Origin: Actinomyces bowdenii
GTDB lineage: Bacteria > Actinomycetota > Actinomycetes > Actinomycetales > Actinomycetaceae
NCBI RefSeq assembly: GCF_017592395.1
Contig: NZ_JAGFOU010000016.1
Location: 1-64,000, forward strand
DNA: 64,000 nucleotides
Direction of reading: 5' to 3'
The position numbers were made by a program, and so were the translations under genes. Below the pieces are notes generated by a model. The model saw only the letters and a list, made by a program, of their open reading frames with translations, did no database searches and was not told the origin of the DNA. Shown piece by piece: positions 1 through 64,000 of the stretch. Each line of letters starts with the position of its first letter. Positions within the stretch are counted from its first letter, which is position 1.

Positions 1-240
1 CATGGCGGTTTGCTTCTTGATTGAATTGGCTTAAGCACCAAAGACTCTCTCAAGAGCAAGCCGCCGCCTTGCCTAGCGACACGCAATCACAGGCAAAACA
101 CCCTAAACACCCCTATGAATAAGCCTCCCTGAGTGGTACTCTGATTGATGCGGTCATCGTAGTGAATAATGAGTCGCGCGAAGAATGACGTGAGAGGTGC
201 GTCGATATAGCATGATAACTTCGAGTGGACTGGATCTCAC

Positions 241-714
241 GTGTCGGGCTTGACGAGGAGGCCCGGCTTCCTGCCCGCCCGGAAGGCTGATGCGACGATC
301 GATGGGGGAGTCTTCTTCAGGATGTACGGCCCGCCCATTGCTGCAGTGATGGCGATCGTGGCGGGGTTCGCGTTCCTCTTGTATGTAACGGTCATCTATG
401 ATTCCCGTGAGAGTATTTCGCAGGATCTGTTCCTGCATGAGCGCTACCTGTTCCACAACCCCCAGGATGTCACCTCGCAGACCTGTCATAGTGCCCTGCC
501 CTGCGTATGGGCCTCCGCCTCCGATGAGAGCACCGTCATGAAGTTCGAGTCCAAGGAGGATGCGAGGATGGCAGCCGGCTCCCTCCCCGATGCCCGCCAA
601 TCCAACTGGCTCGTCGTTCGATTCCACCCCAATGAACTCACAGAGGTTGAGAAGACTGAGTTCATGAAGGTTGTGAATGGGATCTACCACTCCGACGACG
701 CGTGGTTCGATTAA
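241..714 (+). CDS. Small membrane protein of unknown function
   Basis: This 157-residue protein is not recognised. One clear hydrophobic segment (about residues 32-52, PIAAVMAIVAGFAFLLYVTV) follows a positively charged N-terminus, so it is probably a single-pass membrane protein with the ~100-residue C-terminal part outside or at the membrane surface. That part has two cysteines about nine residues apart (TCHSALPCVW), possibly a disulfide. The start is uncertain: GTG at 241 has no good ribosome site, while ATG at 322 is preceded by GGGGAG and would leave a 130-residue protein beginning just before the membrane segment. It stands alone; the next gene is on the opposite strand. Confidence 0.55.
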   Translation: MSGLTRRPGFLPARKADATIDGGVFFRMYGPPIAAVMAIVAGFAFLLYVTVIYDSRESISQDLFLHERYLFHNPQDVTSQTCHSALPCVWASASDESTVMKFESKEDARMAAGSLPDARQSNWLVVRFHPNELTEVEKTEFMKVVNGIYHSDDAWFD

Positions 715-832
715 TACGGCAGTGCGGGTGGAGGCTGAGCGGTGAACCAGCCAAGAGGCTCGCGCGAGAATGCTGAGCGGGCACTCATGAGCCCCGAGTG
801 CCAGGAGTCAGGAACGACAACGGGCGGGCCGC

Positions 833-3556
833 TCACAGGTCCCCGCTCTTCTGGAGCCGCTGCAGGCTGAGCCAGCCCACGGGGATGGGGATCCAGAAGG
901 TCACCAGGCGGTAGACGATCGCCGTCGAGAGGGCCACCCCGGAGGGGATGCCGGCGGCCACGAGCCCCGCCGTCAGCGCCAGCTCCACCGGGCCGATACC
1001 GCCGGGGGAGGGCACCACGGAGCCCACCGTGTTGGAGGCCAGGTAGGTGATGGCCAGCACCGAGAAGGACAGGGTGTAGCCGAAGGCCCACAGGCTGGCA
1101 CTGAAGGACAGGATGTAGCTCAGGGTCAGCAGCACCGCCCCGCCGATGCCCGCGGCCAGGCGCACCGGGTTGGACATCACCCACACCAGGCGCGGCCACA
1201 CCTGCCGGTAGGTGGGCTCGACCTTGGCCCACGCCCAGGTGCGGGCCCGGGGCACCAGCAGCGCGCCCGCCACGAGGATGACGATGAGGCCCGCGGCCAC
1301 CAGCACCCAGCCCGAGGGCAGGGTCAGTCCCGTGGACTGCCCCGTCGTGGCGGCCAGGATGATGAGCAGGATGACGGTGACCACGAACTGGACCACCTGG
1401 ACCAGGGCCACTGTGGCCACCCCGGTGGCGGTGGGCACGCCCTTGCGGTGCAGGAATCGCAGGTTGATGGCCGCGCCCCCCACGCCGGCGGGCGCCACGA
1501 GCGCCACCACCGAGCTGGCCAGGTGGACCTCGGTGGACTTCCACACCGAGAGCCGCTCGGGGCTGAAGGCCACCAGGGTCAGGCCCGCCCCCACATAGGT
1601 GGCCAGGGAGAAGACGAGGGCCGCCAGGATCCACCAGATGCTGGCGTCGGCCACGGCCGCCGAGACCTGCTCGAAGTTCAGCTGGGCCAGGACCGTCCAG
1701 ATGGCCACCAGCGCCACCACCGCCATGATGACGGTGCGGGGGGAGAAGCGTGTGAGCCTGGCCGGCTCGGCGTGAGCGGTGGGGGTCAGAGCCACCAGGG
1801 CGTCGCGCAGGTCCTGGAGGACCTGGCGGCTCTCCCCGCGCCGGCCCATGGCCTCGCGGGTCTCGCGCGGCAGGACCACGCGCTGGAGCATGGGGGCGAT
1901 GGAGGCCAGCTGCTGGGTGCTCAAGGAGCGCGAGGCCGCCGCGATCGCCCGATCGACCCCCACGGTCAGGGCGGTCAGGGCCAGGGCCTGGGCCAGGTCC
2001 ACCCGCCGGGAGAGCTCGGAGGAGATCGTCTCCCCGGAGTTCCAGTCCAGGAGCCACACCCGCCCGGCGGCATCGACGACGACGCTGGAGGCGTCGACCT
2101 GCCCGTGGGCCAGGCCCGCGGCGTGGGCGTGGCGCAACTGATCCCACAGCTGGGCCAGCACCCTGTCGCTGGCCTCATCGCCCAGGTCCCGGATGGAGCG
2201 GGCGCCGACGACATGCTCGGTCACCAGCAGGACCGACTCCTCGGCCTCGGCCATGCCCATGAGCCCCGGGGTGCGCACCAGGGCCCGGCGCGCCTCCAGG
2301 GTCATCAGGGCCGCATGCTCCGCGGCGGGGCGCAGCGACAGGTCCCGGTTGGGGGACAGGCCCTTGATGCGGATCTGGTCCCAGATGGTGCTGAGGAATC
2401 CCGCCATCTGCCGGTCGGCGTCCAGGACGGTGACGTCCCTGCGCCGGCCCCGGGAGTCCCAGACGGCGTAGAGGCGGTGGACGGCGTCGCGCCCCTGGGA
2501 CAGCGCCTCGCTGGAGGCCTCGGCCAGGACCGCCTCGAGGTCGGCGTCGTCGGCGGGCACGATGGTGTGGGCCGGCTCCTCGGCACGGGGGGCGGGGGCC
2601 GCGACGGCGTCGTCCTCGGTGGGGGCGCCCAGGGGGCTCTCGCGGACCTGCTCGGTGTAGCCCAGGGGGGCGGTGGTGGTCACGGTCCAGGCGCGCACCC
2701 CGGGGGCGTGGTCCATGCGCACGACGCGGACGGCGTCGATCCCGGCGCGGCGCAGCGCCCGCACCAGAGTGGTGCCGTGGGCGCGGCGGTCCTCCACGCC
2801 GAAGGCGTAGCGGGCGGCCAGCCCCACCAGGCGGCCCAGGAGCACGGAGAGGATGGCCCCGGGCAGGGTCAGGGCGCTGCGCAGCACCGCCATGCCGATG
2901 ATCACCCACAGGGCCGCCCAACCGCTGCGCACCACGGTGGAGCCATGGCGGTCGCCGGCACCGGTGAGCAGCCCGGCCAGGGTGGCCAGGACGGCCGAGA
3001 CCCCGACCTGGGCGCTGCCCGAGGCGGTGACCGTCAGGCCCGAGATGAGGGCATCGGGGCCCCAGGCCGCGATGGCCGCGATGGCCGCCTGGGTGCCCAG
3101 GAAGCCGACGACGCCGGCCAGGGCGGCCTCCCCCGCGCTGCGCCAGGCCCGGCGCAGGAGCCGGTCGAGCAGGACCGCCAGGGGGATGATGAAGGTGGCC
3201 AGGCCCTCGATGGCCTGGAGGGGGAAGATGAGGATCCGGCGCAGGACCACGGCCAGCGCGTTCTGGACGTCCTGGGTGACGCCGGTGGTGGTCTGGTGGG
3301 CGTAGATCGCCAGGATGAGGACGGCGCCGATGCCCAGGGCGGTCAGGGTCATGTCCAGCAGGTCGCCGGTGCGCCGCAGGCGGTGGGTGGCGGCGTCGAC
3401 CAGGAGGGTGGAGCTGGTGGGGGCGGTGGCCCGGGGTGCGGGGCGCGGCTCGACGGCGGCGGTCACGCCGATCGCGGGAATGCCGACGGGGGAGGTCGCA
3501 GGCGTCTGCGCCACGGGCGCCTCCACGGGCGTGGGGCCGTCAGCCGGGTCTGTCAT
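833..3556 (-). CDS. Lysylphosphatidylglycerol synthase-like flippase with embedded kinase-like domain
   Basis: A 907-residue polytopic membrane protein. The N-terminal ~250 residues carry several transmembrane segments. A soluble middle part (roughly 345-580) has a protein-kinase-like pattern: HGQVDASSVVVD followed by LLDWNSG resembles the HxD catalytic loop and a degenerate DFG region (DW). The last ~300 residues form the multi-pass UPF0104/lysylphosphatidylglycerol-synthase transmembrane (MprF flippase-like) domain with the typical P-x-P-G-G-I-G-P-x-E motif (VVPSPGGIGPVELAL). I chose the ATG at 3556 because the upstream in-frame extension is low in coding character. There is no aminoacyl-transferase domain, so lipid translocation or polyisoprenoid-linked transport is likelier than lipid lysinylation. 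The exact substrate is unknown. The gene stands alone. Confidence 0.8.
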   Translation of the reverse strand: MTDPADGPTPVEAPVAQTPATSPVGIPAIGVTAAVEPRPAPRATAPTSSTLLVDAATHRLRRTGDLLDMTLTALGIGAVLILAIYAHQTTTGVTQDVQNALAVVLRRILIFPLQAIEGLATFIIPLAVLLDRLLRRAWRSAGEAALAGVVGFLGTQAAIAAIAAWGPDALISGLTVTASGSAQVGVSAVLATLAGLLTGAGDRHGSTVVRSGWAALWVIIGMAVLRSALTLPGAILSVLLGRLVGLAARYAFGVEDRRAHGTTLVRALRRAGIDAVRVVRMDHAPGVRAWTVTTTAPLGYTEQVRESPLGAPTEDDAVAAPAPRAEEPAHTIVPADDADLEAVLAEASSEALSQGRDAVHRLYAVWDSRGRRRDVTVLDADRQMAGFLSTIWDQIRIKGLSPNRDLSLRPAAEHAALMTLEARRALVRTPGLMGMAEAEESVLLVTEHVVGARSIRDLGDEASDRVLAQLWDQLRHAHAAGLAHGQVDASSVVVDAAGRVWLLDWNSGETISSELSRRVDLAQALALTALTVGVDRAIAAASRSLSTQQLASIAPMLQRVVLPRETREAMGRRGESRQVLQDLRDALVALTPTAHAEPARLTRFSPRTVIMAVVALVAIWTVLAQLNFEQVSAAVADASIWWILAALVFSLATYVGAGLTLVAFSPERLSVWKSTEVHLASSVVALVAPAGVGGAAINLRFLHRKGVPTATGVATVALVQVVQFVVTVILLIILAATTGQSTGLTLPSGWVLVAAGLIVILVAGALLVPRARTWAWAKVEPTYRQVWPRLVWVMSNPVRLAAGIGGAVLLTLSYILSFSASLWAFGYTLSFSVLAITYLASNTVGSVVPSPGGIGPVELALTAGLVAAGIPSGVALSTAIVYRLVTFWIPIPVGWLSLQRLQKSGDL

Positions 3557-4062
3557 GACGCTCAGTCTATGAGGCGGCGCCGGGGCGGGACTCGTCCTGG
3601 GGGAGGACCGGGCGGGGCGGCGGGGGATGATCGCGGGAGCCGGTGCGTGCGGCGCGCAGGCGGTGCAGCTGACACGGGTAAAGGTGCAGGGGGCTGACGG
3701 CGGGCTGCACCAATGGAGCAGTCCCCGGTGCATGGTTGCGCTCCGATCAACGGCGTCGTTAGCCTTGATCGGGCCACGGCAACAGCGGGCATCGCTGTGA
3801 TTCCGGGTCGTCACCTGCGAGGGTACGCGGGTCCGATCCGATCCCGGCGGGCACGCAGCGCATGCGCGGATCCCAAGGATGGGCCGCGCGCATCGAGCGG
3901 AGGAGCCCACCAGCTCGTAAGGAACAACGATGTTTTTCTCAGAATTGACAGGAACCCCTATTCGGGTTCCGTAGCAGCCCCACCGGTGAGCCCTGAAGGC
4001 CCGCAGCGGCAGGGATCCAGGTGCGGGGTCCGCTGCACCCGGTCCCACGCAAGGAGGAAGAA
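3557..4062. promoter_or_regulatory. Divergent intergenic region with hairpin upstream of polyol operon
   Basis: About 500 bases separate the flippase gene (leftward) from the four-gene kinase/dehydrogenase operon (rightward). No gene is seen. Near the operon lies a perfect 7-bp inverted repeat, GGAACCC at 3951-3957 and GGGTTCC at 3964-3970, directly after a TTGACA (3945-3950). It could be an operator overlapping a promoter, or an RNA hairpin in the leader. The ribosome site for the first operon gene is AAGGAGG at 4051-4057. Confidence 0.45.
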
Positions 4063-5430
4063 ATGTCCAGCAGTCTCATCTCCCAGGCGCTCTCAACGGC
4101 CACCGAGACCAAGGAGATCGCCTTCGGCGACGGGGTCGCATCGCAGGCCGGAGCGATGTTCGCCCGGCTGTTCCCCGATGCGAGAGCGCTCGTCGTCGCC
4201 GACGAGAACACCTTCGCCGCCACGGGCCCGGCCGTCGTCGAGTCCCTGAGGGGGGCCGGCGTCGAGCTCGCCGAGGAGCCCTACCTCTTCCCCGGCACGC
4301 CCACCCTCTACGCCGGCTACGAGGCGGTCGAGGTCCTGCGCGACCACCTCGCCGCCCTGGAGGGCGCCGTCATCTGCTCCATCGGCGCCGGCACGCTCAA
4401 CGACATCGCCAAGCTCGCCTCGGGAGAGCTCAAGCGCCCGTACATGAACGTGTGCACCGCCGCCTCCGTGGACGGCTTCGCCTCCTTCGGGGCATCGATC
4501 TCCCGCGACGGCTTCAAGATCACCCGCTCCTGCCCCGCCCCCGCCGGGCTCGTGGCCGACAACGACATCGTCTGCGAGGCCCCCCAGCGCCTGACCGCCA
4601 CCGGCTACGGCGACCTCATCGAGAAGATCCCCGCCGGGGCCGACTGGATCCTCGCCGACGCCCTGGGCATCGAGGCCATCGACGACTACGTGTGGGACCT
4701 GGTCCAGGGCCCGCTGCGCGAGTCCCTGGCCGCACCCGAGGCCATCGGCGGCGGGGACAAGCGCGCCATCGAGGGCCTCATGGCCGGCAATCTCATGTCC
4801 GGCCTGGCCATGCAGGCGGCCCAGTCCTCCCGCCCCGCCTCCGGCGCCGGCCACCAGTTCTCCCACACCTGGGAGATGGAGGGCCATGGACTGGACTGGG
4901 AGCCGCCGCTGTCCCACGGGTTCAAGGTCGGCATCGGCACCATCGCCTCCTGCGCCATCTGGGAGGCCTTCTTGAGGATGGAGGCCGAGGACTTCGACAT
5001 CGACCGGGCCCTGGAGGCCGTCAGGCCCCCCGAGGAGATCGAGTCCGAGGTGCGCGCCAGCCTCCAGGAGCGCATGCAGGATGAGGCCGTGCGCCACAGC
5101 CTGGCCAAGCGGGTCGAGGGCGAGGAGCTCGCCGCCCGGATCGAGCTGCTCAAGGCCACATGGCCCGAGCTGCGGGAGCGCTGCCGCGCCCAGCTCATGC
5201 CCCCCCAGGAGGTCATGGACCGCCTCAGGGCCGTCGGCGCCCCCTACCACCCCGAGCTCATCGAGATCGACTGGGAGCGATTCCGCCAGACCCACCGCAA
5301 GGCCAGGATGATCCGCGACCGCTACACGGTCCTCGACATCCTCACCGACCTCGGCGTGTTCGACGACGTCGTCGACGAGCTGTTCTCACCCCAGGGGTTC
5401 TGGGGGCAGCACCGCCACCCCTCCGAGTGA
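4063..5430 (+). CDS. sn-Glycerol-1-phosphate dehydrogenase-like (AraM/EgsA family)
   Basis: A 455-residue cytosolic enzyme of the iron-containing alcohol dehydrogenase/dehydroquinate synthase-like superfamily. The glycine-rich NAD-binding stretch is GAGTLNDIAK, and the metal-site pattern is seen as GAGHQFSHTWE and PPLSHGFKVGIG, where histidines would bind the divalent metal. Family members reduce dihydroxyacetone phosphate to sn-glycerol-1-phosphate; B. subtilis AraM sits in the arabinose operon. The ATG at 4063 follows AAGGAGG with good spacing. It is the first gene of a four-gene operon with two FGGY kinases and a GpsA-like dehydrogenase, so it may act on a phosphorylated polyol or ketose other than glycerol phosphate. 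The protein is about 60 residues longer than AraM. Confidence 0.8.
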   Translation: MSSSLISQALSTATETKEIAFGDGVASQAGAMFARLFPDARALVVADENTFAATGPAVVESLRGAGVELAEEPYLFPGTPTLYAGYEAVEVLRDHLAALEGAVICSIGAGTLNDIAKLASGELKRPYMNVCTAASVDGFASFGASISRDGFKITRSCPAPAGLVADNDIVCEAPQRLTATGYGDLIEKIPAGADWILADALGIEAIDDYVWDLVQGPLRESLAAPEAIGGGDKRAIEGLMAGNLMSGLAMQAAQSSRPASGAGHQFSHTWEMEGHGLDWEPPLSHGFKVGIGTIASCAIWEAFLRMEAEDFDIDRALEAVRPPEEIESEVRASLQERMQDEAVRHSLAKRVEGEELAARIELLKATWPELRERCRAQLMPPQEVMDRLRAVGAPYHPELIEIDWERFRQTHRKARMIRDRYTVLDILTDLGVFDDVVDELFSPQGFWGQHRHPSE

Positions 5431-5467
5431 CCCGCCACCTCAACCCCGTACCTCAAGGAGAAGCCTC

Positions 5468-7150
5468 ATGCCCGACAGGAAGTGCATCGTCGGTATCGAC
5501 TACGGGACCCTCTCCGGCCGCGCCGTCGTCGTTGATGCGGCCACTGGTGAGCAGCTCGGCACGCATGTGACCGAGTACCCCCACGGCGTCATGGACCGCA
5601 CCCTCACCGCGGGGGACAACCAGGTCCTGCCCCCGGAGTTCGCCCTGCAGAACCCCGACGACTACATCAAGGTCCTGCGCGAGTCCGTCCCCGCCGCGGT
5701 CAAGGCTGCGGGCGTCGATCCGGCGCAGATCGTCGGGATCGGCGTGGACGCCACCTCCGCCACGGTCTTCTTCACCGACGGGGACGGCGTCCCCCTGTGC
5801 GAGAGGCCCGGTTTTGAGAACAACATCCACGCCTACGTCAAGCTGTGGAAGCACCACGGGGCCCAGGATCAGGCCACCCGCCTGGTCAAGGTCGCCGAGG
5901 CCCGCAGGGAGCCGTGGCTCGGCCGCTACGGCGGCGTGCTGTCCTCCGAGCTTCTCCTGCCCAAGGTCCTGGAGGTCTTCGAGATGGCGCCGGAGGTCTA
6001 CGAGGAGGCCGACGTCGTGTGCAACCTGCTGGACTGGCTGACCTGGCGGCTGACGGGCAGGCTCACCCAGGCGGCCGGGGACTCGGGCTACAAGCGCATG
6101 CTCCAGGACGGCAAGTACCCGTCCGTGGAGTACCTGGAGGCCGTGCGGCCCGGCTTCGGCACGGTGTTCGAGGACAAGATGTCGGCGCCGGTGCTGCCGC
6201 TGGGCGCCAGGGTCGGGGGCCTGAGCCAGGAGATGGCCGAGCTGACGGGCCTTCCCGAGGGCATCGCCGTGGCCTCGGGGAACATCGACGCGCATGTGGT
6301 GGTCGCCGGCGCCAACGCGGTGCGCCCCGGCCAGCTCACGGCGATCCTGGGAACCTCCTCCTGCTATGTCCTCAACGGTGAGGAGTACCGCGACTGCCCC
6401 GGGGTCTTCGGGATCGTCGACGGCGGGGCCGTGGACGGCTACTGGGGCTTCGAGGGCGGGCAGACCGCCGTGGGGGACATCTTCGCCTGGTTCATCGACA
6501 ACTGCGTGCCCGCCGCCTACGCCCAGGAGGCGTCCTCCCGGGGGATCTCGGTCCATGACCTCCTGGTGGAGAGGTCCCGGGACCAGGAGATCGGCGAGCA
6601 CGGCCTCATCGCCCTGGACTGGCACAACGGCAACCGCTCGATCCTGGCCGATGCGCGGCTCTCGGGGCTCATCATCGGCCAGACCCTGGCCACCCGGCCC
6701 GAGGAGATCTACCGGGCGCTCATGGAGGCCACGGCCTTCGGGTGCCGGGTCATCATCGACAACTTCGTGGAGCACGGCATCAGGGTCGATGAGATCGTGG
6801 CCGCCGGGGGCCTGCTGAAGAACCCCTTCTACATGCAGATGCTCGCCGATATCACCGGCCGCGCGATCTCGGTGTCCACCGCCGAGCAGACCGGGGCCCT
6901 GGGCTCGGCGGTCTTCGCGGCGGTGGCCGCCGGCGTGTACCCGGATGTCTTCGCCGCGGCGGAGGCCATGTCCTCGGTGGAGAGGCACGCCTATGAGCCG
7001 CGGCCCGAGGCCTCCAGGAAGTACGACGAGCTCTACGCCATCTACAAGGAGCTCCACGATCTCTTCGGGCGCTACAACGGCACCTCGCCGATGCACCGCC
7101 TCAAGGACATCCGTGCCCGCATCTTCCGCGACAGGGCCCCCGAGCAGTGA
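5468..7150 (+). CDS. araB: Ribulokinase-like FGGY carbohydrate kinase
   Basis: A 560-residue FGGY kinase with the ribulokinase-type N-terminus (CIVGIDYGTLSGRAVVVD, phosphate-1 motif) and the ribulokinase hallmark GVDATSATVFF. The C-terminal ATPase lobe contains AAGGLLKNPFYMQMLADITG and QTGALGSAVFAAVAAG, the usual adenosine-binding and hinge elements. The length matches AraB (about 560) rather than XylB (about 490). The family phosphorylates ribulose and related pentuloses or pentitols. It lies 37 nt behind the glycerol-1-phosphate dehydrogenase-like gene with its own AAGGAG site. There is no L-arabinose isomerase or ribulose-5-phosphate epimerase in the window, so the substrate may differ from L-ribulose; the gene symbol describes the family only. 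Confidence 0.8.
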   Translation: MPDRKCIVGIDYGTLSGRAVVVDAATGEQLGTHVTEYPHGVMDRTLTAGDNQVLPPEFALQNPDDYIKVLRESVPAAVKAAGVDPAQIVGIGVDATSATVFFTDGDGVPLCERPGFENNIHAYVKLWKHHGAQDQATRLVKVAEARREPWLGRYGGVLSSELLLPKVLEVFEMAPEVYEEADVVCNLLDWLTWRLTGRLTQAAGDSGYKRMLQDGKYPSVEYLEAVRPGFGTVFEDKMSAPVLPLGARVGGLSQEMAELTGLPEGIAVASGNIDAHVVVAGANAVRPGQLTAILGTSSCYVLNGEEYRDCPGVFGIVDGGAVDGYWGFEGGQTAVGDIFAWFIDNCVPAAYAQEASSRGISVHDLLVERSRDQEIGEHGLIALDWHNGNRSILADARLSGLIIGQTLATRPEEIYRALMEATAFGCRVIIDNFVEHGIRVDEIVAAGGLLKNPFYMQMLADITGRAISVSTAEQTGALGSAVFAAVAAGVYPDVFAAAEAMSSVERHAYEPRPEASRKYDELYAIYKELHDLFGRYNGTSPMHRLKDIRARIFRDRAPEQ

Positions 7151-7195
7151 TCTGATCGCGCGGTTGCAGTCATCCGCGCAGGAAAGGAGGCGATC

Positions 7196-8257
7196 ATGGC
7201 AAGGATCGCAGTACTGGGCTCGGGCATCATGGCCACGGCCCTGTCGTTCCCGGCCTCGGAGAACGGCAATGAGGTGGATCTCATCGGCACCTTCCTGGAT
7301 CGGGAGATCATCGACTCCATCCAGCGCACCGGCGTCCACCCGGTGCTGGGGCTCACGGTCAACGATGGCGTGAGCGCCTACCAGCTGGAGGAGGCCGAGG
7401 AGGTCATCGCCAGGGCGGACGTCGTCATGTGCGGCGTGAACTCCTTCGGGGTCGAGTGGGCGGGCAAGCAGCTGGCCAGCATGATGCGGCCGGGCCAGAG
7501 GCTGCTGGTGGTGACCAAGGGGATGCGCGCCGACGAGGACGGCACCCTGCACATCCTGCCGGAGGTGCTGCGCTCCTACTTCGATCCGGACCTGGCCGAG
7601 CAGATCTCCTGGAATGCCATCGTGGGCCCCTCGATCGCCGGGGAGGTGGCGGTGCATCATGACACCTGCGTGGTGTTCTGCGGCCGCGACAAGGAGGACG
7701 TGGACGACCTGGCGGACCTGTTCCGCACCGACTACTACCACGTGTGGACCTCGACGGACTTCGTCGGGCATGAGACCGGCGCCGCCACGAAGAACATGTA
7801 CGCCTTCGCGGCGGGCTTCGCCCAGGGGCTCCTGCGCAAGGCCGGCAAGGAGGACGACCCGTACGTCATGTACAACTACGGCGCTGCGGTCTTCGCCCAG
7901 GGCCAGAAGGAGCTGCGCTCGCTCATCACGATGATGGGCGGCAAGCCGGAGACGGGCGATGGGCTCGGCGGGGTGGGGGACATGTTCGTCACCTCCATGG
8001 GCGGGCGCAACGTCAAGGCCGGCGCCTTCGTCGGCGAGGGCATCCCCTTCTCCGAGGTGCAGGACCGCTACATGAAGGAGGTGACCCTGGAGGGGGTCGC
8101 CGCCATCAAGGTCATCGGCGGGGCGCTGGAGCGCCAGGCCGAGCGCGGCCTCATCGGCCCGGAGGACTACCCCCTGTGCCGCTTCCTGTACTCGGTGGTG
8201 GAGAAGGACGCCCCGCTCGAGATGCCCTGGGACACGTTCTTCCAGGGCCTTTCCTGA
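7196..8257 (+). CDS. Glycerol-3-phosphate dehydrogenase-like NAD(P) oxidoreductase
   Basis: A 353-residue protein of the GpsA fold. The N-terminal Rossmann motif is VLGSGIMATAL, the central signature is VGPSIAGEV, the catalytic lysine lies in ATKNMYAFAAG, and GGVGDMFVTSMGGRN corresponds to the GpsA GxGDLxxTCxSxxSRN stretch but is altered (TSMGG instead of TCxS). This divergence, and its place between two sugar kinases, suggests it oxidises a phosphorylated polyol in catabolism rather than making glycerol-3-phosphate for lipids. The ribosome site AAAGGAGG precedes the ATG. It is the third gene of the operon, 45 nt after the ribulokinase-like gene. Confidence 0.8.
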   Translation: MARIAVLGSGIMATALSFPASENGNEVDLIGTFLDREIIDSIQRTGVHPVLGLTVNDGVSAYQLEEAEEVIARADVVMCGVNSFGVEWAGKQLASMMRPGQRLLVVTKGMRADEDGTLHILPEVLRSYFDPDLAEQISWNAIVGPSIAGEVAVHHDTCVVFCGRDKEDVDDLADLFRTDYYHVWTSTDFVGHETGAATKNMYAFAAGFAQGLLRKAGKEDDPYVMYNYGAAVFAQGQKELRSLITMMGGKPETGDGLGGVGDMFVTSMGGRNVKAGAFVGEGIPFSEVQDRYMKEVTLEGVAAIKVIGGALERQAERGLIGPEDYPLCRFLYSVVEKDAPLEMPWDTFFQGLS

Positions 8258-8282
8258 CCATTCCCGACCATTCCCGACCATT
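8258..8282 (+). repeat. Short tandem repeat, ~10-bp unit CCATTCCCGA
   Basis: Immediately after the stop codon of the GpsA-like gene the sequence repeats CCATTCCCGA twice and then CCATTGCGG. The repeat sits in the 85-nt gap before the second kinase gene and probably has no coding role. Confidence 0.5.
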
Positions 8283-8341
8283 GCGGGCAAGCCGCGGATG
8301 GGCATCGAGGCGCACCCGTGCCGCAGAATCGAGGTACTGAC

Positions 8342-9883
8342 ATGGACCCACTCGTTATCGCCATCGACTCCTCCACCACCAGCACGAAGGCGATCGTCGT
8401 CGATACGACCGGCAGGATCCTCGCGCTGGGAAGGCAGGGCATCGACCTGCTCTCCCCCCAGCAGGGCTTCGGCGAGCACGACCCGCGGCAGTGGTGGACC
8501 TCCACCCGCGACGCGATCGGCCGGGCCCTGGCCCAGCTCACCCCGGTGGACAGGGAGCGGGTCCGGGCCCTGGGCATCACCCACCAGCGCGAGTCCTTCG
8601 CCCCGTTCATGGCGGATGGCACGCCGGTGCGCGATGGGATCCTGTGGCTGGATATCCGCGCCGCCGAGCAGGTCGAGCGCCTGGGCAGTGCGCGGATCCA
8701 CGAGCTCTCCGGCCGCCCGGCGGATGTCACCCCGGCGCTGTACAAGATGGCCTGGCTCAAGGAGCACGAGCCGCAGTCCCTGGAGTCGGCCGACCGGGTG
8801 ACGACGGTCTCGGGGTATCTCACCTTCTGCCTCACCGGCCAGTGGGTGGACTCCGCCGCCTGCGCGGATTCCCTGGGGCTGTCGAATATCAGGACCCTGG
8901 ACTACGACGACGGCCTGCTGGGCATTGCGGGGGTGCGGCGCGAGCAGATGGCGGATCTGGTCAAGCCCGGGCAGGCCCTGGGCCGGCTCAGGGGCGAGCT
9001 CGCCCAGGAGTGGGGGATTGGGGAGATCCCGGTCATCGCCGCCTGCGGGGATGGCCAGGCCGCCGGGGTGGGGGCGGCTGCGATGACCCCTGATACCGCC
9101 TTCCTCAATATGGGGACGGCGGTGGTGGCGGGGGTGCCGTCACGGGAGTACCGGTATGAGAAGCTGTTCAGGACCGAGGCGGCGGGGGTGCCCGATACCT
9201 ATATCCTGGAACTGGTGCAGAACTCGGGAGCGTATCTGTCGTCCTGGTTCCGTCAGGCCTTCGGCAGGCCGGAGCTGGCGGGCGCCCCCGACCCGGAGCT
9301 GGAGGCGCTGGCGGCGGCCAGGCCCCCTGGCAGTGGGGGCCTGGTGACGATGCCCTACTGGGGGGCAGTGCAGTCGCCCCATTGGGATCCGGTGGCGCGC
9401 GGCGGGGTGGTGGGCTGGCGGGGCACGCATGGCAGGGGCTCGATGTACCGCTCGATCCTGGAGGGAACGAGCCTGGAGATGGCCCGCTCGCTGCGCAAGC
9501 TGGAGTCTTCCACCGGGTTGGCGCTCAGGGAGATCCGCGGCATGGGTGGCGGTATGCGCTCGCCCTTGTGGCGCCAGATCATGACTGATGCTATTGGCCT
9601 GCCGATCACCAACTGCAAGGAGGAGGAGATCTCGGCGCTGGGGGCCGCGGTGATCGCGATGGCGGCCACGGGGGTCTTCGGTGATGCGGAGGTGGCGACG
9701 GCGGCCTCCCACATGTGCCACTTCACGGATGTCACGGAGCCGACTATGGAGAACCATGAGATCTATGCCGAGCTCTCGGCGATCCAGGATCGGCTGTACG
9801 GGGACCTGCGCGAGGTCAATGCACTGCTCCACGACTTCTCGCGCAGGCACCCCGACGCGGAGCTCACTGGTATCGAGGACTGA
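8342..9883 (+). CDS. FGGY-family carbohydrate kinase (xylulokinase/glycerol kinase-like)
   Basis: A 513-residue FGGY kinase. The phosphate-1 motif is AIDSSTTSTKAIVVDTTG; THQRESF matches the glycerol/xylulokinase substrate region; NMGTAVV is the phosphate-2 motif and GMGGGMRSPLWRQIMTDAIG the adenosine-binding motif. The ATG at 8342 was chosen over an upstream GTG because GAGG lies 8 nt before it. It is the last gene of the operon. Together with the other three genes it gives two kinase/dehydrogenase pairs, which would suit a polyol route in which the alcohol is phosphorylated first and then oxidised, as in erythritol catabolism. The substrate cannot be read from sequence. Confidence 0.78.
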   Translation: MDPLVIAIDSSTTSTKAIVVDTTGRILALGRQGIDLLSPQQGFGEHDPRQWWTSTRDAIGRALAQLTPVDRERVRALGITHQRESFAPFMADGTPVRDGILWLDIRAAEQVERLGSARIHELSGRPADVTPALYKMAWLKEHEPQSLESADRVTTVSGYLTFCLTGQWVDSAACADSLGLSNIRTLDYDDGLLGIAGVRREQMADLVKPGQALGRLRGELAQEWGIGEIPVIAACGDGQAAGVGAAAMTPDTAFLNMGTAVVAGVPSREYRYEKLFRTEAAGVPDTYILELVQNSGAYLSSWFRQAFGRPELAGAPDPELEALAAARPPGSGGLVTMPYWGAVQSPHWDPVARGGVVGWRGTHGRGSMYRSILEGTSLEMARSLRKLESSTGLALREIRGMGGGMRSPLWRQIMTDAIGLPITNCKEEEISALGAAVIAMAATGVFGDAEVATAASHMCHFTDVTEPTMENHEIYAELSAIQDRLYGDLREVNALLHDFSRRHPDAELTGIED

Positions 9884-9904
9884 CTGGGGCCCGCAGGGCC
9901 GTCC

Positions 9905-10018
9905 TGGGCTGTCGCGGATGGTGAGGGCCTCTTGGAGGGTGATGGGCCAGGTGTGGTCGGTCCAGGCCCGGATCCAGGTCACAGCCTTGTCTACCGGCAG
10001 GGTGCGGAAGTCACTCAT
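9905..10018 (-). pseudogene. Truncated tenth copy of the immunity-like paralogue (Imm10 remnant)
   Basis: This begins exactly like its upstream siblings (MSDFRTLPVDKAVTWIRAWTD and so on, about 38 residues) and overlaps the stop of Imm9 by 8 nt, but homology stops after the TIRDS stretch near 9905, about 20 nt before the convergent kinase gene ends. The reading frame stays open but then runs antisense to the kinase gene, with no further family resemblance. It is best read as the deleted 3' edge of the array, where a recombination event joined the array to the polyol operon. Confidence 0.75.
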
Positions 10019-10517
10019 AGTCCTCCATTGCCTGGTCGTACTCCTCCGAGATCTTAGTCCGCCAGGGTGAGTCGATATCGATGCCGATGAGTGGAGCTGT
10101 GAGGATGATTGAAATGGAGACCTTGTTGGGTAGGGTCCAGCGGAGTTGGGATGATGCGTATGGTCCTTTTCCTGGCTGGCCGGGTCCCCAGAGCTGCTGC
10201 AGGGCAGTAGCATACTGAGAGTAGGCTGTGATTGACATCTGGATGGTCTGTTCGTTTTCCTCGGGGCAGGGTGTTGTTGAAAGTTTAAAATTTACTCCTT
10301 TGATTCCGAATTCGTTGCTTCGGGAGATAATGCCGTCCTCTTTGCCGTTCGTGGAGAGTTTTGTGGTGAAGTATCGGGGTTCTTGGTGGGAGGGCGTCCA
10401 TCCGAGACTGTCGCGGATGGCGAAGGCTTCCTGAAGACTCATGGGCCATGCGTGGTCGGTCCAGGCCCGGATCCAGGCGATGGTCTCCTCGATGGGGAGG
10501 GTGCGGAAGTCACTCAT
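10011..10517 (-). CDS. Immunity-like paralogue Imm9 (group C)
   Basis: 168 residues, ninth gene after the toxin. It shares the conserved family N-terminus (FRTLPxEExxxWIRAWTDxxWP, then LQEAFAIRDSLGW) and the conserved C-terminus (DSPWRTKISEEYDQAMEDYE). The middle reads EPRYFTTKLSTNGKEDG and SNEFGIKGVNF, grouping it with Imm4, Imm5 and Imm6. No signal peptide or membrane segment is visible, so it should be cytosolic. The family appears to correspond to Pfam DUF6301 (name from memory). The role as toxin-neutralising protein is inferred from position only. Start and stop overlap neighbours by 8 nt. Confidence 0.75.
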   Translation of the reverse strand: MSDFRTLPIEETIAWIRAWTDHAWPMSLQEAFAIRDSLGWTPSHQEPRYFTTKLSTNGKEDGIISRSNEFGIKGVNFKLSTTPCPEENEQTIQMSITAYSQYATALQQLWGPGQPGKGPYASSQLRWTLPNKVSISIILTAPLIGIDIDSPWRTKISEEYDQAMEDYE

Positions 10518-11016
10518 AGTCCTCCATTGCGCGGTCGTACTCTTCCGAGATCTGGGTGCGCCAAGGTGAATCAATGTCAACGCCGACGAGAACATTGGTT
10601 CGAATAATTGAGACAGAAACCCTGTTAGACAATTTCCAGCGAAAATGAACCGTCTCTCGCGTATTCGTATGAATCTGTCTCGACCCCCATATCCTATCGA
10701 GATTCTTAGCGTACAACAATAGTGCTTCATTCGCTGCGCGTATATTATGCTCGTTAATTTCAAGTGAGGGAGGGGAGGAAAGATCGAAACTGATGCCTTT
10801 GATGTCGAACTCGTTACTTTTTGAGATGTACCCTCCCCAGTGTCCGTTTTGAGATAGTGGGGTGGTGAAAAAGTCAGGCTCATTGGGAAACGGCCTCCAT
10901 CCCAGGTTGTTGCGGATAGCCAGGGCCTCGTGGAGGGTCATTGGCCATACGCGGTCGGTCCAGGCCCGGATCCAGGTCACTGCCTCCTCTACCGGCAGGG
11001 TGCGGAAGTCACTCAT
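10510..11016 (-). CDS. Immunity-like paralogue Imm8 (group A, near-identical to Imm2)
   Basis: 168 residues. The middle region (NEPDFFTTPLSQNGHWGGYI, then SNEFDIKGISFDLSSPPS) defines group A with Imm1 and Imm2. It differs from Imm2 (13480-13986) at only about three residues, and the DNA is nearly identical over some 500 bp at an offset of 2970, which shows a recent duplication or gene conversion. The gene is noticeably AT-richer than its surroundings. Translational coupling is likely, since its ATG lies inside the stop region of Imm7. Confidence 0.78.
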   Translation of the reverse strand: MSDFRTLPVEEAVTWIRAWTDRVWPMTLHEALAIRNNLGWRPFPNEPDFFTTPLSQNGHWGGYISKSNEFDIKGISFDLSSPPSLEINEHNIRAANEALLLYAKNLDRIWGSRQIHTNTRETVHFRWKLSNRVSVSIIRTNVLVGVDIDSPWRTQISEEYDRAMEDYE

Positions 11017-11512
11017 AGTCCTCCATTACCTGGTCGTAATCCTCCTTGAGTTGGGTGCGCCAGGGCGAGTCGATGGTGACGCTTATGAGGTTGTCAAGGC
11101 CAAATATTGATACTGATGTCCTGTTTGGCAGCGTCCAACTAACTTGGAGCACTCCGAATTCTTCTGACGATTCTCCATGGCTCCATAACTGCGTTAATGC
11201 AGCCACATACTGAGAATAGGCTGCACTCGATAATTGCGCTACTTTCACGTTGTCATCAGAAGGGTATTTGGAGGAGAGGTGAAAACGTACGCATTTAACG
11301 CCTGACTCGCTGCTTTCTAGGATGAATCCATCCTCTTTTCCGTCGTTGGAGAGTCTGGTTGCGAACAACGTAGGGTCTTGTGACGATGGTCTCCAGTCAA
11401 GGTGGTCTCGAATAGCGAAAGCCTCCTGCAGACTGATTGGCCAGGTGTGGTCGGTCCAGGCCCGGATCCAAGCAATGGCTTCTTCGACGGGGAGGGTGCG
11501 GAAGTCACTCAT
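11009..11512 (-). CDS. Immunity-like paralogue Imm7 (group B, close to Imm3)
   Basis: 167 residues. The middle (QDPTLFATRLSNDGKEDGF, ILESSESGVKCVRFHLSSKYPS) defines group B and is shared almost residue for residue with Imm3 (12984-13487), apart from about 15 substitutions concentrated at the N-terminal third and the very end. A start seven codons upstream is possible, but the conserved MSDFRTLP beginning at 11512 fits all siblings and overlaps the preceding gene by 8 nt. Confidence 0.77.
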   Translation of the reverse strand: MSDFRTLPVEEAIAWIRAWTDHTWPISLQEAFAIRDHLDWRPSSQDPTLFATRLSNDGKEDGFILESSESGVKCVRFHLSSKYPSDDNVKVAQLSSAAYSQYVAALTQLWSHGESSEEFGVLQVSWTLPNRTSVSIFGLDNLISVTIDSPWRTQLKEDYDQVMEDYE

Positions 11513-11996
11513 AGTCCTCCATCGCCCGATCATACTCCTCTGTGACCTGAGTTAACCACGGTGACTCAATTTTTACGCCGATACGTGTACCTGTTAGGAT
11601 GATAGAAATAGAGACCTTATTGGAAAGGACCCAACGAAAGTGCGACTTTCCGTATGTAGTTCCCGGACCCCAAAGGTTTTGCAGGGCGTTGATGTAATGC
11701 GAATACGCTGCGTGAGCTATCTTCTTCTGTTCAATTTCCTCTGAGGAAGGAGTTGACGATAGGCTAAAGTTGACACCCGTAATCCCAAACTCATTGCTTC
11801 GGGAAATTCGTCCGTTCTCTCTTCTGTTTAGGGACAGTTTGGTTGTAAAGAAACGTGGTTCATGGGGTGATGGGACCCATTCGAGGCGGTCGCGTATGGC
11901 GAAGGCTTGTTGGAGGGTGATGGGCCAGGTGTGATCGGTCCAGGCCCGAATCCACGTTACGGCCTCGTCCACCGGCAAGGCTCGGAACTTACTCAT
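11505..11996 (-). CDS. Immunity-like paralogue Imm6 (group C)
   Basis: 163 residues, the shortest intact copy. It begins MSKFRALPVDEAVTWIRAW and ends ESPWLTQVTEEYDRAMEDYE. The centre (EPRFFTTKLSLNRRENGRI, SNEFGITGVNFSLSSTPSSEE) is close to Imm9, including the shared stretch NKVSISIIL near the end, but with a deletion of a few residues around residue 130 (LWGPGTTYGKSHF). It overlaps both neighbours by 8 nt. Confidence 0.76.
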   Translation of the reverse strand: MSKFRALPVDEAVTWIRAWTDHTWPITLQQAFAIRDRLEWVPSPHEPRFFTTKLSLNRRENGRISRSNEFGITGVNFSLSSTPSSEEIEQKKIAHAAYSHYINALQNLWGPGTTYGKSHFRWVLSNKVSISIILTGTRIGVKIESPWLTQVTEEYDRAMEDYE

Positions 11997-12516
11997 AATC
12001 CTCCATCACTCGATTGTACTCCTCCTTGAGCTGAGTTCGCCATGGCGAGTCGATATTAACACCGATGAGAGCGTTGACTCTGCTAATGGAGATAGAGACT
12101 CCGTTATGCAGTGTCCAGCGACAGAGTGAGGCTCCATCCGTGTCCGTTGTGAGCTTTCCTCTTCCCCATGATTGTTCCAGTGAACCGATGCACTGTGAAT
12201 ACGAGGTAGCCGCGTTAGCGATGTTGCGATCATCCTTGCCGACTCTGGGAAATGATGAGAGGTTAAAACTGACTCCCTTGATCCCGAACTGGTTGCTCTG
12301 GAGGATTAGTCCATCCTCTTGGCCATTCATGGATAATTTTGTGATAAAAAAATGCGCATCTTTAGGTGATGGTGTCCAGCCGAGGGAATCGCATACGGAG
12401 AGGGCGTCCTGAAGAGTCATCGGCCAGGTGTGGTCGGTCCAGGCCCGGATCCACGTCATAGCTTCCTCTACCGGGAACGTGTGGAACTCAGTCGTTACGT
12501 CCCACGATCCTGTCAT
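11989..12516 (-). CDS. Immunity-like paralogue Imm5 (group C, atypical start)
   Basis: The family N-terminus here reads VTTEFHTFPVEEAMTWIRAW, with no ATG at the usual place. The nearest in-frame ATG (12516) lies eight codons upstream and inside the preceding gene, giving 175 residues and a 29-nt overlap; CAGGA lies just ahead of it. The core (KDAHFFITKLSMNGQEDGL, SNQFGIKGVSFNLSSFP) is a divergent group C sequence. The conserved end is PWRTQLKEEYNRVMEDYE. The shifted start correlates with the abnormal C-terminus of Imm4. Confidence 0.7.
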   Translation of the reverse strand: MTGSWDVTTEFHTFPVEEAMTWIRAWTDHTWPMTLQDALSVCDSLGWTPSPKDAHFFITKLSMNGQEDGLILQSNQFGIKGVSFNLSSFPRVGKDDRNIANAATSYSQCIGSLEQSWGRGKLTTDTDGASLCRWTLHNGVSISISRVNALIGVNIDSPWRTQLKEEYNRVMEDYE

Positions 12517-12991
12517 ATTCCTGGGTGATCTGAGTGAGCCAGGGGGATTCAATTTCGATGGTAATGAGACCGTTCATGCCAAATATAGATACTGATAGCC
12601 CGTTTGGCAACGTCCAACTTGAGTCAGTCACTCCATCACTTTCTGATGAGTCTCCGGGTCCCCATAGTTGTCGTAAGGAAGAGACGTATTGAGAGTAGGA
12701 AGAATGAGATAGCCTGTTGATTTGATCGTTATCGTCAGACGTGCATCTAGAGGAAAGCCTGAAGCGTACACCTTTGATGCCGAATTCATTGCTCCGGAAG
12801 ATGATGCCGTCTTCTTTTCCGTCGATGGATAGTTTGGTGGTGAAGTACCTGGGTTCCTGCGATGAGGGCTGCCATCCGAGACTGTCGCGGATGGCGAAGG
12901 CTTCCTGAAGACTCATGGGCCAGGTGTGGTCGGTCCAGGCTCGGATCCAGGCGACAGCCTCGTCTATCGGTAGGGTACGGAACTTACTCAT
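12488..12991 (-). CDS. Immunity-like paralogue Imm4 (group C, diverged C-terminus)
   Basis: 167 residues. The N-terminus and centre are typical of group C (EPRYFTTKLSIDGKEDGII, FRSNEFGIKGVRFRLSS), whereas positions 100-150 (LWGPGDSSESDGV, SSWTLPNGLSVSIFGMNGLI) resemble group B, so the gene looks mosaic. It ends QEYDRIVGRND instead of the usual AMEDYE, so the GGAGGACTATGAG element that overlaps the next start is missing, and Imm5 uses a different start. Confidence 0.74.
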   Translation of the reverse strand: MSKFRTLPIDEAVAWIRAWTDHTWPMSLQEAFAIRDSLGWQPSSQEPRYFTTKLSIDGKEDGIIFRSNEFGIKGVRFRLSSRCTSDDNDQINRLSHSSYSQYVSSLRQLWGPGDSSESDGVTDSSWTLPNGLSVSIFGMNGLITIEIESPWLTQITQEYDRIVGRND

Positions 12992-13487
12992 AGTATTCTG
13001 CCGCCCGTTCGTACTTCTTTTTGAGCTGAGTTCGCCACGGCGAGTCGATGGTGACGCTGATGAGGTTGTCAAGGCCAAATATTGATACTGATGTCCTGTT
13101 TGGCAGCGTCCAACTAACTTGGGGTACTCCGAGTTCTTCTGACGATTCTCCATGGCCCCATAACTGCGTTAGTGTAGCCACATACTGAGAATAGGCTGCA
13201 CTCGATAATTGTGCGACCTTCACGTTGCCATCAGAAGGGTATTTGGAGGAGAGGTGAAAACGTACGCATTTAATGCCTGACTCGCTGCTTTCTAGGATGA
13301 ATCCATCCTCTTTTCCGTTGTTGGAGAGTCTGGTTGTGAATAATGTGGGGTCTTGTGGCGATGGTTTCCAGCCAAGGTGGTCTCGAATAGCGAAATCCTC
13401 CTGCAGACTGATTGGCCAGGTGTGGTCGGTCCAGGCCCGGATCCAGGTTACAGCCTCGTCTACCGGCAGGGTGCGGAACTCACTCAT
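12984..13487 (-). CDS. Immunity-like paralogue Imm3 (group B, close to Imm7)
   Basis: 167 residues. The central and C-terminal parts (QDPTLFTTRLSNNGKEDGF, ESSESGIKCVRFHLSSKYPS, VSWTLPNRTSVSIFGLDNLI) match Imm7 almost exactly. The end is changed to QLKKKYERAAEYYE, so the embedded ribosome site before Imm4 is degenerate. Starts at ATG 13487, overlapping Imm2 by 8 nt. Confidence 0.76.
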   Translation of the reverse strand: MSEFRTLPVDEAVTWIRAWTDHTWPISLQEDFAIRDHLGWKPSPQDPTLFTTRLSNNGKEDGFILESSESGIKCVRFHLSSKYPSDGNVKVAQLSSAAYSQYVATLTQLWGHGESSEELGVPQVSWTLPNRTSVSIFGLDNLISVTIDSPWRTQLKKKYERAAEYYE

Positions 13488-13986
13488 AGTCCTCCATTGC
13501 ACGGTCGTACTCCTCCGAGACCTGGGTGCGCCAAGGTGAATCAATGTCAACGCCGACGAGAACATTGGTTCGAATAATTGAGACAGAAACCCTGTTAGAC
13601 AATTTCCAACGAAAATGAACCGTCTCTCGCGTATTCGTATGAATCTGTCTCGACCCCCATATCCTATCGAGATTCTTAGCGTACAACAATAGTGCTTCAT
13701 TCGCTGCGCGTATATTATGCTCGTTAATTTCAAGTGAGGGAGGAGAGGAAAGATCGAAACTGATGCCTTTGATGTCGAACTCGTTACTTTTTGAGATGTA
13801 CCCTCCCCAGTGTCCGTTTTGAGATAGTGGGGTGGTGAAAAAGTCAGGCTCATTGGGAAACGGCCTCCATCCCAGGTTGTCGCGGATAGCCAGGGCCTCG
13901 TGGAGGGTCATTGGCCATACGCGGTCGGTCCAGGCCCGGATCCAGGTCACTGCCTCCTCTACCGGCAGGGTGCGGAACTCACTCAC
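13480..13986 (-). CDS. Immunity-like paralogue Imm2 (group A, GTG start, near-identical to Imm8)
   Basis: 168 residues, starting at GTG (VSEFRTLPVEE) where the siblings use ATG. The body is nearly identical to Imm8 (10510-11016), including the group A stretch NEPDFFTTPLSQNGHWGGYI and LWKLSNRVSVS-like end region (FRWKLSNRVSVSIIRTN). The overlap with Imm1 is 8 nt, with GGAGGACTGTGAG forming both the end of Imm1 and the ribosome site. Confidence 0.77.
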   Translation of the reverse strand: MSEFRTLPVEEAVTWIRAWTDRVWPMTLHEALAIRDNLGWRPFPNEPDFFTTPLSQNGHWGGYISKSNEFDIKGISFDLSSPPSLEINEHNIRAANEALLLYAKNLDRIWGSRQIHTNTRETVHFRWKLSNRVSVSIIRTNVLVGVDIDSPWRTQVSEEYDRAMEDYE

Positions 13987-14491
13987 AGTCCTCCATTGCC
14001 CGATCGTAGTCCTCTTTGATTTGGGTGCGCCAAGGTGAGTCGATAGTGACGTTGATAAGAACATTGGCGCGAATGAGTGAAGTAGATACCTTGTTGGGTA
14101 ACGTCCAACGAAGATGGGTCGTTTTTTGTGTGCTCGTCCTCACTTTCCCCGGTCCCCATAGTTGTTTTAAGGGGCTTGCGTATAGGAAGAGCGCCTCTTC
14201 TGCTGATTGCATGCCACTTTCGTCCATTTCAGGTGACATTGATGGGGGTGAGGAGAGATCGAAGCTGACACCTTTGATTCCGACATCCTTGCTCTGCAAA
14301 ATGTACCCTCCCCAGTGTCCGTTTCGAGATAGTGGGGTGGTGAAAAAGTCGGGCTCATTGGGGAATGGTTTCCATCCTAGGTTGTCGCGGATGGTGAAGG
14401 CTTCCTGAATACTCATGGGCCAGGTGTGATCGGTCCAGGCCCGGATCCAGGCGATGGCTTCCTCGACGGGGAGGGTGCGGAAGTCGGTCAT
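13979..14491 (-). CDS. Immunity-like paralogue Imm1, directly downstream of the toxin gene
   Basis: 170 residues and the first gene after the PrsW-nuclease protein, separated by 24 nt with an AAGGAAC ribosome site. It begins MTDFRTLPVEEAIAWIRAW; the centre (NEPDFFTTPLSRNGHWGGYI, DVGIKGVSFDLSSPPS) is group A but clearly distinct from Imm2/Imm8, with an extra few residues (MSPEMDESGMQ). Being cognate-adjacent, it is the best candidate for the immunity protein matched to the present toxin domain; the remaining copies may protect against related toxins. This is inference from position. Confidence 0.77.
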   Translation of the reverse strand: MTDFRTLPVEEAIAWIRAWTDHTWPMSIQEAFTIRDNLGWKPFPNEPDFFTTPLSRNGHWGGYILQSKDVGIKGVSFDLSSPPSMSPEMDESGMQSAEEALFLYASPLKQLWGPGKVRTSTQKTTHLRWTLPNKVSTSLIRANVLINVTIDSPWRTQIKEDYDRAMEDCE

Positions 14492-14515
14492 GGGTGTTCC
14501 TTGTGTGGTGGTGGT

Positions 14516-16990
14516 TTATCGAAGGCTGGTGATCTTGTGGTCCATTTTAGCGATGAAGTCTGGTGAGGGGCTGAAGGACTCGGAGTGAACCAGTGAGGTC
14601 TCGCCATGGATGGGGGTCTGGTAGACGTCGGCTCGTAGTGAGGTGCGTCCCTCTTTGATGGACTGCCACAGGTCTGGGTGGTCGTGGAGGTGCTGGATGA
14701 CGCGCTCGTCGCTGAGCATCCGGTCCATGACGTAGTTGGGCGAGCCCTGCGGTGCCCTTATTGACGGATCCAGTTCGCGTAGGGGGTAGGTTTTGTTTGG
14801 CTGGTACCGGCTCTGGCCGCCCTTGTACTCTGGGATGACCAGCTCATCCCCTCTCTGGGAGACGGCGAGGTCATCGACATGGAAGGGCCCGGGCCCCTTC
14901 CCGTCTGGAGGAGTGCGGAAGGCATCAGGTGTACGGTAGCCCTCAACATTGAGAGCATGCCTGCCACCGTGCTCCCCGACACGCTCGGCCGCCCGTCGAG
15001 CCTCAGAACCGTTCTTTGGGATGGATTCAGCGAGTTCTTCTAACTCCCTGATTTCGGCTGGGTTTGCTCCTTTGGCTCGGATATGGGTAACGGCTTCTTG
15101 GAGGCTTTCGTTTCCGAATCTTCCGAGGTCGGTGATGCCGTACTGTCCGGCGATCTCAGCGAATCTGGCTTTGTCGGCGTGCCATGCGGCGGTGGCGTCT
15201 GTGTGCTTGGCGAAGAGCTGGGCCATCTCATCGAGGTGGCTCGGGGTGCGTGCGGCGCGGCTGGTGGCCAGCGCCTCGTATGCTAATCGTGCTCCTCGCT
15301 CCGTGCCCAGGCCCAGGGCGGACCCGGGAACGAAGGTCAGGGCGAAGTCGGCGATGTCCCACAGGAACTGGCCGGGCGTGACGGTAGTGAAATAGTTCTC
15401 CGCCGCCGAGCGGGGATCACGCAGGAACGCAGCCAGCCCCCGCCCATGCCCCAAGAACCAGGTGAGCACTCCCGCCGCCCCCAGGGCGAAGGCGAAGGAG
15501 CCGCCCATCGCCAGGAGCAGGGCCACCGCCCACGCGGTGAACAGGATCTGCGCCAGCGGACCCATATCCGCCCACCACTGGCCCAGGACATCCAGGAGAC
15601 TGGCGAAGAACAGGCCATCGCCCTCACCGCTCATGCTCGGGCCGATGGCCTGGGCCGTCCACAGCCCGTACAGGACGCAGACCAACAGCGCCCCCACCCC
15701 GATGAGCCCCGCAGCCAGGGCGAAACGGCGTCGAGCACCCGGCTCACCGCCGACGGCCGCCTGCGCCATCGCATCGGCGCGCACCCCCCGGACCTGCTCA
15801 GCCATCTCGCGCCCACCAATGATCGCCCACACCCGGCCCCAGCGCAGATCCCCATAGGCCGACACCACCAGGGCCAGATCACTGCGCGCATACCCCGCCC
15901 ACGCCACAGCCCCCACCACCACGGGCCGCACCCAGGCCGGCACCCGCTCCAGGCGCGGATAGCGGAACGAGGGCGCCCCCGGCAGTGTCCACCCATAGAC
16001 CCCCGCCCACGCCCGACGGTGCGCATCCACCAGCTGGCACACCACGAACAGCGCGAAGGCCGCCAGGGCCTCGGTCTGCCCCCACAGGCTCAAGAACCAC
16101 AGCAGGGTGATCCACCACGGCATCCCCTCCACGCCGTCCACCGTCCAGGACCCCCACGCCACCGTCGCATTCCAGCCCGCATGATCGGCGATCACCCAGG
16201 CCAGCATGAGCGCCACCAGCCCCACCGCCGCCACCCGGAACCCGCCGCGCCTGCGCCACAGGGCGATCCCCAGGCCCACCCCGGCGGCCACGATCATCGT
16301 GTGCACCTGATGGCCCACGCTCACCGCATCCGACAGCGCCATGCTGTAGCTGCCCGAGCTCCACGGATTGAGGGAATAGGAGAAGCGCGTCTCCCCCAGA
16401 AGCGACTCCAGCAGGCCCGGGGCCTGGAGCCTGCGCACACCATCCTCGGCCGCCGTGAAACCAGCCCCCAGCGCGAAGCCCAGCAGCGCCCAGTCCACCG
16501 CCGCCAGACGGCGCATCCGCCCCGGGGCCACCACCGCCACCACCGCCAGCGGCACCAGCTTGGCCGGCTCCTCCACGAAGGCCGCCAGCGCCACCATCGC
16601 CCCGTCATCCTCAATGGACAGGCCCCCCAGCCCCGCCACCGCCGCCGTCGCCATCGCGACCAAGAAGGCCCAGGCCACCCCCACCGAGTAGGCCACCGTC
16701 ATCGACCGCCACGCGATCGTGCGCGTGCGCGCCAGGAGCGCCATCGTGCCCAGATTGACCATGAGCACCACCCCCGGCACCAGCGCCACCCACAGCCGCG
16801 GCACCACCAGCAGCGCCAGCAGGAACAAGGGGATCGCCACCAGGTAGAGCGCCCAGACCAGCCGGGCCAGCCCCCGGGCCAAGGACAGATGGCGCTGCCA
16901 CCAGCCCCGGTAGGAGGCGGCAGCCCGCTCCCACAACTCCGGAGGCCGACCCTGATACACCGGGATCCGAACGCTTGTGAGACCGCTCAT
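14516..16990 (-). CDS. PrsW-type intramembrane protease fused to a C-terminal PD-(D/E)xK nuclease-like toxin
   Basis: An 824-residue protein. Residues ~40-560 are polytopic. The first part carries PrsW-family protease signatures: FVEEPAKLVPLAVV (E140, E141, K144), GAGFTAAEDG (E182), HQVH (H227, H230) and ADHAGWN (H270). Further membrane segments follow (~425-560). From ~580 the protein is soluble: an alpha-helical linker, then FHVDDLAV and LVIPEYKGGQSRY (D706/D707, E721, K723), then QGSPNYVMDRML. The EYKGG-QGSPNYV arrangement is that of restriction-endonuclease-fold toxins in polymorphic toxin systems. ATG 16990 was preferred to TTG 16996. No signal peptide or export apparatus lies nearby, so release by the built-in protease is a plausible idea but unproven. 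Nine paralogous putative immunity genes follow. Confidence 0.82.
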   Translation of the reverse strand: MSGLTSVRIPVYQGRPPELWERAAASYRGWWQRHLSLARGLARLVWALYLVAIPLFLLALLVVPRLWVALVPGVVLMVNLGTMALLARTRTIAWRSMTVAYSVGVAWAFLVAMATAAVAGLGGLSIEDDGAMVALAAFVEEPAKLVPLAVVAVVAPGRMRRLAAVDWALLGFALGAGFTAAEDGVRRLQAPGLLESLLGETRFSYSLNPWSSGSYSMALSDAVSVGHQVHTMIVAAGVGLGIALWRRRGGFRVAAVGLVALMLAWVIADHAGWNATVAWGSWTVDGVEGMPWWITLLWFLSLWGQTEALAAFALFVVCQLVDAHRRAWAGVYGWTLPGAPSFRYPRLERVPAWVRPVVVGAVAWAGYARSDLALVVSAYGDLRWGRVWAIIGGREMAEQVRGVRADAMAQAAVGGEPGARRRFALAAGLIGVGALLVCVLYGLWTAQAIGPSMSGEGDGLFFASLLDVLGQWWADMGPLAQILFTAWAVALLLAMGGSFAFALGAAGVLTWFLGHGRGLAAFLRDPRSAAENYFTTVTPGQFLWDIADFALTFVPGSALGLGTERGARLAYEALATSRAARTPSHLDEMAQLFAKHTDATAAWHADKARFAEIAGQYGITDLGRFGNESLQEAVTHIRAKGANPAEIRELEELAESIPKNGSEARRAAERVGEHGGRHALNVEGYRTPDAFRTPPDGKGPGPFHVDDLAVSQRGDELVIPEYKGGQSRYQPNKTYPLRELDPSIRAPQGSPNYVMDRMLSDERVIQHLHDHPDLWQSIKEGRTSLRADVYQTPIHGETSLVHSESFSPSPDFIAKMDHKITSLR

Positions 16991-17014
16991 AATCAATGAC
17001 GCTACAACAGCCGG

Positions 17015-17036
17015 AAGATCACGACAAGATCACGAC
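17015..17036. repeat. Two tandem 11-bp repeats upstream of the toxin gene
   Basis: AAGATCACGAC occurs twice in direct succession, 25 bases upstream of the toxin ATG (which reads leftward). On the coding strand this is GTCGTGATCTT twice. It sits where promoter or leader sequence is expected and could be a regulator-binding site. Confidence 0.4.
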
Positions 17037-17211
17037 AACCCCCGGTACCCGGGTATCACCCCAGGTAGTAAGGCCCTTGCCCGGCGTGCTTCGTCGGGGT
17101 CGGCCCCCGTCGGCCCCGCATTTTCACCGGTCCCGGTCGTGAGGCCCGGGCCCGGCGCCCATGACACCGCCCGGTCGGCTCCGCCCGTCCCGCCCGCCGG
17201 GCCAACCAGCC

Positions 17212-19725
17212 TCAGCCCGCCCGGCGCAGGCGCAGCGAGTTGGCCACCACGATGACGCTGGAGGCCGCCATGGCGGCCCCGGCGATCATCGGGTTGAGAA
17301 GCCCGGCCGCCGCCAGCGGGATCGCCGCCACGTTGTAGGCGAAGGCCCAGAACAGGTTCTGCTTGATCACCCGCAGGGTCGCCCGGCTCACGCGCACCGC
17401 GGCCACCACCGCCTCCAGATCCGCCCGCACCAGGGTGATGTCCGCGGCCTCGATGGCCACATCCGTGCCCGAGCCCATCGCCAGGCCCAGCCCCCGCGCC
17501 CCGGCCTGGGCCAGGGCCGCGGCGTCATTGATCCCATCGCCCACCATGCCCACCACGGCCCCCCGGTCCTGCAGGGCGGCGACGACATCGCGCTTGCCGC
17601 CGGGAAGAACCCCGGCATGCACATCCTCGGCCGCGATCCCCACCTGCGCCGCCACCTCCTGGGCGGCGCGGGGGTTGTCCCCGGTCAGCAGCACCGGGCG
17701 CAGCCCCAGGTCGCGCAGCTGGGCCACGGCCCGGCGCGAGGAGGGGCGCAGCGCATCGCGCACCGCCAGGACCGCCACCGCCCGCAGGTCATCGGCTCCC
17801 GGCCCCGCCCCCACGGCCAGGACCACCGCCGTGGCCCCGGTGCCCTCGGCCTCGCTCAGCGCCCGGGCCAGGGCGCCGGGCAGCTCCACCCCCGATTCGG
17901 CCAGCCAGGCGGGGCGCCCCACGGCCACGGCCCGCCCCTCCACCGTGCCGCTGACCCCGCGGCCCTCGTGGTTGCTGAAGTCCTCCACCGGCGGCAGCGC
18001 CCCCAGGCGCTCACGGGCCCCCGAGGCGATCGCCGCCGCCACCGGGTGCTCCGAGGCGGCCTCGACGGCGCCCGCCAGGCGCAGCGCCCCATCATCCAGG
18101 CCGCTGCTGGCCCCGGCATCCAGGCTCATCCGGCCCGTGGTCACCGTCCCGGTCTTGTCCAGCACCATCGTGTCCAGGGCCCGCGTGGACTCCAGGACCT
18201 CCGGGCCCTTGATGACCACCCCCAGCTGGGCGGCCCGGCCCGTGCCCACCAGCAGTGCCGTGGGCGTGGCCAGCCCCAGGGCGCAGGGGCAGGCGATGAC
18301 CAGGACCGCCACCGCCGCGGTGAAGGCCGCCTGGGCGCCCCCGCCGGCGGCCAGCCACCCCACCAGGGTCAGGGCCGAGAGCACCAGCACCACCGGCACG
18401 AAGACTGCCGAGATGCGGTCGGCCAGGCGCTGGACGGGTGCCTTGCCGGCCTGGGCCTCCACCACCATCGCCCCGATGCGCGCCAGGGTCGTGCCCTGGC
18501 CCACGGCGGTGGCGCGCACCAGCAGCGCACCGGAGGTGTTGACGGTGGCGCCGGTGACGGCGTCGCCCTCCTCGACCTCCACGGGCACGGGCTCCCCGGT
18601 GAGCATGGAGGCGTCCACCGCCGAGCGCCCCTGGACCACCACGCCGTCGGTGGCGATCTTCTCCCCGGGGCGCACCGCGAACAGGTCGCCCACCGCCAGA
18701 TCCTCCACGCTGATGCGCTCCTCGGCGCGCGCCCCGCCGGCGCCCGGGCGCACCCGCGTCACCTCCTTGGCGCCCAGCTCCAGCAGCGCCCGCAGGGCGT
18801 CGCCCGAGCGGTGCTTGGCGCGGGCCTCGGCATAGCGCCCCGCCAGCAGGAAGGTCGTCACCCAGGCCGCCGACTCGAAGTACAGGTGCGGGTGGTGGCC
18901 CTGGGCGCGCGGCAGCAGCTGATCCAGGCCCATCGACATGCGCATGCCCAGCTCCCCGGCGCCCCCCAGCGTCAGGGCCCACAGGCTCCAGGCGGTGGAG
19001 GCCACCACCCCCAGGCTCACCAGGGTGTCCATGGTGAAGGCCCCGTGGCGCGCCCCCGCCCACGCCACCCGGTGGAAGGGCCAGGCCCCCCAGGACGCCA
19101 CCGGCAGGGCCAGGGCAGCCACCACCCACTGCCAGCCGGTGAACTGCAGGGCGGGGAGCATCGACAGGGCCATCACCGGCACCGACAGCACCAGGCTGAC
19201 CAGCAGGCGACGGCGCAGGTCGGCGGCCCGCACCAGGTGCGAGGCGCCCAGCGGCTCCCGGGGCGGCGGGGGCGCGGCCGCCCCGGGAGCCTGGGCGGCC
19301 CCCGCGGGGGGCGGGGCTGCGGCGGAGCCTGCCGGGGCTGCTTGGGCGGCTGCGCCGGAGGAAGCGCCGGCGATCGCGCCATCGGGGCCCGATGGGGCGT
19401 CGCCGGACGGGGCGGGGTCAGTGGAGCCAGTGGCATCCGCGCCGGTCCCGGAGCGGCCGATGACGGCAGCGGTGTAGCCGGCCCGCTCCACGGTGGCGAT
19501 GAGCTCGGCCTCGCTCACGGGCGCGGAGAGCCTCACATGGGCCGACTCGGTGGCCAGGTTGACCGTGGCGCTGACCCCCTCCATGCGCGAGAGCCTCTTC
19601 TCCACCCGGGCCACGCAGCTGGCGCAGGTCATGCCGCCCACGGCCAGGTCCACAGTGGCGCTGGGGCTGCTGGTGGCGCTACCGGCGCCGTGGGGGCCGC
19701 GAGGCTCGAATCCGGGCTCGCTCAT
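17212..19725 (-). CDS. copA: Copper-exporting P1B-type ATPase
   Basis: An 837-residue membrane pump. An N-terminal heavy-metal-associated domain has GGMTCASC (Cys34, Cys37). A Gly/Ala/Pro-rich linker follows, then the membrane domain with the CPC metal site ([14 protein letters not shown]), the phosphorylation loop DKTGTVTTG, the HP motif ([10 protein letters not shown]) and the hinge [10 protein letters not shown]. This set is specific for Cu(I) export ATPases. The chosen ATG 19725 follows GAGGGA; an upstream extension contains no recognised domain. It is the third gene of csoR-copZ-copA on the minus strand and should be induced by copper through CsoR. Confidence 0.95.
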
Positions 19726-19858
19726 GATGGTTCCCTCCTGGGAGTTGCACATCTTCGCGGGCCAGTGCTCGTCATGGTCCGCAGGATTCCGCGGTTCTGG
19801 GGGCGGGGCGCCGCCGTGGCAGGGTGAGGATGTGCAGCCGGGGCGCCCGCTCGACCGC

Positions 19859-20119
19859 TCAGCTGTCGCGCTCGACGGCGTCCAGGGTGTAGTCACCCGC
19901 CTCGTCGATGGCGGCCGCCAGGGCGCTGTCGGGCAGCAGGACGTCGGAGACCACGGTGACGGTGGACTGGCCCCCCTTGTTGAGCAGGACGGAGACGTTC
20001 TTGACCCCCTCGATGGCCTCCAGCTCCTCGGTGACGTGGGCGACGCAGTGGCCGCAGGTCAGTCCCGAGACCTTCAGGGTGGTGGTGCGGTCAATGCCGT
20101 CGTCGGTGAACTCAGCCAT
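19859..20119 (-). CDS. copZ: Copper chaperone, heavy-metal-associated domain protein
   Basis: An 86-residue single HMA domain with the metal-binding pair in GLTCGHC (Cys22, Cys25) and the usual beta-alpha-beta-beta-alpha-beta length. It would carry Cu(I) in the cytosol to CopA. AGAGG precedes the ATG. It lies 84 nt after csoR and 133 nt before copA in the same direction. The gap to copA contains a copy of the TTGCACATCTTC motif found in the repeat region near 48.5 kb. Confidence 0.92.
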
Positions 20120-20203
20120 GATGCCTCTCCTTGGGAGTGCTGCCAGATGTGCGGCCGTGCCCGGCGGCGCGGTGGGCGCCCGGGCGCGGGCCGGTGCGGG
20201 TGA

Positions 20204-20485
20204 TCAGGATCGTACAAGCCTGGCGATGGCCTCGGAGGCCTCGCGGATCCTGGCCTCGCCCTCGGCCCCGCCCGCCTGGGCGGCGGACAGCACGCAGTGG
20301 CTCATGTGCTCCTCGAGCAGTCCCAGGCCCACTGCCTGGAGGGCCCGGGTGGCCGCGGCGATCTGGGTGAGGACGTCGATGCAGTAGACGTCCTCCTCGA
20401 CCATGCGGGAGATGCCCCGGACCTGCCCCTCGATGCGGCGCAGCCGCCCCAGGTGGTCCTCCTTGGAGCCGGTGTATCCGGCCAT
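20204..20485 (-). CDS. csoR: CsoR-family copper-sensing repressor
   Basis: A 93-residue all-helical regulator of the CsoR/RcnR family. The Cu(I)-binding C-H-C set is complete: Cys35 (VYCIDV), His60 and Cys64 (HMSHCVL). The N-terminal basic stretch RLRRIEGQVRGI is the family DNA-contacting signature. GAGGGGAG precedes the ATG. The gene leads the copper operon and faces two 15-bp operators, so autoregulation is expected: copper binding should release the repressor and switch on copZ and copA. Confidence 0.93.
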   Translation of the reverse strand: MAGYTGSKEDHLGRLRRIEGQVRGISRMVEEDVYCIDVLTQIAAATRALQAVGLGLLEEHMSHCVLSAAQAGGAEGEARIREASEAIARLVRS

Positions 20486-20529
20486 GACTCCCCTCTCGCT
20501 GTGCCGATGGGCCTGATCGCCTCCGAGGA

Positions 20530-20570
20530 TACCCCTCGGGGGTAGTGGGGACAAGTACCCCCGAGGGGTA
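20530..20570. promoter_or_regulatory. Two palindromic CsoR-type operators
   Basis: TACCCCTCGGGGGTA (20530-20544) and its exact reverse complement TACCCCCGAGGGGTA (20556-20570) lie 26 bp apart centre to centre, between csoR and a rightward gene. Each is itself a near-perfect inverted repeat with the C4-5/G4-5 arms typical of CsoR operators. The 26-bp spacing (about 2.5 helical turns) means the two sites would lie on nearly opposite faces of the helix. Confidence 0.85.
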
Positions 20571-20605
20571 CTCCATTGGCGGGCGCCACGTGGGATGCTC
20601 GGTGC

Positions 20606-21469
20606 ATGGCCACCACTGCTCATCGTCCTGGTGCCCGCGACCGCCTCGACCTGACCGCCGCCCAGGATCCGCGCGCCTCGGCCGGCAGCCTCATGGTCCT
20701 GGCGGGCAACCGCCCCGAGCTGAGGCCGGCCATCCTGGCCAACCCCGCCTGCTCGCCCGAGCTGCGCGAGTGGATCGCCCGCATGCCGGCTCCCGAGGCT
20801 CCCGGCGGCGCTCCTGACGGTGCGCGGGCCGAGCCAGGTGAGGCGGAGGACTCCCTGGCCCCCTTCGGCTGGGAGCCCTGCGAGCCGGGGCTCGACGAGG
20901 AGCCCTTCGGCTCGGTCCTGGGCGACCCCCTCATGGGCTCGCCCCTGTTCGAGGTCGTGCCCTCCTGGGAGGAGGATGATGACGCCGTCGCGGCGCGCGG
21001 GGGCGAGGGCCGGACCAGGCCCCCCGGCGGCAGCGGCCCTGCGCCCGCCGCCCAGCCGCCCGCCGGTGGGCCCGGTCGGCCGCCCCGGCCCGCCCCGATG
21101 GTCGGCTACGCGGTGCCGGGCCCCGCAGGTCCGCAGACGGCTGCCCGCCCGGCCCCTGCTCGACCCGCAGCGCCACCGCCGGGGTGGCCGCAGACGGCAC
21201 CGGGGCCGCAGACGGAGGCGCCTCCTGGCGCGGTGGGGCGGGCCGCCCAGAGCCTGGGCGCCCTCATGCAGCAGGCGGGCGCTCCCGGAGCCGCAGCACC
21301 GCTGCCGCACCCCGCCGATCAGCACCCGGCACCGCCGTGGAGGACGGGCCAGGGCCCCGCCCGCATGCCCGGGACGGCCCCGACGGCCCAGGGGAGCAGG
21401 ATCCCGCCAGCGGCACTGGGGATCGCGGCCCTCATCCTGTTCGGCGTCATCCGCAGCTGCGCGGGCTGA
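20606..21469 (+). CDS. Variant leucine-rich-repeat-domain protein with C-terminal membrane anchor
   Basis: A 287-residue protein. Residues ~12-58 (AAQDPRASAGSLMVLAGNRP, then LRPAILANPACSPELREWIAR) match the short helical variant leucine-rich repeat seen in many actinobacterial proteins. Residues 60-265 are low-complexity and Pro/Ala/Gly-rich, with an acidic patch (EEDDDA). The C-terminus holds a hydrophobic segment (PPAALGIAALILFGVI), suggesting a tail anchor. The ATG at 20606 is only 35 nt from the CsoR operators, and there is little ribosome-site sequence, so the message may be nearly leaderless. Its divergent position implies copper-linked expression, but no copper function is visible. Confidence 0.65.
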   Translation: MATTAHRPGARDRLDLTAAQDPRASAGSLMVLAGNRPELRPAILANPACSPELREWIARMPAPEAPGGAPDGARAEPGEAEDSLAPFGWEPCEPGLDEEPFGSVLGDPLMGSPLFEVVPSWEEDDDAVAARGGEGRTRPPGGSGPAPAAQPPAGGPGRPPRPAPMVGYAVPGPAGPQTAARPAPARPAAPPPGWPQTAPGPQTEAPPGAVGRAAQSLGALMQQAGAPGAAAPLPHPADQHPAPPWRTGQGPARMPGTAPTAQGSRIPPAALGIAALILFGVIRSCAG

Positions 21470-21490
21470 GGATCCGCCTCAAGGACCGGC

Positions 21491-22210
21491 TCAGAGACCG
21501 GGACTGCGGGGCGGGTGGTGGCCGGTCGCGGGGGACGGGGCCGGGAGAGCGGGCCTGCCCGAGGCATAGCCGTGCTTGAAGGCCCACACCACGAGCTCCA
21601 GGCGCGAGCTCGTGCCGGTCTTGCTCAGCAGCACCGAGACATGCGTCTTGACCGTGGCCTCGGCGATGGACAGGCATGAGGCGATCCGACGGTTGGAGGC
21701 GCCCTCGCACAGCAGCTGCAGGACATCATGCTCCCTGTCGGACAGGGACACGCTGCCATCGGCGCTGTGCACCGAGGCCAGCGCGTAGTCGATGAGCCGC
21801 GCCGTCGGCGTGGGGGCCACGACCTTGGCCCCCGCGTGGACCGTGCGCACCGCCGAGAGGATCTCCTGGGCGGGGGTGCTCTTGAGCAGGAAGCCGCTGG
21901 CCCCCGCGCCCAGGCCGTGCAGGAGGCTGTCGTCGGTCTCCACGGTGGTCAGCAGGATGACGCGCGTGCCCGGGGAGGCCCGCAGCGCCTCCCGGGTGAT
22001 CTCCACCCCGCCCATGCCCTCCATGTGCACCGCGGCGATGAGCACATCGACCTGGTGGGACTGGAGGAAGCCGAGCAGCTCGTGCGCCGAGCGCGTGGCG
22101 GTCAGGACCCGTATGCCGGAATCCGGGGAGAAGTAGGACTGCAGGCAGGCCAAGGCCATGGCGTCGTCGTCGATGAGGGCGACCCCGATCGGGGGAGGAA
22201 GGGAACCCAT
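21491..22210 (-). CDS. LuxR-type response regulator lacking the phospho-acceptor Asp
   Basis: A 239-residue NarL/FixJ-type regulator. The receiver (8-125) keeps the acidic triad (D14-D16), the Thr switch (LLTT, 87-89) and Lys110 (GFLLKST), but the phosphorylated Asp is replaced by Ala60 (VLIAAVHMEGM where family members have VLMDVRMPGM). The C-terminal HTH is normal (LSDREHDVLQLLCEGASNRR, then VKTHVSVLLSKTG). AAGGAG precedes ATG 22210. No histidine kinase is nearby. It is divergent from the RiPP cluster and is the obvious candidate for its regulator, probably acting without phosphorylation, for example by ligand binding. Confidence 0.85.
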   Translation of the reverse strand: MGSLPPPIGVALIDDDAMALACLQSYFSPDSGIRVLTATRSAHELLGFLQSHQVDVLIAAVHMEGMGGVEITREALRASPGTRVILLTTVETDDSLLHGLGAGASGFLLKSTPAQEILSAVRTVHAGAKVVAPTPTARLIDYALASVHSADGSVSLSDREHDVLQLLCEGASNRRIASCLSIAEATVKTHVSVLLSKTGTSSRLELVVWAFKHGYASGRPALPAPSPATGHHPPRSPGL

Positions 22211-22514
22211 GAGTCTCCTTAACTTGTCGTCACGGGCCGCGGTCGGCCAGTCGCGCGACTGGCCGGGGAACACCGCCCCGAGCCTCGGCGGGAATGAGCG
22301 CCTGCAGGTCCCGCAGATACTGGGGCGGCCGCGGAGCCGTGTTAAAGAACGTTACAACAAAAGACTGAGGCGGGTCCCACCAACATTGCATCAGCCATAG
22401 ACACACGGCCGATGCGGGCGCATGACCAGCCGGGACATGATCTGCCTCGACGGGGTATCACTGGGTTGGGAACCACATTCTTCCGGGAAAGTTGCGGCTT
22501 CAAGAGGAGGGACC
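22211..22514. promoter_or_regulatory. Divergent promoter region between regulator and RiPP cluster
   Basis: About 300 bases, with an AT-rich island at 22341-22362 in a very GC-rich setting. It contains two adjacent small inverted motifs, GTTAAAGAAC and GTTACAAC, of the form GTT-N(2-4)-AAC, which could be binding half-sites for the divergent LuxR-type regulator. An ATG at 22422 in frame with the YcaO gene lacks a ribosome site. Confidence 0.35.
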
Positions 22515-23867
22515 GTGTACCGATCCGCGCTCACCGAGGACCCGCCCCCCTCCCTGGCCGGCGCCGACCGCCTGGAGTCCCCCTTCGGCCTGGTCTCGCG
22601 CACCGCTGAGCTGCCCCCGGCCGCCGGCGAGCCCGCCTTCTCCATCTGGACCGGGGCGCTGGGGGACCCCTCCGCGGTCCTGCGCTCCCAGCGCACCTGG
22701 GCCCACAGCCCGGAGTCGGGGAACTTCGACGGCGCCGGAGGGGCCATCGACGCCGAGCGGGCCCGCCGCATCGCCATCGTGGAGTCCCTGGAGCGCTACT
22801 CCAGCTGCGCCTGGAGCGAGGAGGAGCTCATCTGGGACACCCCCGCCGGCCTGGGCCCCGACGCCATCGCCCCCGACCAGTGGCCCGCCTGCTCTCAGGC
22901 CGAGTTAGCCGATCCCCACTGCGGGCTCATCGCCCCCGATCCCAGGATCCCGCTGCGCTGGGTGCGCGGATGGTCCCTCACCCGCGGCCGGGAGGTCCTC
23001 ATCCCCGCCATCCTGGTCTACCTCAACTTCCCCGCCCTCAGCCCCTCCGAGCGCTTCACCAACCCCATCTCCACCGGCACCGCCGCCCACTCCGACCTGC
23101 GCGAAGCCGTCCTGGGCGGCCTGCTGGAGGTCATCGAGCGCGACGCCATCGCCCTGACCTGGCTCCAGCGCCTGCGGCTGCCCAGCGTCGTGGTCGATCC
23201 CGCCCTCCTGGATCCCCTGACCGCCGAGTACCACCGCGTGGGCACCTCCACCGAGCTCGAGCTCCACCTGCGCGACGCCACCACCGACTACGGCGCGCCC
23301 ATCCTCTACGCCGTCCAGACCTCCCGCACCGACCCCGAGCTGGCCCAGGTCGTGGCCGCCACCTGCGACCTGGACCCCCACCGGGCCCTGGCCAAGATCC
23401 ACCGCGAGCTCGCCTCCCTGCGCATCGCCCTGCGCAGCCACGCCCGCAGCCCGCGCGCCCAGGACCTCAAGGGCAAGGACCTCACCGTCGTGGGCGGGGC
23501 GCTGGCCAGCGCCGACCCCTCCCAGCGCGGGATCTTCGACTTCCTCCTGGAGGGACCCCGGCCCCTGCGCGCCCTGGGCGAGGTCGGCCGCCTGGAGGGC
23601 GGCCCCCGGGCCGACCCGCTCGCGCGGGTGGTGGCCGGCCTGGAGCGCGCGGGCGCCGAGGCCCTCGTGGTGGACATCACCACCGACGAGGCCCGGCAGG
23701 TCGGCATGCACGTCATCAAGGCCCTCATCCCGCAGGCCATGCCGCTGTCCTTCAGCCACCACGCCAGGTACCTGGCCACGCCTCGCCTCTACCAGGCCCC
23801 GCGCGCCATGGGACTGGAGGTCCACGACGAGGCCGATATCAACCCGGTCCGGCAGCCCTTCGCCTGA
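22515..23867 (+). CDS. YcaO-domain cyclodehydratase of a RiPP cluster
   Basis: A 450-residue YcaO protein, expected to use ATP to turn Cys (and possibly Ser/Thr) of the precursor peptide into azolines. Typical Mg-ATP-binding clusters are visible: AIVESLERYSS near residue 95 and LEVIERDAIALTW near 210. The C-terminus ends PVRQPFA, a variant of the proline-rich tail of azoline-forming YcaOs. The GTG at 22515 follows GAGGAGG closely; the alternative ATG at 22422 would add 31 residues but has no ribosome site. It is the first gene of the cluster, 19 nt before a ThiF-like partner gene. Confidence 0.88.
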   Translation: MYRSALTEDPPPSLAGADRLESPFGLVSRTAELPPAAGEPAFSIWTGALGDPSAVLRSQRTWAHSPESGNFDGAGGAIDAERARRIAIVESLERYSSCAWSEEELIWDTPAGLGPDAIAPDQWPACSQAELADPHCGLIAPDPRIPLRWVRGWSLTRGREVLIPAILVYLNFPALSPSERFTNPISTGTAAHSDLREAVLGGLLEVIERDAIALTWLQRLRLPSVVVDPALLDPLTAEYHRVGTSTELELHLRDATTDYGAPILYAVQTSRTDPELAQVVAATCDLDPHRALAKIHRELASLRIALRSHARSPRAQDLKGKDLTVVGGALASADPSQRGIFDFLLEGPRPLRALGEVGRLEGGPRADPLARVVAGLERAGAEALVVDITTDEARQVGMHVIKALIPQAMPLSFSHHARYLATPRLYQAPRAMGLEVHDEADINPVRQPFA

Positions 23868-23886
23868 CCACGACCCAGGAGCACCC

Positions 23887-24567
23887 ATGGCACCCACGAC
23901 CACCGCACCCCCGCCGATCACGGCCTACCTGCCCCAGGGGGGCTTCGGCCATGCCGTCGTCGGGCGCCTGGCCCGGCCCCAGGACGTGGTCCTGCCCGTC
24001 GACAAGGGCCTGGTCAGCGCCGTCGTGCCCTACGCCGACCGCCTGGTCCTGGTCGCGGACCCCGACCGCACCGGCCTGCGCGAGGACCTCGACGCCCTGT
24101 CCTTCACCCGCGGACTGCCCTCCCTGGGGCTGACGCTGCTTCCCACAGAGCTGCGCTGCGGCCCCCTGGTCATCCCCGGCCGCACCGCCTGCTACGGCTG
24201 CTATGAGCGGCGCCGCCGCCAGCACGGCTACCGGCCCCTGCCCGAGGGACTGGGCCCCCTGCCGCAGGGATACGCCCACCACCACGTGGTCCTGGGCGCG
24301 GGCCTGGTCTCCATGGCCCTGGACCTGCTGGAGCGCCAGGCCCGGCCCGCCGACGGCGCTCCCCCCGAGCCCGCCGACGACCCCGGCCGGGGGCTCGGCG
24401 GGCAGGTGTGGGCACTGGACCTGGTCTCCGGCTCGACCTCCTGCGCCTCCACGGTCGCCGTGGACCGCTGCCCCACCTGCTCGGCGCGCTACGCCCACCG
24501 GCGCGACGGCCTGCCCGCACTCGCGGGCCTGCTGCCCCGACGCCGGTCCCGGCAGGCGGTGGTCTGA
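23887..24567 (+). CDS. Ocin-ThiF-like cyclodehydratase partner protein
   Basis: A 226-residue protein with a split zinc tetrathiolate site, CYGC (near 100) and CPTC (near 198), as in the E1/ThiF-like partners that hand the leader peptide to YcaO. The region resembles the C-terminal half of thiopeptide TclI-type proteins. The next gene encodes a second, larger protein with the same Cys pattern, so leader binding and YcaO activation may be divided between them. The stop TGA is immediately followed by the next ATG (TGAATG), so translation is coupled. Confidence 0.7.
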   Translation: MAPTTTAPPPITAYLPQGGFGHAVVGRLARPQDVVLPVDKGLVSAVVPYADRLVLVADPDRTGLREDLDALSFTRGLPSLGLTLLPTELRCGPLVIPGRTACYGCYERRRRQHGYRPLPEGLGPLPQGYAHHHVVLGAGLVSMALDLLERQARPADGAPPEPADDPGRGLGGQVWALDLVSGSTSCASTVAVDRCPTCSARYAHRRDGLPALAGLLPRRRSRQAVV

Positions 24568-26493
24568 ATGGCCGCATCCACGATGAGCGCGGGCGAGGTC
24601 GGTCGGGCCGCCCGCCACGACCTGCAGTTCCGCATCCCCCGCAAGCCCGTGGTGCGCCTCGGGCTGCGCCCCCGCTCCCAGGAGGGGACCTGGGTGATCG
24701 ACGGCGCCCGCAAGAGCCAGGTCCTGGCAGGCGCCTTCGCCCGCGAGCACATGGGGGACCTGCTGCGGGCCTGCGACGGCTCGCGCACCCTGGAGCAGAT
24801 CGGCCAGGACACCGGGATCGGGGAGCAGGCGGCATTCGAGGCCGTCAGCCTCCTGTGGACCGGGGGCATCGTCGAGGAGGGCGACACCGAGGCGCTCACC
24901 GGCCCGCCCCCGGCGCCCGAGCTGGCCTGCCTGCTCTCGCGCCTGGGCGACTCCACGGGGGTCAACGACTCCTGGCAGGACGCCGCCCGCCGTCTGGCCG
25001 CCGCCCGCGTGGCCATCGTGGGCGATGAGGATCTGGCCGGCCGCCTCGCCGAGGCCCTGGAGCCCACGCTGCCGGTGCGCACCGGCCGGCCGGGCCCCGG
25101 GGACACCCTGGTGGTCCTCGTCGAGACCGCCGGCTGGAGTGCTGAGCAGCGCGGGGGCCGGGAGGGCGGCGGCGCTGGCGGTGGTGCCGGCGCGCACGGG
25201 GCCGGCCGCGCCGCGGGTGAGGACGAGGGCTCGGCCGGCGCGGTGGCCCGGCACTGCTGGGAGCGGGGCATCCCCCTGCTGCGCGTGCGCGCCGAGCAGG
25301 AGGCCGTCACCGTCGGCCCCTACGTGGACCCCGCCTTCTCACCCTGCCTGGAGTGCGCCACCGCCGCGGAGCCGGGCCCCGGCCCGGAGCCGGGGCCCGC
25401 CCGGCAGGACCTGGCCGTGGGCATGGCCGCCCGGGCGGTGGCCGCGCTGATCGCCCGGGCCACCATCACCCACCTGCCCGGCGATGTGCGCCGCACCGAC
25501 CTGGAGACCCTGTCCACCACGGAGCGGCCCGTGGTCACCCGCCCGGGCTGCCCCGTGTGCTCCATCAGCGGCGCGCCTCCCGCGGACCCGCAGGAGGGCC
25601 GGCGCCCCGACCCGCCCGATCCGGCGCCCGGCCCCGCCCCCGTGGGCGCCCGCTACGAGCAGTCCGTGGCCATCCCCCCGGCGGCCTTCGTGGACTCCAA
25701 GGGCCACCAGCAGCATTACAAGCCCTCCAACGTCCGCCTCCAGCACGAGTTCCGCGACTGGCCCACCTGCCCGCGCACGCCGCTGCCCCCCGCCGGCCTC
25801 AGTGCCCTGGACCGGCCCTGGCCCCCCGCCGATGATGACGGAGCGCGGGCCGGGAGCAGCCAGGCCGCCCCGGAGGGCCGGGAGCCTCAGGGCGCCCGGG
25901 CCGCCGGGGCGCCGTCGCTGGAGGAGCTGGCCACGATCCTGGCCCTGTCCGTCGGCGTGCGCGAGCCCCTGGCCCCCGGCGCCCGGCCGTCGGCCCAGGA
26001 GGCCAGGGCCAAGCTGCGCCGGTGGACCGCCGCCGGGGGCAACATCGGCTCAGTCACCGCCTACCTCCTGGTGCCCGGCCGGTCCGGGGCCGAGCCCGCC
26101 CTCCGGGGCCCCTCCGGCGCCGTCGCCCCGGCCGCCCCGGCCGCCCCCGCCGGCCCGCCGGCCCCCGGCACCTACGCCTACGTCGAGCGCGACCACGTCC
26201 TGGCCCGGCTGGGGCCGCCGGTGGAGCTGCCCGACGACGTCGGCGTGCGCCTGGTCCTGACCGGCAACGTGGACAAGGTGGCCAGGAAGTACCTGGCCTT
26301 CGCCCTGCGGATCGCCATCCAGGACTGCGGCTGCTCCTTCGAGACGGCCCGCATCGTGGCCCGCGCCCTGGGCGTGCCCCTGCGCGCTCGGGCCCGCTGG
26401 CAGGAGCAGGAGATCGCCGCCGCCCTGGGAGCCGACCCCGCCCGCGAGCCCATCTGCGCCGTCGTCGACCTGGGAGAAGGCCATGCGCTCTGA
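24568..26493 (+). CDS. TOMM leader-peptide-binding ThiF-like protein fused to a dehydrogenase-like domain
   Basis: 641 residues. The N-terminal ~90 residues (HDLQFRIPRKPVVRLGLRP, then winged-helix-like DGSRTLEQIGQDTGIGEQAA) look like an RRE leader-binding domain. Next comes a degenerate ThiF-like part with a Cys pair CLEC (~260) and CPVC (~330). The C-terminal half (YEQSVAIPPAAFVDSKGHQQ, HEFRDWP, ARKYLAFALRIAIQDCGCSF) resembles the N-terminal lobe of SagB-type azoline dehydrogenases. Long Gly/Ala/Pro-rich linkers separate the parts. It overlaps the following nitroreductase-family gene by 11 nt, so the two may together form the oxidising enzyme. Domain limits are approximate. Confidence 0.65.
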   Translation: MAASTMSAGEVGRAARHDLQFRIPRKPVVRLGLRPRSQEGTWVIDGARKSQVLAGAFAREHMGDLLRACDGSRTLEQIGQDTGIGEQAAFEAVSLLWTGGIVEEGDTEALTGPPPAPELACLLSRLGDSTGVNDSWQDAARRLAAARVAIVGDEDLAGRLAEALEPTLPVRTGRPGPGDTLVVLVETAGWSAEQRGGREGGGAGGGAGAHGAGRAAGEDEGSAGAVARHCWERGIPLLRVRAEQEAVTVGPYVDPAFSPCLECATAAEPGPGPEPGPARQDLAVGMAARAVAALIARATITHLPGDVRRTDLETLSTTERPVVTRPGCPVCSISGAPPADPQEGRRPDPPDPAPGPAPVGARYEQSVAIPPAAFVDSKGHQQHYKPSNVRLQHEFRDWPTCPRTPLPPAGLSALDRPWPPADDDGARAGSSQAAPEGREPQGARAAGAPSLEELATILALSVGVREPLAPGARPSAQEARAKLRRWTAAGGNIGSVTAYLLVPGRSGAEPALRGPSGAVAPAAPAAPAGPPAPGTYAYVERDHVLARLGPPVELPDDVGVRLVLTGNVDKVARKYLAFALRIAIQDCGCSFETARIVARALGVPLRARARWQEQEIAAALGADPAREPICAVVDLGEGHAL

Positions 26494-27208
26494 CTACCAG
26501 ACCCTGCGCGAGATCATCACCGGCTTCTCCCATCCCCCCGCCCAGGATCCCGCCGCCGCGCGCCGGGCCCGGCCGCGCCGCGAGCTGCGCTGCCTGGTCC
26601 CAGACGCCCTGGAGGCCCAGGACCTGGACGGGGCGGGGCGGTCCAGCCCCTACCTCCACACCCTGCGGGGCACCCTCGAGCGCCGCTCCTCCTCCACCGC
26701 CTACAGCCCCGAGCCCCTGGAGGCGGGCCTGCTGCTGGCCACCGTGCGCGAGGCCCTCATGGAGGAGGAGGGCGCCTGGCAGGGGCGGGGCGCGGGCGGC
26801 CCGGAGGTCTTCGTCCTGCTCCTGCGGCCCCGAGGTGCGGAGCCGGGCATCTACCGGGTGCGGCGCGAGGGGGCAGATCTGGTGGCGGACCTGCCCGCCC
26901 CCGAGCAGGTCGAGGGGATGACCGTGCAGAAGGAGTTCGCCCAGGCCGGGGCGATCGTCTCCGCGGCAGCCGACCTGGAGGCCGCCGAGGCCTGGGGCGG
27001 GGCCCACGGCTACCGCCATGCCATGGGGCGCTGCGCCTCCCTCATCTACTCGGTGCACCTGCGGGCCGTGGCCCGCGGCCTGGTGGGCACGGTCTTCGCC
27101 GGATTCGCCTCCTCCGAGGTGCGCCACCTGCTCGACTCCGACGGCGTGAGCCGCCACCAGATGTTCGCCGTCACGGTGGCCCACCCCGCCCAGGAGCGGT
27201 CCCCGTGA
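26483..27208 (+). CDS. SagB/nitroreductase-type azoline dehydrogenase
   Basis: A 241-residue protein of the FMN-dependent nitroreductase fold: RRSSSTAYSPEPLEAGLLLA matches the N-terminal R-R-S-x-R flavin phosphate-binding motif, and GRCASLIYSVHLRAVARGL corresponds to the later helix before the Gly-rich end. In RiPP clusters such enzymes oxidise thiazolines and oxazolines to aromatic thiazoles and oxazoles. It starts inside the end of the previous gene. Whether it works alone or with the dehydrogenase-like half of that protein cannot be decided from sequence. Confidence 0.75.
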   Translation: MRSDYQTLREIITGFSHPPAQDPAAARRARPRRELRCLVPDALEAQDLDGAGRSSPYLHTLRGTLERRSSSTAYSPEPLEAGLLLATVREALMEEEGAWQGRGAGGPEVFVLLLRPRGAEPGIYRVRREGADLVADLPAPEQVEGMTVQKEFAQAGAIVSAAADLEAAEAWGGAHGYRHAMGRCASLIYSVHLRAVARGLVGTVFAGFASSEVRHLLDSDGVSRHQMFAVTVAHPAQERSP

Positions 27209-27263
27209 GCGCCGCCCCGCCGTCCTCGACGGCGCCCCGGCGCCCGGGCCGCCCACCCAGGAC

Positions 27264-27313
27264 CGCCCCGCTCCGCGGGGCGAGGGGCCCGGCCCTGCCA
27301 GGCCGGACCCCTC
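27264..27313 (+). promoter_or_regulatory. Tandem RNA hairpins ahead of the precursor gene
   Basis: The 168-nt gap before the precursor can form a 7-bp hairpin (27264-27270 with 27276-27282, loop CTCCG) and a second, stronger one: 27282-27287 with 27308-27313 and 27289-27294 with 27301-27306, one mismatch, loop CTGCCA. The two share base 27282 and so compete. There is no U-tract. They may mark an attenuator or an RNA processing site that sets precursor abundance. Confidence 0.4.
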
Positions 27314-27376
27314 CACGGGGCCCGCGGGCCCCGCTCCCAACCAGCGACGCATGCCAGGAAAGGAGGTGAACAGCAT

Positions 27377-27577
27377 ATGAGCAAGACGATCGATCTGACA
27401 CTGGCCGACAGCGACTTCGGTGTCGAGGAGCTGCCCGAGGGCAACTCCCTGGGCTGCATGTTCTGCGCGGCCTGCGCCTCGTGCCCGTCCTGCGCGGCCT
27501 CGGCCTCATGCGAGGCCTGCGCCGCCTCGGCCTCGTGCGAGGCCTGCGCCGCCTGCGCGTCGACAACCTCCTGTTGA
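27377..27577 (+). CDS. Cys-rich RiPP precursor peptide
   Basis: A 66-residue peptide. The leader (about residues 1-26) is acidic (DLTLADSDFGVEELPEGNS), and the core begins around LGCMFC. The remaining ~40 residues consist almost entirely of Cys, Ala and Ser with two Glu, in CxxC-like spacing (FCAACASCPSC), and contain a perfect repeat of ASASCEACA encoded by a ~30-bp tandem duplication. Cysteines would become thiazoles through YcaO and the dehydrogenase, and serines could become dehydroalanine through the split LanB. The ribosome site AGGAGGTGA is nearly a full anti-SD match, suggesting high translation. The core is not one I recognise. Confidence 0.85.
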   Translation: MSKTIDLTLADSDFGVEELPEGNSLGCMFCAACASCPSCAASASCEACAASASCEACAACASTTSC

Positions 27578-27600
27578 TCTCGACCCGCTGACGACGCCCC

Positions 27601-27646
27601 GGTGGTGGGCGGGGCCCAGAGCCCATCCGGGCGCCCGCCCACCGCC
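27601..27646 (+). terminator. Hairpin after the precursor gene (possible partial terminator)
   Basis: 27601-27613 pairs with 27634-27646 over 13 bp with one G-U pair and a 20-nt loop, 23 nt after the precursor stop. There is no U-run, so it may only slow or protect the transcript end; such hairpins often make precursor mRNA more abundant than that of downstream enzymes. A 15-bp direct repeat (CCACCGCCACTCCAC) occurs at the right arm and again at about 27669. Confidence 0.55.
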
Positions 27647-27772
27647 ACTCCACTCACCCCAGTCAATCCACCGCCACTCCACCACCGGCCCGCACCGCGC
27701 TGGGGCGCCTGCGCCCCGCAGCGGGCCACCGCCCCGACCGCAACCGCCATTCCGAGGGAGGCGCAAGCCCGC

Positions 27773-28936
27773 ATGACCGCGACCGGTGAGATCCCGCGCC
27801 TGCGCCGGGGAGTGTCCCTGATCGTCGGCATGGACGACCAGCCGATGCTCTTCGACTCCGACTCGGGCAAGTACCACCGCCTCGGGGCGGCTGCCGCGGT
27901 CATCGTCGGCCAGTTCGACGGTCGGCGCTCACTGCCCGCGATCATCGACCAGCTGCCCCAGGACATCGACGAGGCCGGCGCCCAGCGCATCACCCGCATG
28001 GTCGAGGTCCTGCGCACCAACCGGCTCCTGGAGGGCGCCGGGGCACCCGGCCGGGACGGGGACTACACCAGGAAGCCGGTCCAGGGGCGCCACGTGGCAC
28101 CACCGCGCCGCGGCAAGCACGCCCACGCCCAGCCCCCGCGCTGGAACGGCGGCTGGCTGCTGCCCCGGTTCATCATCATGCGCTCCTACCGCCGCGTGGT
28201 GGCGCCCGTGGTCAGGCTGCTGCACCACCTGCCGGTGCGGGCGTTGAGCATCCTGTTCCTGCTGGCCTCCGCCACCGGCTTCGCCGCCGGGGCGATGAGC
28301 CTGTGGCTGCTGTCCGGCGGGCCGCGCCCCGGCATGGGGGTCGTCCTGGCCGCCGTGCTCATCCAGCTGGTGAGCATCCTGGGCCACGAGTCCTGGCACG
28401 CCATCGTCGCCGGCTACCTGGGCACTCCCGTGCGCGGCCTGGGGGTGGCCATCATGTTCTGGGTCGTGCCCATCGCCTTCGTGGACCGCACCGATTCCTA
28501 CCAGGTGCGCTCCCGCTGGGGCCGGGCGATGCTCGCGCTGGCCGGCATCTGCTCCGACGGCGTCGTGTGCGGCCTGGAGGCGGCGGTCGCCGCGGCCTCC
28601 ACGGGCACGGTCAGGCAGGTGGCCCTGACCCTGTGCGCCTTCCAGCTGACCATGCTCCTCACCAACCTCCACCCCCTGACCCAGTCCGACGGCGTGGCGG
28701 CGGTGGAGGCGCTGACCGGCTCGGTCAACCTGCGGGGCCGGTCCATGCTCGTCCTCCGCAGCACCCTGCGGCGCGAGCCCCTGCCCCCCGCCCTGGCCGT
28801 CAGGGGCCCGGCGGTGCGCTGGGGGTACTTCACCTACGGCCTGCTGTGCGTGATGCTGGGGATCGCCTTCACCTGCCTGAGCGTCCTGTGGCTGCTGCTC
28901 ATCCTGTTCAATGCCACGAAAGGCCTGCTCTCATGA
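27773..28936 (+). CDS. PqqD-like domain plus M50-type membrane metalloprotease
   Basis: 387 residues. The N-terminal ~95 residues (FDSDSGKYHRLGAAAAVIVG, then PAIIDQLPQDIDEAGAQRIT) resemble a PqqD/RRE-like peptide-binding winged helix. The rest has about six membrane segments and the zinc-protease motif HESWH (ILGHESWHAIVAG), an HExxH motif within a membrane segment as in site-2-protease (M50) families; NLHPLTQSDG near the C-terminus fits the second NxxPxxxxDG metal motif. It probably cleaves the modified precursor or a membrane regulator. The ribosome site GGAGG is ~11 nt upstream. The stop overlaps the next start (ATGA). Confidence 0.8.
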   Translation: MTATGEIPRLRRGVSLIVGMDDQPMLFDSDSGKYHRLGAAAAVIVGQFDGRRSLPAIIDQLPQDIDEAGAQRITRMVEVLRTNRLLEGAGAPGRDGDYTRKPVQGRHVAPPRRGKHAHAQPPRWNGGWLLPRFIIMRSYRRVVAPVVRLLHHLPVRALSILFLLASATGFAAGAMSLWLLSGGPRPGMGVVLAAVLIQLVSILGHESWHAIVAGYLGTPVRGLGVAIMFWVVPIAFVDRTDSYQVRSRWGRAMLALAGICSDGVVCGLEAAVAAASTGTVRQVALTLCAFQLTMLLTNLHPLTQSDGVAAVEALTGSVNLRGRSMLVLRSTLRREPLPPALAVRGPAVRWGYFTYGLLCVMLGIAFTCLSVLWLLLILFNATKGLLS

Positions 28937-31593
28937 CCCTCCCCGCACCCCCTGATCCCGGCCACCGCACCGCGCCGCCGTCGCGGGGCGAGGACGGGCC
29001 GGGCCGCGAGCCCCCGGCGCGCCCTCGCATCCCAGCCGGTCCCGCAGCCCCGGAGGCGCCCGCGCACCCGGAGGCGGCGGCGCACAGCGGGCCGGTCATC
29101 GCCTACCCCACCCTCGTGCGCCTGGGAGGCCTGCCCGTGCGCGCAGTGCCCGAGCCCCAGCCGGGCCTCATCGCGGCCCTGGACCACCTGCGCCGCCTCG
29201 AGGAGGACCTGGAGCGCACCGGCCAGCAGATGCTCGACCCCCTCTACGAGGCCATCCCCACCCTGGCCACATCCCAGCGCCGGGCCGTCCTGCGCGCCAA
29301 GAGGAGGGTCTACCAGGGCCGGCGGACCGCCGTGAGCGCCCAGGTGCGGGCGGAGCTGCCCCCGGGCATCGCCGCCCTGCTGCGCGGGTGGGACGACCTG
29401 GTCCACGAGCGGCAGGAGGCCCGCGCCCTGCTGGAGGCGCAGGTGGAGGCCGACCTCGCCCACGCCCGCGCCCTGCTGGCCCGCGGCCTGGAGGAGCCCG
29501 GCTACCTCAGCTCCCTGGCGGTGGCCGCCCCGGCACTGGTGGCGGTGCTGAGCGCGCGCGGCCCCCGGCTCAACGACCCGCGCATGCTGCGCAGCCTCTA
29601 CACCCTGGCCACGCGCACGGCCCTGAAGACCAGTCCCTTCTCCGGCCTGACCACGGTGGCCGAGGCCGGCCGTCCCGCCCGTGGCCGCAGCCTGTGCACG
29701 ACGGCGGTCCACCTGGCCCATGGCATCCTGGCCGCCACCGCGCGCCAGGTCGACCCGGCCGGGCTCCTGCGCCTGGAGAGCGTCCCGGTGACGCGGGCCC
29801 CCCTCCCCCGGGGCTCGGAGGGGCCGGAGGGCCCCGGCGCGCAAGGCCGCCGGGGCCGGCGGGAGGCGCCGCCGGGAGCGGGTCGGGCCCAGGACCTGCC
29901 GCTGGCGGCCGTCGCCGAGTACGACTACGCCGATGGGATGCACTTCCGCCGGGAGGAGATCCAGCCCGCCCGGTGGCTCCTGGCCTGCCATGCGGCCCTG
30001 ACGGCCGGGCGGCCCGACCCCGCCCCGGTGGGCGTGGCCGAGGCCATGCGGCTCCTGGGGGGCCGGGACCCCGGGCTGCGGCTGAGCCGGCTGCTCGCCT
30101 CGGGCGCCGTGCGGCCCCGGATCCCCTGGCAGCGCGGCCAGGAGCCCTTCACCGCCCTGGCGGGCACCCTCTCCCAGGCCCAGCGCCGCGCCTGGGGCCA
30201 GGACCTGGAATGGCTCGCAGGGCTGGGGCGCGCCGTGCAGGACGCCCCCGGCCCCCGGCGCGCCGAGCTGCTCACCAGGGCAGGGCGCCTGGCCCAGCGC
30301 ATCTTCCCCGACGGCGAGCTGGGCACCAGGCCCTCGGGCCTGCTCTACGAGGACCGCGAGTCCGAGGTGGCCTGGGATGAGCCCGCCGACGACGAGCGCT
30401 TCGCCCAGGACGCGCAGACCCTGGCCGGGCTGGCCGACCCCTGGGTGACCCGCTCGCACATCTACGACCTCATGGTGGAGCGCTTCACCGCCCGCTACGG
30501 CAGCGGGGGAGTGTGCCGGGACCCCCTGGCCTTCCTCATGGCCCTGGCCCACGCCCCCGACGGGGATGCCGGGATGCTGCGCGCCTCCACCTGGGACTAC
30601 ACCGCTGGGCCCGATCCCGAGCGCGCCGCCATGCCCGGGGGCCTGAGCGCCTGCCCCCGCCACCTGGGCGCCTACCTCCAGCCCGTGACCACCGCATCGG
30701 CCCCGCCCACCCGCGAGTTGACCGTGGTCAACGCCTTGACCAGCGGAAACGGCGCCCTCCAGGCCCGCTTCCACCGCCTGCTGGGCCAGGACTACCGCCA
30801 GCGCCTGGCCCAGCGCATCCGCGAGCACTGGGGGCTGGAGCGCGTCCTGGAGCTGCAGGCCGCCACCGAGTGCCACACCGGCCAGGCCGTCTCCTGCGGA
30901 GTGCTGCCCCCGGTGGGCCTGCCCGGCGAGCCTCCCAGCCCGCAGGCCGTGGACCTGGCCCGCCTGCGCCTGGTCCACGACCCGGGCACGAGCACCCTGT
31001 TCCTGGCCGACGGGCAGGGGCCGGTGGGCCTGGCCTACCTGGGGCTCATCCCCCAGCACCGCCTGGGCGGCTACCTGGCCTGGCTGGCCCTGCTGGGGGA
31101 CCCGTGGGCCCGCCTGGCCCCCTTCTCCGACCACTGGCTCAGCCGCAGCCGTGAGCGCACCGGGCCGCTGCCCGATGCCGTCCTGCACGAGCCGCGCGCC
31201 GTCCACGGGCGCCTGGTCACCCGCCGCGAGTCCTGGACCCTGCCCGCGGCCATGGTCACCTCCCTGCTGGAGCGCGACCCGGCCGCCGGCCTGGTGCGGG
31301 TCGGGGGACTGCGCGAGCAGTGGGGGCTGCCCCGGGAGGTCTACGTCCACCAGCACCTGCCCTCCCGGGGGGCGACCTTCGATGAGCACAAGCCCCGCTA
31401 CGTGGACCTGTGCTCACCGGTGTCCCTGCTGGCGCTGCGCGGGTGGATCGACCCGCGGGCCGAGCACCTGAGCCTGGTGGAGGCGCTGCCCGCCAGGGCC
31501 GAGCACCGGGGGCGCACGCCGGGCGGGGAGGCCACCGTGGTGGAGTACCTCATCGGTATCCAGTGGCCCAAGGCCCCGGGAGGCGGCGCATGA
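28933..31593 (+). CDS. LanB-type dehydratase, glutamylation domain
   Basis: 886 residues, matching the N-terminal domain of class I lanthipeptide/thiopeptide dehydratases. Such enzymes attach glutamate from glutamyl-tRNA to Ser/Thr of the precursor. The conserved early motif is RTALKTSPFSGLTTV (near residue 235), equivalent to the K-x-S-P-F stretch of LanB enzymes. The N-terminal ~55 residues are a disordered Pro/Ala-rich extension. The elimination domain is missing here and encoded by the next gene, the split arrangement seen in thiopeptide and goadsporin clusters. Overlaps both neighbours by 4 nt. Confidence 0.87.
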   Translation: MTLPAPPDPGHRTAPPSRGEDGPGREPPARPRIPAGPAAPEAPAHPEAAAHSGPVIAYPTLVRLGGLPVRAVPEPQPGLIAALDHLRRLEEDLERTGQQMLDPLYEAIPTLATSQRRAVLRAKRRVYQGRRTAVSAQVRAELPPGIAALLRGWDDLVHERQEARALLEAQVEADLAHARALLARGLEEPGYLSSLAVAAPALVAVLSARGPRLNDPRMLRSLYTLATRTALKTSPFSGLTTVAEAGRPARGRSLCTTAVHLAHGILAATARQVDPAGLLRLESVPVTRAPLPRGSEGPEGPGAQGRRGRREAPPGAGRAQDLPLAAVAEYDYADGMHFRREEIQPARWLLACHAALTAGRPDPAPVGVAEAMRLLGGRDPGLRLSRLLASGAVRPRIPWQRGQEPFTALAGTLSQAQRRAWGQDLEWLAGLGRAVQDAPGPRRAELLTRAGRLAQRIFPDGELGTRPSGLLYEDRESEVAWDEPADDERFAQDAQTLAGLADPWVTRSHIYDLMVERFTARYGSGGVCRDPLAFLMALAHAPDGDAGMLRASTWDYTAGPDPERAAMPGGLSACPRHLGAYLQPVTTASAPPTRELTVVNALTSGNGALQARFHRLLGQDYRQRLAQRIREHWGLERVLELQAATECHTGQAVSCGVLPPVGLPGEPPSPQAVDLARLRLVHDPGTSTLFLADGQGPVGLAYLGLIPQHRLGGYLAWLALLGDPWARLAPFSDHWLSRSRERTGPLPDAVLHEPRAVHGRLVTRRESWTLPAAMVTSLLERDPAAGLVRVGGLREQWGLPREVYVHQHLPSRGATFDEHKPRYVDLCSPVSLLALRGWIDPRAEHLSLVEALPARAEHRGRTPGGEATVVEYLIGIQWPKAPGGGA

Positions 31594-32507
31594 GCGCCGG
31601 CGGGGCGCCCGGCGCCGTCCCGGGGCGGGGCGGCACGGGTGCGGGCACGGGTGGGCAGGCGCCGCCGCAGGAGCGGCAGGGCGCCGGGGCCGACTGGCTG
31701 TTCGTGCGCCTGTACTGCGGCGGGGGCGATGACACCGATGCCCTGCTTCCCCGGGTCGCCCAATGGCTGGAGGAGGTCCGCGCCCACTGGCCGATCCTCT
31801 CGGCGCACTTCCTGCGCTTCATCGATCTGCGCGGGCACCACGTGCGGCTGCGGGTCAAGGCCGGGCCGGATGACCTCGATGAGATCGCCGCCCGCCTCGG
31901 GGCCCTGGAGGACGCCTCACGGGCCGCACCGGTGCGCACGGTCGAGCGCCTGGTGCCCGATCCGCTCACCCGCGCCGTCGATGGCCGGGCGGGGGCGAGC
32001 CTGGCGGTCTACGGCCCGGAGTACGGCAAGTACGGGCCCGGGGCGGGGGTGGAGGCGGCCGAGCGGCACTTCGAGGCCTCCTCCCGGTGGTGCCTGACCC
32101 ACCGGGTCTGGCAGGTCCCGCGCCCGGTGCCCCGGGTGGCACTGGCGGCCCGCCTCCTGGCCCGGGCGGCCGGCCAGCTCCCGCTGGACCCGGCTGATCT
32201 CCTGGCCCTCCACCTGCGCACCTGGGGCCGGCGCCTGCCCGAGGAGCTGCGCGATGGGACCGCGCTGGACCCCCTGGTCCGCCAGGTCCTGGGCTATGAC
32301 GGCCGGGACCTGGCGGCGTGGAGCACCTGGGCGGGCTCGGTGGACGAGCCCGCCCAGGACGCCGCGATCGCGATCAGCCGGATCGGGGCGGGGCCGCAGG
32401 GGCGCCGGGCCATCGACCTGCTGCACATGGACATCAACCGCCTGGGCCTCAACGCCGCCGAGGAGTGCGTGGCCGGGGTGTGCGCCCGCTACCTGCTCCA
32501 GGGCTAG
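31590..32507 (+). CDS. Thiopeptide-type LanB C-terminal (SpaB_C) elimination protein
   Basis: 305 residues. After a Gly-rich N-terminus of ~30 residues the SpaB_C fold is recognisable: WLFVRLYCGGGDD, FLRFIDLRGHHVRLRVKAG and AVYGPEYGKYGPG followed by AAERHFEASSRW. These proteins eliminate glutamate to give dehydroalanine; close relatives instead catalyse the [4+2] cyclisation that makes the thiopeptide pyridine ring. Only one such gene is present, so elimination is the more likely job and the product may remain linear. It is the last gene of the cluster. Confidence 0.85.
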   Translation: MSAGGAPGAVPGRGGTGAGTGGQAPPQERQGAGADWLFVRLYCGGGDDTDALLPRVAQWLEEVRAHWPILSAHFLRFIDLRGHHVRLRVKAGPDDLDEIAARLGALEDASRAAPVRTVERLVPDPLTRAVDGRAGASLAVYGPEYGKYGPGAGVEAAERHFEASSRWCLTHRVWQVPRPVPRVALAARLLARAAGQLPLDPADLLALHLRTWGRRLPEELRDGTALDPLVRQVLGYDGRDLAAWSTWAGSVDEPAQDAAIAISRIGAGPQGRRAIDLLHMDINRLGLNAAEECVAGVCARYLLQG

Positions 32508-32538
32508 GGCTGCCGGGCCCCGGCTGCGGGATGCAGGG

Positions 32539-32588
32539 GTGCGGGGCCCGGATGGCGGTGATCCCCTGCCGCCGTCCGGGCCCCGCAC
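32539..32588. terminator. Long bidirectional hairpin between convergent operons
   Basis: A 20-bp stem (32539-32558 with 32569-32588, one G-U mismatch) with a 10-nt loop lies between the end of the RiPP cluster and the end of the ABC importer operon. Its position between convergent genes and its stability make it a terminator for both directions, although no U-tract is present. Confidence 0.75.
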
Positions 32589-32624
32589 TGCCCGCATCCG
32601 CCTCTCGGCGGGCCGCCGCCCCGG

Positions 32625-33497
32625 CTACTTCACCGCCCCGGAGGTGATGCCCGAGATGATGCTGCGCTGGAAGATCGCGAACAGCACGATCAGCGGCAGG
32701 CTCATGAGCAGCACATAGCTGAAGATGAGGTGCCAGTTGTTCAGGTGCACTCCCGCGCTGGCCACGGCGAACAGGTTGAGGGGGAGGGTGTCCAGGCGCC
32801 CGCCCACGATGAACAGGGCGTAGAAGACGTCGTTCCACACGTACAGGCTGATGAGGATCGTGGCGGTGGCCAGCACCGGCCGCAGCAGCGGCAGGATGAT
32901 CATGAGGAAGACCCGCACCGGGCCCGCCCCGTCGATCCGGGCCGCCTCCTCCAGGGACTCCGGGACGGTGCGCACGAAGCCGGTGACGAAGAAGATCACC
33001 GTGGACAGGTACATGCCGGTGTAGGTGCACACCATGCCCACCGCGCTTCCCGCCAGGCCCAGCTGGCGCAGCAGCAGCACCAGGGTCACCACCGCGGGCG
33101 GCAGGATGATCCCCGAGATGCCGATGGCGTAGACCACGGCGGCAGCCCTGCTGGAGCGCCGGGCCAGGATCCAGGCGGCCATCGACCCCAGGACCAGGAC
33201 GGCCAGCACCGAGGGGATCAGCAGCAGCAGGCTCCCCAGGAAGGCCGGGCCGATCTCGCTGCGCACGGCGACCTCGGAGAGGTTGTCCCACAGCTGCCAG
33301 CGCGAGGGCAGGGACAGGTCCGGGGACAGCGCCTCGGCCTGGGACTTGCCGGCGGTGACCAGGACGGTCCACAGGGGCACTCCCACCAGGGAGGCGGCCA
33401 GCAGCACGACCACCACCGGCTGGACCACCGTGGGCAGGAGGCGGCGCGCCGTCGCCGGGCGGGAGGACTGCTGGGCGGGTGAGTGGGGGCGGGTCAT
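32625..33497 (-). CDS. Sugar ABC transporter permease (MalG type)
   Basis: A 290-residue inner-membrane permease with about six membrane segments. The cytoplasmic EAA loop is EEAARIDGAGPVRVFLMIILP, the coupling helix for the ATPase. It is the third gene of a binding protein-permease-permease operon; its start overlaps the previous stop (ATGA). No ATPase gene lies in the operon, so a shared MsiK-like ATPase encoded elsewhere is expected, as is usual for actinobacterial sugar importers. Confidence 0.9.
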   Translation of the reverse strand: MTRPHSPAQQSSRPATARRLLPTVVQPVVVVLLAASLVGVPLWTVLVTAGKSQAEALSPDLSLPSRWQLWDNLSEVAVRSEIGPAFLGSLLLLIPSVLAVLVLGSMAAWILARRSSRAAAVVYAIGISGIILPPAVVTLVLLLRQLGLAGSAVGMVCTYTGMYLSTVIFFVTGFVRTVPESLEEAARIDGAGPVRVFLMIILPLLRPVLATATILISLYVWNDVFYALFIVGGRLDTLPLNLFAVASAGVHLNNWHLIFSYVLLMSLPLIVLFAIFQRSIISGITSGAVK

Positions 33498-34393
33498 GCG
33501 ACGCTCCTTTCTCGACGGCGCAGCATCCCGATGACGGGGAAGGCCAGGACGACCACGGCCGCGAAGAGCACCAGGCTCATCGTGGTGGCCTGGGCGTACA
33601 GGCCCTGCCCGAAGGTGCGGAAGATGAAGAGGTTGAGCAGCTCGGTGGAGCCGCCGGGGCCGCCCCCGGTGGTGGCCTGGACGATGTCGAAGGAGTTCAT
33701 CGAGCCCAGTAGGGCGGTGGCCACGTTGAAGGTGACCGCGGGGGCGATGAGGGGGACCCGGATGTGCCGCAGGGTCTGCCACGGGCTGGCGCCGTCGAGC
33801 CGGGCCGCCTCCAGCACCTGGGCGTCGATGGTCTTCAGGCCCGCCAGGTAGACCAGCATCGACATGCCCATCCACTTCCAGGAGTGGATGAGGATGCACA
33901 CCAGGAGCGTCCACGTCGTCGAGCCCAGCCAGGCGATGCGCACCGGGGAGCCGATGAGCAGGCCCAGGGCCTGGTTGAGCCCGCCCTCGGGCCTGAGCAG
34001 GGCCTGGAAGATGTAGCCCACGGCCAGGGCGGACATGATGACGGGGATGAAGAACACGACCCGGGCGATCTTGTTCACGCGAGTGTCGCGCTCCAGCAGC
34101 AGGGCCAGCCCCAGGCCGAAGAGGTTCTGGAAGACGGCCACGCCCGCCGCGTAGAGGAGGGTGATGACCAGGGCCCGGCGCAGGGAGCCGGAGGCCGACA
34201 GCTCGGAGAAGTTCTCCAGGCCCACCGGGTTGATCGCGGTCTTGAAGCTCGACCAGTCCGTGAAGGCGTAGACGAAGTTGTAGACCGTGGGGGTCAGGAA
34301 GAACACCGCGAGCACGGCGAAGGCCGGTACCACGAATCCCCACGGGTGCGCAGAGCCCGCGCGGTGCCGCGGTGCTCGTCCTGAGATGGCCAT
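33494..34393 (-). CDS. Sugar ABC transporter permease (MalF type)
   Basis: 299 residues, six predicted membrane segments, with the EAA loop LEAARLDGASPWQTLRHIRV. It pairs with the downstream MalG-type permease to form the membrane channel. It begins 5 nt after the binding-protein gene stop, so the three genes are tightly coupled. Confidence 0.9.
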   Translation of the reverse strand: MAISGRAPRHRAGSAHPWGFVVPAFAVLAVFFLTPTVYNFVYAFTDWSSFKTAINPVGLENFSELSASGSLRRALVITLLYAAGVAVFQNLFGLGLALLLERDTRVNKIARVVFFIPVIMSALAVGYIFQALLRPEGGLNQALGLLIGSPVRIAWLGSTTWTLLVCILIHSWKWMGMSMLVYLAGLKTIDAQVLEAARLDGASPWQTLRHIRVPLIAPAVTFNVATALLGSMNSFDIVQATTGGGPGGSTELLNLFIFRTFGQGLYAQATTMSLVLFAAVVVLAFPVIGMLRRRERSVA

Positions 34394-34398
34394 CGGGA

Positions 34399-35757
34399 TC
34401 AGAACCCCTTCGCGCCCATGGCCTTGGCGAGCTGGGCGAACTGGGCCTGGGTCTCCTGGCCCACCTGGGCGGCGGTCTTGGTGCCGGCGATCATGTCGCC
34501 CAGGTTCTTGGCCAGGTCGGGGTTGGCGATCGCCAGGGACTGCATGGAGCCCACCGAGGAGTCCAGGGCCTTGTTGGACTCCACCAGCGCTGCGGGCACC
34601 GTGTCAGGGGTCTGGACGTCCTTGATGATCGAGACGGTGTTCTGGTCCTTGATGAAGTCGGCGTAGCCCTCGGAGAGCCAGTAGGTGAGGAACTGGCGGG
34701 CGGCCTCCTCGCGCTTGGCATCCCCGCTCTTGAAGGCCACGACGGCGTTGGTCTGGTCGGGGATGGAGGTGGCCAGGGTGCCTGATGCGGAGATCGGGAA
34801 GAAGCCGATGGTCGAGTCCAGGGTGGCGGTGTCGGCCTGGGCCGCCATGTTGCCCAGGAGGCTGGTGACCTGGATGGCCATGGCGGCCTCCCCCGACAGG
34901 ACGGCCTTGGCCTGCTGGTCGAAGGTCCCGGTCTTGATGTCGGAGTTGAACAGGCCCTCCTCGATCATGGAGTTGTAGGTGTCGATGGCGCCCTGGATGT
35001 CCTTGCCCGTGAACTGGTCCTCATTGGCGTTGACCCGATCCCACAGGCCGTCCTTGGCGGCCTCGGCCAGCTGGACCTGGACGGCCCACTGCGAGGCCCA
35101 CCACTCCCCGCCCATCTCGTAGAAGGGGGTCACGCCCTTGGACTTCAGGTCCCGGGCCAGGGTCAGCAGCTGCTCGAAGCTCGTGGGCACCGAGGCGCCG
35201 TGGGTGGCGAAGACCTGCTTGTTGTACCACACGCCCATGATGGAGGGCGCGGAGATGAAGGCGGCGTACCGGGTGCCGTCGAGCGTTCCGCCGGCCGCCA
35301 GGACGCTGTCCTGGGTGGCCTTCTCCCAGGGGGCGCCGTCGAGGGGCTGGAGCCGCTCCTTGGCGCCCAGGGCCAGCAGCTGGGAGGCGGTGGGCTGCCA
35401 CATGGCCAGGTCGGGGACGTCCCCGGTGGCGACCTTGGTCTGCACGCCCTGCTCGTAGGGGTCGGGAATGGTCACGATGCTGACCGTGGCCCCGGTGGCC
35501 TCCTCGAAGGCGGCGGCGACCTTCTCCGGGATGGCGGCCGAGGACTGCGCCGCCCACAGGGTCAGCTCGACGCCGTCGAGCTTGTCGGTGGCGGCCGGCC
35601 AGGAGGCGGGCGCGTCCTGGCCGGCCCCGGAGCCCTCGCCGGGGTCGGAGCATGCGGCCAGGGACAGTGCGGCGATCCCGCCGATGGCCAGGGATAGGGA
35701 GGTGCGCCTGCTGATAGGCCTGCTCATCAGGGGGGTCAGGGTGCCCATGGGCCTCAT
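34399..35757 (-). CDS. Extracellular sugar-binding lipoprotein of ABC importer
   Basis: 452 residues. The N-terminus is basic (RPISRRTS), followed by a hydrophobic stretch and the lipobox LAAC, giving a lipid-anchored protein after cleavage before the Cys. The mature part is a family 1 solute-binding protein (ELTLWAAQSSAAIPEKVAAA at the start of lobe 1; PSIMGVWYNKQVF typical of sugar binders). The ATG at 35757 follows GGAGAAGAA. Being divergent from a secreted GH16 enzyme and near a LacI regulator, it likely takes up oligosaccharides released by that enzyme. Confidence 0.88.
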   Translation of the reverse strand: MRPMGTLTPLMSRPISRRTSLSLAIGGIAALSLAACSDPGEGSGAGQDAPASWPAATDKLDGVELTLWAAQSSAAIPEKVAAAFEEATGATVSIVTIPDPYEQGVQTKVATGDVPDLAMWQPTASQLLALGAKERLQPLDGAPWEKATQDSVLAAGGTLDGTRYAAFISAPSIMGVWYNKQVFATHGASVPTSFEQLLTLARDLKSKGVTPFYEMGGEWWASQWAVQVQLAEAAKDGLWDRVNANEDQFTGKDIQGAIDTYNSMIEEGLFNSDIKTGTFDQQAKAVLSGEAAMAIQVTSLLGNMAAQADTATLDSTIGFFPISASGTLATSIPDQTNAVVAFKSGDAKREEAARQFLTYWLSEGYADFIKDQNTVSIIKDVQTPDTVPAALVESNKALDSSVGSMQSLAIANPDLAKNLGDMIAGTKTAAQVGQETQAQFAQLAKAMGAKGF

Positions 35758-35995
35758 TTCTTCTCCAATCATGCGGCGTCGTTGACGCAGGTGGCGCTCG
35801 GGCCGGAAGGGCACGAGGCCAGGGGTGTGCAGGTGCGGGCACGGGCCCTCCGGCATGGCGGGCTCCCGGCGGGGGCGCCGGGGCGGGCTGGCGGAGTCCG
35901 TGACGACCTCCACGGCGAGGACGCGCCTGCTCGGCGGTCTCGGTGAATGACGAGGGACACGGTAGGGAGCGGGGGAGGGGGGAGTCCACATGACA

Positions 35996-36011
35996 TGAAA
36001 CACCTGTTTCA
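35996..36011. promoter_or_regulatory. Palindromic operator, probably for the LacI-family regulator
   Basis: TGAAACACCTGTTTCA is a perfect inverted repeat with 7-bp arms (TGAAACA/TGTTTCA) and a 2-bp centre. It lies in the 336-bp region between the divergent importer operon and the GH16 gene, 83 bp upstream of the latter, and looks like a LacI-family operator although it lacks the usual central CG. No other gene is seen in this region. Confidence 0.7.
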
Positions 36012-36093
36012 GTTTGGCCAAGCCTCCCCGTATTTATTGGTCGACAGCGGTCTACGATCGGCTCACCCGCTGATACGCGAAGGAGCGTGAACG

Positions 36094-37326
36094 ATGACTG
36101 TTGCCAGGAGGAGCATCCTCATCACTGCCGCGGCCATGGCCGGTGCCCCCGTGCTGGGGGGAGTGGTCCAGGCCCCGGTGCTGTCCTCCCCCGCCCATGC
36201 CGACGGGACGGATATCGACCTGGGGGAGTGGCTTCGCATCCCCTCCCTCAGTGATGACTTCACCGCCCCCATCGACCCCTCCCGATGGCGCAGGGGCCTG
36301 TGGTACCCCACCTCGGGGGTGGGCGCCTTCCGCGACGAGAACGCCGATGTCTCCAGGGACAACCTCCGCCTCCACGCGCGCCGCGAGCCCTACGGGGGCA
36401 AGGACTACACCTTCGGGGCGGTGGAGTCGGTCTTCGACACCCCCGGGGTGCGCAGCTACGTGGAGGTGCGGGCCAAGGCGCTGACCACCGCCGCCAATGT
36501 GCTGTCCGCGATCTGGCTGCAATCCTCCACCCTGGAGGGGACCGACACCCTCATGACCCACCCCAATCCTGAGATCGATGTTCAGGAGACCTTCAAGGAC
36601 CACGCCATGTCGATGGCCACCCACCTGTGGCCCGCGGGCGGGGGCCACATCGCCCATGGGGGGCGCGAGTACGCCTCCCGGCTCGACGTGTCGCAGGACT
36701 ACCACATGTACGGAGTCGAGCGCCGCGACGGCAGGATCCGCTTCTACTGGGATCGCCACCTGGCCTGGGACCTGCCCGCACCGGACCCCTCCCTGTGGCG
36801 CATGTCCCGCCACGTGGTGCTGAGCCTGGAGGGCCATCGGGGCCGGCCGGTCGACTCCCGCCTCCCGGCCACCTTCGACATCGACTACGTCCACACCTAC
36901 TGCCTGGACACCAGGACCCCCTCGCCCGAGCGGTGGATCCGCATCATCGACCCCGCGACCGGCCTGTGCCTGACCCGCACCGGCGAGGGGGTCGTGCTCG
37001 CCGAGGATCGCGACGACGACTCCGCGATCTGGATCCTGGACCGCCAGGATGACCTCACCTGCGTCCTGACCGGCCCGGAGGGCGGCGTCCTGGGCCTGGA
37101 GCACAAGGACGGCGGCAGCGGCACCTCGGTGCGGGCGGTCGCCGGGGCGCCCACGGGCCCGGACTCCCAGGGCAGTCGGCAGCGCTGGCACTGCTTGGAG
37201 GCGGGCGGGGGCTTCCAGCTGCTGTCCAAGCTCAGCGGCCTGCCACTGGTGGTCAGCCAGGGGCGGCCCGTGCTGGGGTGGGACTCCTCGGGCGATCCGC
37301 ACCCCTGGCGCCTGGAGGCCGCGTAG
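36094..37326 (+). CDS. Secreted GH16-family glycosidase with ricin-like C-terminal domain
   Basis: 410 residues. A Tat-type signal peptide (ARRSILITAAAMAGAP, cleavage near AHA at ~36) directs export. The catalytic domain (~45-275) has the GH16 motif ExDxxE as EIDVQE (E160, D162, E165: nucleophile, assistant, acid/base). The last ~130 residues (RWIRIIDPATGLCLTRTGEG and repeats of similar pattern) look like a ricin-type beta-trefoil carbohydrate-binding domain. GH16 enzymes cut beta-1,3/1,4-glucans or galactans. Ribosome site AAGGAG. The neighbouring importer and regulator suggest a single regulon for one polysaccharide, whose identity is not visible. Confidence 0.85.
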   Translation: MTVARRSILITAAAMAGAPVLGGVVQAPVLSSPAHADGTDIDLGEWLRIPSLSDDFTAPIDPSRWRRGLWYPTSGVGAFRDENADVSRDNLRLHARREPYGGKDYTFGAVESVFDTPGVRSYVEVRAKALTTAANVLSAIWLQSSTLEGTDTLMTHPNPEIDVQETFKDHAMSMATHLWPAGGGHIAHGGREYASRLDVSQDYHMYGVERRDGRIRFYWDRHLAWDLPAPDPSLWRMSRHVVLSLEGHRGRPVDSRLPATFDIDYVHTYCLDTRTPSPERWIRIIDPATGLCLTRTGEGVVLAEDRDDDSAIWILDRQDDLTCVLTGPEGGVLGLEHKDGGSGTSVRAVAGAPTGPDSQGSRQRWHCLEAGGGFQLLSKLSGLPLVVSQGRPVLGWDSSGDPHPWRLEAA

Positions 37327-37445
37327 GCCCGCGGGTCGGCTAGAGTGCCGCGCATGATGGCAGTGGGGACTTCGGTGGGGCGATCCGGCAGGATGGGCAT
37401 AGAGGCCCTGGGCGCCCCGGCAGCATCCCGCCGGGGAGGCCGCCG

Positions 37446-38438
37446 ATGAGCGGGGTGCGCAGGCCCTGGCGGCCCCCGACCCTGGCCGACGTCGCGGCCC
37501 GGGCCGGAGTCTCCAAGGCCACCGCCTCGCGGGCGCTGACGCGCGGGGACGGCAGCGGGGCGGCCCGGCCCTCCTCGACCGACCAGGTCCTGGAGGCCGC
37601 CATGGCCCTGGGCTACAGCCGCTCCCGGGGCACCCAGCCGCGCCTGCTGGCCCTGGCCACCGACCTGAGCCGCACCGGGTACTGGGCCACCCTGTCCGGG
37701 GTCCTGGCCGCCGGCCAGGACCTGGGGGCGGAGATGTCGGTCCATGTGATGACCGGCGCCGCGGACAGCTGGCTGGACGATCTCCTGGGGGAGCGGGACC
37801 TTCGGGCCGACGGCGTCGTGGTCCTGGAGTTCGACTCGCCCAGCGCCGCCCTGCTCTCCCACCTGCCGATCGACCTGCCCGTCGCGGTCGCGGGCGGCTA
37901 CCCCCAGCAGGGGGCCGGCGGCCTGCCGCGGGCGTGGACCGATGACCGCACCGGGGCGATGGAGGCCACCAGGCACCTCATCGGCCTGGGGCACCGGCGC
38001 ATCGCCTACGTGGGGGTGCCCGCGGCGGGGCACCCGGACCCGCGGCTGCTGGGGTGGCAGCAGGTGATGCGGGAGGAGGGCCTGACGCCCCTGGAGCCCG
38101 TGGCCATCGGCTGGTCGGTGGCCACGGGCATGCGGGCCGCTGCGGCCCTGCGCTCCTGGAGCGCCACGGCGGTGCTGTGCGGCAATGACGACCTGGCCCT
38201 GGGGCTTATGGCGGGCCTGGAGCACCAGGGGCTGCGCGTGCCCGAGGACGTCTCCGTGGTGGGCATGGACGACCACCCGCATGCCGCGGCCGCCCAGCCG
38301 GCACTGACCACGGTGCGCCTCGACTTCGCCGAGGTGGGGAGGATGGCCGCGCGCCTGGCGCTCGGCGTCGAGGAGGGACCGGACATCGAGGTCCCCACCG
38401 CCCTGGTGGAGAGGGGCTCGACGGCGCCCGCGCCCTGA
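37446..38438 (+). CDS. LacI-family transcriptional regulator
   Basis: 330 residues. The N-terminal helix-turn-helix and hinge read PTLADVAARAGVSKATASRA (about 10-30). The C-terminal part is a periplasmic-binding-protein-like sensor with the family landmarks HLIGLGHRRIAYVG and CGNDDLALGLMAGL, ending DVSVVGMDDHP. It lies 119 nt after the GH16 gene in the same direction and probably represses the GH16/importer genes through the palindrome at 35996, with the inducer a sugar taken up by the importer. Confidence 0.9.
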   Translation: MSGVRRPWRPPTLADVAARAGVSKATASRALTRGDGSGAARPSSTDQVLEAAMALGYSRSRGTQPRLLALATDLSRTGYWATLSGVLAAGQDLGAEMSVHVMTGAADSWLDDLLGERDLRADGVVVLEFDSPSAALLSHLPIDLPVAVAGGYPQQGAGGLPRAWTDDRTGAMEATRHLIGLGHRRIAYVGVPAAGHPDPRLLGWQQVMREEGLTPLEPVAIGWSVATGMRAAAALRSWSATAVLCGNDDLALGLMAGLEHQGLRVPEDVSVVGMDDHPHAAAAQPALTTVRLDFAEVGRMAARLALGVEEGPDIEVPTALVERGSTAPAP

Positions 38439-38450
38439 GGCCGGGGCCGC

Positions 38451-39905
38451 TCAGCCCTCCAGGTGCTCGACCAGGTGGGCGGCCAGGCCCGTGTAGGCGG
38501 CCGGCGTCAGGGCGGCCAGGCGCGCCTCGACGTCGTCGGGCAGGCCCAGGCCCGCGATGAACTCGCGCATCCCCTCGGCGGTCACCCGCTTGCCCCGGGT
38601 GAGCTCCTTGAGCCGCTCGTAGGGGTCGGCCATGCCCCTGGCCCCGGCCACGGCCGCCGCCCGCATGGCCTGCTGCACCGCCTCGCCCAACACCTCCCAG
38701 GAGGCCTCCAGGTCCTCATCCAGGCGGGCCCGGTCCACATCCAGCCCGGCCAGGCCCCGGCGGATGTTGTCGATGGCCAGCACGGAGTGGCCCACGGCCA
38801 CGCCGATGTTGCGCTGGGTGGTGGAGTCGGTCAGGTCGCGCTGGAGGCGGGAGGTCACCAGGGTGGCGGCCAGGGTCTCCAGCAGGGCGCAGGAGACCTC
38901 CAGGTTGGCCTCCCCGTTCTCGAAGCGGATCGGGTTGACCTTGTGGGGCATCGTCGAGGAGCCGGTCGAGCCCTGGGCGCTCAGGCGCTGGCGGAAGTAG
39001 CCCAGGGAGATGTAGGTCCAGGCGTCGGTGGCCAGGTTGTGGGCGATGCGGTTGAAGCGGGCGATATCGGAGTAGAGCTCGGCCTGCCAGTCGTGGGACT
39101 CGATCTGGGTGGTCAGGGGGTTCCAGGTCAGGCCCAGGGACTCCACGAAGGAGCGGGCCACGGCCTGCCAGTCCGTCCCGGGAACCGCCACGACGTGCGC
39201 GCCGTAGGTGCCGGTGGCCCCGTTGATCTTGCCCAGGTACTCGGCGGCCTCCACACGGCGCAGCTGGCGGCCCAGGCGGTGGGCCAGCACCGCCATCTCC
39301 TTGCCCAGGGTGGTGGGGGTGGCCGCCTGCCCATGGGTGCGCGAGAGCATGGCGGCCCCGGCGTGCTCGCGGGCCATCGCGGCCAGATCCTCCACCAGGC
39401 CCCGGGCGGCGGGCAGCCACACCTGGGTGATGGCCGCGCGGATGGTCAGGGCATAGGACAGGTTGTTGATGTCCTCGCTGGTGCAGAAGATGTGGACGAT
39501 CTCGCCCACGCCGGGCAGCACCGTGGGCCCGCCCTCGGCCCCCACCACGCCGGGGGCGGTGGCCGCGGCGGCCAGGCGGCGCTTGAGCAGGTACTCCACG
39601 GCCTTGACGTCATGGCGGGTCTCGGCCTCGATCTCGGCCAGCTCGGCGATGTCCTGGGCCCCGAAGCCCTCGACGACTCCGCGCAGATAGGACTTCTCGG
39701 CCTCGGAGAGCGCCGGCGCGCCGGGCAGGGCGCCGCCGTCGGTCAGGTGGATGAGCCACTCGACCTCCACCTGCAGGCGCGCCCGGTTGAGGGCGGCCTC
39801 GGACAAGTGGTTGACCAGGGGAGCGGTGGCGGCGCGGTAGCGGCCGTCAAGGGGGCCCAGGGCGATGGGCGGGGACACGGTGGACAGATCGACCATGCGG
39901 CTCAT
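38451..39905 (-). CDS. purB: Adenylosuccinate lyase
   Basis: 484 residues, a tetrameric cytosolic enzyme of purine synthesis that removes fumarate from SAICAR and from adenylosuccinate. The superfamily signature GSSTMPHKVNPIRFE is present, as are SRTHGQAATPTTLGKE (catalytic His region) and TSEDINNL. The length suits the E. coli-type (456) subfamily. Two closely spaced ATGs (39905, 39896) are possible; neither has a strong ribosome site. It stands alone, converging on the LacI gene. Confidence 0.95.
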   Translation of the reverse strand: MSRMVDLSTVSPPIALGPLDGRYRAATAPLVNHLSEAALNRARLQVEVEWLIHLTDGGALPGAPALSEAEKSYLRGVVEGFGAQDIAELAEIEAETRHDVKAVEYLLKRRLAAAATAPGVVGAEGGPTVLPGVGEIVHIFCTSEDINNLSYALTIRAAITQVWLPAARGLVEDLAAMAREHAGAAMLSRTHGQAATPTTLGKEMAVLAHRLGRQLRRVEAAEYLGKINGATGTYGAHVVAVPGTDWQAVARSFVESLGLTWNPLTTQIESHDWQAELYSDIARFNRIAHNLATDAWTYISLGYFRQRLSAQGSTGSSTMPHKVNPIRFENGEANLEVSCALLETLAATLVTSRLQRDLTDSTTQRNIGVAVGHSVLAIDNIRRGLAGLDVDRARLDEDLEASWEVLGEAVQQAMRAAAVAGARGMADPYERLKELTRGKRVTAEGMREFIAGLGLPDDVEARLAALTPAAYTGLAAHLVEHLEG

Positions 39906-40045
39906 TGTGGCAGCATCGCCGCATCATCCCCACCGCACGGGGCGCGGCCGTGTTGCGGGCACTGGCCGCGGCCCCATCGGTGCGGGCCCCGGACGATGGC
40001 GAACGGGCCGGCGCTGGCCCGGGAGGGCTGCGGGGCTCACGTGAG

Positions 40046-40140
40046 GCGTCACTTCGCGGAAAGAGCGACATTTCGCGACGTGGACGACACCTACAAGGTA
40101 CGTCCATTCCGCGAAGTGACGCCCTTGTCGCGAAGTGATG
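40046..40140. repeat. Nested inverted-repeat element between purB and the siderophore-interacting gene
   Basis: GCGTCACTTCGCGGAA (40046-40061) is the exact reverse complement of 40107-40122. Inside is a second dyad, TGGACG (40081-40086)/CGTCCA (40101-40106) with ACCT/AGGT at its tip. A further partial copy, TCGCGAAGTGATG, follows at ~40128, and TTTCGCGACG lies at 40071. The whole could fold into one long cruciform or RNA hairpin and resembles a repetitive extragenic palindrome rather than a simple terminator. Confidence 0.65.
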
Positions 40141-40156
40141 CCCAATCGCGCCCCTC

Positions 40157-40906
40157 TCACCGCCGGCCGGTCTCCGCGGCCACGCCCATGGCCCGGCCGC
40201 GGATCCAGTAGGCCTGGCACTGGATGGCGCGGCGTGCCAGTCCCGCATCCAGCAGATGGCGCCGGACCAGGCGCGTCAGGCTGCTCTCCAGGGCCACCCA
40301 GGCCCAGGTCGCCGAGCCCAGCGCCCCAAGAGCCTCATCCACAGCGGCCAGCTGCCCGGCCTGCGGCCACTGCGGATCCACCATCCGCCACCCGTGCTCC
40401 CGCCCGGCCCGGGGCAGGTAGCCCCCCGCGCCCGCCAGCATGACCGCCTCCACGCGGCATGAGGGCGGGGCCGCCTCCACGGCGTCGGCCAGTGCGGGGG
40501 CGGAGGCCGGGTCGCCCACCAGCAGCATCCGCTCGTCCTGGGCCGGGGGCCGGTAGCGGGTGCCGCCCATGACCTGGATGCCCACCGTCTGACCCGGCTG
40601 GACGGAGCGCGCCCACCGGGAGGCCGGGCCCGCGGGGCTGTGATGCAGGACCAGGATCCGCGCGCTGGCCTCCTGGCGGTTCATGCGAATCAGGGTGTAG
40701 GCCCGCTGGTACTCCCGCCCGCCCTCCGGGATCCACATGCGCACCCAGGTGGTGGGCGGCAGGGCCTGGGCCTGAGCGCCCAGCAGGCCGGGGCAGCGCA
40801 CGCTCAGCTCGGTGTAGGGCTCGCGCTCGCGGACCCCGGTGACCTCCAGTGCGTGCTCGGGGGCGCGCAGCATCTTGAGCACCGCCCCCTGGATCCCCCG
40901 TCCCAT
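40157..40906 (-). CDS. Siderophore-interacting protein (FAD-dependent ferric reductase family)
   Basis: 249 residues of the SIP/ViuB family. An N-terminal flavin-binding barrel contains RAYTLIRMN (the R-x-Y-T-x-R FAD motif) and HHSPAGPASRWA, the typical SIP stretch H-x-x-x-GPA-S-x-W-A; the C-terminal NAD(P)H lobe has LLVGDPASAPAL. It would reduce ferric siderophore in the cytosol to free iron. ATG 40906 follows GGAGGA; an iron-box palindrome lies 39 bp upstream, so it should be repressed when iron is plentiful. Confidence 0.9.
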   Translation of the reverse strand: MGRGIQGAVLKMLRAPEHALEVTGVREREPYTELSVRCPGLLGAQAQALPPTTWVRMWIPEGGREYQRAYTLIRMNRQEASARILVLHHSPAGPASRWARSVQPGQTVGIQVMGGTRYRPPAQDERMLLVGDPASAPALADAVEAAPPSCRVEAVMLAGAGGYLPRAGREHGWRMVDPQWPQAGQLAAVDEALGALGSATWAWVALESSLTRLVRRHLLDAGLARRAIQCQAYWIRGRAMGVAAETGRR

Positions 40907-40944
40907 GGCGCTCCTCCTCTCCGGGGCCCGGCGCCCCACGCTAG

Positions 40945-40958
40945 TAAGGTGAACCTTA
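40945..40958. promoter_or_regulatory. Iron box (DtxR/IdeR-type operator)
   Basis: TAAGGTGAACCTTA is a perfect palindrome with arms TAAGGT/ACCTTA; it resembles the core of the DtxR/IdeR consensus (TTAGGTTAGGCTAACCTAA). It lies between the leftward SIP gene and the rightward acetyltransferase-methyltransferase gene and could control both. Confidence 0.75.
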
Positions 40959-41001
40959 TCTGCGTGCGGGTCCGGGGGGAATCGCCGTCTCGGCACTTAG
41001 C

Positions 41002-42246
41002 ATGGATGGGGTGGAGGCTTCAGTGCGCGAGTTGACCGATATCGATCTTGCCGGCCGCGAGGCGCTGGCCCTCATGGGCCTGGCGGCGGGGCAGCCGCAG
41101 GCCGAGCTGCGCCGCCTCCTGGCCGAGGACCTGCCCGCGATGACCGTGCTCGGCACCGGACCGCGGGGGCGCCCCACCTCCCTCGCCGCTGCTGCCATCG
41201 AGGGGGAGAGGGTCGTCCTGGAGTACATCGCCGTCGATGAGGCGCAGCGCGGTCGGGGAAGGGGCCGCGAGCTGGTGGACCGCCTGGCCCTGCTGGGCTC
41301 CAGCATTGTGGCCGAGACGGACGGCGACGCCCTCGGCTTCTACCGCGCCCTCGGGTTCCAGGCGGCGCCGGCGCCCCCGGATCCGCGCTGGCCCGGCGTC
41401 CCCCGCTTCCGCTGCGAGCGCGCCGAGCCCGGGCCCGCGCTCATCGAGCGCTGGGAGCGCGCGCACCGGGCGGCGCGCATGGTCGGCTGGGACTTCTCCT
41501 CCCTGTCCGGGCGGATGACCATGGGCAGCGCGCCCTGGGACTTCGAGGCCGAGTGCCTGGAGGCCCTGCGCACCCTGGCCGCCCGGGCCCTGGAGGGCCG
41601 GGAGGCCCGCCGGCCACGAGTCCTGGACATGGGCACCGGTGGCGGCGAGCGCCTGGCCGGGCTCCTCGCGCAGCTCGGCGATGACCAGCGCCGGGCCCTG
41701 GAGGTCCTGGCCACCGAGGGCTGGCAGGACAACCTTCCGGTGGCCCGCGATCGCCTGGGCGGACTGGAGCCCGCGGTCGAGGTCCTCGCCCATGATGCCG
41801 ATGGTCCCGACCCCCTGCCGGTGCCCGAGGCCACCATCGACCTGGTGATGAACCGCCACGAGGCCCTCGTCCCCGCCGATGCGGCCAGGGTGCTGCGGCC
41901 AGGCGGCCTGCTCCTGACCCAGCAGGTCGACGGCACCGAGGTCCCCGAGGCCCACCGGTGGTTCGCCACTGAGCCGCTGTTCCCCGAGGTGCGCCCTGGC
42001 ATCGTCGCCGAGCGCTGCCGGCAGGCGGGTCTGGTGGTTGAGGACTGCGAGGCCTGGGAGGGCCCTCTGGAGCTGGCCGATGTTGAGGCCCTCGTGGAGT
42101 ACTGGGGCTACGTGCCCTGGGACGTCCCCGAGGACTTCAGCGTGTGCGGCTATGCCACCACCCTGGCCCGGATTCACCGCGAGAGCGGGGGCGGGCCGGT
42201 GCGCCTGACCGCCCGGCGCTTCCGGCTGCGGGCGCGACGTCCCTGA
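41002..42246 (+). CDS. GNAT acetyltransferase fused to SAM-dependent methyltransferase
   Basis: 414 residues. The N-terminal ~140 residues are GNAT-like: VLEYIAVDEAQRGRGRGREL is the acetyl-CoA-binding Q/R-x-x-G-x-G/R stretch, and DALGFYRALGFQ the usual last strand-helix. From ~150 a class I methyltransferase follows: RVLDMGTGGGERLAGL (SAM motif I), IDLVMNRHEALVPADAARVL and RPGGLLLTQQVDG (motif IV/post-motif). The methyltransferase half is of the family found alone in many actinobacteria. The combination in one chain suggests two modifications of one substrate, but no substrate can be named. Start at ATG 41002, shortly after an iron box. Confidence 0.75.
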   Translation: MDGVEASVRELTDIDLAGREALALMGLAAGQPQAELRRLLAEDLPAMTVLGTGPRGRPTSLAAAAIEGERVVLEYIAVDEAQRGRGRGRELVDRLALLGSSIVAETDGDALGFYRALGFQAAPAPPDPRWPGVPRFRCERAEPGPALIERWERAHRAARMVGWDFSSLSGRMTMGSAPWDFEAECLEALRTLAARALEGREARRPRVLDMGTGGGERLAGLLAQLGDDQRRALEVLATEGWQDNLPVARDRLGGLEPAVEVLAHDADGPDPLPVPEATIDLVMNRHEALVPADAARVLRPGGLLLTQQVDGTEVPEAHRWFATEPLFPEVRPGIVAERCRQAGLVVEDCEAWEGPLELADVEALVEYWGYVPWDVPEDFSVCGYATTLARIHRESGGGPVRLTARRFRLRARRP

Positions 42247-42306
42247 GGGGCGCGGGGCCCGCCCGCGCAGGGCGCTCCCGACAGCGGCTCCCGACAGCGG
42301 CCCGGA

Positions 42307-42428
42307 GTGTCCAGATCCCTGACAAAGGTGAGCGCGCGCGATCTGCGCGGTCATAGCACCCTTGGGATTCCGCGGTTCCTCATCGGCAGGTGCTCCCGGT
42401 CAGGGCCCTTTGTCAGGGATTCGGACAC
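42307..42428. repeat. Long imperfect inverted repeat in intergenic region
   Basis: A 22-bp arm at 42307-42328 (GTGTCC...ACAAAGG) matches the reverse complement of 42407-42428 at 20 of 22 positions, with a 78-bp spacer. Just upstream, GCTCCCGACAGCG is tandemly repeated twice (about 42269-42300). The structure lies between two methyltransferase genes and resembles the ends of a miniature transposable element or a paired regulator site. Confidence 0.55.
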
Positions 42429-42491
42429 CGGCCGCCCTGTCAGGCCGCTTCCCGCCGTGGTGCCGGGCAGGTGACCCGTTAGGCTCCCCCC

Positions 42492-43241
42492 ATGACGACC
42501 TCACGCGCCGCGCACTGGGAGGCGCGCTACGCCTCCGTGGATCGCCTGTGGTCCGGCCATCCCAACGATTGGCTGCCGGAGCTCGCCGGGGCCTGGGAGC
42601 CGGGGGCCGGCCTCGACATCGGCTGCGGGGAGGGCGCCGACGCCCTGTGGCTGGCCGAGCGCGGATGGCGGGTCACCGCGGTGGACCTGTCGGCCACCGC
42701 CATCGCCCGCCTGCGCCAGGAGGCTGCCCGCCGGGGCCTGGACCAGAGGATCAGCGCCCTGGCCCAGGACGGGGGCCAGGGCCTGCCCGAGGGCCCCTTC
42801 GACCTGGTCACCTGCTTCTACGTCCACGGCGGGCCCGAGGAGGGCGGCCTGCGCCTGGGCGACCTGCTGGCCGACGCCGCCGGGCGTGTGGCCCCCGGCG
42901 GTCATCTCCTGGTGGCGGTGCACGCCATCAACCCGCCCTGGCACACCCACCATGCCCGCACCTACACCGCCGCTGAGCTCCTGGAGGAGATCGGCGAGGC
43001 CACCGCGGGCTGGCAGGCGGTGGTGGCTGAGGAGCGCTGGCGCGAGGCCGCCGGACCGCAGGGCCAGACCGGCCGCCGCGCCGATGCCGTGCTCTGCCTG
43101 CGCCGGCCGGGGGCCCAGCCTGCGGGGGAGAGGGGATCGGCGCCGCGGGCAGCGAGTGTCGAGCCGGCGGCCTCAGCGGAGCCGGCGGTTGTGGACCACC
43201 CGAGGGAGTCAGCGGAAGTGGCCGCGTCGGGGCCGGCATGA
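42492..43241 (+). CDS. Class I SAM-dependent methyltransferase (TehB-like)
   Basis: 249 residues. The opening HWEARYASVDRLWSGHPNDW is typical of the thiopurine/TehB-like group; LDIGCGEGADALWLAERGW is the SAM-binding motif I, VTAVDLSATAIARL motif II and FDLVTCFYVHG motif IV. After ~205 residues the sequence becomes a disordered Ala/Glu/Pro-rich tail that reaches the overlapping next gene. The substrate is unknown; relatives confer resistance to toxic oxyanions. Confidence 0.8.
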   Translation: MTTSRAAHWEARYASVDRLWSGHPNDWLPELAGAWEPGAGLDIGCGEGADALWLAERGWRVTAVDLSATAIARLRQEAARRGLDQRISALAQDGGQGLPEGPFDLVTCFYVHGGPEEGGLRLGDLLADAAGRVAPGGHLLVAVHAINPPWHTHHARTYTAAELLEEIGEATAGWQAVVAEERWREAAGPQGQTGRRADAVLCLRRPGAQPAGERGSAPRAASVEPAASAEPAVVDHPRESAEVAASGPA

Positions 43242-44107
43242 GCAACGGGCAAGCCGGTGGCCCGCCCGGCGATGAGCTCTCCTCGGAGCGCGCAGGTCGC
43301 GGGCGCGCCGAGCCGCCGGAGGCGCGGACCCACCCCTCGGCGGGGTCTGAGCCCGCTGGGACCGCTCAGCCCGCTGGTGGGCGGCCGCGCACGGGTGCCA
43401 GCGGCGCCGGGGACCCGGCGGGCATGGGCGGCGGTGGCATCGCGACCAGCATCGACGACGAGGACGTCCCCGCCTGGCTCGCCGAGATTGTCGTCATGGC
43501 CGAGCATGTGCGGGCCATGCTGCGTCTTGAGGGCCCCCTCATCGTGGGCGGACTCCTGGCGCTCCTGGCTGCCGGCTGGGCGGGCGTTCCCGCCCTTCCG
43601 TGGCTTGCTGCTGTCTGCTCGCTGGGCGCCGGGCACATCGCGCTGCGCCACGCCCACGGCCCGCGGGGCGCCCGCCTGCGCCCCGGCGCCTGGGCGGGCC
43701 TGGTGCTCCTGGTCCTGGACCTGGCCCTCACGCCCTGGGCCCTGGCCCTGGCCCTGGGCCTGCGCCTGGGCGGGGCACCCCAGCCTCTGCTGCACGCCGC
43801 CGCCTGTGCCGCTGCCGGTGCCCTCGTGGGGGCGGGGGCGCTGGCAGCCGGGCTCCTCGTCCCGGCCCGCCGCCCCACCGGTGCCGGGGCGGCCGGCTGT
43901 GAGGCGGCGCCCGCCGGGACCAGTGCCCTGGGGCCGGTGACGGCGGCGGTCGTGATCATGCTGATGGCGGTCCTGCTCTGGTCCCTCGCGGTGAACCTGA
44001 GCTGGTGGTGGGCAGGGGCGGTGGCCGTGGCCGCGGAGGCCGGCAGCCTGATCGTCCTGCGCCTGGGCGCCTGGGCCGAGGCCCGCAGGCGGCGCCCAGG
44101 CGGCTGA
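43238..44107 (+). CDS. Integral membrane protein of unknown function
   Basis: 289 residues, starting in the stop of the preceding methyltransferase (ATGA), so the two are co-translated. The first ~85 residues are soluble, Gly/Pro-rich and end in an acidic patch (SIDDEDVPAW). The rest holds six or seven membrane segments rich in Ala, Leu and Gly. No catalytic motif is visible. It may only be an actinobacterium-specific membrane protein. Confidence 0.65.
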   Translation: MSNGQAGGPPGDELSSERAGRGRAEPPEARTHPSAGSEPAGTAQPAGGRPRTGASGAGDPAGMGGGGIATSIDDEDVPAWLAEIVVMAEHVRAMLRLEGPLIVGGLLALLAAGWAGVPALPWLAAVCSLGAGHIALRHAHGPRGARLRPGAWAGLVLLVLDLALTPWALALALGLRLGGAPQPLLHAAACAAAGALVGAGALAAGLLVPARRPTGAGAAGCEAAPAGTSALGPVTAAVVIMLMAVLLWSLAVNLSWWWAGAVAVAAEAGSLIVLRLGAWAEARRRRPGG

Positions 44108-44132
44108 GGGCGGTGCCGGGGCCGCCTCAGCC
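44102..44132. terminator. Hairpin between convergent genes
   Basis: GGCTGAGGGCGG (44102-44113) pairs with CCGCCTCAGCC (44122-44132) with one bulged G and an 8-nt loop, spanning the stop codons of the membrane-protein gene and of the convergent NmrA-like gene. Confidence 0.55.
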
Positions 44133-44771
44133 GGCAGTGATCCCCTCGGAGGCCACGGTCCAGCGGATGCCGCGGTGGGCGTCGGTCTCGGCCTCGTCGA
44201 CCAGTGCCACAGCCATGTCCTCTGCTGAGACCCGCTGGCCGGCGGGGGAGTCCGTGGCCTGGGCGTACTCCCCGGTGCGCTGGCCGGGTGCGATGAGGGG
44301 CGAGGGGGCCACCATGGACCAGGCGAGGGCGGGGCCGGCGGCCCGGTAGAGCTCGAGGATCTGGGCGTAGGCGTTGGCCTCGGGGTAGAACTTCTGGGGG
44401 AAGCCGGGAGCGTCCTTGATGAGCAGGCCCGAGCCCGGCTCGGTCTCCAGCGCCCCGGCGCCGCCGACCACGACCAGGCGGCCCACGGGGTCGGCGCTCA
44501 GGGAGTCCACCAGGGCCCGGTGCTCCTCGATGGTGGGCTCCACGGGGCCCCCGCTGCGGTCCGGGGAGGTGGTGATGATGACGACGTCGTGGTCGGCCAG
44601 CAGCTGGCGCACCCCCTCGGTGTCGGACAGCGGCACGACGGCATTCGTGGTGGCGGCCTCAACCGGCCGGCCCGAGCGGGTGGCGCTGGTGACCTCGTGC
44701 CCGCGGGCGGCCGCCTCGGCCACGACGCGCGATCCGATCATCCCGGTCCCACCGATGACTGCGATCCTCAT
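44127..44771 (-). CDS. NAD(P)-binding NmrA/SDR-like protein
   Basis: 214 residues with an N-terminal Rossmann motif IAVIGGTGMIGSRV and the atypical SDR pattern of NAD(P)H-binding proteins (VIITTSPDRSGG, GRLVVVGGAGALE). These proteins are quinone/flavin reductases or redox sensors. The ATG at 44771 follows GGAGGA. It is divergent from an HxlR regulator, a frequent pairing in which the regulator controls the oxidoreductase in response to electrophiles. Confidence 0.85.
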   Translation of the reverse strand: MRIAVIGGTGMIGSRVVAEAAARGHEVTSATRSGRPVEAATTNAVVPLSDTEGVRQLLADHDVVIITTSPDRSGGPVEPTIEEHRALVDSLSADPVGRLVVVGGAGALETEPGSGLLIKDAPGFPQKFYPEANAYAQILELYRAAGPALAWSMVAPSPLIAPGQRTGEYAQATDSPAGQRVSAEDMAVALVDEAETDAHRGIRWTVASEGITAG

Positions 44772-44833
44772 GATTCCTCCTGTGCGGTTGGATTGCGGCC
44801 CGGGAGTGGGCCGCAATCCGTACGGTATGCTTT

Positions 44834-44848
44834 AGGTATCGAGTACCT
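44834..44848. promoter_or_regulatory. Candidate HxlR operator
   Basis: AGGTATCGAGTACCT is an inverted repeat (AGGTA/TACCT, 5-bp centre) embedded in a further GTATC...GATAC dyad (44836-44856), in the AT-rich gap between the divergent NmrA-like and HxlR genes. Confidence 0.55.
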
Positions 44849-44869
44849 CAAGGATACTAAGGAGTGATT

Positions 44870-45400
44870 GTGACCGACCTCCACCATCCCACGCCCGCCT
44901 CGGCGCCCGAGCCGCCTGCACGGAGGCCGGCTGCGGAGATCACCGCGCCCTCCTCCGGTGCGGAGCGCCCGGAGGGCTCGCTCATCGATTTCGATGTCAT
45001 GTCCCCGCGGTGCCCCTCGCGCACGGTGCTGCGCCACGTCGTGGATCGATGGACGCCCCTGGTCGTCACCGCCCTGGAGGAGGGGCCGCTGCGCTTCACC
45101 GAGATCCGGCGCCGGGTTGGCGGGGTGACTCCCAAGGTCCTCACCCAGACCCTGCGGTCCATGGAGCGCGACGGCCTGGTCACGCGCTCGCAGGCCGGGG
45201 GCGTGCCGCCGCGCGTCGACTACGACCTGACACCGCTGGGCCTGAGCCTCAGGGCGCCGGTGGCCGCTCTGCGCCAGTGGGCGCAGCAGCATGCCGAGCA
45301 GGTCCTGGGGGCCCGCGAGGCCTACGACACCGCACGGCCTGCGGTGGGTCAGGCCGCGGAGCCGCACCTGCAGCTCCCCGTGGGGGCACCTGCCGATTGA
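44870..45400 (+). CDS. HxlR-family winged-helix regulator
   Basis: 176 residues. After a ~40-residue disordered N-terminus comes the HxlR core: CPSRTVLRHVVDRWTPLVVT, LRFTEIRRRVGGVTPKVLTQ, LRSMERDGLV and VDYDLTPLGLSL, with the conserved N-terminal Cys (C50-like) that senses electrophiles or oxidants in this family. GTG 44870 is preferred because AAGGAG lies 5 nt before it; another GTG at 44864 overlaps that site. Confidence 0.87.
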   Translation: MTDLHHPTPASAPEPPARRPAAEITAPSSGAERPEGSLIDFDVMSPRCPSRTVLRHVVDRWTPLVVTALEEGPLRFTEIRRRVGGVTPKVLTQTLRSMERDGLVTRSQAGGVPPRVDYDLTPLGLSLRAPVAALRQWAQQHAEQVLGAREAYDTARPAVGQAAEPHLQLPVGAPAD

Positions 45401-45491
45401 GACGCGGGGCCCGGGCGGAGGGCCGTCACCGACCGCGCCCGGGCTCTCAAGCAGATCGTCGCGCCGACATGGCCTGGACGCCAGCCGTCGC

Positions 45492-45525
45492 CGGGTGGGC
45501 GGGCCCGCACGGGCACGCCCACCCG
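45492..45525. terminator. Hairpin between convergent regulator and ATPase genes
   Basis: CGGGTGGGCG (45492-45501) pairs perfectly with CGCCCACCCG (45516-45525), loop 14 nt, just beyond the end of the leftward cation ATPase gene and ~90 nt after the HxlR stop. Confidence 0.6.
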
Positions 45526-45533
45526 CGGGGAGC

Positions 45534-48392
<2,859 letters not shown>

Positions 48393-48472
48393 GGCCCCAT
48401 CACATCAGAGGCGGGCGGGCTCGTGCGAGGGCTTTCTCCCCTGGCGTCTGTGGGATCGGCCGCATCCGCCTG

Positions 48473-48555
48473 TTGCACATCTTCGGCGGCGGGCTGGACG
48501 GGATCATGCGGGAAGGTCGGGATCGGAGGCCTGTGGGGGCGGTGAAGATGTGCAA
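48473..48555. repeat. 83-bp repeat with terminal inverted repeats, copy 1
   Basis: Begins TTGCACATCTTC and ends with its exact complement GAAGATGTGCAA (12-bp terminal inverted repeats). Inside lies a shared stretch starting GGCGGCGGGCTGGACGGGAT. It can fold into one hairpin as RNA or single-stranded DNA. Confidence 0.8.
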
Positions 48556-48566
48556 CGCGAGGGCCG

Positions 48567-48649
48567 CTGCACATCTTCGGCGGCGGGCTGGACGGGATCA
48601 TGCGGGAAGGTGGGGATCGGAGGCCGGTCGGGGTGGTGAAGATGTGCAA
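48567..48649. repeat. 83-bp repeat with terminal inverted repeats, copy 2
   Basis: The same length and about 90% identical to copy 1, separated from it by 11 bp; the left end is CTGCACATCTTC, one base off the perfect arm. The flank to the right (CGGGGCCGGGGTGGGG and on) recurs beside the partial copy at 49902. Confidence 0.8.
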
Positions 48650-49901
48650 CGGGGCCGGGGTGGGGCGCTCCTGGCCGGTGATGAACGGCGGTGAGGGCAC
48701 CACGCCGGAGGGAAGATGGTTGCGTGGTCCTGCTCGACAGCGTGTATCCCCGGTTATACGCACTCCTTCGAGAACCTTCATGGAGGTCCTTCCGTGTCCT
48801 TGCGAACCCGCCCGCGGATCAGCAGGTAGGCCCATCCGTTTCACCTGCGGGCACGTCTGCGCAGCCTGAAGTCCTCGTGGGCGCCGATACCGCGCAGGCG
48901 CTCACGAGCATGGGTCGCACCGCGGAGCTGGTGACACCCGCCTGGGTGGAGGGCCCGAGCGCTGCGAACAGTCAGCACGGTCCCTTCGAGTCCGCGATGG
49001 TATCGCTGCCGTCCAGCTGCCGGGACGGTGCCGTGGATAGCTGGGAGCGCCGCATCCTCCTTCCCGAGATCAGCCTTGATGAGGCGAAGGCGGCAGATAT
49101 GCAGCAGAGGTCAGGCACGGCTCCGTCAGACGACGTCGACTTCGAGATCGCTGCGATCGGTCGACAATCCAGACCACCAGGATCCGGCTCGCAGACAGCG
49201 CCAATGCCTGATGCGAGCAGCCCTGGCGGGGGGCGGCGTGACCACCAGGACCCTGACCACCTGGGCGCGTGATCGCGCCCCCGATGCCAGGAGCGCCGAT
49301 CTGTCGGTTGCCGCCGGTCAACCGGCGTCCTTCTTCGCACGCCCTGCTTCGACGACGATGAGCCGGGCAGCGCCTTGCGCTACGAGCGGTCCCGACTACC
49401 CAGGCGCTCGTCGCCCACCTGCGCACTTGCGCCTGGTTCCCTGATACCTACTTGCTTGCCTCCCGCATGGAGCGCACAGTGCGGTTTCTCATGGGGGACC
49501 GATTCACTGCAGAATCACCTTCTGCGGCGGACCGGCTACCGTTGAGTCCGACAGGAGCATTGGATCAGCCCCAAGGCGGTTCCAGGTCGGGGCGCCCTTC
49601 AGGTGGATGTGGCAGGCCGACGAAGTTGCCCTGTCTCGCGAAGGCGCTGGCTTCCGTGGGCGGTCGAAATAGTAGCAGAACATCCCGGCTCGAAGAATGC
49701 CCAGCCAGAAGGCTATGAATCTCCTCGAGACGAACTAGGATGAGGGTGGTTCTGGCTGCTGAGTGGATGGAGTGTGCTGATGGTGCGGTGGGGTTCTCAT
49801 GGTCATGGTGATGGGGCTGGCGGGGCGACCGCGGCGGATGAGGGATTCGGTGGTTCGGGTCGTCGGTGGGGTCGTCGTGTGCTGAGGTTGATGGGGGCGG
49901 T

Positions 49902-49955
49902 GAAGATGTGCAACGGGGCCGGGGTGGGGTGCTCTTGGGCGGCATTCAACGGTGG
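49902..49955. repeat. Partial third copy of the 83-bp repeat end and its flank
   Basis: GAAGATGTGCAA (49902-49913) preceded by GGGGGCGGT as in copy 1, then a flank resembling the 45 bases after copy 2 (GGGGCCGGGGTGGGG, then a diverged ACGGTGGTG-like end). The left part of the element is missing. Another isolated end motif, TTGCACATCTTC, lies at about 19744 between copZ and copA. Confidence 0.65.
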
Positions 49956-49956
49956 T

Positions 49957-50115
49957 GGGGGGGGGGGGGGCCGGGCCCCCCCCCCCCCCCCAGGCTAAAC
50001 GCGTCGGCCGCGGGTGGGGCCAGGCCCGGCGGGGCCCCGGGGGCCGGGGGGCGGGGGGGGGGGGGGGGGGCGGGGGGGGGGGGCGGGCGGGGGGGGGGGG
50101 CGGGGGCGGGCCGGG
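49957..50115. other. G/C homopolymer tracts, probable sequence artefact
   Basis: Fourteen G, then CC, GGG and seventeen C (49957-49992), followed after ~45 bases by long G runs broken by single C (50045-50105). They lie just past the stop of the leftward PEPCK gene, where a GC-rich terminator hairpin would be expected. A very similar tract occurs at 58288-58356. Real DNA of this kind is unusual; low-quality base calls at a hard-to-read hairpin are likely. Confidence 0.6.
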
Positions 50116-50143
50116 CCCCACCACCGTCTCGATCGATCCTGGC

Positions 50144-53100
50144 TCAGCCCAGGGAGGGCTCCAGGCCGAGGGTGCCCACCAGGTGCTCGCGGTAGGCCGG
50201 GGAGGTCACCTCGTCCAGCCAGGCGCGGGCCTCGGCCAGGCGCCCCTCGGTGTCCAGGCGGGCGGCGACCTCCTCGTTGTTCTCCGCGGTGGAGAAGCGG
50301 GTGAGGTCCTCGATGGCCTGGCGGGCCTGGCGGGTGTCGCGGGCCACCTTGGCATCCAGGCGGTCGGCGTACCAGTCCGAGGCGAGGATGGCGTCGCGCT
50401 CGAACAGGGCCCGGAACTCGGGGCTGGCCAGCGTCCAGCCCTCGCGGCTGGTGCCGTCGATCATGATCTCCAGCAGGGCGCGCAGCGGCGGCACCGCCCA
50501 CTCGATGGATCCGTCGGCCCGGTAGTGCTCGGCCACCACCTTGTGGGTGGTGACGATGACCTCCACCGAGTCGGCGAAGACGGCCGGGTCCTGCAGCTCG
50601 GGGCACAGCATCTCCTCGGTGAAGACCACGTCGGGGTGCAGGAAGATGCGCCCGAAGAAGGTCGAGGCGAAGGCCTGGTTCATGCGGTAGCCCAGGCGCG
50701 AGGCCTCAATCGTGCGGCCCTCGTGGGTGAAGTCCTCCATCCGCTCCAGGAACCCGTGCTCGATGAGGGCCCCGGCGTCGCGCTCCTCGGCGCTCATGCG
50801 CGAGAAGATCTCGGGGATGAGCAGCGAGATGTCGTGGGCGACCTTCACCTTGGGGCCGATGTATCCCGCGGAGGACAGCCAGCCGTCGTAGCCGCCCAGG
50901 GCGTAGGACAGCAGGGCCGCGTTGAGGTCGTAGATGGCGGGCAGGGCGTTGAAGGGCGCCTTGGTCAGGGCCCCCTCGCTGCCCGCGCCCGTGGTCGAGG
51001 GCGACTTGCCGGTCATGGAGGAGATGAACTCCATGAACAGCTCGGGCAGCTCCATGTAGTGCAGGGGGTTGTAGGCGCACAGGGCCGGCACACCCTCCTC
51101 CGGCGGGTTGTTGCGGCGCCCGGCGGCGACGACGTCGACGTAGTGGCGCAGCGGCTCGGCCAGGGGCAGCCCGTGGTACAGGTGCGTGGACAGCTCGGCC
51201 AGGGCCGCCTCCTGGGGGCGGGCCAGGTCGGGGCGCACCTGGAGGTAGCGGGGGTTCTTCGAGCGCTTGCCGTCCACCAGGCGCGGGTCGGCCGAGGAGA
51301 CCCAGTAGACCTCCTCGTCGTCCTGCTGGGCCGCGCGGCGCACCAGGTCCTGCATGGGGGCCGTGAACTGCGACAGGCCGGGGGCGTCGTCGAGCATGCG
51401 GCGGGCATCGGCGGGGGTCAGGGGCTCGAAGTTGGACACGAAGATGCCCTCGGGCCCCGGGGCGGCCATATCCGCCTCGGTCTGCTTGTCGTAGCCGCGC
51501 ACGATGGCGTCGTCGGGCCGCTGGAAGAGCAGGCGCTCGCAGTTGGCGACGAACTTGCGCGAGGCGCTGGCGCCGGCGGTGGAGCGCAGGCCGCCGGGAA
51601 CGGTGATGGAGGCGGTGATGTCGTCCTCGGTCTGGACCTTGGCGGCGGGGGAGAAGTCGGGGCGCAGGGACAGCAGGCGCCAGGAGCCGTCGGCCTCGAA
51701 GCCCACGCGCAGCATGTTGACCTTGACGACCTCCCCATCCAGGCGCAGGGAGTTGCCCTGGCGCCCGTTGATGAGCCCCACCGAGAAGTGGTGGCGCCAC
51801 TGCTGCCCCCAGTCGGGCTGGTAGTAGCGCTTGACGGTGAAGACGAGCTCCTTGATGTGGGCGGGGATCCGGCCCAGGAAGGCGTTGTGGTCCTCGCTGA
51901 AGGCCGAGGAGGGGGTGAACAGCTTGATGACGCTGCCCAGGGAGCGCTCGGCGGACAGGATGGGCCGGTGGTCCTTGCCGTTGGCCTGCGGATCGGCGAA
52001 GCGCTGGGAGTAGTCGCGGTCCAGGAGTGCCTGGACGGCGTCGAGATCGGCCTCCACGTCTCCGATGTAGGCCTCGCCGAAGACGAAGGCGTCCAGCAGC
52101 GACTTGGAGATCTCCGACTTGCCCCCGCCCGATACGGTGGCCGGCTTGTGGGCGTGGGTGGCCCAGGGGGCGGTGCCCACCAGGTGCCACTGCTTGGGGT
52201 CGCCCTCGCGGTGCTTGGCGTGGACGCGGTAGCCCGAGGGGGTGATGTAGGTGGTGCCCACCAGCAGGGGGATGGAAGCGGTGGCGCCGTCGGGCCGGGG
52301 CCAGGTGACGGTCTGGGTGCGCATGGAGTAGTGGGCGCCGCCGGGGACGATGATGATGCTCCCATCGGAGGGGTCCACGGCGTGCCCCTCGGGCCGGGCC
52401 TGGAAGCGGCCGCCGCTGAGCTCGATGACCCCGGCCACGGTGGCCTCGGCGGGGGTGTGCTTCTCGGTGTACTCCTGGCCCAGGTTGTAGCGGGGGAAGG
52501 CGATGGCGCCGCCGGCGTGCTCCTCCTCCACGCAGCCGAAGAGGTTGGCCGAGTACCCGATCTGGGTCTTGACCTCCTTCTTGCAGTAGCCGAAGTAGTT
52601 GTCCGCGATGATGGTGACGATGACGCCGCGCTCGTCGCGGGCGCAGCACTTGAAGGCCTGGCCGCCGTTGTACAGCTCGCCCTCGTCCCGGTAGCACATG
52701 CCGTCGCGGCGCTGGCGCTCGGTGGCCTCCTCCCAGCGGGGCAGGCCCAGCTCCTTCTTGGTGACCCGGGTCAGGTGCGGGGCCAGGATGACGCAGCCGG
52801 TGTGCCCGGTCCAGGACTCGGGGGCCAGGGAGGAGTCGTTCTCCGGCAGGTAGGGGTCGCCGGCATTGCCGAAGATGCCCTCGACGAAGTCGAGGTTGGA
52901 GACCAGGCCGCCGGGGGCGATGAAGCGGGTCTCCATCGTGCGCTGGGCGGAGAATCCGGGCACCTCGGGGACGACGACGGGGCGCAGCAGCAGGGAGACC
53001 CAGGCGCGGGCGGGGTTGTCCTGGTGGGCGCTCCAGGGCAGGGTCAGGAGGCTGTCGGGGGCCTCGACGGCGCGGGCCAGCAGCTGGGCGAAGGCGTCGC

Positions 53101-53545
53101 GGGGCACGGCGATCTTGTCGTCGGGGATGGGCAGGCCGCCCTCGGCGATGTGGAAGACGCCGGCCGTGGTGCGCCGGTCGTTGCGGGGGTTGTGCAGGAC
53201 CCCGCCCAGGATGCGGTAGCTGGAGACGTAGTCGGACTCGAAGCTGGTGGCGCCCACGGGGAGGGACAGCTCGCGGGCCAGGCCGGGCTGGTCCAGGACG
53301 AAGGTGGATCGCGGCAGTCGGGGGGCGGCCGGGGCGCCGTCGAGGTAGGAGTCGAGGAAGGACTGGATGCGCTTGTCCGCGGCGCAGGGGCGGTGGGCCA
53401 GACGGCGGGAGAGCTCACGCTGGCGCGCCAGGATCGGGGACATGAGGCGGTCGGTCTCGGCATGGACGGCATCGGCGGGGACGGGGAGGCCCAGCAGCTC
53501 CAGGCGCAGGGCGATGGCTGATGTTGTTGCCGCAACGGTGTTCAT
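50144..53545 (-). CDS. PPi-type phosphoenolpyruvate carboxykinase
   Basis: A 1133-residue cytosolic protein, about twice the size of GTP- or ATP-type PEPCK. I recognise it as the PPi-dependent family described from Entamoeba and Propionibacterium, which interconverts oxaloacetate and PEP using pyrophosphate/phosphate. A P-loop-like kinase motif, SGGGKSEISKSLLDAF (near 470), and metal-site-like segments (CCARDERGVIVTIIADNYFG) are visible. Beside it, 129 bp away and upstream on the same strand, is a C4-dicarboxylate transporter, consistent with carboxylation of PEP on the way to malate, fumarate and succinate. The family assignment is from memory. Confidence 0.72.
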   Translation of the reverse strand: MNTVAATTSAIALRLELLGLPVPADAVHAETDRLMSPILARQRELSRRLAHRPCAADKRIQSFLDSYLDGAPAAPRLPRSTFVLDQPGLARELSLPVGATSFESDYVSSYRILGGVLHNPRNDRRTTAGVFHIAEGGLPIPDDKIAVPRDAFAQLLARAVEAPDSLLTLPWSAHQDNPARAWVSLLLRPVVVPEVPGFSAQRTMETRFIAPGGLVSNLDFVEGIFGNAGDPYLPENDSSLAPESWTGHTGCVILAPHLTRVTKKELGLPRWEEATERQRRDGMCYRDEGELYNGGQAFKCCARDERGVIVTIIADNYFGYCKKEVKTQIGYSANLFGCVEEEHAGGAIAFPRYNLGQEYTEKHTPAEATVAGVIELSGGRFQARPEGHAVDPSDGSIIIVPGGAHYSMRTQTVTWPRPDGATASIPLLVGTTYITPSGYRVHAKHREGDPKQWHLVGTAPWATHAHKPATVSGGGKSEISKSLLDAFVFGEAYIGDVEADLDAVQALLDRDYSQRFADPQANGKDHRPILSAERSLGSVIKLFTPSSAFSEDHNAFLGRIPAHIKELVFTVKRYYQPDWGQQWRHHFSVGLINGRQGNSLRLDGEVVKVNMLRVGFEADGSWRLLSLRPDFSPAAKVQTEDDITASITVPGGLRSTAGASASRKFVANCERLLFQRPDDAIVRGYDKQTEADMAAPGPEGIFVSNFEPLTPADARRMLDDAPGLSQFTAPMQDLVRRAAQQDDEEVYWVSSADPRLVDGKRSKNPRYLQVRPDLARPQEAALAELSTHLYHGLPLAEPLRHYVDVVAAGRRNNPPEEGVPALCAYNPLHYMELPELFMEFISSMTGKSPSTTGAGSEGALTKAPFNALPAIYDLNAALLSYALGGYDGWLSSAGYIGPKVKVAHDISLLIPEIFSRMSAEERDAGALIEHGFLERMEDFTHEGRTIEASRLGYRMNQAFASTFFGRIFLHPDVVFTEEMLCPELQDPAVFADSVEVIVTTHKVVAEHYRADGSIEWAVPPLRALLEIMIDGTSREGWTLASPEFRALFERDAILASDWYADRLDAKVARDTRQARQAIEDLTRFSTAENNEEVAARLDTEGRLAEARAWLDEVTSPAYREHLVGTLGLEPSLG

Positions 53546-53648
53546 GGTCTCAGGGTAGCGACGCCGTGCCGCCGGTGCGCCACTGGGGCCGGAGCCGTCC
53601 GAGTACTGGGAGGCGGGGGCCGGCGCGCGCTCCTGCGGTCGTGCGCTG

Positions 53649-53673
53649 CCCCGGCCGGGTGGGCCGGCCGGGG
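53649..53673 (-). terminator. GC-rich hairpin after the dicarboxylate transporter gene
   Basis: CCCCGGCC (53649-53656) pairs with GGCCGGGG (53666-53673), 9-nt loop, ending one base from the transporter stop codon. It may end or attenuate transcription before the PEPCK gene. Confidence 0.55.
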
Positions 53674-53674
53674 A

Positions 53675-55033
53675 TCAGCGCAGGAGCAGTTGGGCCAGGG
53701 CGGATCCGACCAGGCAGGAGGTGGCCACACCGATGAGGCCGGGCACCAGGAAGGAGTGGTTGACGACATACTTGCCGATCCGGGTGGTGCCCGTGGGGTC
53801 GAAGCCGATCGCGGCCAGGTCCGAGGGGTAGGTGGGCAGGATGAAGTAGCCGTAGGAGGCGCCGATGAAGCCCACGACGACGACCGGGTCGACCCCCAGG
53901 GACAGCGCCATGGGAGCCACGATGAGCAGCCCGGCGGCCTGGGAGTTGACCAGCTTGCCGATGATGAACAGCACAATGGCGTACATCCACACGTGATCGG
54001 CCAGGATGCCGGTGAGCCCTGACTCCAGCGCCTCCAGGTGGGCTCCCACCACGGTCTCGGTCATCCAGGCGACCCCGAAGATCGAGAACATGGCGGTGGC
54101 CCCGGACTTGAACACGGTGGTGGAGGCGATCTTGCCCGCCTTGACATTGCAGGTCAGCAGGATGAGTGCTCCGGCGGAGAGCATGACCATCTGGATGACG
54201 AGGTTCATGCTCAGCGGCTCGAACGCCCTGTCCTCCTCGTTCCAGAAGGAGGGGCGCAGGGCGTCGAAGGCGCCCAGCACCACGACCAGGGCGATCGCCC
54301 CCAGGAAGATCCAGGTGGCCCGTCTGGCCTCGACGGGGAAGGTCTTTCCGATGAGGGTCTCGGACCCCGAGGAGAGGGATGCCCGGAACTCGGGGTTCTC
54401 CAGGCGGCGCTGGAACTCCTCGTCCTCGTCCAGGTCCTTGCCGCGGTGCATGGACCACAGGGCGGCCAGCACCACGCCCGCGAGGGAGGCGGGCATGGAG
54501 ATCATGAGGATCTGGAGGACCGACCAGTGCTTGTCGGTGTGGTCGGCGATGATCGACACGATCGAGACGGTGGCCACGGAGACCGGTGAGGCGGTGATCC
54601 CCATCTGGGCTGCCACTGATGAGGCCGCCATGGGGCGCTCGGGGCGGATGCTCTTCTTGATGGCGATATCGGCGATGATGGGCAGCATCGTGTAGACGAC
54701 GTGCCCGGTGCCGCACAGGACGGTGAGCGTCCAGGTCACCAGTGGCCCCAGGATGGTCACATGCTCGGGGTGCCTGCGCAGGAGGCGCTCGGCGGCCTGC
54801 ATCATGACGTCCAGCCCGCCGGACTGCTGGAGGGTGGCGGCGCAGCCGATGACGGCGAGGATGGTCAGGATGACGGAGACCGGCGGCTCCCCGGGCTCAA
54901 GGCGGAAGCCGAAGACGAGGATGACCAATCCGATCCCGGCGATGAGGCCCAGGGCCATCCCGCCCTTCTTGGCCCCGAGGACCAGGCAGGCCAGGATGAT
55001 GGTGACTTGGAGGAGGATGACGACTGTGTCCAT
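53675..55033 (-). CDS. Anaerobic C4-dicarboxylate transporter (DcuA/DcuB family)
   Basis: 452 residues with ten or more membrane segments. Typical Dcu features are CGTGHVVYTMLPIIADIA, IRPERPMAASSVAAQMGITA and the late NSQAAGLLIVAPMA and GYFILPTYPSDLAAIGFD. Dcu proteins exchange fumarate, malate or aspartate for succinate during fermentation. ATG 55033 follows GGAGG. Together with the PEPCK it supports a PEP-to-succinate branch. Confidence 0.9.
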   Translation of the reverse strand: MDTVVILLQVTIILACLVLGAKKGGMALGLIAGIGLVILVFGFRLEPGEPPVSVILTILAVIGCAATLQQSGGLDVMMQAAERLLRRHPEHVTILGPLVTWTLTVLCGTGHVVYTMLPIIADIAIKKSIRPERPMAASSVAAQMGITASPVSVATVSIVSIIADHTDKHWSVLQILMISMPASLAGVVLAALWSMHRGKDLDEDEEFQRRLENPEFRASLSSGSETLIGKTFPVEARRATWIFLGAIALVVVLGAFDALRPSFWNEEDRAFEPLSMNLVIQMVMLSAGALILLTCNVKAGKIASTTVFKSGATAMFSIFGVAWMTETVVGAHLEALESGLTGILADHVWMYAIVLFIIGKLVNSQAAGLLIVAPMALSLGVDPVVVVGFIGASYGYFILPTYPSDLAAIGFDPTGTTRIGKYVVNHSFLVPGLIGVATSCLVGSALAQLLLR

Positions 55034-55730
55034 TGCGGTGCCTCCAGGTGGGGCGGGTCGATGCCGTTGAGGCCCCGCTCGAGGGGCTCCTCCCATGGCG
55101 GTCCCGGGTCGGGGCGCGCATAGCCCGGCTCCATCCACCGTAGGACGGCGGGGCGGACGGCACGCCGATCCTCTGGTTTCTTCTCCGTGAGAAGACCGGG
55201 GGAGTGGCCGGCGGGGCCTTCATTCATCTGATCTCTAGGACCTTCGGGTGGCGCCGGAGGGCCGGGCCATGGGCTGGAGAGGTCCTCGCCCCGGCGTCGT
55301 CGGGGGCGTCGGCTCTTCGGCGCTCCGGTCGTGGATCGGGGCGGGCCGCGTGCGGATCCGTGGAGGTCCACCGGGGGCGATTGAGGTCCACGGGGGCTCG
55401 TGGAGGTCTTGGTCATAGCGGTGGCGCCTGGCTCACTGCGGGGCGGGCCCCGTGGCGCGCCCCGCAGGCGGTGGCCGGCGCGGGTCTTGGCTTGCGCTCA
55501 TGCCCATCCGGCGCCCCGACGACGGCGCTCGCCCCGTCGTCGAGGAGCGGCGGCCTGAGACGATCTCGGGAGATCCTGAAGGTTTCCTGGGTTTCTTCCG
55601 CTATCCATGGAGGCCCTGGGAGCGCCATACTTGACAACAGTTCGGCAACCATCATGGTCGCCGTGGTCGGCGCACGCCCGCCCGCGGCCTCCGGTGCCGG
55701 TCCGTGTCGGTCAATGGAAACGAGGAACGC
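55034..55730. promoter_or_regulatory. Divergent intergenic region between dicarboxylate transporter and penicillin-binding protein
   Basis: About 700 bp with no convincing gene. GAGGTCCAC-type motifs repeat three times around 55359-55410. TTGACA at 55631-55636 is a good -35 element with a poor -10 17 bases later (ATGGTC) and could serve the penicillin-binding protein gene. Confidence 0.4.
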
Positions 55731-58265
55731 GTGGCAGACAGCAGGAACGGGGCGGGTCCGCGTCCTGGCGGCGGCAAGCTCGCCCGGGCGGCGAATGCGG
55801 ACCGGCAGGGTCCCGCCAGGCCGGCCCGCACATCCATCAAGGGCTCAGCGGGCGGTCAGGCGACTCAAACGATGGCCGCCTCCCCGGTGGCCGGCGGCAC
55901 GATGGCCCAGGCCGCGGCGTCCGGCGGTGCGGGCAAGGCGGCCCGAGCGGGGAAGGCGCGCAAGCCGGCGCGCACCGGCGCCCGTCGGTTCTTCAACTAC
56001 CCGCGTGCGGGCAAGGGCCCCATCCACCGGTGGATCCCCAGCTGGCGCTTCGTCCTGGGGTGCTTCCTCCTGGCGGTCCTGGCCGTCTTCGGCCTGTTCG
56101 CCTATGCCTACTCCACCATCAAGGTCCCCGACCCCAGCGAGTTCGCCCAGGCGCAGACCAGCACGGTGTACTACGCCGACGGCACCACCGTCATGGGCGA
56201 GTTCGCCGAGGTCGACCGCACCATTGTGGACGGCTCGACCATTCCCGACTACGTGGGCCAGGCGGTGGTGGCCTCGGAGGACCGCAGCTTCTACACCAAC
56301 AAGGGCGTGGATCCCAAGGGAATCGCCCGAGCCCTGTGGAACAACCTGCGCGGCGGGGACACCCAGGGCGCCTCGACCCTGACCCAGCAGTACGTCAAGA
56401 ACTACTACGTGGACACCACGGACTCCTACTTCGGCAAGTTCCAGCAGGCGATCATGGCGGTCAAGATCGACCGGGAGCAGTCCAAGCAGGAGATCCTGGA
56501 CGCCTACCTCAACACCGTCTACTACGGGCGCGGCGCCTACGGGATCGAGGCGGCCTCACAGGCCTTCTTCGACAAGCCCGCCAGTGAGATGACGGTCTCG
56601 GAGGCCGCCCTGCTGGCGGGGATCCTGCCCGCGCCCAGCGGCTGGGATCCGGAGGAGAACCCGGAGAAGGCCCAGGAGCGCTGGCAGCGCGTCCTGGAGT
56701 TCATGCTCGCCGATGGCTACATCTCCCAGGCCGACTACGACTCCGCCCAGTTCCCCGCCACCATCACCCCGAAGAATGAGCAGGTCTATGAGGGCCCCAA
56801 TGGCCACCTGCTGCAGATGGTGCGCGCCGAGCTGACGGCGGATGCGGGCCTGAGCGACCAGCAGATCGACACCGGCGGCCTGAAGATCACCACGACCATC
56901 GACAAGGCGGATCAGGACGCCATCGTCTCCACCGCCCAGTCCCTGCCCGAGGGGTACTCGGAGAACCTGCGGGTGGGGATGGTCTCCATCGACGCCAAGA
57001 CCGGGGGCATCCTCGCCCTCTACGGCGGGCCCGACTACCTGACCAACCAGGTCAACACCTCCACGGATGCGGTGGCCCAGGCGGGGTCCACCTACAAGCC
57101 CTTCGCCCTGGTGGCCGGGCTGGAGAACGGGCTGACCCTGTCCAACGGCTACCGCGGCGACTCGCCCATGACGATCGACGGGCACTCCTTCCAGAACTTC
57201 CAGGGCGCCTCCTACGGCTGGCGGGACCTCATCGACTCCACGGCCTACTCGATCAACACCCCCTACCTCCAGCTCAATGCCGACCTGGGGCCGGAGGAGA
57301 CGAACAAGGTGGCGATCCGGGCCGGCTACCCCGAGGACACCCAGGGCATGGACGCCTTCGTGCAGAACGTCCTGGGCTCGGCCTCGCCGCACACCATCGA
57401 CATCGCGAGCTCCTTCGCCACCTTCGCCTCGCAGGGGATGCGCCACGACACCCACATCGTCGCCTCGGCCACCAAGCCCGATGGCTCGGCGGCCTACACC
57501 GGGCCCACGGAGGGCGAGCGGGCCTTCGATGAGGGCGTCATGGCCGACACGACCTACGCCCTCCAGCAGGTGGTCCGCTACGGCAGTGCGGAGAAGGTCC
57601 AGGTCCTGGGCCGGCCGATCGCCGCCAAGACCGGCTCGTCCTCGGACAACAAGTCCGCCCAGTTCGTGGGCTTCACCCCCCAGGTGGTCACGGCCGTGAC
57701 GCTCTACCAGTCGGGGCCCAACGGGGAGGAGGAGTCCATCACCCCCTGGGGCGAGTACCCGGAGATCACCGGATCGACCTACCCCGCCGACCTGTTCATC
57801 GGCTACATGGACCAGGCGCTTCAGGACGTGCCCGTCGAGGAATTCCCGCCGCGCACCGACGCCTCGTACTCGCGGGGCTCCCTGTACGGCGAGCCCGGGG
57901 AGGTGGCTGAGGACTACCAGACCCAGGTGCCCACGGCGGCGCCCACCGCCGAGCAGCCGCAGGAGCAGCCCACGGCCGAGCCCACGGTCGAGGAGCAGCA
58001 GCCCACGGCCGAGGCCACGCCCGAGGAGCAGCAGCCCACGGCCGAGGCCCCGCCCGAGCCGACGGGCAATGCCGAGCCCACCGGCGGCAACGGCGGGGGC
58101 CTGGGCACGCCGGGCTGGGAGGAGCTGCCCGAGCCCCCGGGCGGCCCGAACCCGAATCCGAACCCGGAGGGCAACAACAATGGCCAGAACGGTGGGGGCC
58201 AGGGCGCCGGCCCGAACAACCGGGGGAACCAGAACCGGGGCAATCAGAACGAGCGCGACGGCTGA
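55731..58265 (+). CDS. Bifunctional class A penicillin-binding protein
   Basis: 844 residues. A ~100-residue basic, Ala/Gly-rich cytoplasmic tail precedes one membrane segment (FVLGCFLLAVLAVFGLFAYA). The GT51 glycosyltransferase domain has VVASEDRSFYTNKGVDPKGI (catalytic E183) and GASTLTQQYVKN. The transpeptidase domain has S453-T-Y-K (AGSTYKPFAL), S507-I-N and K633-T-G-S. After ~720 an extended tail with PTAE/EEQQPTAE repeats and a Asn/Gly/Pro-rich end follows. GTG 55731 is preferred (GAGGA 5 nt upstream); GTG 55704 would add nine residues. It polymerises and cross-links peptidoglycan outside the membrane. Confidence 0.92.
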   Translation: MADSRNGAGPRPGGGKLARAANADRQGPARPARTSIKGSAGGQATQTMAASPVAGGTMAQAAASGGAGKAARAGKARKPARTGARRFFNYPRAGKGPIHRWIPSWRFVLGCFLLAVLAVFGLFAYAYSTIKVPDPSEFAQAQTSTVYYADGTTVMGEFAEVDRTIVDGSTIPDYVGQAVVASEDRSFYTNKGVDPKGIARALWNNLRGGDTQGASTLTQQYVKNYYVDTTDSYFGKFQQAIMAVKIDREQSKQEILDAYLNTVYYGRGAYGIEAASQAFFDKPASEMTVSEAALLAGILPAPSGWDPEENPEKAQERWQRVLEFMLADGYISQADYDSAQFPATITPKNEQVYEGPNGHLLQMVRAELTADAGLSDQQIDTGGLKITTTIDKADQDAIVSTAQSLPEGYSENLRVGMVSIDAKTGGILALYGGPDYLTNQVNTSTDAVAQAGSTYKPFALVAGLENGLTLSNGYRGDSPMTIDGHSFQNFQGASYGWRDLIDSTAYSINTPYLQLNADLGPEETNKVAIRAGYPEDTQGMDAFVQNVLGSASPHTIDIASSFATFASQGMRHDTHIVASATKPDGSAAYTGPTEGERAFDEGVMADTTYALQQVVRYGSAEKVQVLGRPIAAKTGSSSDNKSAQFVGFTPQVVTAVTLYQSGPNGEEESITPWGEYPEITGSTYPADLFIGYMDQALQDVPVEEFPPRTDASYSRGSLYGEPGEVAEDYQTQVPTAAPTAEQPQEQPTAEPTVEEQQPTAEATPEEQQPTAEAPPEPTGNAEPTGGNGGGLGTPGWEELPEPPGGPNPNPNPEGNNNGQNGGGQGAGPNNRGNQNRGNQNERDG

Positions 58266-58287
58266 GTCCGGCGCCGGCGCCTGAGGA

Positions 58288-58356
58288 GGGGGCGGGGGGG
58301 GGGGGGGGGGCCGGGGGGGGGGGGGGGGGGGGCCCGGGGGGGGGCGGCCCGGGGGG
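58288..58356. other. G homopolymer tracts, probable sequence artefact
   Basis: Runs of 7-20 G interrupted only by C or CC directly after the penicillin-binding-protein gene. The true sequence is uncertain here; see the similar tract at 49957. Confidence 0.6.
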
Positions 58357-58389
58357 CCGACGACGTGTTGCATGGCACGTCGTCGGCCC
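58354..58389 (+). terminator. Strong hairpin between penicillin-binding protein and rpsF
   Basis: GGGCCGACGACGTG (58354-58367) pairs perfectly with CACGTCGTCGGCCC (58376-58389), 14 bp with an 8-nt loop. No U-tract follows. It separates the penicillin-binding-protein gene from the ribosomal operon. Confidence 0.75.
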
Positions 58390-58537
58390 GCCCCCTCGGG
58401 TTCCGGCCGGTGGGGCTCTCCGGTAGTGTGGCCGACTGGTCGCACTGTCGGGTCGCCCCGACAGCGCGCCGCACGCATCACCCTCCTGTCACGGAAGGAC
58501 CGTGACCGCTTGAGACCAGAGGAGGTGGGTACCAAGC

Positions 58538-58825
58538 ATGCGTCACTACGAGATCATGATCATCCTCGACCCCGAGACGGACGAGCGCACAGTCTCCCAG
58601 CTGCTGGAGAAGCTGCTGCAGGTCGTCCCCAGCAGCGGGGGCTCGGTGGACAAGGTCGATGTCTGGGGCAAGCGCCGCCTGGCCTACGACATCAAGAAGA
58701 AGTCCGAGGGCTTCTACGTCGTCGCCGACCTGACCGCCACTCCTGAGACCGCTCAGGAGCTGGACCGGCAGCTCGGCCTCAACGAGACCGTCCTGCGCAC
58801 CAAGCTGCTGCGTCCCGAGGCCTGA
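58538..58825 (+). CDS. rpsF: 30S ribosomal protein S6
   Basis: 95 residues. [17 protein letters not shown] and [21 protein letters not shown] are textbook S6 sequence. It binds 16S rRNA with S18 in the small subunit. It heads the conserved order rpsF-ssb-rpsR-rplI. The ribosome site GGAGGTGGG lies upstream. Confidence 0.98.
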
Positions 58826-58851
58826 GCCTCAACCGGGAACGGAGAACACCC

Positions 58852-59445
58852 ATGGCCGGAGACACTGTCATCACCATTATCGGGAACCTCACCGCGGATC
58901 CTGAGATGCGCTTCACCCCCTCGGGGGCTGCGGTGGCCTCCTTCACCATCGCCTCGACCCCGCGCACCTTCGACCGCCAGGCCCAGGAGTGGAAGGACGG
59001 CGAGACGCTGTTCATGCGCTGCTCCATCTGGCGTGATGCCGCTGAGAACGTGGCCGAGTCCCTGACCAAGGGCACCCGGGTCATCGCCCAGGGCCGCTTG
59101 GTCCAGCGCTCCTTCACCACCCGCGAGGGCGAGAACCGCACGGTGGTGGAGATGCAGGTCGATGAGATCGGCCCCTCCCTGCGCTACGCCAAGGCCCAGG
59201 TCGCCCGCCAGCCCCGCGGCGGGCAGGGCGGCTTCGGAGGCCAGCAGGGCGGCCAGGGCGGAGGCTTCGGCGGCCAGCCCCAGGGCGGTTTCGGAGGCCA
59301 GCAGGGCCAGGGCGGCTACAACCAGGGCGGTCAGGGCGGCGGCTTCGGCGGCCAGAGCGGCTACAACGCCCCCGCCGGCGGCGCCCCGGACGATCCGTGG
59401 GCCACGGGAGGCTCGACCTCCTTCGGGGACGAGCCCCCCTTCTGA
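58852..59445 (+). CDS. ssb: Single-stranded DNA-binding protein
   Basis: 197 residues. The N-terminal OB fold ([20 protein letters not shown], ~1-115) binds single-stranded DNA; a Gly/Gln-rich linker with GGQ/GGF repeats follows, ending in the acidic tip DEPPF that recruits replication and repair proteins. Located as usual between rpsF and rpsR. Confidence 0.97.
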
Positions 59446-59529
59446 TCCTGCCGGGCAGGGCCGACTCTCCCGTTCCCCCCACTATTCATCTCGTGGAGCG
59501 CCTGAGCGCTCAGACCAAGGAGTACCACC

Positions 59530-59766
59530 ATGGCGAAGCCCCAACTTCGCAAGCCCAAGAAGAAGGTCGGTCCGGTCAAGGCCATCAAGGTCGGCAAGAT
59601 CGACTACAAGGACACCGCCACCCTGCGCAAGTTCATCTCCGACCGCGGCAAGATCCGCGCCCGTCGCGTCACCGGCGTCTCCGTCCAGGAGCAGCGCAAG
59701 ATCGCCAAGGCCGTGAAGAACGCGCGTGAGATGGCCCTGCTTCCCTACTCGAGCTCTGCTCGCTGA
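59530..59766 (+). CDS. rpsR: 30S ribosomal protein S18
   Basis: 78 residues. [20 protein letters not shown] and [20 protein letters not shown] are diagnostic. No zinc-binding Cys quartet is present, so it is the zinc-free form. AAGGAG precedes the ATG. Confidence 0.98.
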
Positions 59767-59780
59767 ACGGAGGGGACCTC

Positions 59781-60236
59781 ATGACCACCAAGCTCATCCT
59801 CACCCACGACGTGTCCCACCTGGGCAGCGCCGGTGACGTCGTGGACGTCAAGGACGGCTACGCCCGCAACTACCTGCTGCCGCGCAAGCTGGCCACCCCG
59901 TGGTCCAAGGGTGCGCAGCGCCAGATCGACCAGATGGCTGAGGCTCGCCGCCGCCGCTCCATCGAGTCCCTGGAGCAGGCCCAGAGCGCCCGCGTGTGGC
60001 TGACCGAGAACGTCGTGACCATCAGCGCCTCGGCAGGCGCCAACGGCCGCCTCTTCGGCGCGGTGACCACGGCCGCCCTGGCGCAGGCCGTCAAGGCCGC
60101 CGGCGGCCCGACCATCGACCGGCGCAAGATCGAGGCCGTCCCGCCGATCAAGTCCACCGGCCGCCACAGCGCCTCCGTGCGCCTGCACTCCGACGTCGTG
60201 GCCCCCATCGAGGTCAACGTCGTCGCTGCTCGCTGA
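59781..60236 (+). CDS. rplI: 50S ribosomal protein L9
   Basis: 151 residues. The N-terminal domain reads LILTHDVSHLGSAGDVVDVK and GYARNYLLPRKLA, followed by the long connecting helix and C-terminal rRNA-binding domain. Last gene of the operon, 14 nt after rpsR. Confidence 0.98.
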   Translation: MTTKLILTHDVSHLGSAGDVVDVKDGYARNYLLPRKLATPWSKGAQRQIDQMAEARRRRSIESLEQAQSARVWLTENVVTISASAGANGRLFGAVTTAALAQAVKAAGGPTIDRRKIEAVPPIKSTGRHSASVRLHSDVVAPIEVNVVAAR

Positions 60237-60243
60237 GGCCCCC

Positions 60244-60265
60244 GGGGCAGGCCGCGGCCTGCCCC
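60244..60265 (+). terminator. Perfect 22-bp palindrome after rplI
   Basis: An uninterrupted GC palindrome with arms GGGGCAGGCCG/CGGCCTGCCCC starts 8 nt after the rplI stop and is the likely operon terminator. Confidence 0.7.
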
Positions 60266-60335
60266 TGCTCCGGCTCGCATAACGCCGGCCCCATGGGGAG
60301 CCAGCAGGTCGTCGTTGGCCCCGCACTACACCGAG

Positions 60336-60386
60336 CTCGATGCTTGGTGGTGAGTTCTGTCTACGAGCTCGCCGCCAAGCATCGAG
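60336..60386. repeat. 12-bp inverted repeat followed by a T run
   Basis: CTCGATGCTTGG (60336-60347) and CCAAGCATCGAG (60375-60386) are exact complements separated by 27 nt; TTTT follows the right arm. It could be a second terminator for rightward transcription or a site linked to the downstream module. Confidence 0.55.
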
Positions 60387-60474
60387 TTTTGAGTATCTGG
60401 GGTAAGGCATGGCGTCCCCGGCAGACGAGCCGGCAGGTCGCGGTTCGGGCTGGGCCGTCGAGCTACCCATGATG

Positions 60475-60540
60475 TACGTGACCAAGCACGTAGAAATGTA
60501 CGTGGAGGCTGACGTACACTCGTACGTGATGGGTCACGTA
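60475..60540. promoter_or_regulatory. Phased array of six ACGT-core motifs, 12-bp period
   Basis: TACGTG, CACGTA, TACGTG, GACGTA, TACGTG and CACGTA begin at 60475, 60487, 60499, 60511, 60523 and 60535, exactly 12 bp apart. The outermost pair forms a longer inverted repeat (GTACGTGACC at 60474, GGTCACGTAC at 60532). The array ends 13 bp before the ATPase ATG and overlaps its AAAGGA ribosome-site region, so it is probably an operator for co-operative repression, though a 4-residue peptide repeat in an overlapping frame cannot be excluded. Confidence 0.7.
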
Positions 60541-60553
60541 CGAAAGGACGATC

Positions 60554-61750
60554 ATGAACCAGGCACGCCTGAGTCCCATCCGCCCCCAGCCCGGGAATCT
60601 CCTGGACCCACAGTTCTTCGTCGGGCGCCGGCAGACCACGGACCATGCGCTCCGGTCGCTGCACGGCGGGAAGAACCTGCTGCTGTGTGACCCGCGCCGC
60701 ATGGGTAAGACCTTCTGGTTGCACTACTTCGCCGAGTCTCAGGACGGGTTCGAGTCCTACCTCATTGACTACGAGGGGGTGGATACGGCCAGAGGGTTCA
60801 TCGAGCGGACGATCGAGGGACTCGGAAAACGAGCAGATCTGCCAGAGCGGGTGCGCAAGATGATCGCGACCCTCGTTGGGAACATCGACAGCATCAACCT
60901 CGGGTGGGTGACCATCAAGCCCTCGATGAGGGAGATGCCGCCGCAGGATCTCCTGAGGATGATCCTCGGGTCCCTGGAGGGCACTGGCAGCGGGAAGACC
61001 CCGATCATCCTCATGGATGAGGTGCCGCTGGCCATCAAGAACATCGCCTCCAAGGAGGATGGAGACAGTGCGCGGGCGCTGCTCCAGACCATGCGGTACC
61101 TGCGCCAGAACCTCAGAGGGGTCCGGTGGATCGTCACCGGTTCCATCGGCTTCCATCACGTGCTGCGCACTGTGGGGGCGACCTCAGGGGACGTTAATGA
61201 CCTGCATCCCCTGACCCTGGGGCCCCTGGAGTGGCAGGAGGCCGAAGAGCTGGCCCAGCGCCTCCTGCTTGGGGTCAGGATCGGTGGGACCGCCCAGGCG
61301 AGGCTTGATCCGGCCCCGGAGGTTGCCGCTGAGCTGGTGCGTCTCACCGACGGCATCCCCTTCCTCATGCACCAGGTCATGAGCCTGGTGGATCAGGCTC
61401 ATGTGGCGCGCCTGGACGCTGCTGGGATGCGGGCCTGCTGGGAGCGGAGCATTGATGACCCGGACCAGCACCAGGTCTTCGCGCACTTTCTGGAGCGCCT
61501 CGACGTGTATTACGACCCTTCTTCCCTGAAACTGGCTCGGCGCCTGCTCAACGATTGCCTGTCCCCTGACCGTGAGCCCAAACCCGTTAAGGACCTGTGT
61601 CCGGATAAGGCGTCACAGGACGTCCTGGATGCACTCATCAATGACCACTACCTGGAGTACGTGCAGCAGGGCATGGCCTGCCGGTGGCGCTACCCGGCGC
61701 TGCAGTACATCTGGGCGCGGCGTTATCGGATCTGGGCGGCGGCCTCATGA
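60554..61750 (+). CDS. P-loop ATPase of the AAA/STAND type
   Basis: 398 residues. VGRRQTTDHALRSLHGGKNL, Walker A DPRRMGKT (46-53) and Walker B IILMDE (151-156) identify an AAA-like STAND ATPase similar to the archaeal ATPase family PF01637; IVTGSIGFHHVL is the sensor-like strand and a winged-helix region ends the protein (DVLDALINDHYLEYVQ). No membrane segment. It overlaps the following TPR-ATPase gene by 4 nt, so the two form one unit. Confidence 0.8.
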   Translation: MNQARLSPIRPQPGNLLDPQFFVGRRQTTDHALRSLHGGKNLLLCDPRRMGKTFWLHYFAESQDGFESYLIDYEGVDTARGFIERTIEGLGKRADLPERVRKMIATLVGNIDSINLGWVTIKPSMREMPPQDLLRMILGSLEGTGSGKTPIILMDEVPLAIKNIASKEDGDSARALLQTMRYLRQNLRGVRWIVTGSIGFHHVLRTVGATSGDVNDLHPLTLGPLEWQEAEELAQRLLLGVRIGGTAQARLDPAPEVAAELVRLTDGIPFLMHQVMSLVDQAHVARLDAAGMRACWERSIDDPDQHQVFAHFLERLDVYYDPSSLKLARRLLNDCLSPDREPKPVKDLCPDKASQDVLDALINDHYLEYVQQGMACRWRYPALQYIWARRYRIWAAAS

Positions 61751-64000
61751 GGACCTCGCGATTCACGCCCTCCACCATGCCGGCGGAGCACCTTGAGAGG
61801 CTCTTCGTGGTCCGCGAGCCTCTTCTGGACCGGCTCATGGACCGCGTCCAGGAACTTGGGAGCACGCGGAGCCCCCACCACACGCTCCTCGTGGGGCCCC
61901 GGGGCGCGGGAAAGACCCACCTCATCTCCCTGGTCTACCATCGCACCCGCGCCTTGGGGGCCGGGATACGCATTGCCTGGCTGCCCGAGGACCCCTGGAC
62001 GATCGTCTCCTACCGTCATCTGGTGCTGGCCATGCTCCGGGAGTTGGTCGAGCACGAGGACCTGGGGGCGTTGAGCGAGGAGGAGGCGGTGGCCCGCCTG
62101 CGTGGCCTCATGGCGGAGGGGCCGGTGCTGGTGCTCATGGAGAACGTGGACCAGGTTCTGGAGTCCATCGGGGAGTTGGGGCAGCAGCGCTTCCGCCACT
62201 TCCTGCAGACCCAGTCCGCCCTCCTGGTCATTGGCTCAACCACGCGGCTGGACCACAACCTGGTCTCCCAGGACCTGCCGCTGTTCGGCTACTTCGACAC
62301 CATGAGGCTCGATCCCTTCACGCCCGAGCAGGCGATCGCCATGCTGACGGCCCTGGCCGGCGCTCAGGACAATGAGAGCCTGCTCAAGGAGCTGAAGACG
62401 CCCGCCGCCCTGGCCAAGATCAGGACCATTGCCCATCTTGCCGGAGGCCAGCCGCGCCTGTGGGCACTCCTGGGCGATGCACTGACGGTGGAGCAGTTGA
62501 ACCACCTGGTCGATCTGCTCCTGGGCCGGTTCGATGACCTGACCCCCTACTACCAGGAGCGCCTCGCCCGCCTGTCGCCCCAGCACCGGCTCATTGTCTC
62601 CGAGCTGGCCAGTGCGGACCGGCCCCTACCGGTCAAGGAGATCGCCCGGCGCACGCAGATCGACCAGCGGACCGTCGCCAGGGCGGTGATCGACCTCGGT
62701 GACCGCGGGTGGTTGCGGCCCGCGGACACGATCTTCGCGGATCTCCTGGATGGGCGCCGCACCTACTACGAGCTGGCTGAGCCCCTGGCCCGGCTGGCTT
62801 TCCAGATCAAGGAGTCCCGCGGGGAGCCGCTGCGGCTGGTCGTGGACTTCCTCACCGGGTGGTACGACCTGTCCGAGCTTGGTGCCGCAGGGCAGGAGGG
62901 GAGCGCCGCGCCCTACTGCGAGATGGCCATGAGCATCCTCTCTGGGGACGAGACGATCGGCTTGACCAAGCACCTGACGAGCCTCCCGGTGACGCGCAAG
63001 CCCTCACTGGCCTTCCTAGGGCAGGTGGAGGATGCGCTGGCGGCGGCTCAGCAGGGGGACGCGGGGCCCGTCATGGATCTGTCGAGCACAGTGCGCCAGG
63101 CCTTGGAGCACCGGGCCGGTCCTCAGCGCCGGCTCGCGCCCATCCGCCTGGACCTCCTTGAACTCGCATATCGGGAGATGGGCGAGGTGCCCCACGAGCC
63201 GGAGTCAGGCCAGTGGGTGGAACGGGCTGAGCGGCTCGATGCCGAGGAGGCGGTCCTGGAGAGCCGGCTCATGCTCGTGCGCTGGCTGGCGAGCGCCTGG
63301 CGGCTGGAGGAGGCGGAGGCCGTGCTCGCGACGGTGGGGGTCACCGTGCCCGGAGAGATGGATGATCCCGCTGTGCTGGATGCCCGCATGGACCTGGCTT
63401 ATGCCTATCTGGCGGTGGGGCGCCTGGGTGAGGCCGTCACTCTCTTCGAGCAGGTGCTGGCTGACCGGGTGCGGGTTCTGGGTCCTGATCATTCCAGCAC
63501 GCTGGTCTCGCGCAACAACCTCGCCTATGCCTATGAGTCGGTTGGGGATCTGGGGCGTGCGGTTCCCTTGTATGAGCAGACCCTGGCTGATCGCGAGCGG
63601 GTGTTGGGTGCGGACCACCCCGACACTCTGGTCTCGCGCAACAACCTGGCGGGCGCCTATGGGGCGGTTGGGGATCTGGGGCGTGCGGTTCCCTTGTATG
63701 AGCAGACCCTGGCTGATCATGAGCGGGTGTTGGGTGCGGACCACCCCAGCACGCTGGTCTCGCGCAACAACCTCGCCTATGCCTATGGGGCGGTTGGGGA
63801 TCTGGGGCGTGCGGTTCCCTTGTATGAGCAGACCCTGGCAGACTGTGAGCGGGTGCTGGGCGCGGATCACCCTGATATTCTGGTCTCGCGCAACAACCTC
63901 GCCTATGCCTATGGGGCGGTTGGGGATCTGAAGCGTGCGGTTCCCTTGTATGAGCAGACCCTGGCTGATCATGAGCGGGTGCTGGGTGTGGACCACCCCA
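61747..64000 (+). CDS. STAND-type NTPase with TPR repeats (continues beyond window)
   Basis: At least 751 residues, open at the window end. Walker A is VGPRGAGKTH (G50-T57); VLVLMENVDQ is the Walker B strand, with Glu rather than the usual Asp-Asp pair. A winged-helix stretch (PVKEIARRTQIDQRTVARAV) follows. From ~560 come kinesin-light-chain-like TPR repeats of 42 residues (NLAYAYGAVGDLGRAVPLYE and so on). The architecture, ATPase-winged helix-TPR, is that of STAND sensors: the TPR part senses and the ATPase oligomerises. No effector domain is visible in the part present. The overlap with the preceding ATPase gene suggests a two-component complex. Confidence 0.8.
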   Translation, partial: MRTSRFTPSTMPAEHLERLFVVREPLLDRLMDRVQELGSTRSPHHTLLVGPRGAGKTHLISLVYHRTRALGAGIRIAWLPEDPWTIVSYRHLVLAMLRELVEHEDLGALSEEEAVARLRGLMAEGPVLVLMENVDQVLESIGELGQQRFRHFLQTQSALLVIGSTTRLDHNLVSQDLPLFGYFDTMRLDPFTPEQAIAMLTALAGAQDNESLLKELKTPAALAKIRTIAHLAGGQPRLWALLGDALTVEQLNHLVDLLLGRFDDLTPYYQERLARLSPQHRLIVSELASADRPLPVKEIARRTQIDQRTVARAVIDLGDRGWLRPADTIFADLLDGRRTYYELAEPLARLAFQIKESRGEPLRLVVDFLTGWYDLSELGAAGQEGSAAPYCEMAMSILSGDETIGLTKHLTSLPVTRKPSLAFLGQVEDALAAAQQGDAGPVMDLSSTVRQALEHRAGPQRRLAPIRLDLLELAYREMGEVPHEPESGQWVERAERLDAEEAVLESRLMLVRWLASAWRLEEAEAVLATVGVTVPGEMDDPAVLDARMDLAYAYLAVGRLGEAVTLFEQVLADRVRVLGPDHSSTLVSRNNLAYAYESVGDLGRAVPLYEQTLADRERVLGADHPDTLVSRNNLAGAYGAVGDLGRAVPLYEQTLADHERVLGADHPSTLVSRNNLAYAYGAVGDLGRAVPLYEQTLADCERVLGADHPDILVSRNNLAYAYGAVGDLKRAVPLYEQTLADHERVLGVDHP
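63511..64000 (+). repeat. Near-identical 126-bp TPR-coding repeats
   Basis: Almost four copies of a 126-bp unit, one per 42-residue TPR, differ at only a few bases each (for example GATCGCGAG, GATCATGAG or GACTGTGAG at the same place). The near-identity at silent positions shows recent expansion, so copy number is likely unstable. Confidence 0.85.

What the first reader, a model, noticed from the sequence alone, without database searches (positions are those of the whole stretch)
9905..16990. PrsW protease-nuclease toxin with a ten-member immunity-like gene array
Seen: an 824-residue protein with PrsW protease motifs (EEPAK, AAED, HQVH, HAGWN) in a multi-pass membrane region and a C-terminal soluble domain with D706/D707, E721-x-K723 followed by QGSPNYV, as in restriction-endonuclease-fold toxins. 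Nine intact and one truncated paralogous small genes follow in the same direction. Known: polymorphic toxins pair variable C-terminal toxin domains with immunity genes, often several. Inferred: the intramembrane protease may cut itself to release the nuclease, giving a toxin delivered or freed without a classical secretion tag; the array would protect against a set of variant toxins.
Basis: partly seen in the sequence, partly recalled or inferred. Interest (0 to 1): 0.85.

Follow-up and report, generated by a model that had tools for sequence, protein, structure and literature searches.

The report
Membrane-protease toxin with immunity-gene array
An Actinomyces gene joins a membrane protease to a probable nucleic-acid-cutting toxin domain and is followed by nine related genes that most likely encode its antidotes; this is a known kind of bacterial weapon with what looks like a not yet named toxin-antidote pair.

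Summary
An 824-residue gene (16990-14516, minus strand) is followed by nine intact DUF6301 genes and a truncated tenth, head to tail with 8-nt overlaps. Added here: in 49 genomes of the genus the C-terminal domain is followed by DUF6301 at 24 of 27 loci, on PrsW or other N-termini, while 0 of 12 loci of a conserved relative that has lost both the protease and the nuclease motif residues have it, a natural control. D706, E721, K723, Q748 and Y753 are kept in 30-31 of 31 sequences. The nine paralogues form one clade, so they arose by local duplication. Self-cleavage, delivery and toxicity are inferred. Verdict: new member of a known kind, with a likely function for DUF6301, plus a conserved doubly dead paralogue noticed on the way.

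The parts
14516..16990 (-). toxin gene, 824 aa: N-terminal multi-pass PrsW-like region (about residues 1-590) and C-terminal toxin domain (about 591-824)
   Evidence: open frame; homologues share residues 1 to about 590 with different C-termini; GC falls from 0.716 (residues 1-590) to 0.599 (591-824)
15221..16990 (-). PrsW-like intramembrane protease region with E140 E141 K144, E182 D183, H227, H270, N274
   Evidence: one of 11 aligned homologues (L140) matches PF13367 at 1.3e-7, the window's own does not; profile without that homologue aligns to a canonical PrsW of the same genome with the four motifs in register, hhalign E 3.7e-4, probability 36%
14519..15220 (-). C-terminal toxin domain, probable PD-(D/E)xK nuclease: E673, D706, E721-x-K723, Q748, Y753
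   Evidence: D706 31/31, E721 30/31, K723 31/31, Q748 30/31, Y753 31/31, E673 26/31; no Pfam, NCBIfam or PDB-sequence relative
13979..14491 (-). imm1, DUF6301, 170 aa, 24 nt after the toxin stop
   Evidence: PF19818 E 1.3e-30
13480..13986 (-). imm2, DUF6301, 168 aa, GTG start; 98% identical to imm8
   Evidence: PF19818 E 8.3e-25
12984..13487 (-). imm3, DUF6301, 167 aa; 86% identical to imm7
   Evidence: PF19818 E 6.5e-35
12488..12991 (-). imm4, DUF6301, 167 aa; of the nine the one nearest to the DUF6301 protein of the two nearest toxin relatives
   Evidence: PF19818 E 4.6e-33
11989..12516 (-). imm5, DUF6301, 175 aa with the ATG at 12516 (start not certain)
   Evidence: PF19818 E 6e-29
11505..11996 (-). 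imm6, DUF6301, 163 aa
   Evidence: PF19818 E 1.4e-32
11009..11512 (-). imm7, DUF6301, 167 aa
   Evidence: PF19818 E 5.2e-34
10510..11016 (-). imm8, DUF6301, 168 aa
   Evidence: PF19818 E 3.5e-24
10011..10517 (-). imm9, DUF6301, 168 aa
   Evidence: PF19818 E 7.1e-35
9902..10018 (-). imm10, truncated: homologous for about 38 codons, then runs into unrelated sequence
   Evidence: 18.1 bits, below cut-off; translation read

Best explanation
A polymorphic toxin-immunity locus of an Actinomyces. The membrane part, a PrsW-type intramembrane protease, is the constant carrier; the C-terminal 234 residues are a probable PD-(D/E)xK-type nuclease toxin; the DUF6301 proteins are its immunity proteins, expected to bind and block the toxin domain. 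The nine copies arose by tandem duplication in this lineage and diverged mostly in the middle of the protein, giving a homogeneous polyimmunity array that covers the own toxin and probably variant toxins of related strains. Shown here by comparison: modular architecture, pairing of C-domain with DUF6301, loss of the pairing where the motif residues are lost, local origin of the array. Inferred: nuclease activity, binding, release by self-cleavage, export, cell-to-cell use.
For: DUF6301 lies 63-394 nt behind the C-domain on the same strand at 24 of 27 loci in 49 genomes; 0 of 12 loci of the motif-lost class (Fisher p 1.2e-7, not corrected for shared ancestry). All 12 of 12 loci of an independent collection scan have it, one in a Propionibacteriaceae MAG (most are the same contigs as in the genus search). 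Five of five strong C-domain matches among 394 genomes of the class have DUF6301 in the same locus. Same C-domain on PrsW and on T7SS-like N-termini (L180: PF25547 WXG100_2, 41.5 bits). Same N-terminus with Tox-REase-2, SsdA_C deaminase and Tox-REase-5 C-termini. Motif conservation 30-31 of 31. C-domain and adjacent DUF6301 distances correlate, r 0.90, n 26. Nine paralogues monophyletic, support 0.986. Middle of the paralogues most divergent (pN 0.11 at the 5' end, 0.50 at codons 81-100).
Against: No fold or family evidence for a nuclease: Pfam, NCBIfam, PHROGs, PDB sequences and hhalign against Tox-REase-2/5 gave nothing above decoys. Three short or degenerate C-matches lack DUF6301. Six weak C-matches outside the genus have no DUF6301 on the same contig. 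Seven of 34 DUF6301 clusters have no C-domain; at least five of these stand behind PrsW toxins with other C-termini. In the PrsW-only subset (n 11) DUF6301 correlates as well with the N-terminus (r 0.74) as with the C-domain (r 0.75). Toxin-proximal imm1 is not the copy most like the relatives' DUF6301 (imm4 is), so which copy is cognate is open.
Confidence: 0.82

Rival explanations
1. The protein is a membrane-anchored, protease-gated nuclease that acts in the producing cell (a stress- or phage-triggered suicide device); DUF6301 proteins are its antitoxins and the copy number sets the dose.
For: A crude hydropathy and charge count puts the C-domain on the cytoplasmic side. PrsW of Bacillus is a stress-responsive site-1 protease (stated in passages of PMC3482391). 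No secretion genes were sought or found beside the locus.
Against: The same C-domain and DUF6301 partner occur on T7SS-like carriers, and PrsW carriers bear interchangeable toxin ends, as in intercellular toxins. PADLOC has no match for the three proteins tested. The topology is uncertain: a weak last hydrophobic segment (542-560) would put the C-domain outside.
Confidence: 0.12
2. The array serves dosage only: many copies of one antidote for one strong toxin.
For: Monophyletic local duplication; imm2/imm8 98% and imm3/imm7 86% identical.
Against: Other pairs are only 46-66% identical, with divergence concentrated in the middle while the ends stay alike; all nine frames are intact.
Confidence: 0.15
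3. The C-terminal domain is not a nuclease but some other enzyme or a binding domain with a coincidental D...ExK...Q pattern.
For: No profile match to any REase toxin family; hhalign to Tox-REase-2 aligns D and ExK in register but scores within the range of column-shuffled decoys.
Against: D, E, K, Q and Y are the most conserved positions in 31 sequences down to 15-20% identity, in the order E, D, ExK, Q, Y that Zhang et al. list for Tox-REase-6, and D, K, Q, Y are lost in 12 of 12 members of the class that also lacks DUF6301.
Confidence: 0.15

Closest known systems
PrsW-dependent polymorphic toxins with Tox-REase C-termini (Zhang et al. 2012, PMC3482391; passages seen)
   Same: N-terminal PrsW domain, short linker, REase-type C-terminal toxin motif, Actinobacteria; same motif order E, D, ExK, Q, Y as listed for Tox-REase-6
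   Different: C-domain matches none of the Tox-REase models in Pfam, and its partner is DUF6301, not the Imm49 listed for Tox-REase-6; identity with Tox-REase-6 could not be tested (its alignment is a figure)
Homogeneous polyimmunity loci (Zhang et al. 2012, PMC3482391; passages seen)
   Same: tandem same-strand paralogues of one immunity family; the paper names an Actinomyces among immunity-rich oral bacteria
   Different: the families it lists as forming homogeneous loci (SUKH, Imm6, Imm11, Imm28, Imm33, Imm36, Imm41) do not include this one in the passages seen
esaG and tipC immunity-gene strings of firmicute T7SS toxins (Garrett et al. 2022, PMC9484751; abstract, outline and passages seen)
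   Same: nuclease toxin (EsaD) with up to twelve non-identical tandem immunity genes, conserved blocks with divergent parts between
   Different: other protein families, other carrier (T7SS); recombination between copies was shown there, only suggested here
PF19818 DUF6301
   Same: the nine paralogues are members
   Different: no function recorded in Pfam; no paper in the held library names it

Membership tests
Polymorphic toxin system | constant N-terminus joined to different C-terminal toxin domains | tested here: met
   same N-terminus with this C-domain, Tox-REase-2, SsdA_C deaminase and Tox-REase-5; a second PrsW toxin in the own genome (C37) ends in Tox-REase-2
Polymorphic toxin system | toxin domain shared between carriers of different secretion routes | tested here: met
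   C-domain on PrsW and on long non-PrsW N-termini; WXG100_2 over the cut-off in L180, below it in L104 (17.5 of 27 bits)
Polymorphic toxin system | immunity gene directly downstream of the toxin domain | tested here: met
   24 of 27 loci against 0 of 12 motif-lost loci
Polymorphic toxin system | toxicity, and neutralisation by the downstream gene | not testable with these tools
   needs expression experiments
PrsW protease family (PF13367) | profile match and the four motifs EExxK, ED/EN, H, HxxxN in transmembrane segments | tested here: met
   indirect: window itself below threshold, one homologue at 1.3e-7, four motifs in register with a canonical PrsW, motif residues kept in 14 of 14 intact toxins
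Tox-REase families (Pfam Tox-REase-2, -5, -7 and the rest in Pfam-A) | profile match to a REase toxin family | tested here: not met
   0 of 13 members match one; 0 of 6 distant relatives do
PD-(D/E)xK nuclease superfamily | conserved D ... (D/E)xK with Q, on an alpha-beta-beta-beta-alpha-beta core | tested here: inconclusive
   motif met in 30-31 of 31; fold not testable, structure prediction switched off
Homogeneous polyimmunity locus | tandem, same-strand paralogues of one immunity family | tested here: met
   nine DUF6301 genes in one direction

The most novel reading that the evidence does not exclude
PrsW toxins are membrane-held nucleases released by their own protease, and the protease and nuclease are one functional unit: in a syntenic class of 12 genomes both active sites have decayed together while the whole protein stays under purifying selection, so the dead protein was taken over for a new task (for example blocking or decoying live relatives) and needs no immunity gene. 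The live form could then act in its own cell as well as on neighbours.
Probability: 0.2. Interest if true: 0.7.

Novelty: new member of a known kind. Interest (0 to 1): 0.42.

Why it matters
It gives a likely function (immunity to a PrsW- and T7SS-carried nuclease-like toxin) to DUF6301, a Pfam family without one, and marks a toxin clade absent from Pfam and NCBIfam in oral and rumen Actinomyces. The array of nine divergent, locally grown copies beside a single toxin is a compact system for asking how immunity specificity diversifies. The conserved doubly dead relative is a natural test of whether protease and nuclease work as one unit.

Tried and rejected
Direct family searches: toxin against NCBIfam and PADLOC, nothing; toxin against Pfam, only a chance THB match at E 0.2. 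C-domain alignments against PDB sequences: no plausible match; DUF6301 alignment against PDB sequences likewise. hhalign of the C-domain against Tox-REase-2, Tox-REase-5, SsdA, DUF6301 and five column-shuffled decoys: one decoy scored highest, so no fold conclusion is drawn. Tox-REase-7 (PF15649) was sought in 296 genomes for a comparison set, but only two short frames came back. PHROGs gave nothing. Promoter and terminator scans of 9700-17250 found no more sites than shuffles. The idea that the array collects immunity genes of foreign toxins was rejected on the tree. A claim that the PrsW subset shows tighter coupling of DUF6301 to the C-domain than to the N-terminus was dropped: r 0.75 against 0.74.
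Full report
What is there. All nine intact paralogues are DUF6301 (PF19818). The toxin stop and imm1 are 24 nt apart; eight of nine junctions between successive array frames overlap by 8 nt, so translation is probably coupled (inference). No promoter- or terminator-like sites beyond chance were found. The array ends in a tenth copy cut after about 38 codons, about 20 nt from the stop of a convergent frame. The locus is compositionally split: GC 0.716 for toxin residues 1-590, 0.599 for 591-824, and 0.505-0.552 for the nine DUF6301 genes, in a window mostly at 0.66-0.78 elsewhere.

Host.

N-terminus. The window's own N-terminal region does not reach PF13367 (PrsW); one of 11 aligned homologues does (1.3e-7), and it is a second PrsW toxin of the same genome. 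A profile without that homologue and without the dead class aligns to a canonical PrsW of the same genome with EExxK, ED/EN, H and HxxxN in register (hhalign E 3.7e-4, probability 36%, single template). The seven motif residues E140, E141, K144, E182, H227, H270, N274 are kept in 14 of 14 toxins of the comparison outside the dead class. So PrsW membership is good by intermediate sequence and motif, not by direct match. Topology by hydropathy and charge favours a cytoplasmic C-domain but is not firm.

C-terminus. No Pfam or NCBIfam family, and no PDB sequence, matches the domain or its relatives. Its conservation is that of a PD-(D/E)xK enzyme: D706 31/31, E721 30/31 (D in the other), K723 31/31, Q748 30/31, Y753 31/31, and E673 26/31, the five exceptions being distant relatives outside the genus. 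That order, E, D, ExK, Q, Y, is the one Zhang et al. tabulate for Tox-REase-6, which they also find on PrsW and WXG carriers; whether it is the same clade could not be tested. The structure tool was off, so 'nuclease' rests on motif and context.

Modularity. In 49 genomes of the genus, 29 have a match to the toxin. The N-terminal region recurs with Tox-REase-2, SsdA_C deaminase and Tox-REase-5 C-termini, and the C-domain recurs on long non-PrsW N-termini, one of which, outside the genus, carries WXG100_2 above its cut-off (L180). This is the definition of a polymorphic toxin.

Pairing with DUF6301. Of 41 C-domain rows in the genus search, two are further pieces of genes already counted. Of the remaining 39 loci, 12 belong to the motif-lost class. 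Of the other 27, 24 have DUF6301 over its cut-off 63-394 nt downstream on the same strand; the three without are short or degenerate matches. Some of the 24 are broken genes. In the motif-lost class it is 0 of 12, and seven of those 12 genomes have no DUF6301 at all. Seen from the other side, 26 of 33 fetched DUF6301 clusters, and the window as a 27th of 34, lie behind a C-domain or a remnant of one. Of the seven others, L112, L119 and L124 follow PrsW toxins ending in Tox-REase-2 (L112 and L124 tested, L119 by its near-identical tail; in L112 a further small gene of 143 codons lies between), L111 and L128 follow PrsW-SsdA_C toxins, L103 lies beside unidentified frames and L120 was not looked into. 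Beyond the genus, in 394 genomes of the class, five strong C-matches in three genomes all have DUF6301 in the locus (four downstream, one of them with a frame between; one with DUF6301 just upstream), six weak ones do not, and seven of 12 fetched DUF6301 loci have no C-domain. Sequence distances of C-domain and adjacent DUF6301 correlate (r 0.90, n 26), but this partly reflects descent: in the 11 PrsW toxins the N-terminus correlates with DUF6301 as well as the C-domain does.

The array. The nine copies form one clade in a tree of 95 DUF6301 sequences (support 0.986), and several other species have their own expansions. Synonymous difference among the copies is lowest at the 5' end (pS 0.42 in codons 1-20) and near saturation in the middle (0.76-0.86 in codons 81-120), while amino-acid-changing difference rises from pN 0.11 to 0.50 and falls to 0.17 at the end. 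So the 5' part is either exchanged between copies or more constrained, and the middle carries the diversity, which would fit toxin recognition (inference). imm2/imm8 and imm3/imm7 are recent duplicates. The DUF6301 proteins of the two nearest toxin relatives resemble imm4 most (53% and 48%), not the toxin-proximal imm1 (45%, 45%).

The dead class. Twelve genomes carry, in an intact frame of about 838 codons, a relative of the whole toxin in which positions equivalent to E141, K144, E182, H227 and N274 of the protease and E673, D706, K723, Q748 and Y753 of the C-domain are all replaced (12 of 12). The proteins are 89-98% identical, with median dN/dS 0.16 over 66 pairs (N half 0.12, C half 0.24), and four of four compared loci are collinear with the first over their flanks. 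Loss of both sites together, absence of DUF6301 and continued purifying selection are what one expects if DUF6301 protects against the nuclease and the protease serves its release, but the protein's present role is unknown.

How it most likely works. The PrsW part holds the toxin in the membrane and, as Zhang et al. propose for such fusions, may cut and extrude the C-domain; the freed domain cleaves nucleic acid in a susceptible neighbour; DUF6301 proteins in the cytoplasm of the producer and kin bind and block it; the diverged copies widen the range of toxins blocked. The steps shown here are the modular make-up and the pairing; the rest is inference.

Known or new. PrsW toxins, REase toxin ends and polyimmunity arrays are in print (PMC3482391, passages), as are recombining strings of nuclease immunity genes (PMC9484751, abstract and passages). 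Searches for DUF6301, PrsW with Actinomyces, PrsW with polymorphic toxin, PrsW with immunity protein since 2013 and PrsW with intramembrane protease terms found no description of this pair; the library lacks most subscription papers.

Noticed in passing
L017, L018, L020-L022, L024-L030 (12 genomes of the genus); L134-L138 with wider flanks: Conserved relative of the whole toxin with both the protease and the nuclease motif residues replaced (12 of 12), intact frame, purifying selection, syntenic in the four loci compared with the first, no DUF6301 beside it.
   Followed up: partly
L140 (own genome, contig C37, 187-3564): Second PrsW toxin of the same genome, 1126-codon frame, ending in Tox-REase-2 (29.8 bits, cut-off 27.6), near a contig end.
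   Followed up: partly
L122 and L123 (Actinomyces sp. oral taxon 448): Two separate loci with nearly the same C-domain on long repetitive N-termini, each followed by seven or eight DUF6301 genes; stretches of the N-termini are masked.
   Followed up: no
L193 (G079) and L194 (G155): Weak C-domain matches (E 1e-15 and 5e-14) inside open frames of 12041 and 4416 codons, with no DUF6301 on the same contig.
   Followed up: no
L112:6298-6729: 143-codon gene between a PrsW-Tox-REase-2 toxin and a DUF6301 gene, no Pfam family; a candidate immunity gene for Tox-REase-2, for which the 2012 table lists none.
   Followed up: partly
L186:5437-7446: 670-codon frame with two DUF6301 domains around TY-Chap3 domains, a possible multi-domain immunity protein.
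   Followed up: no
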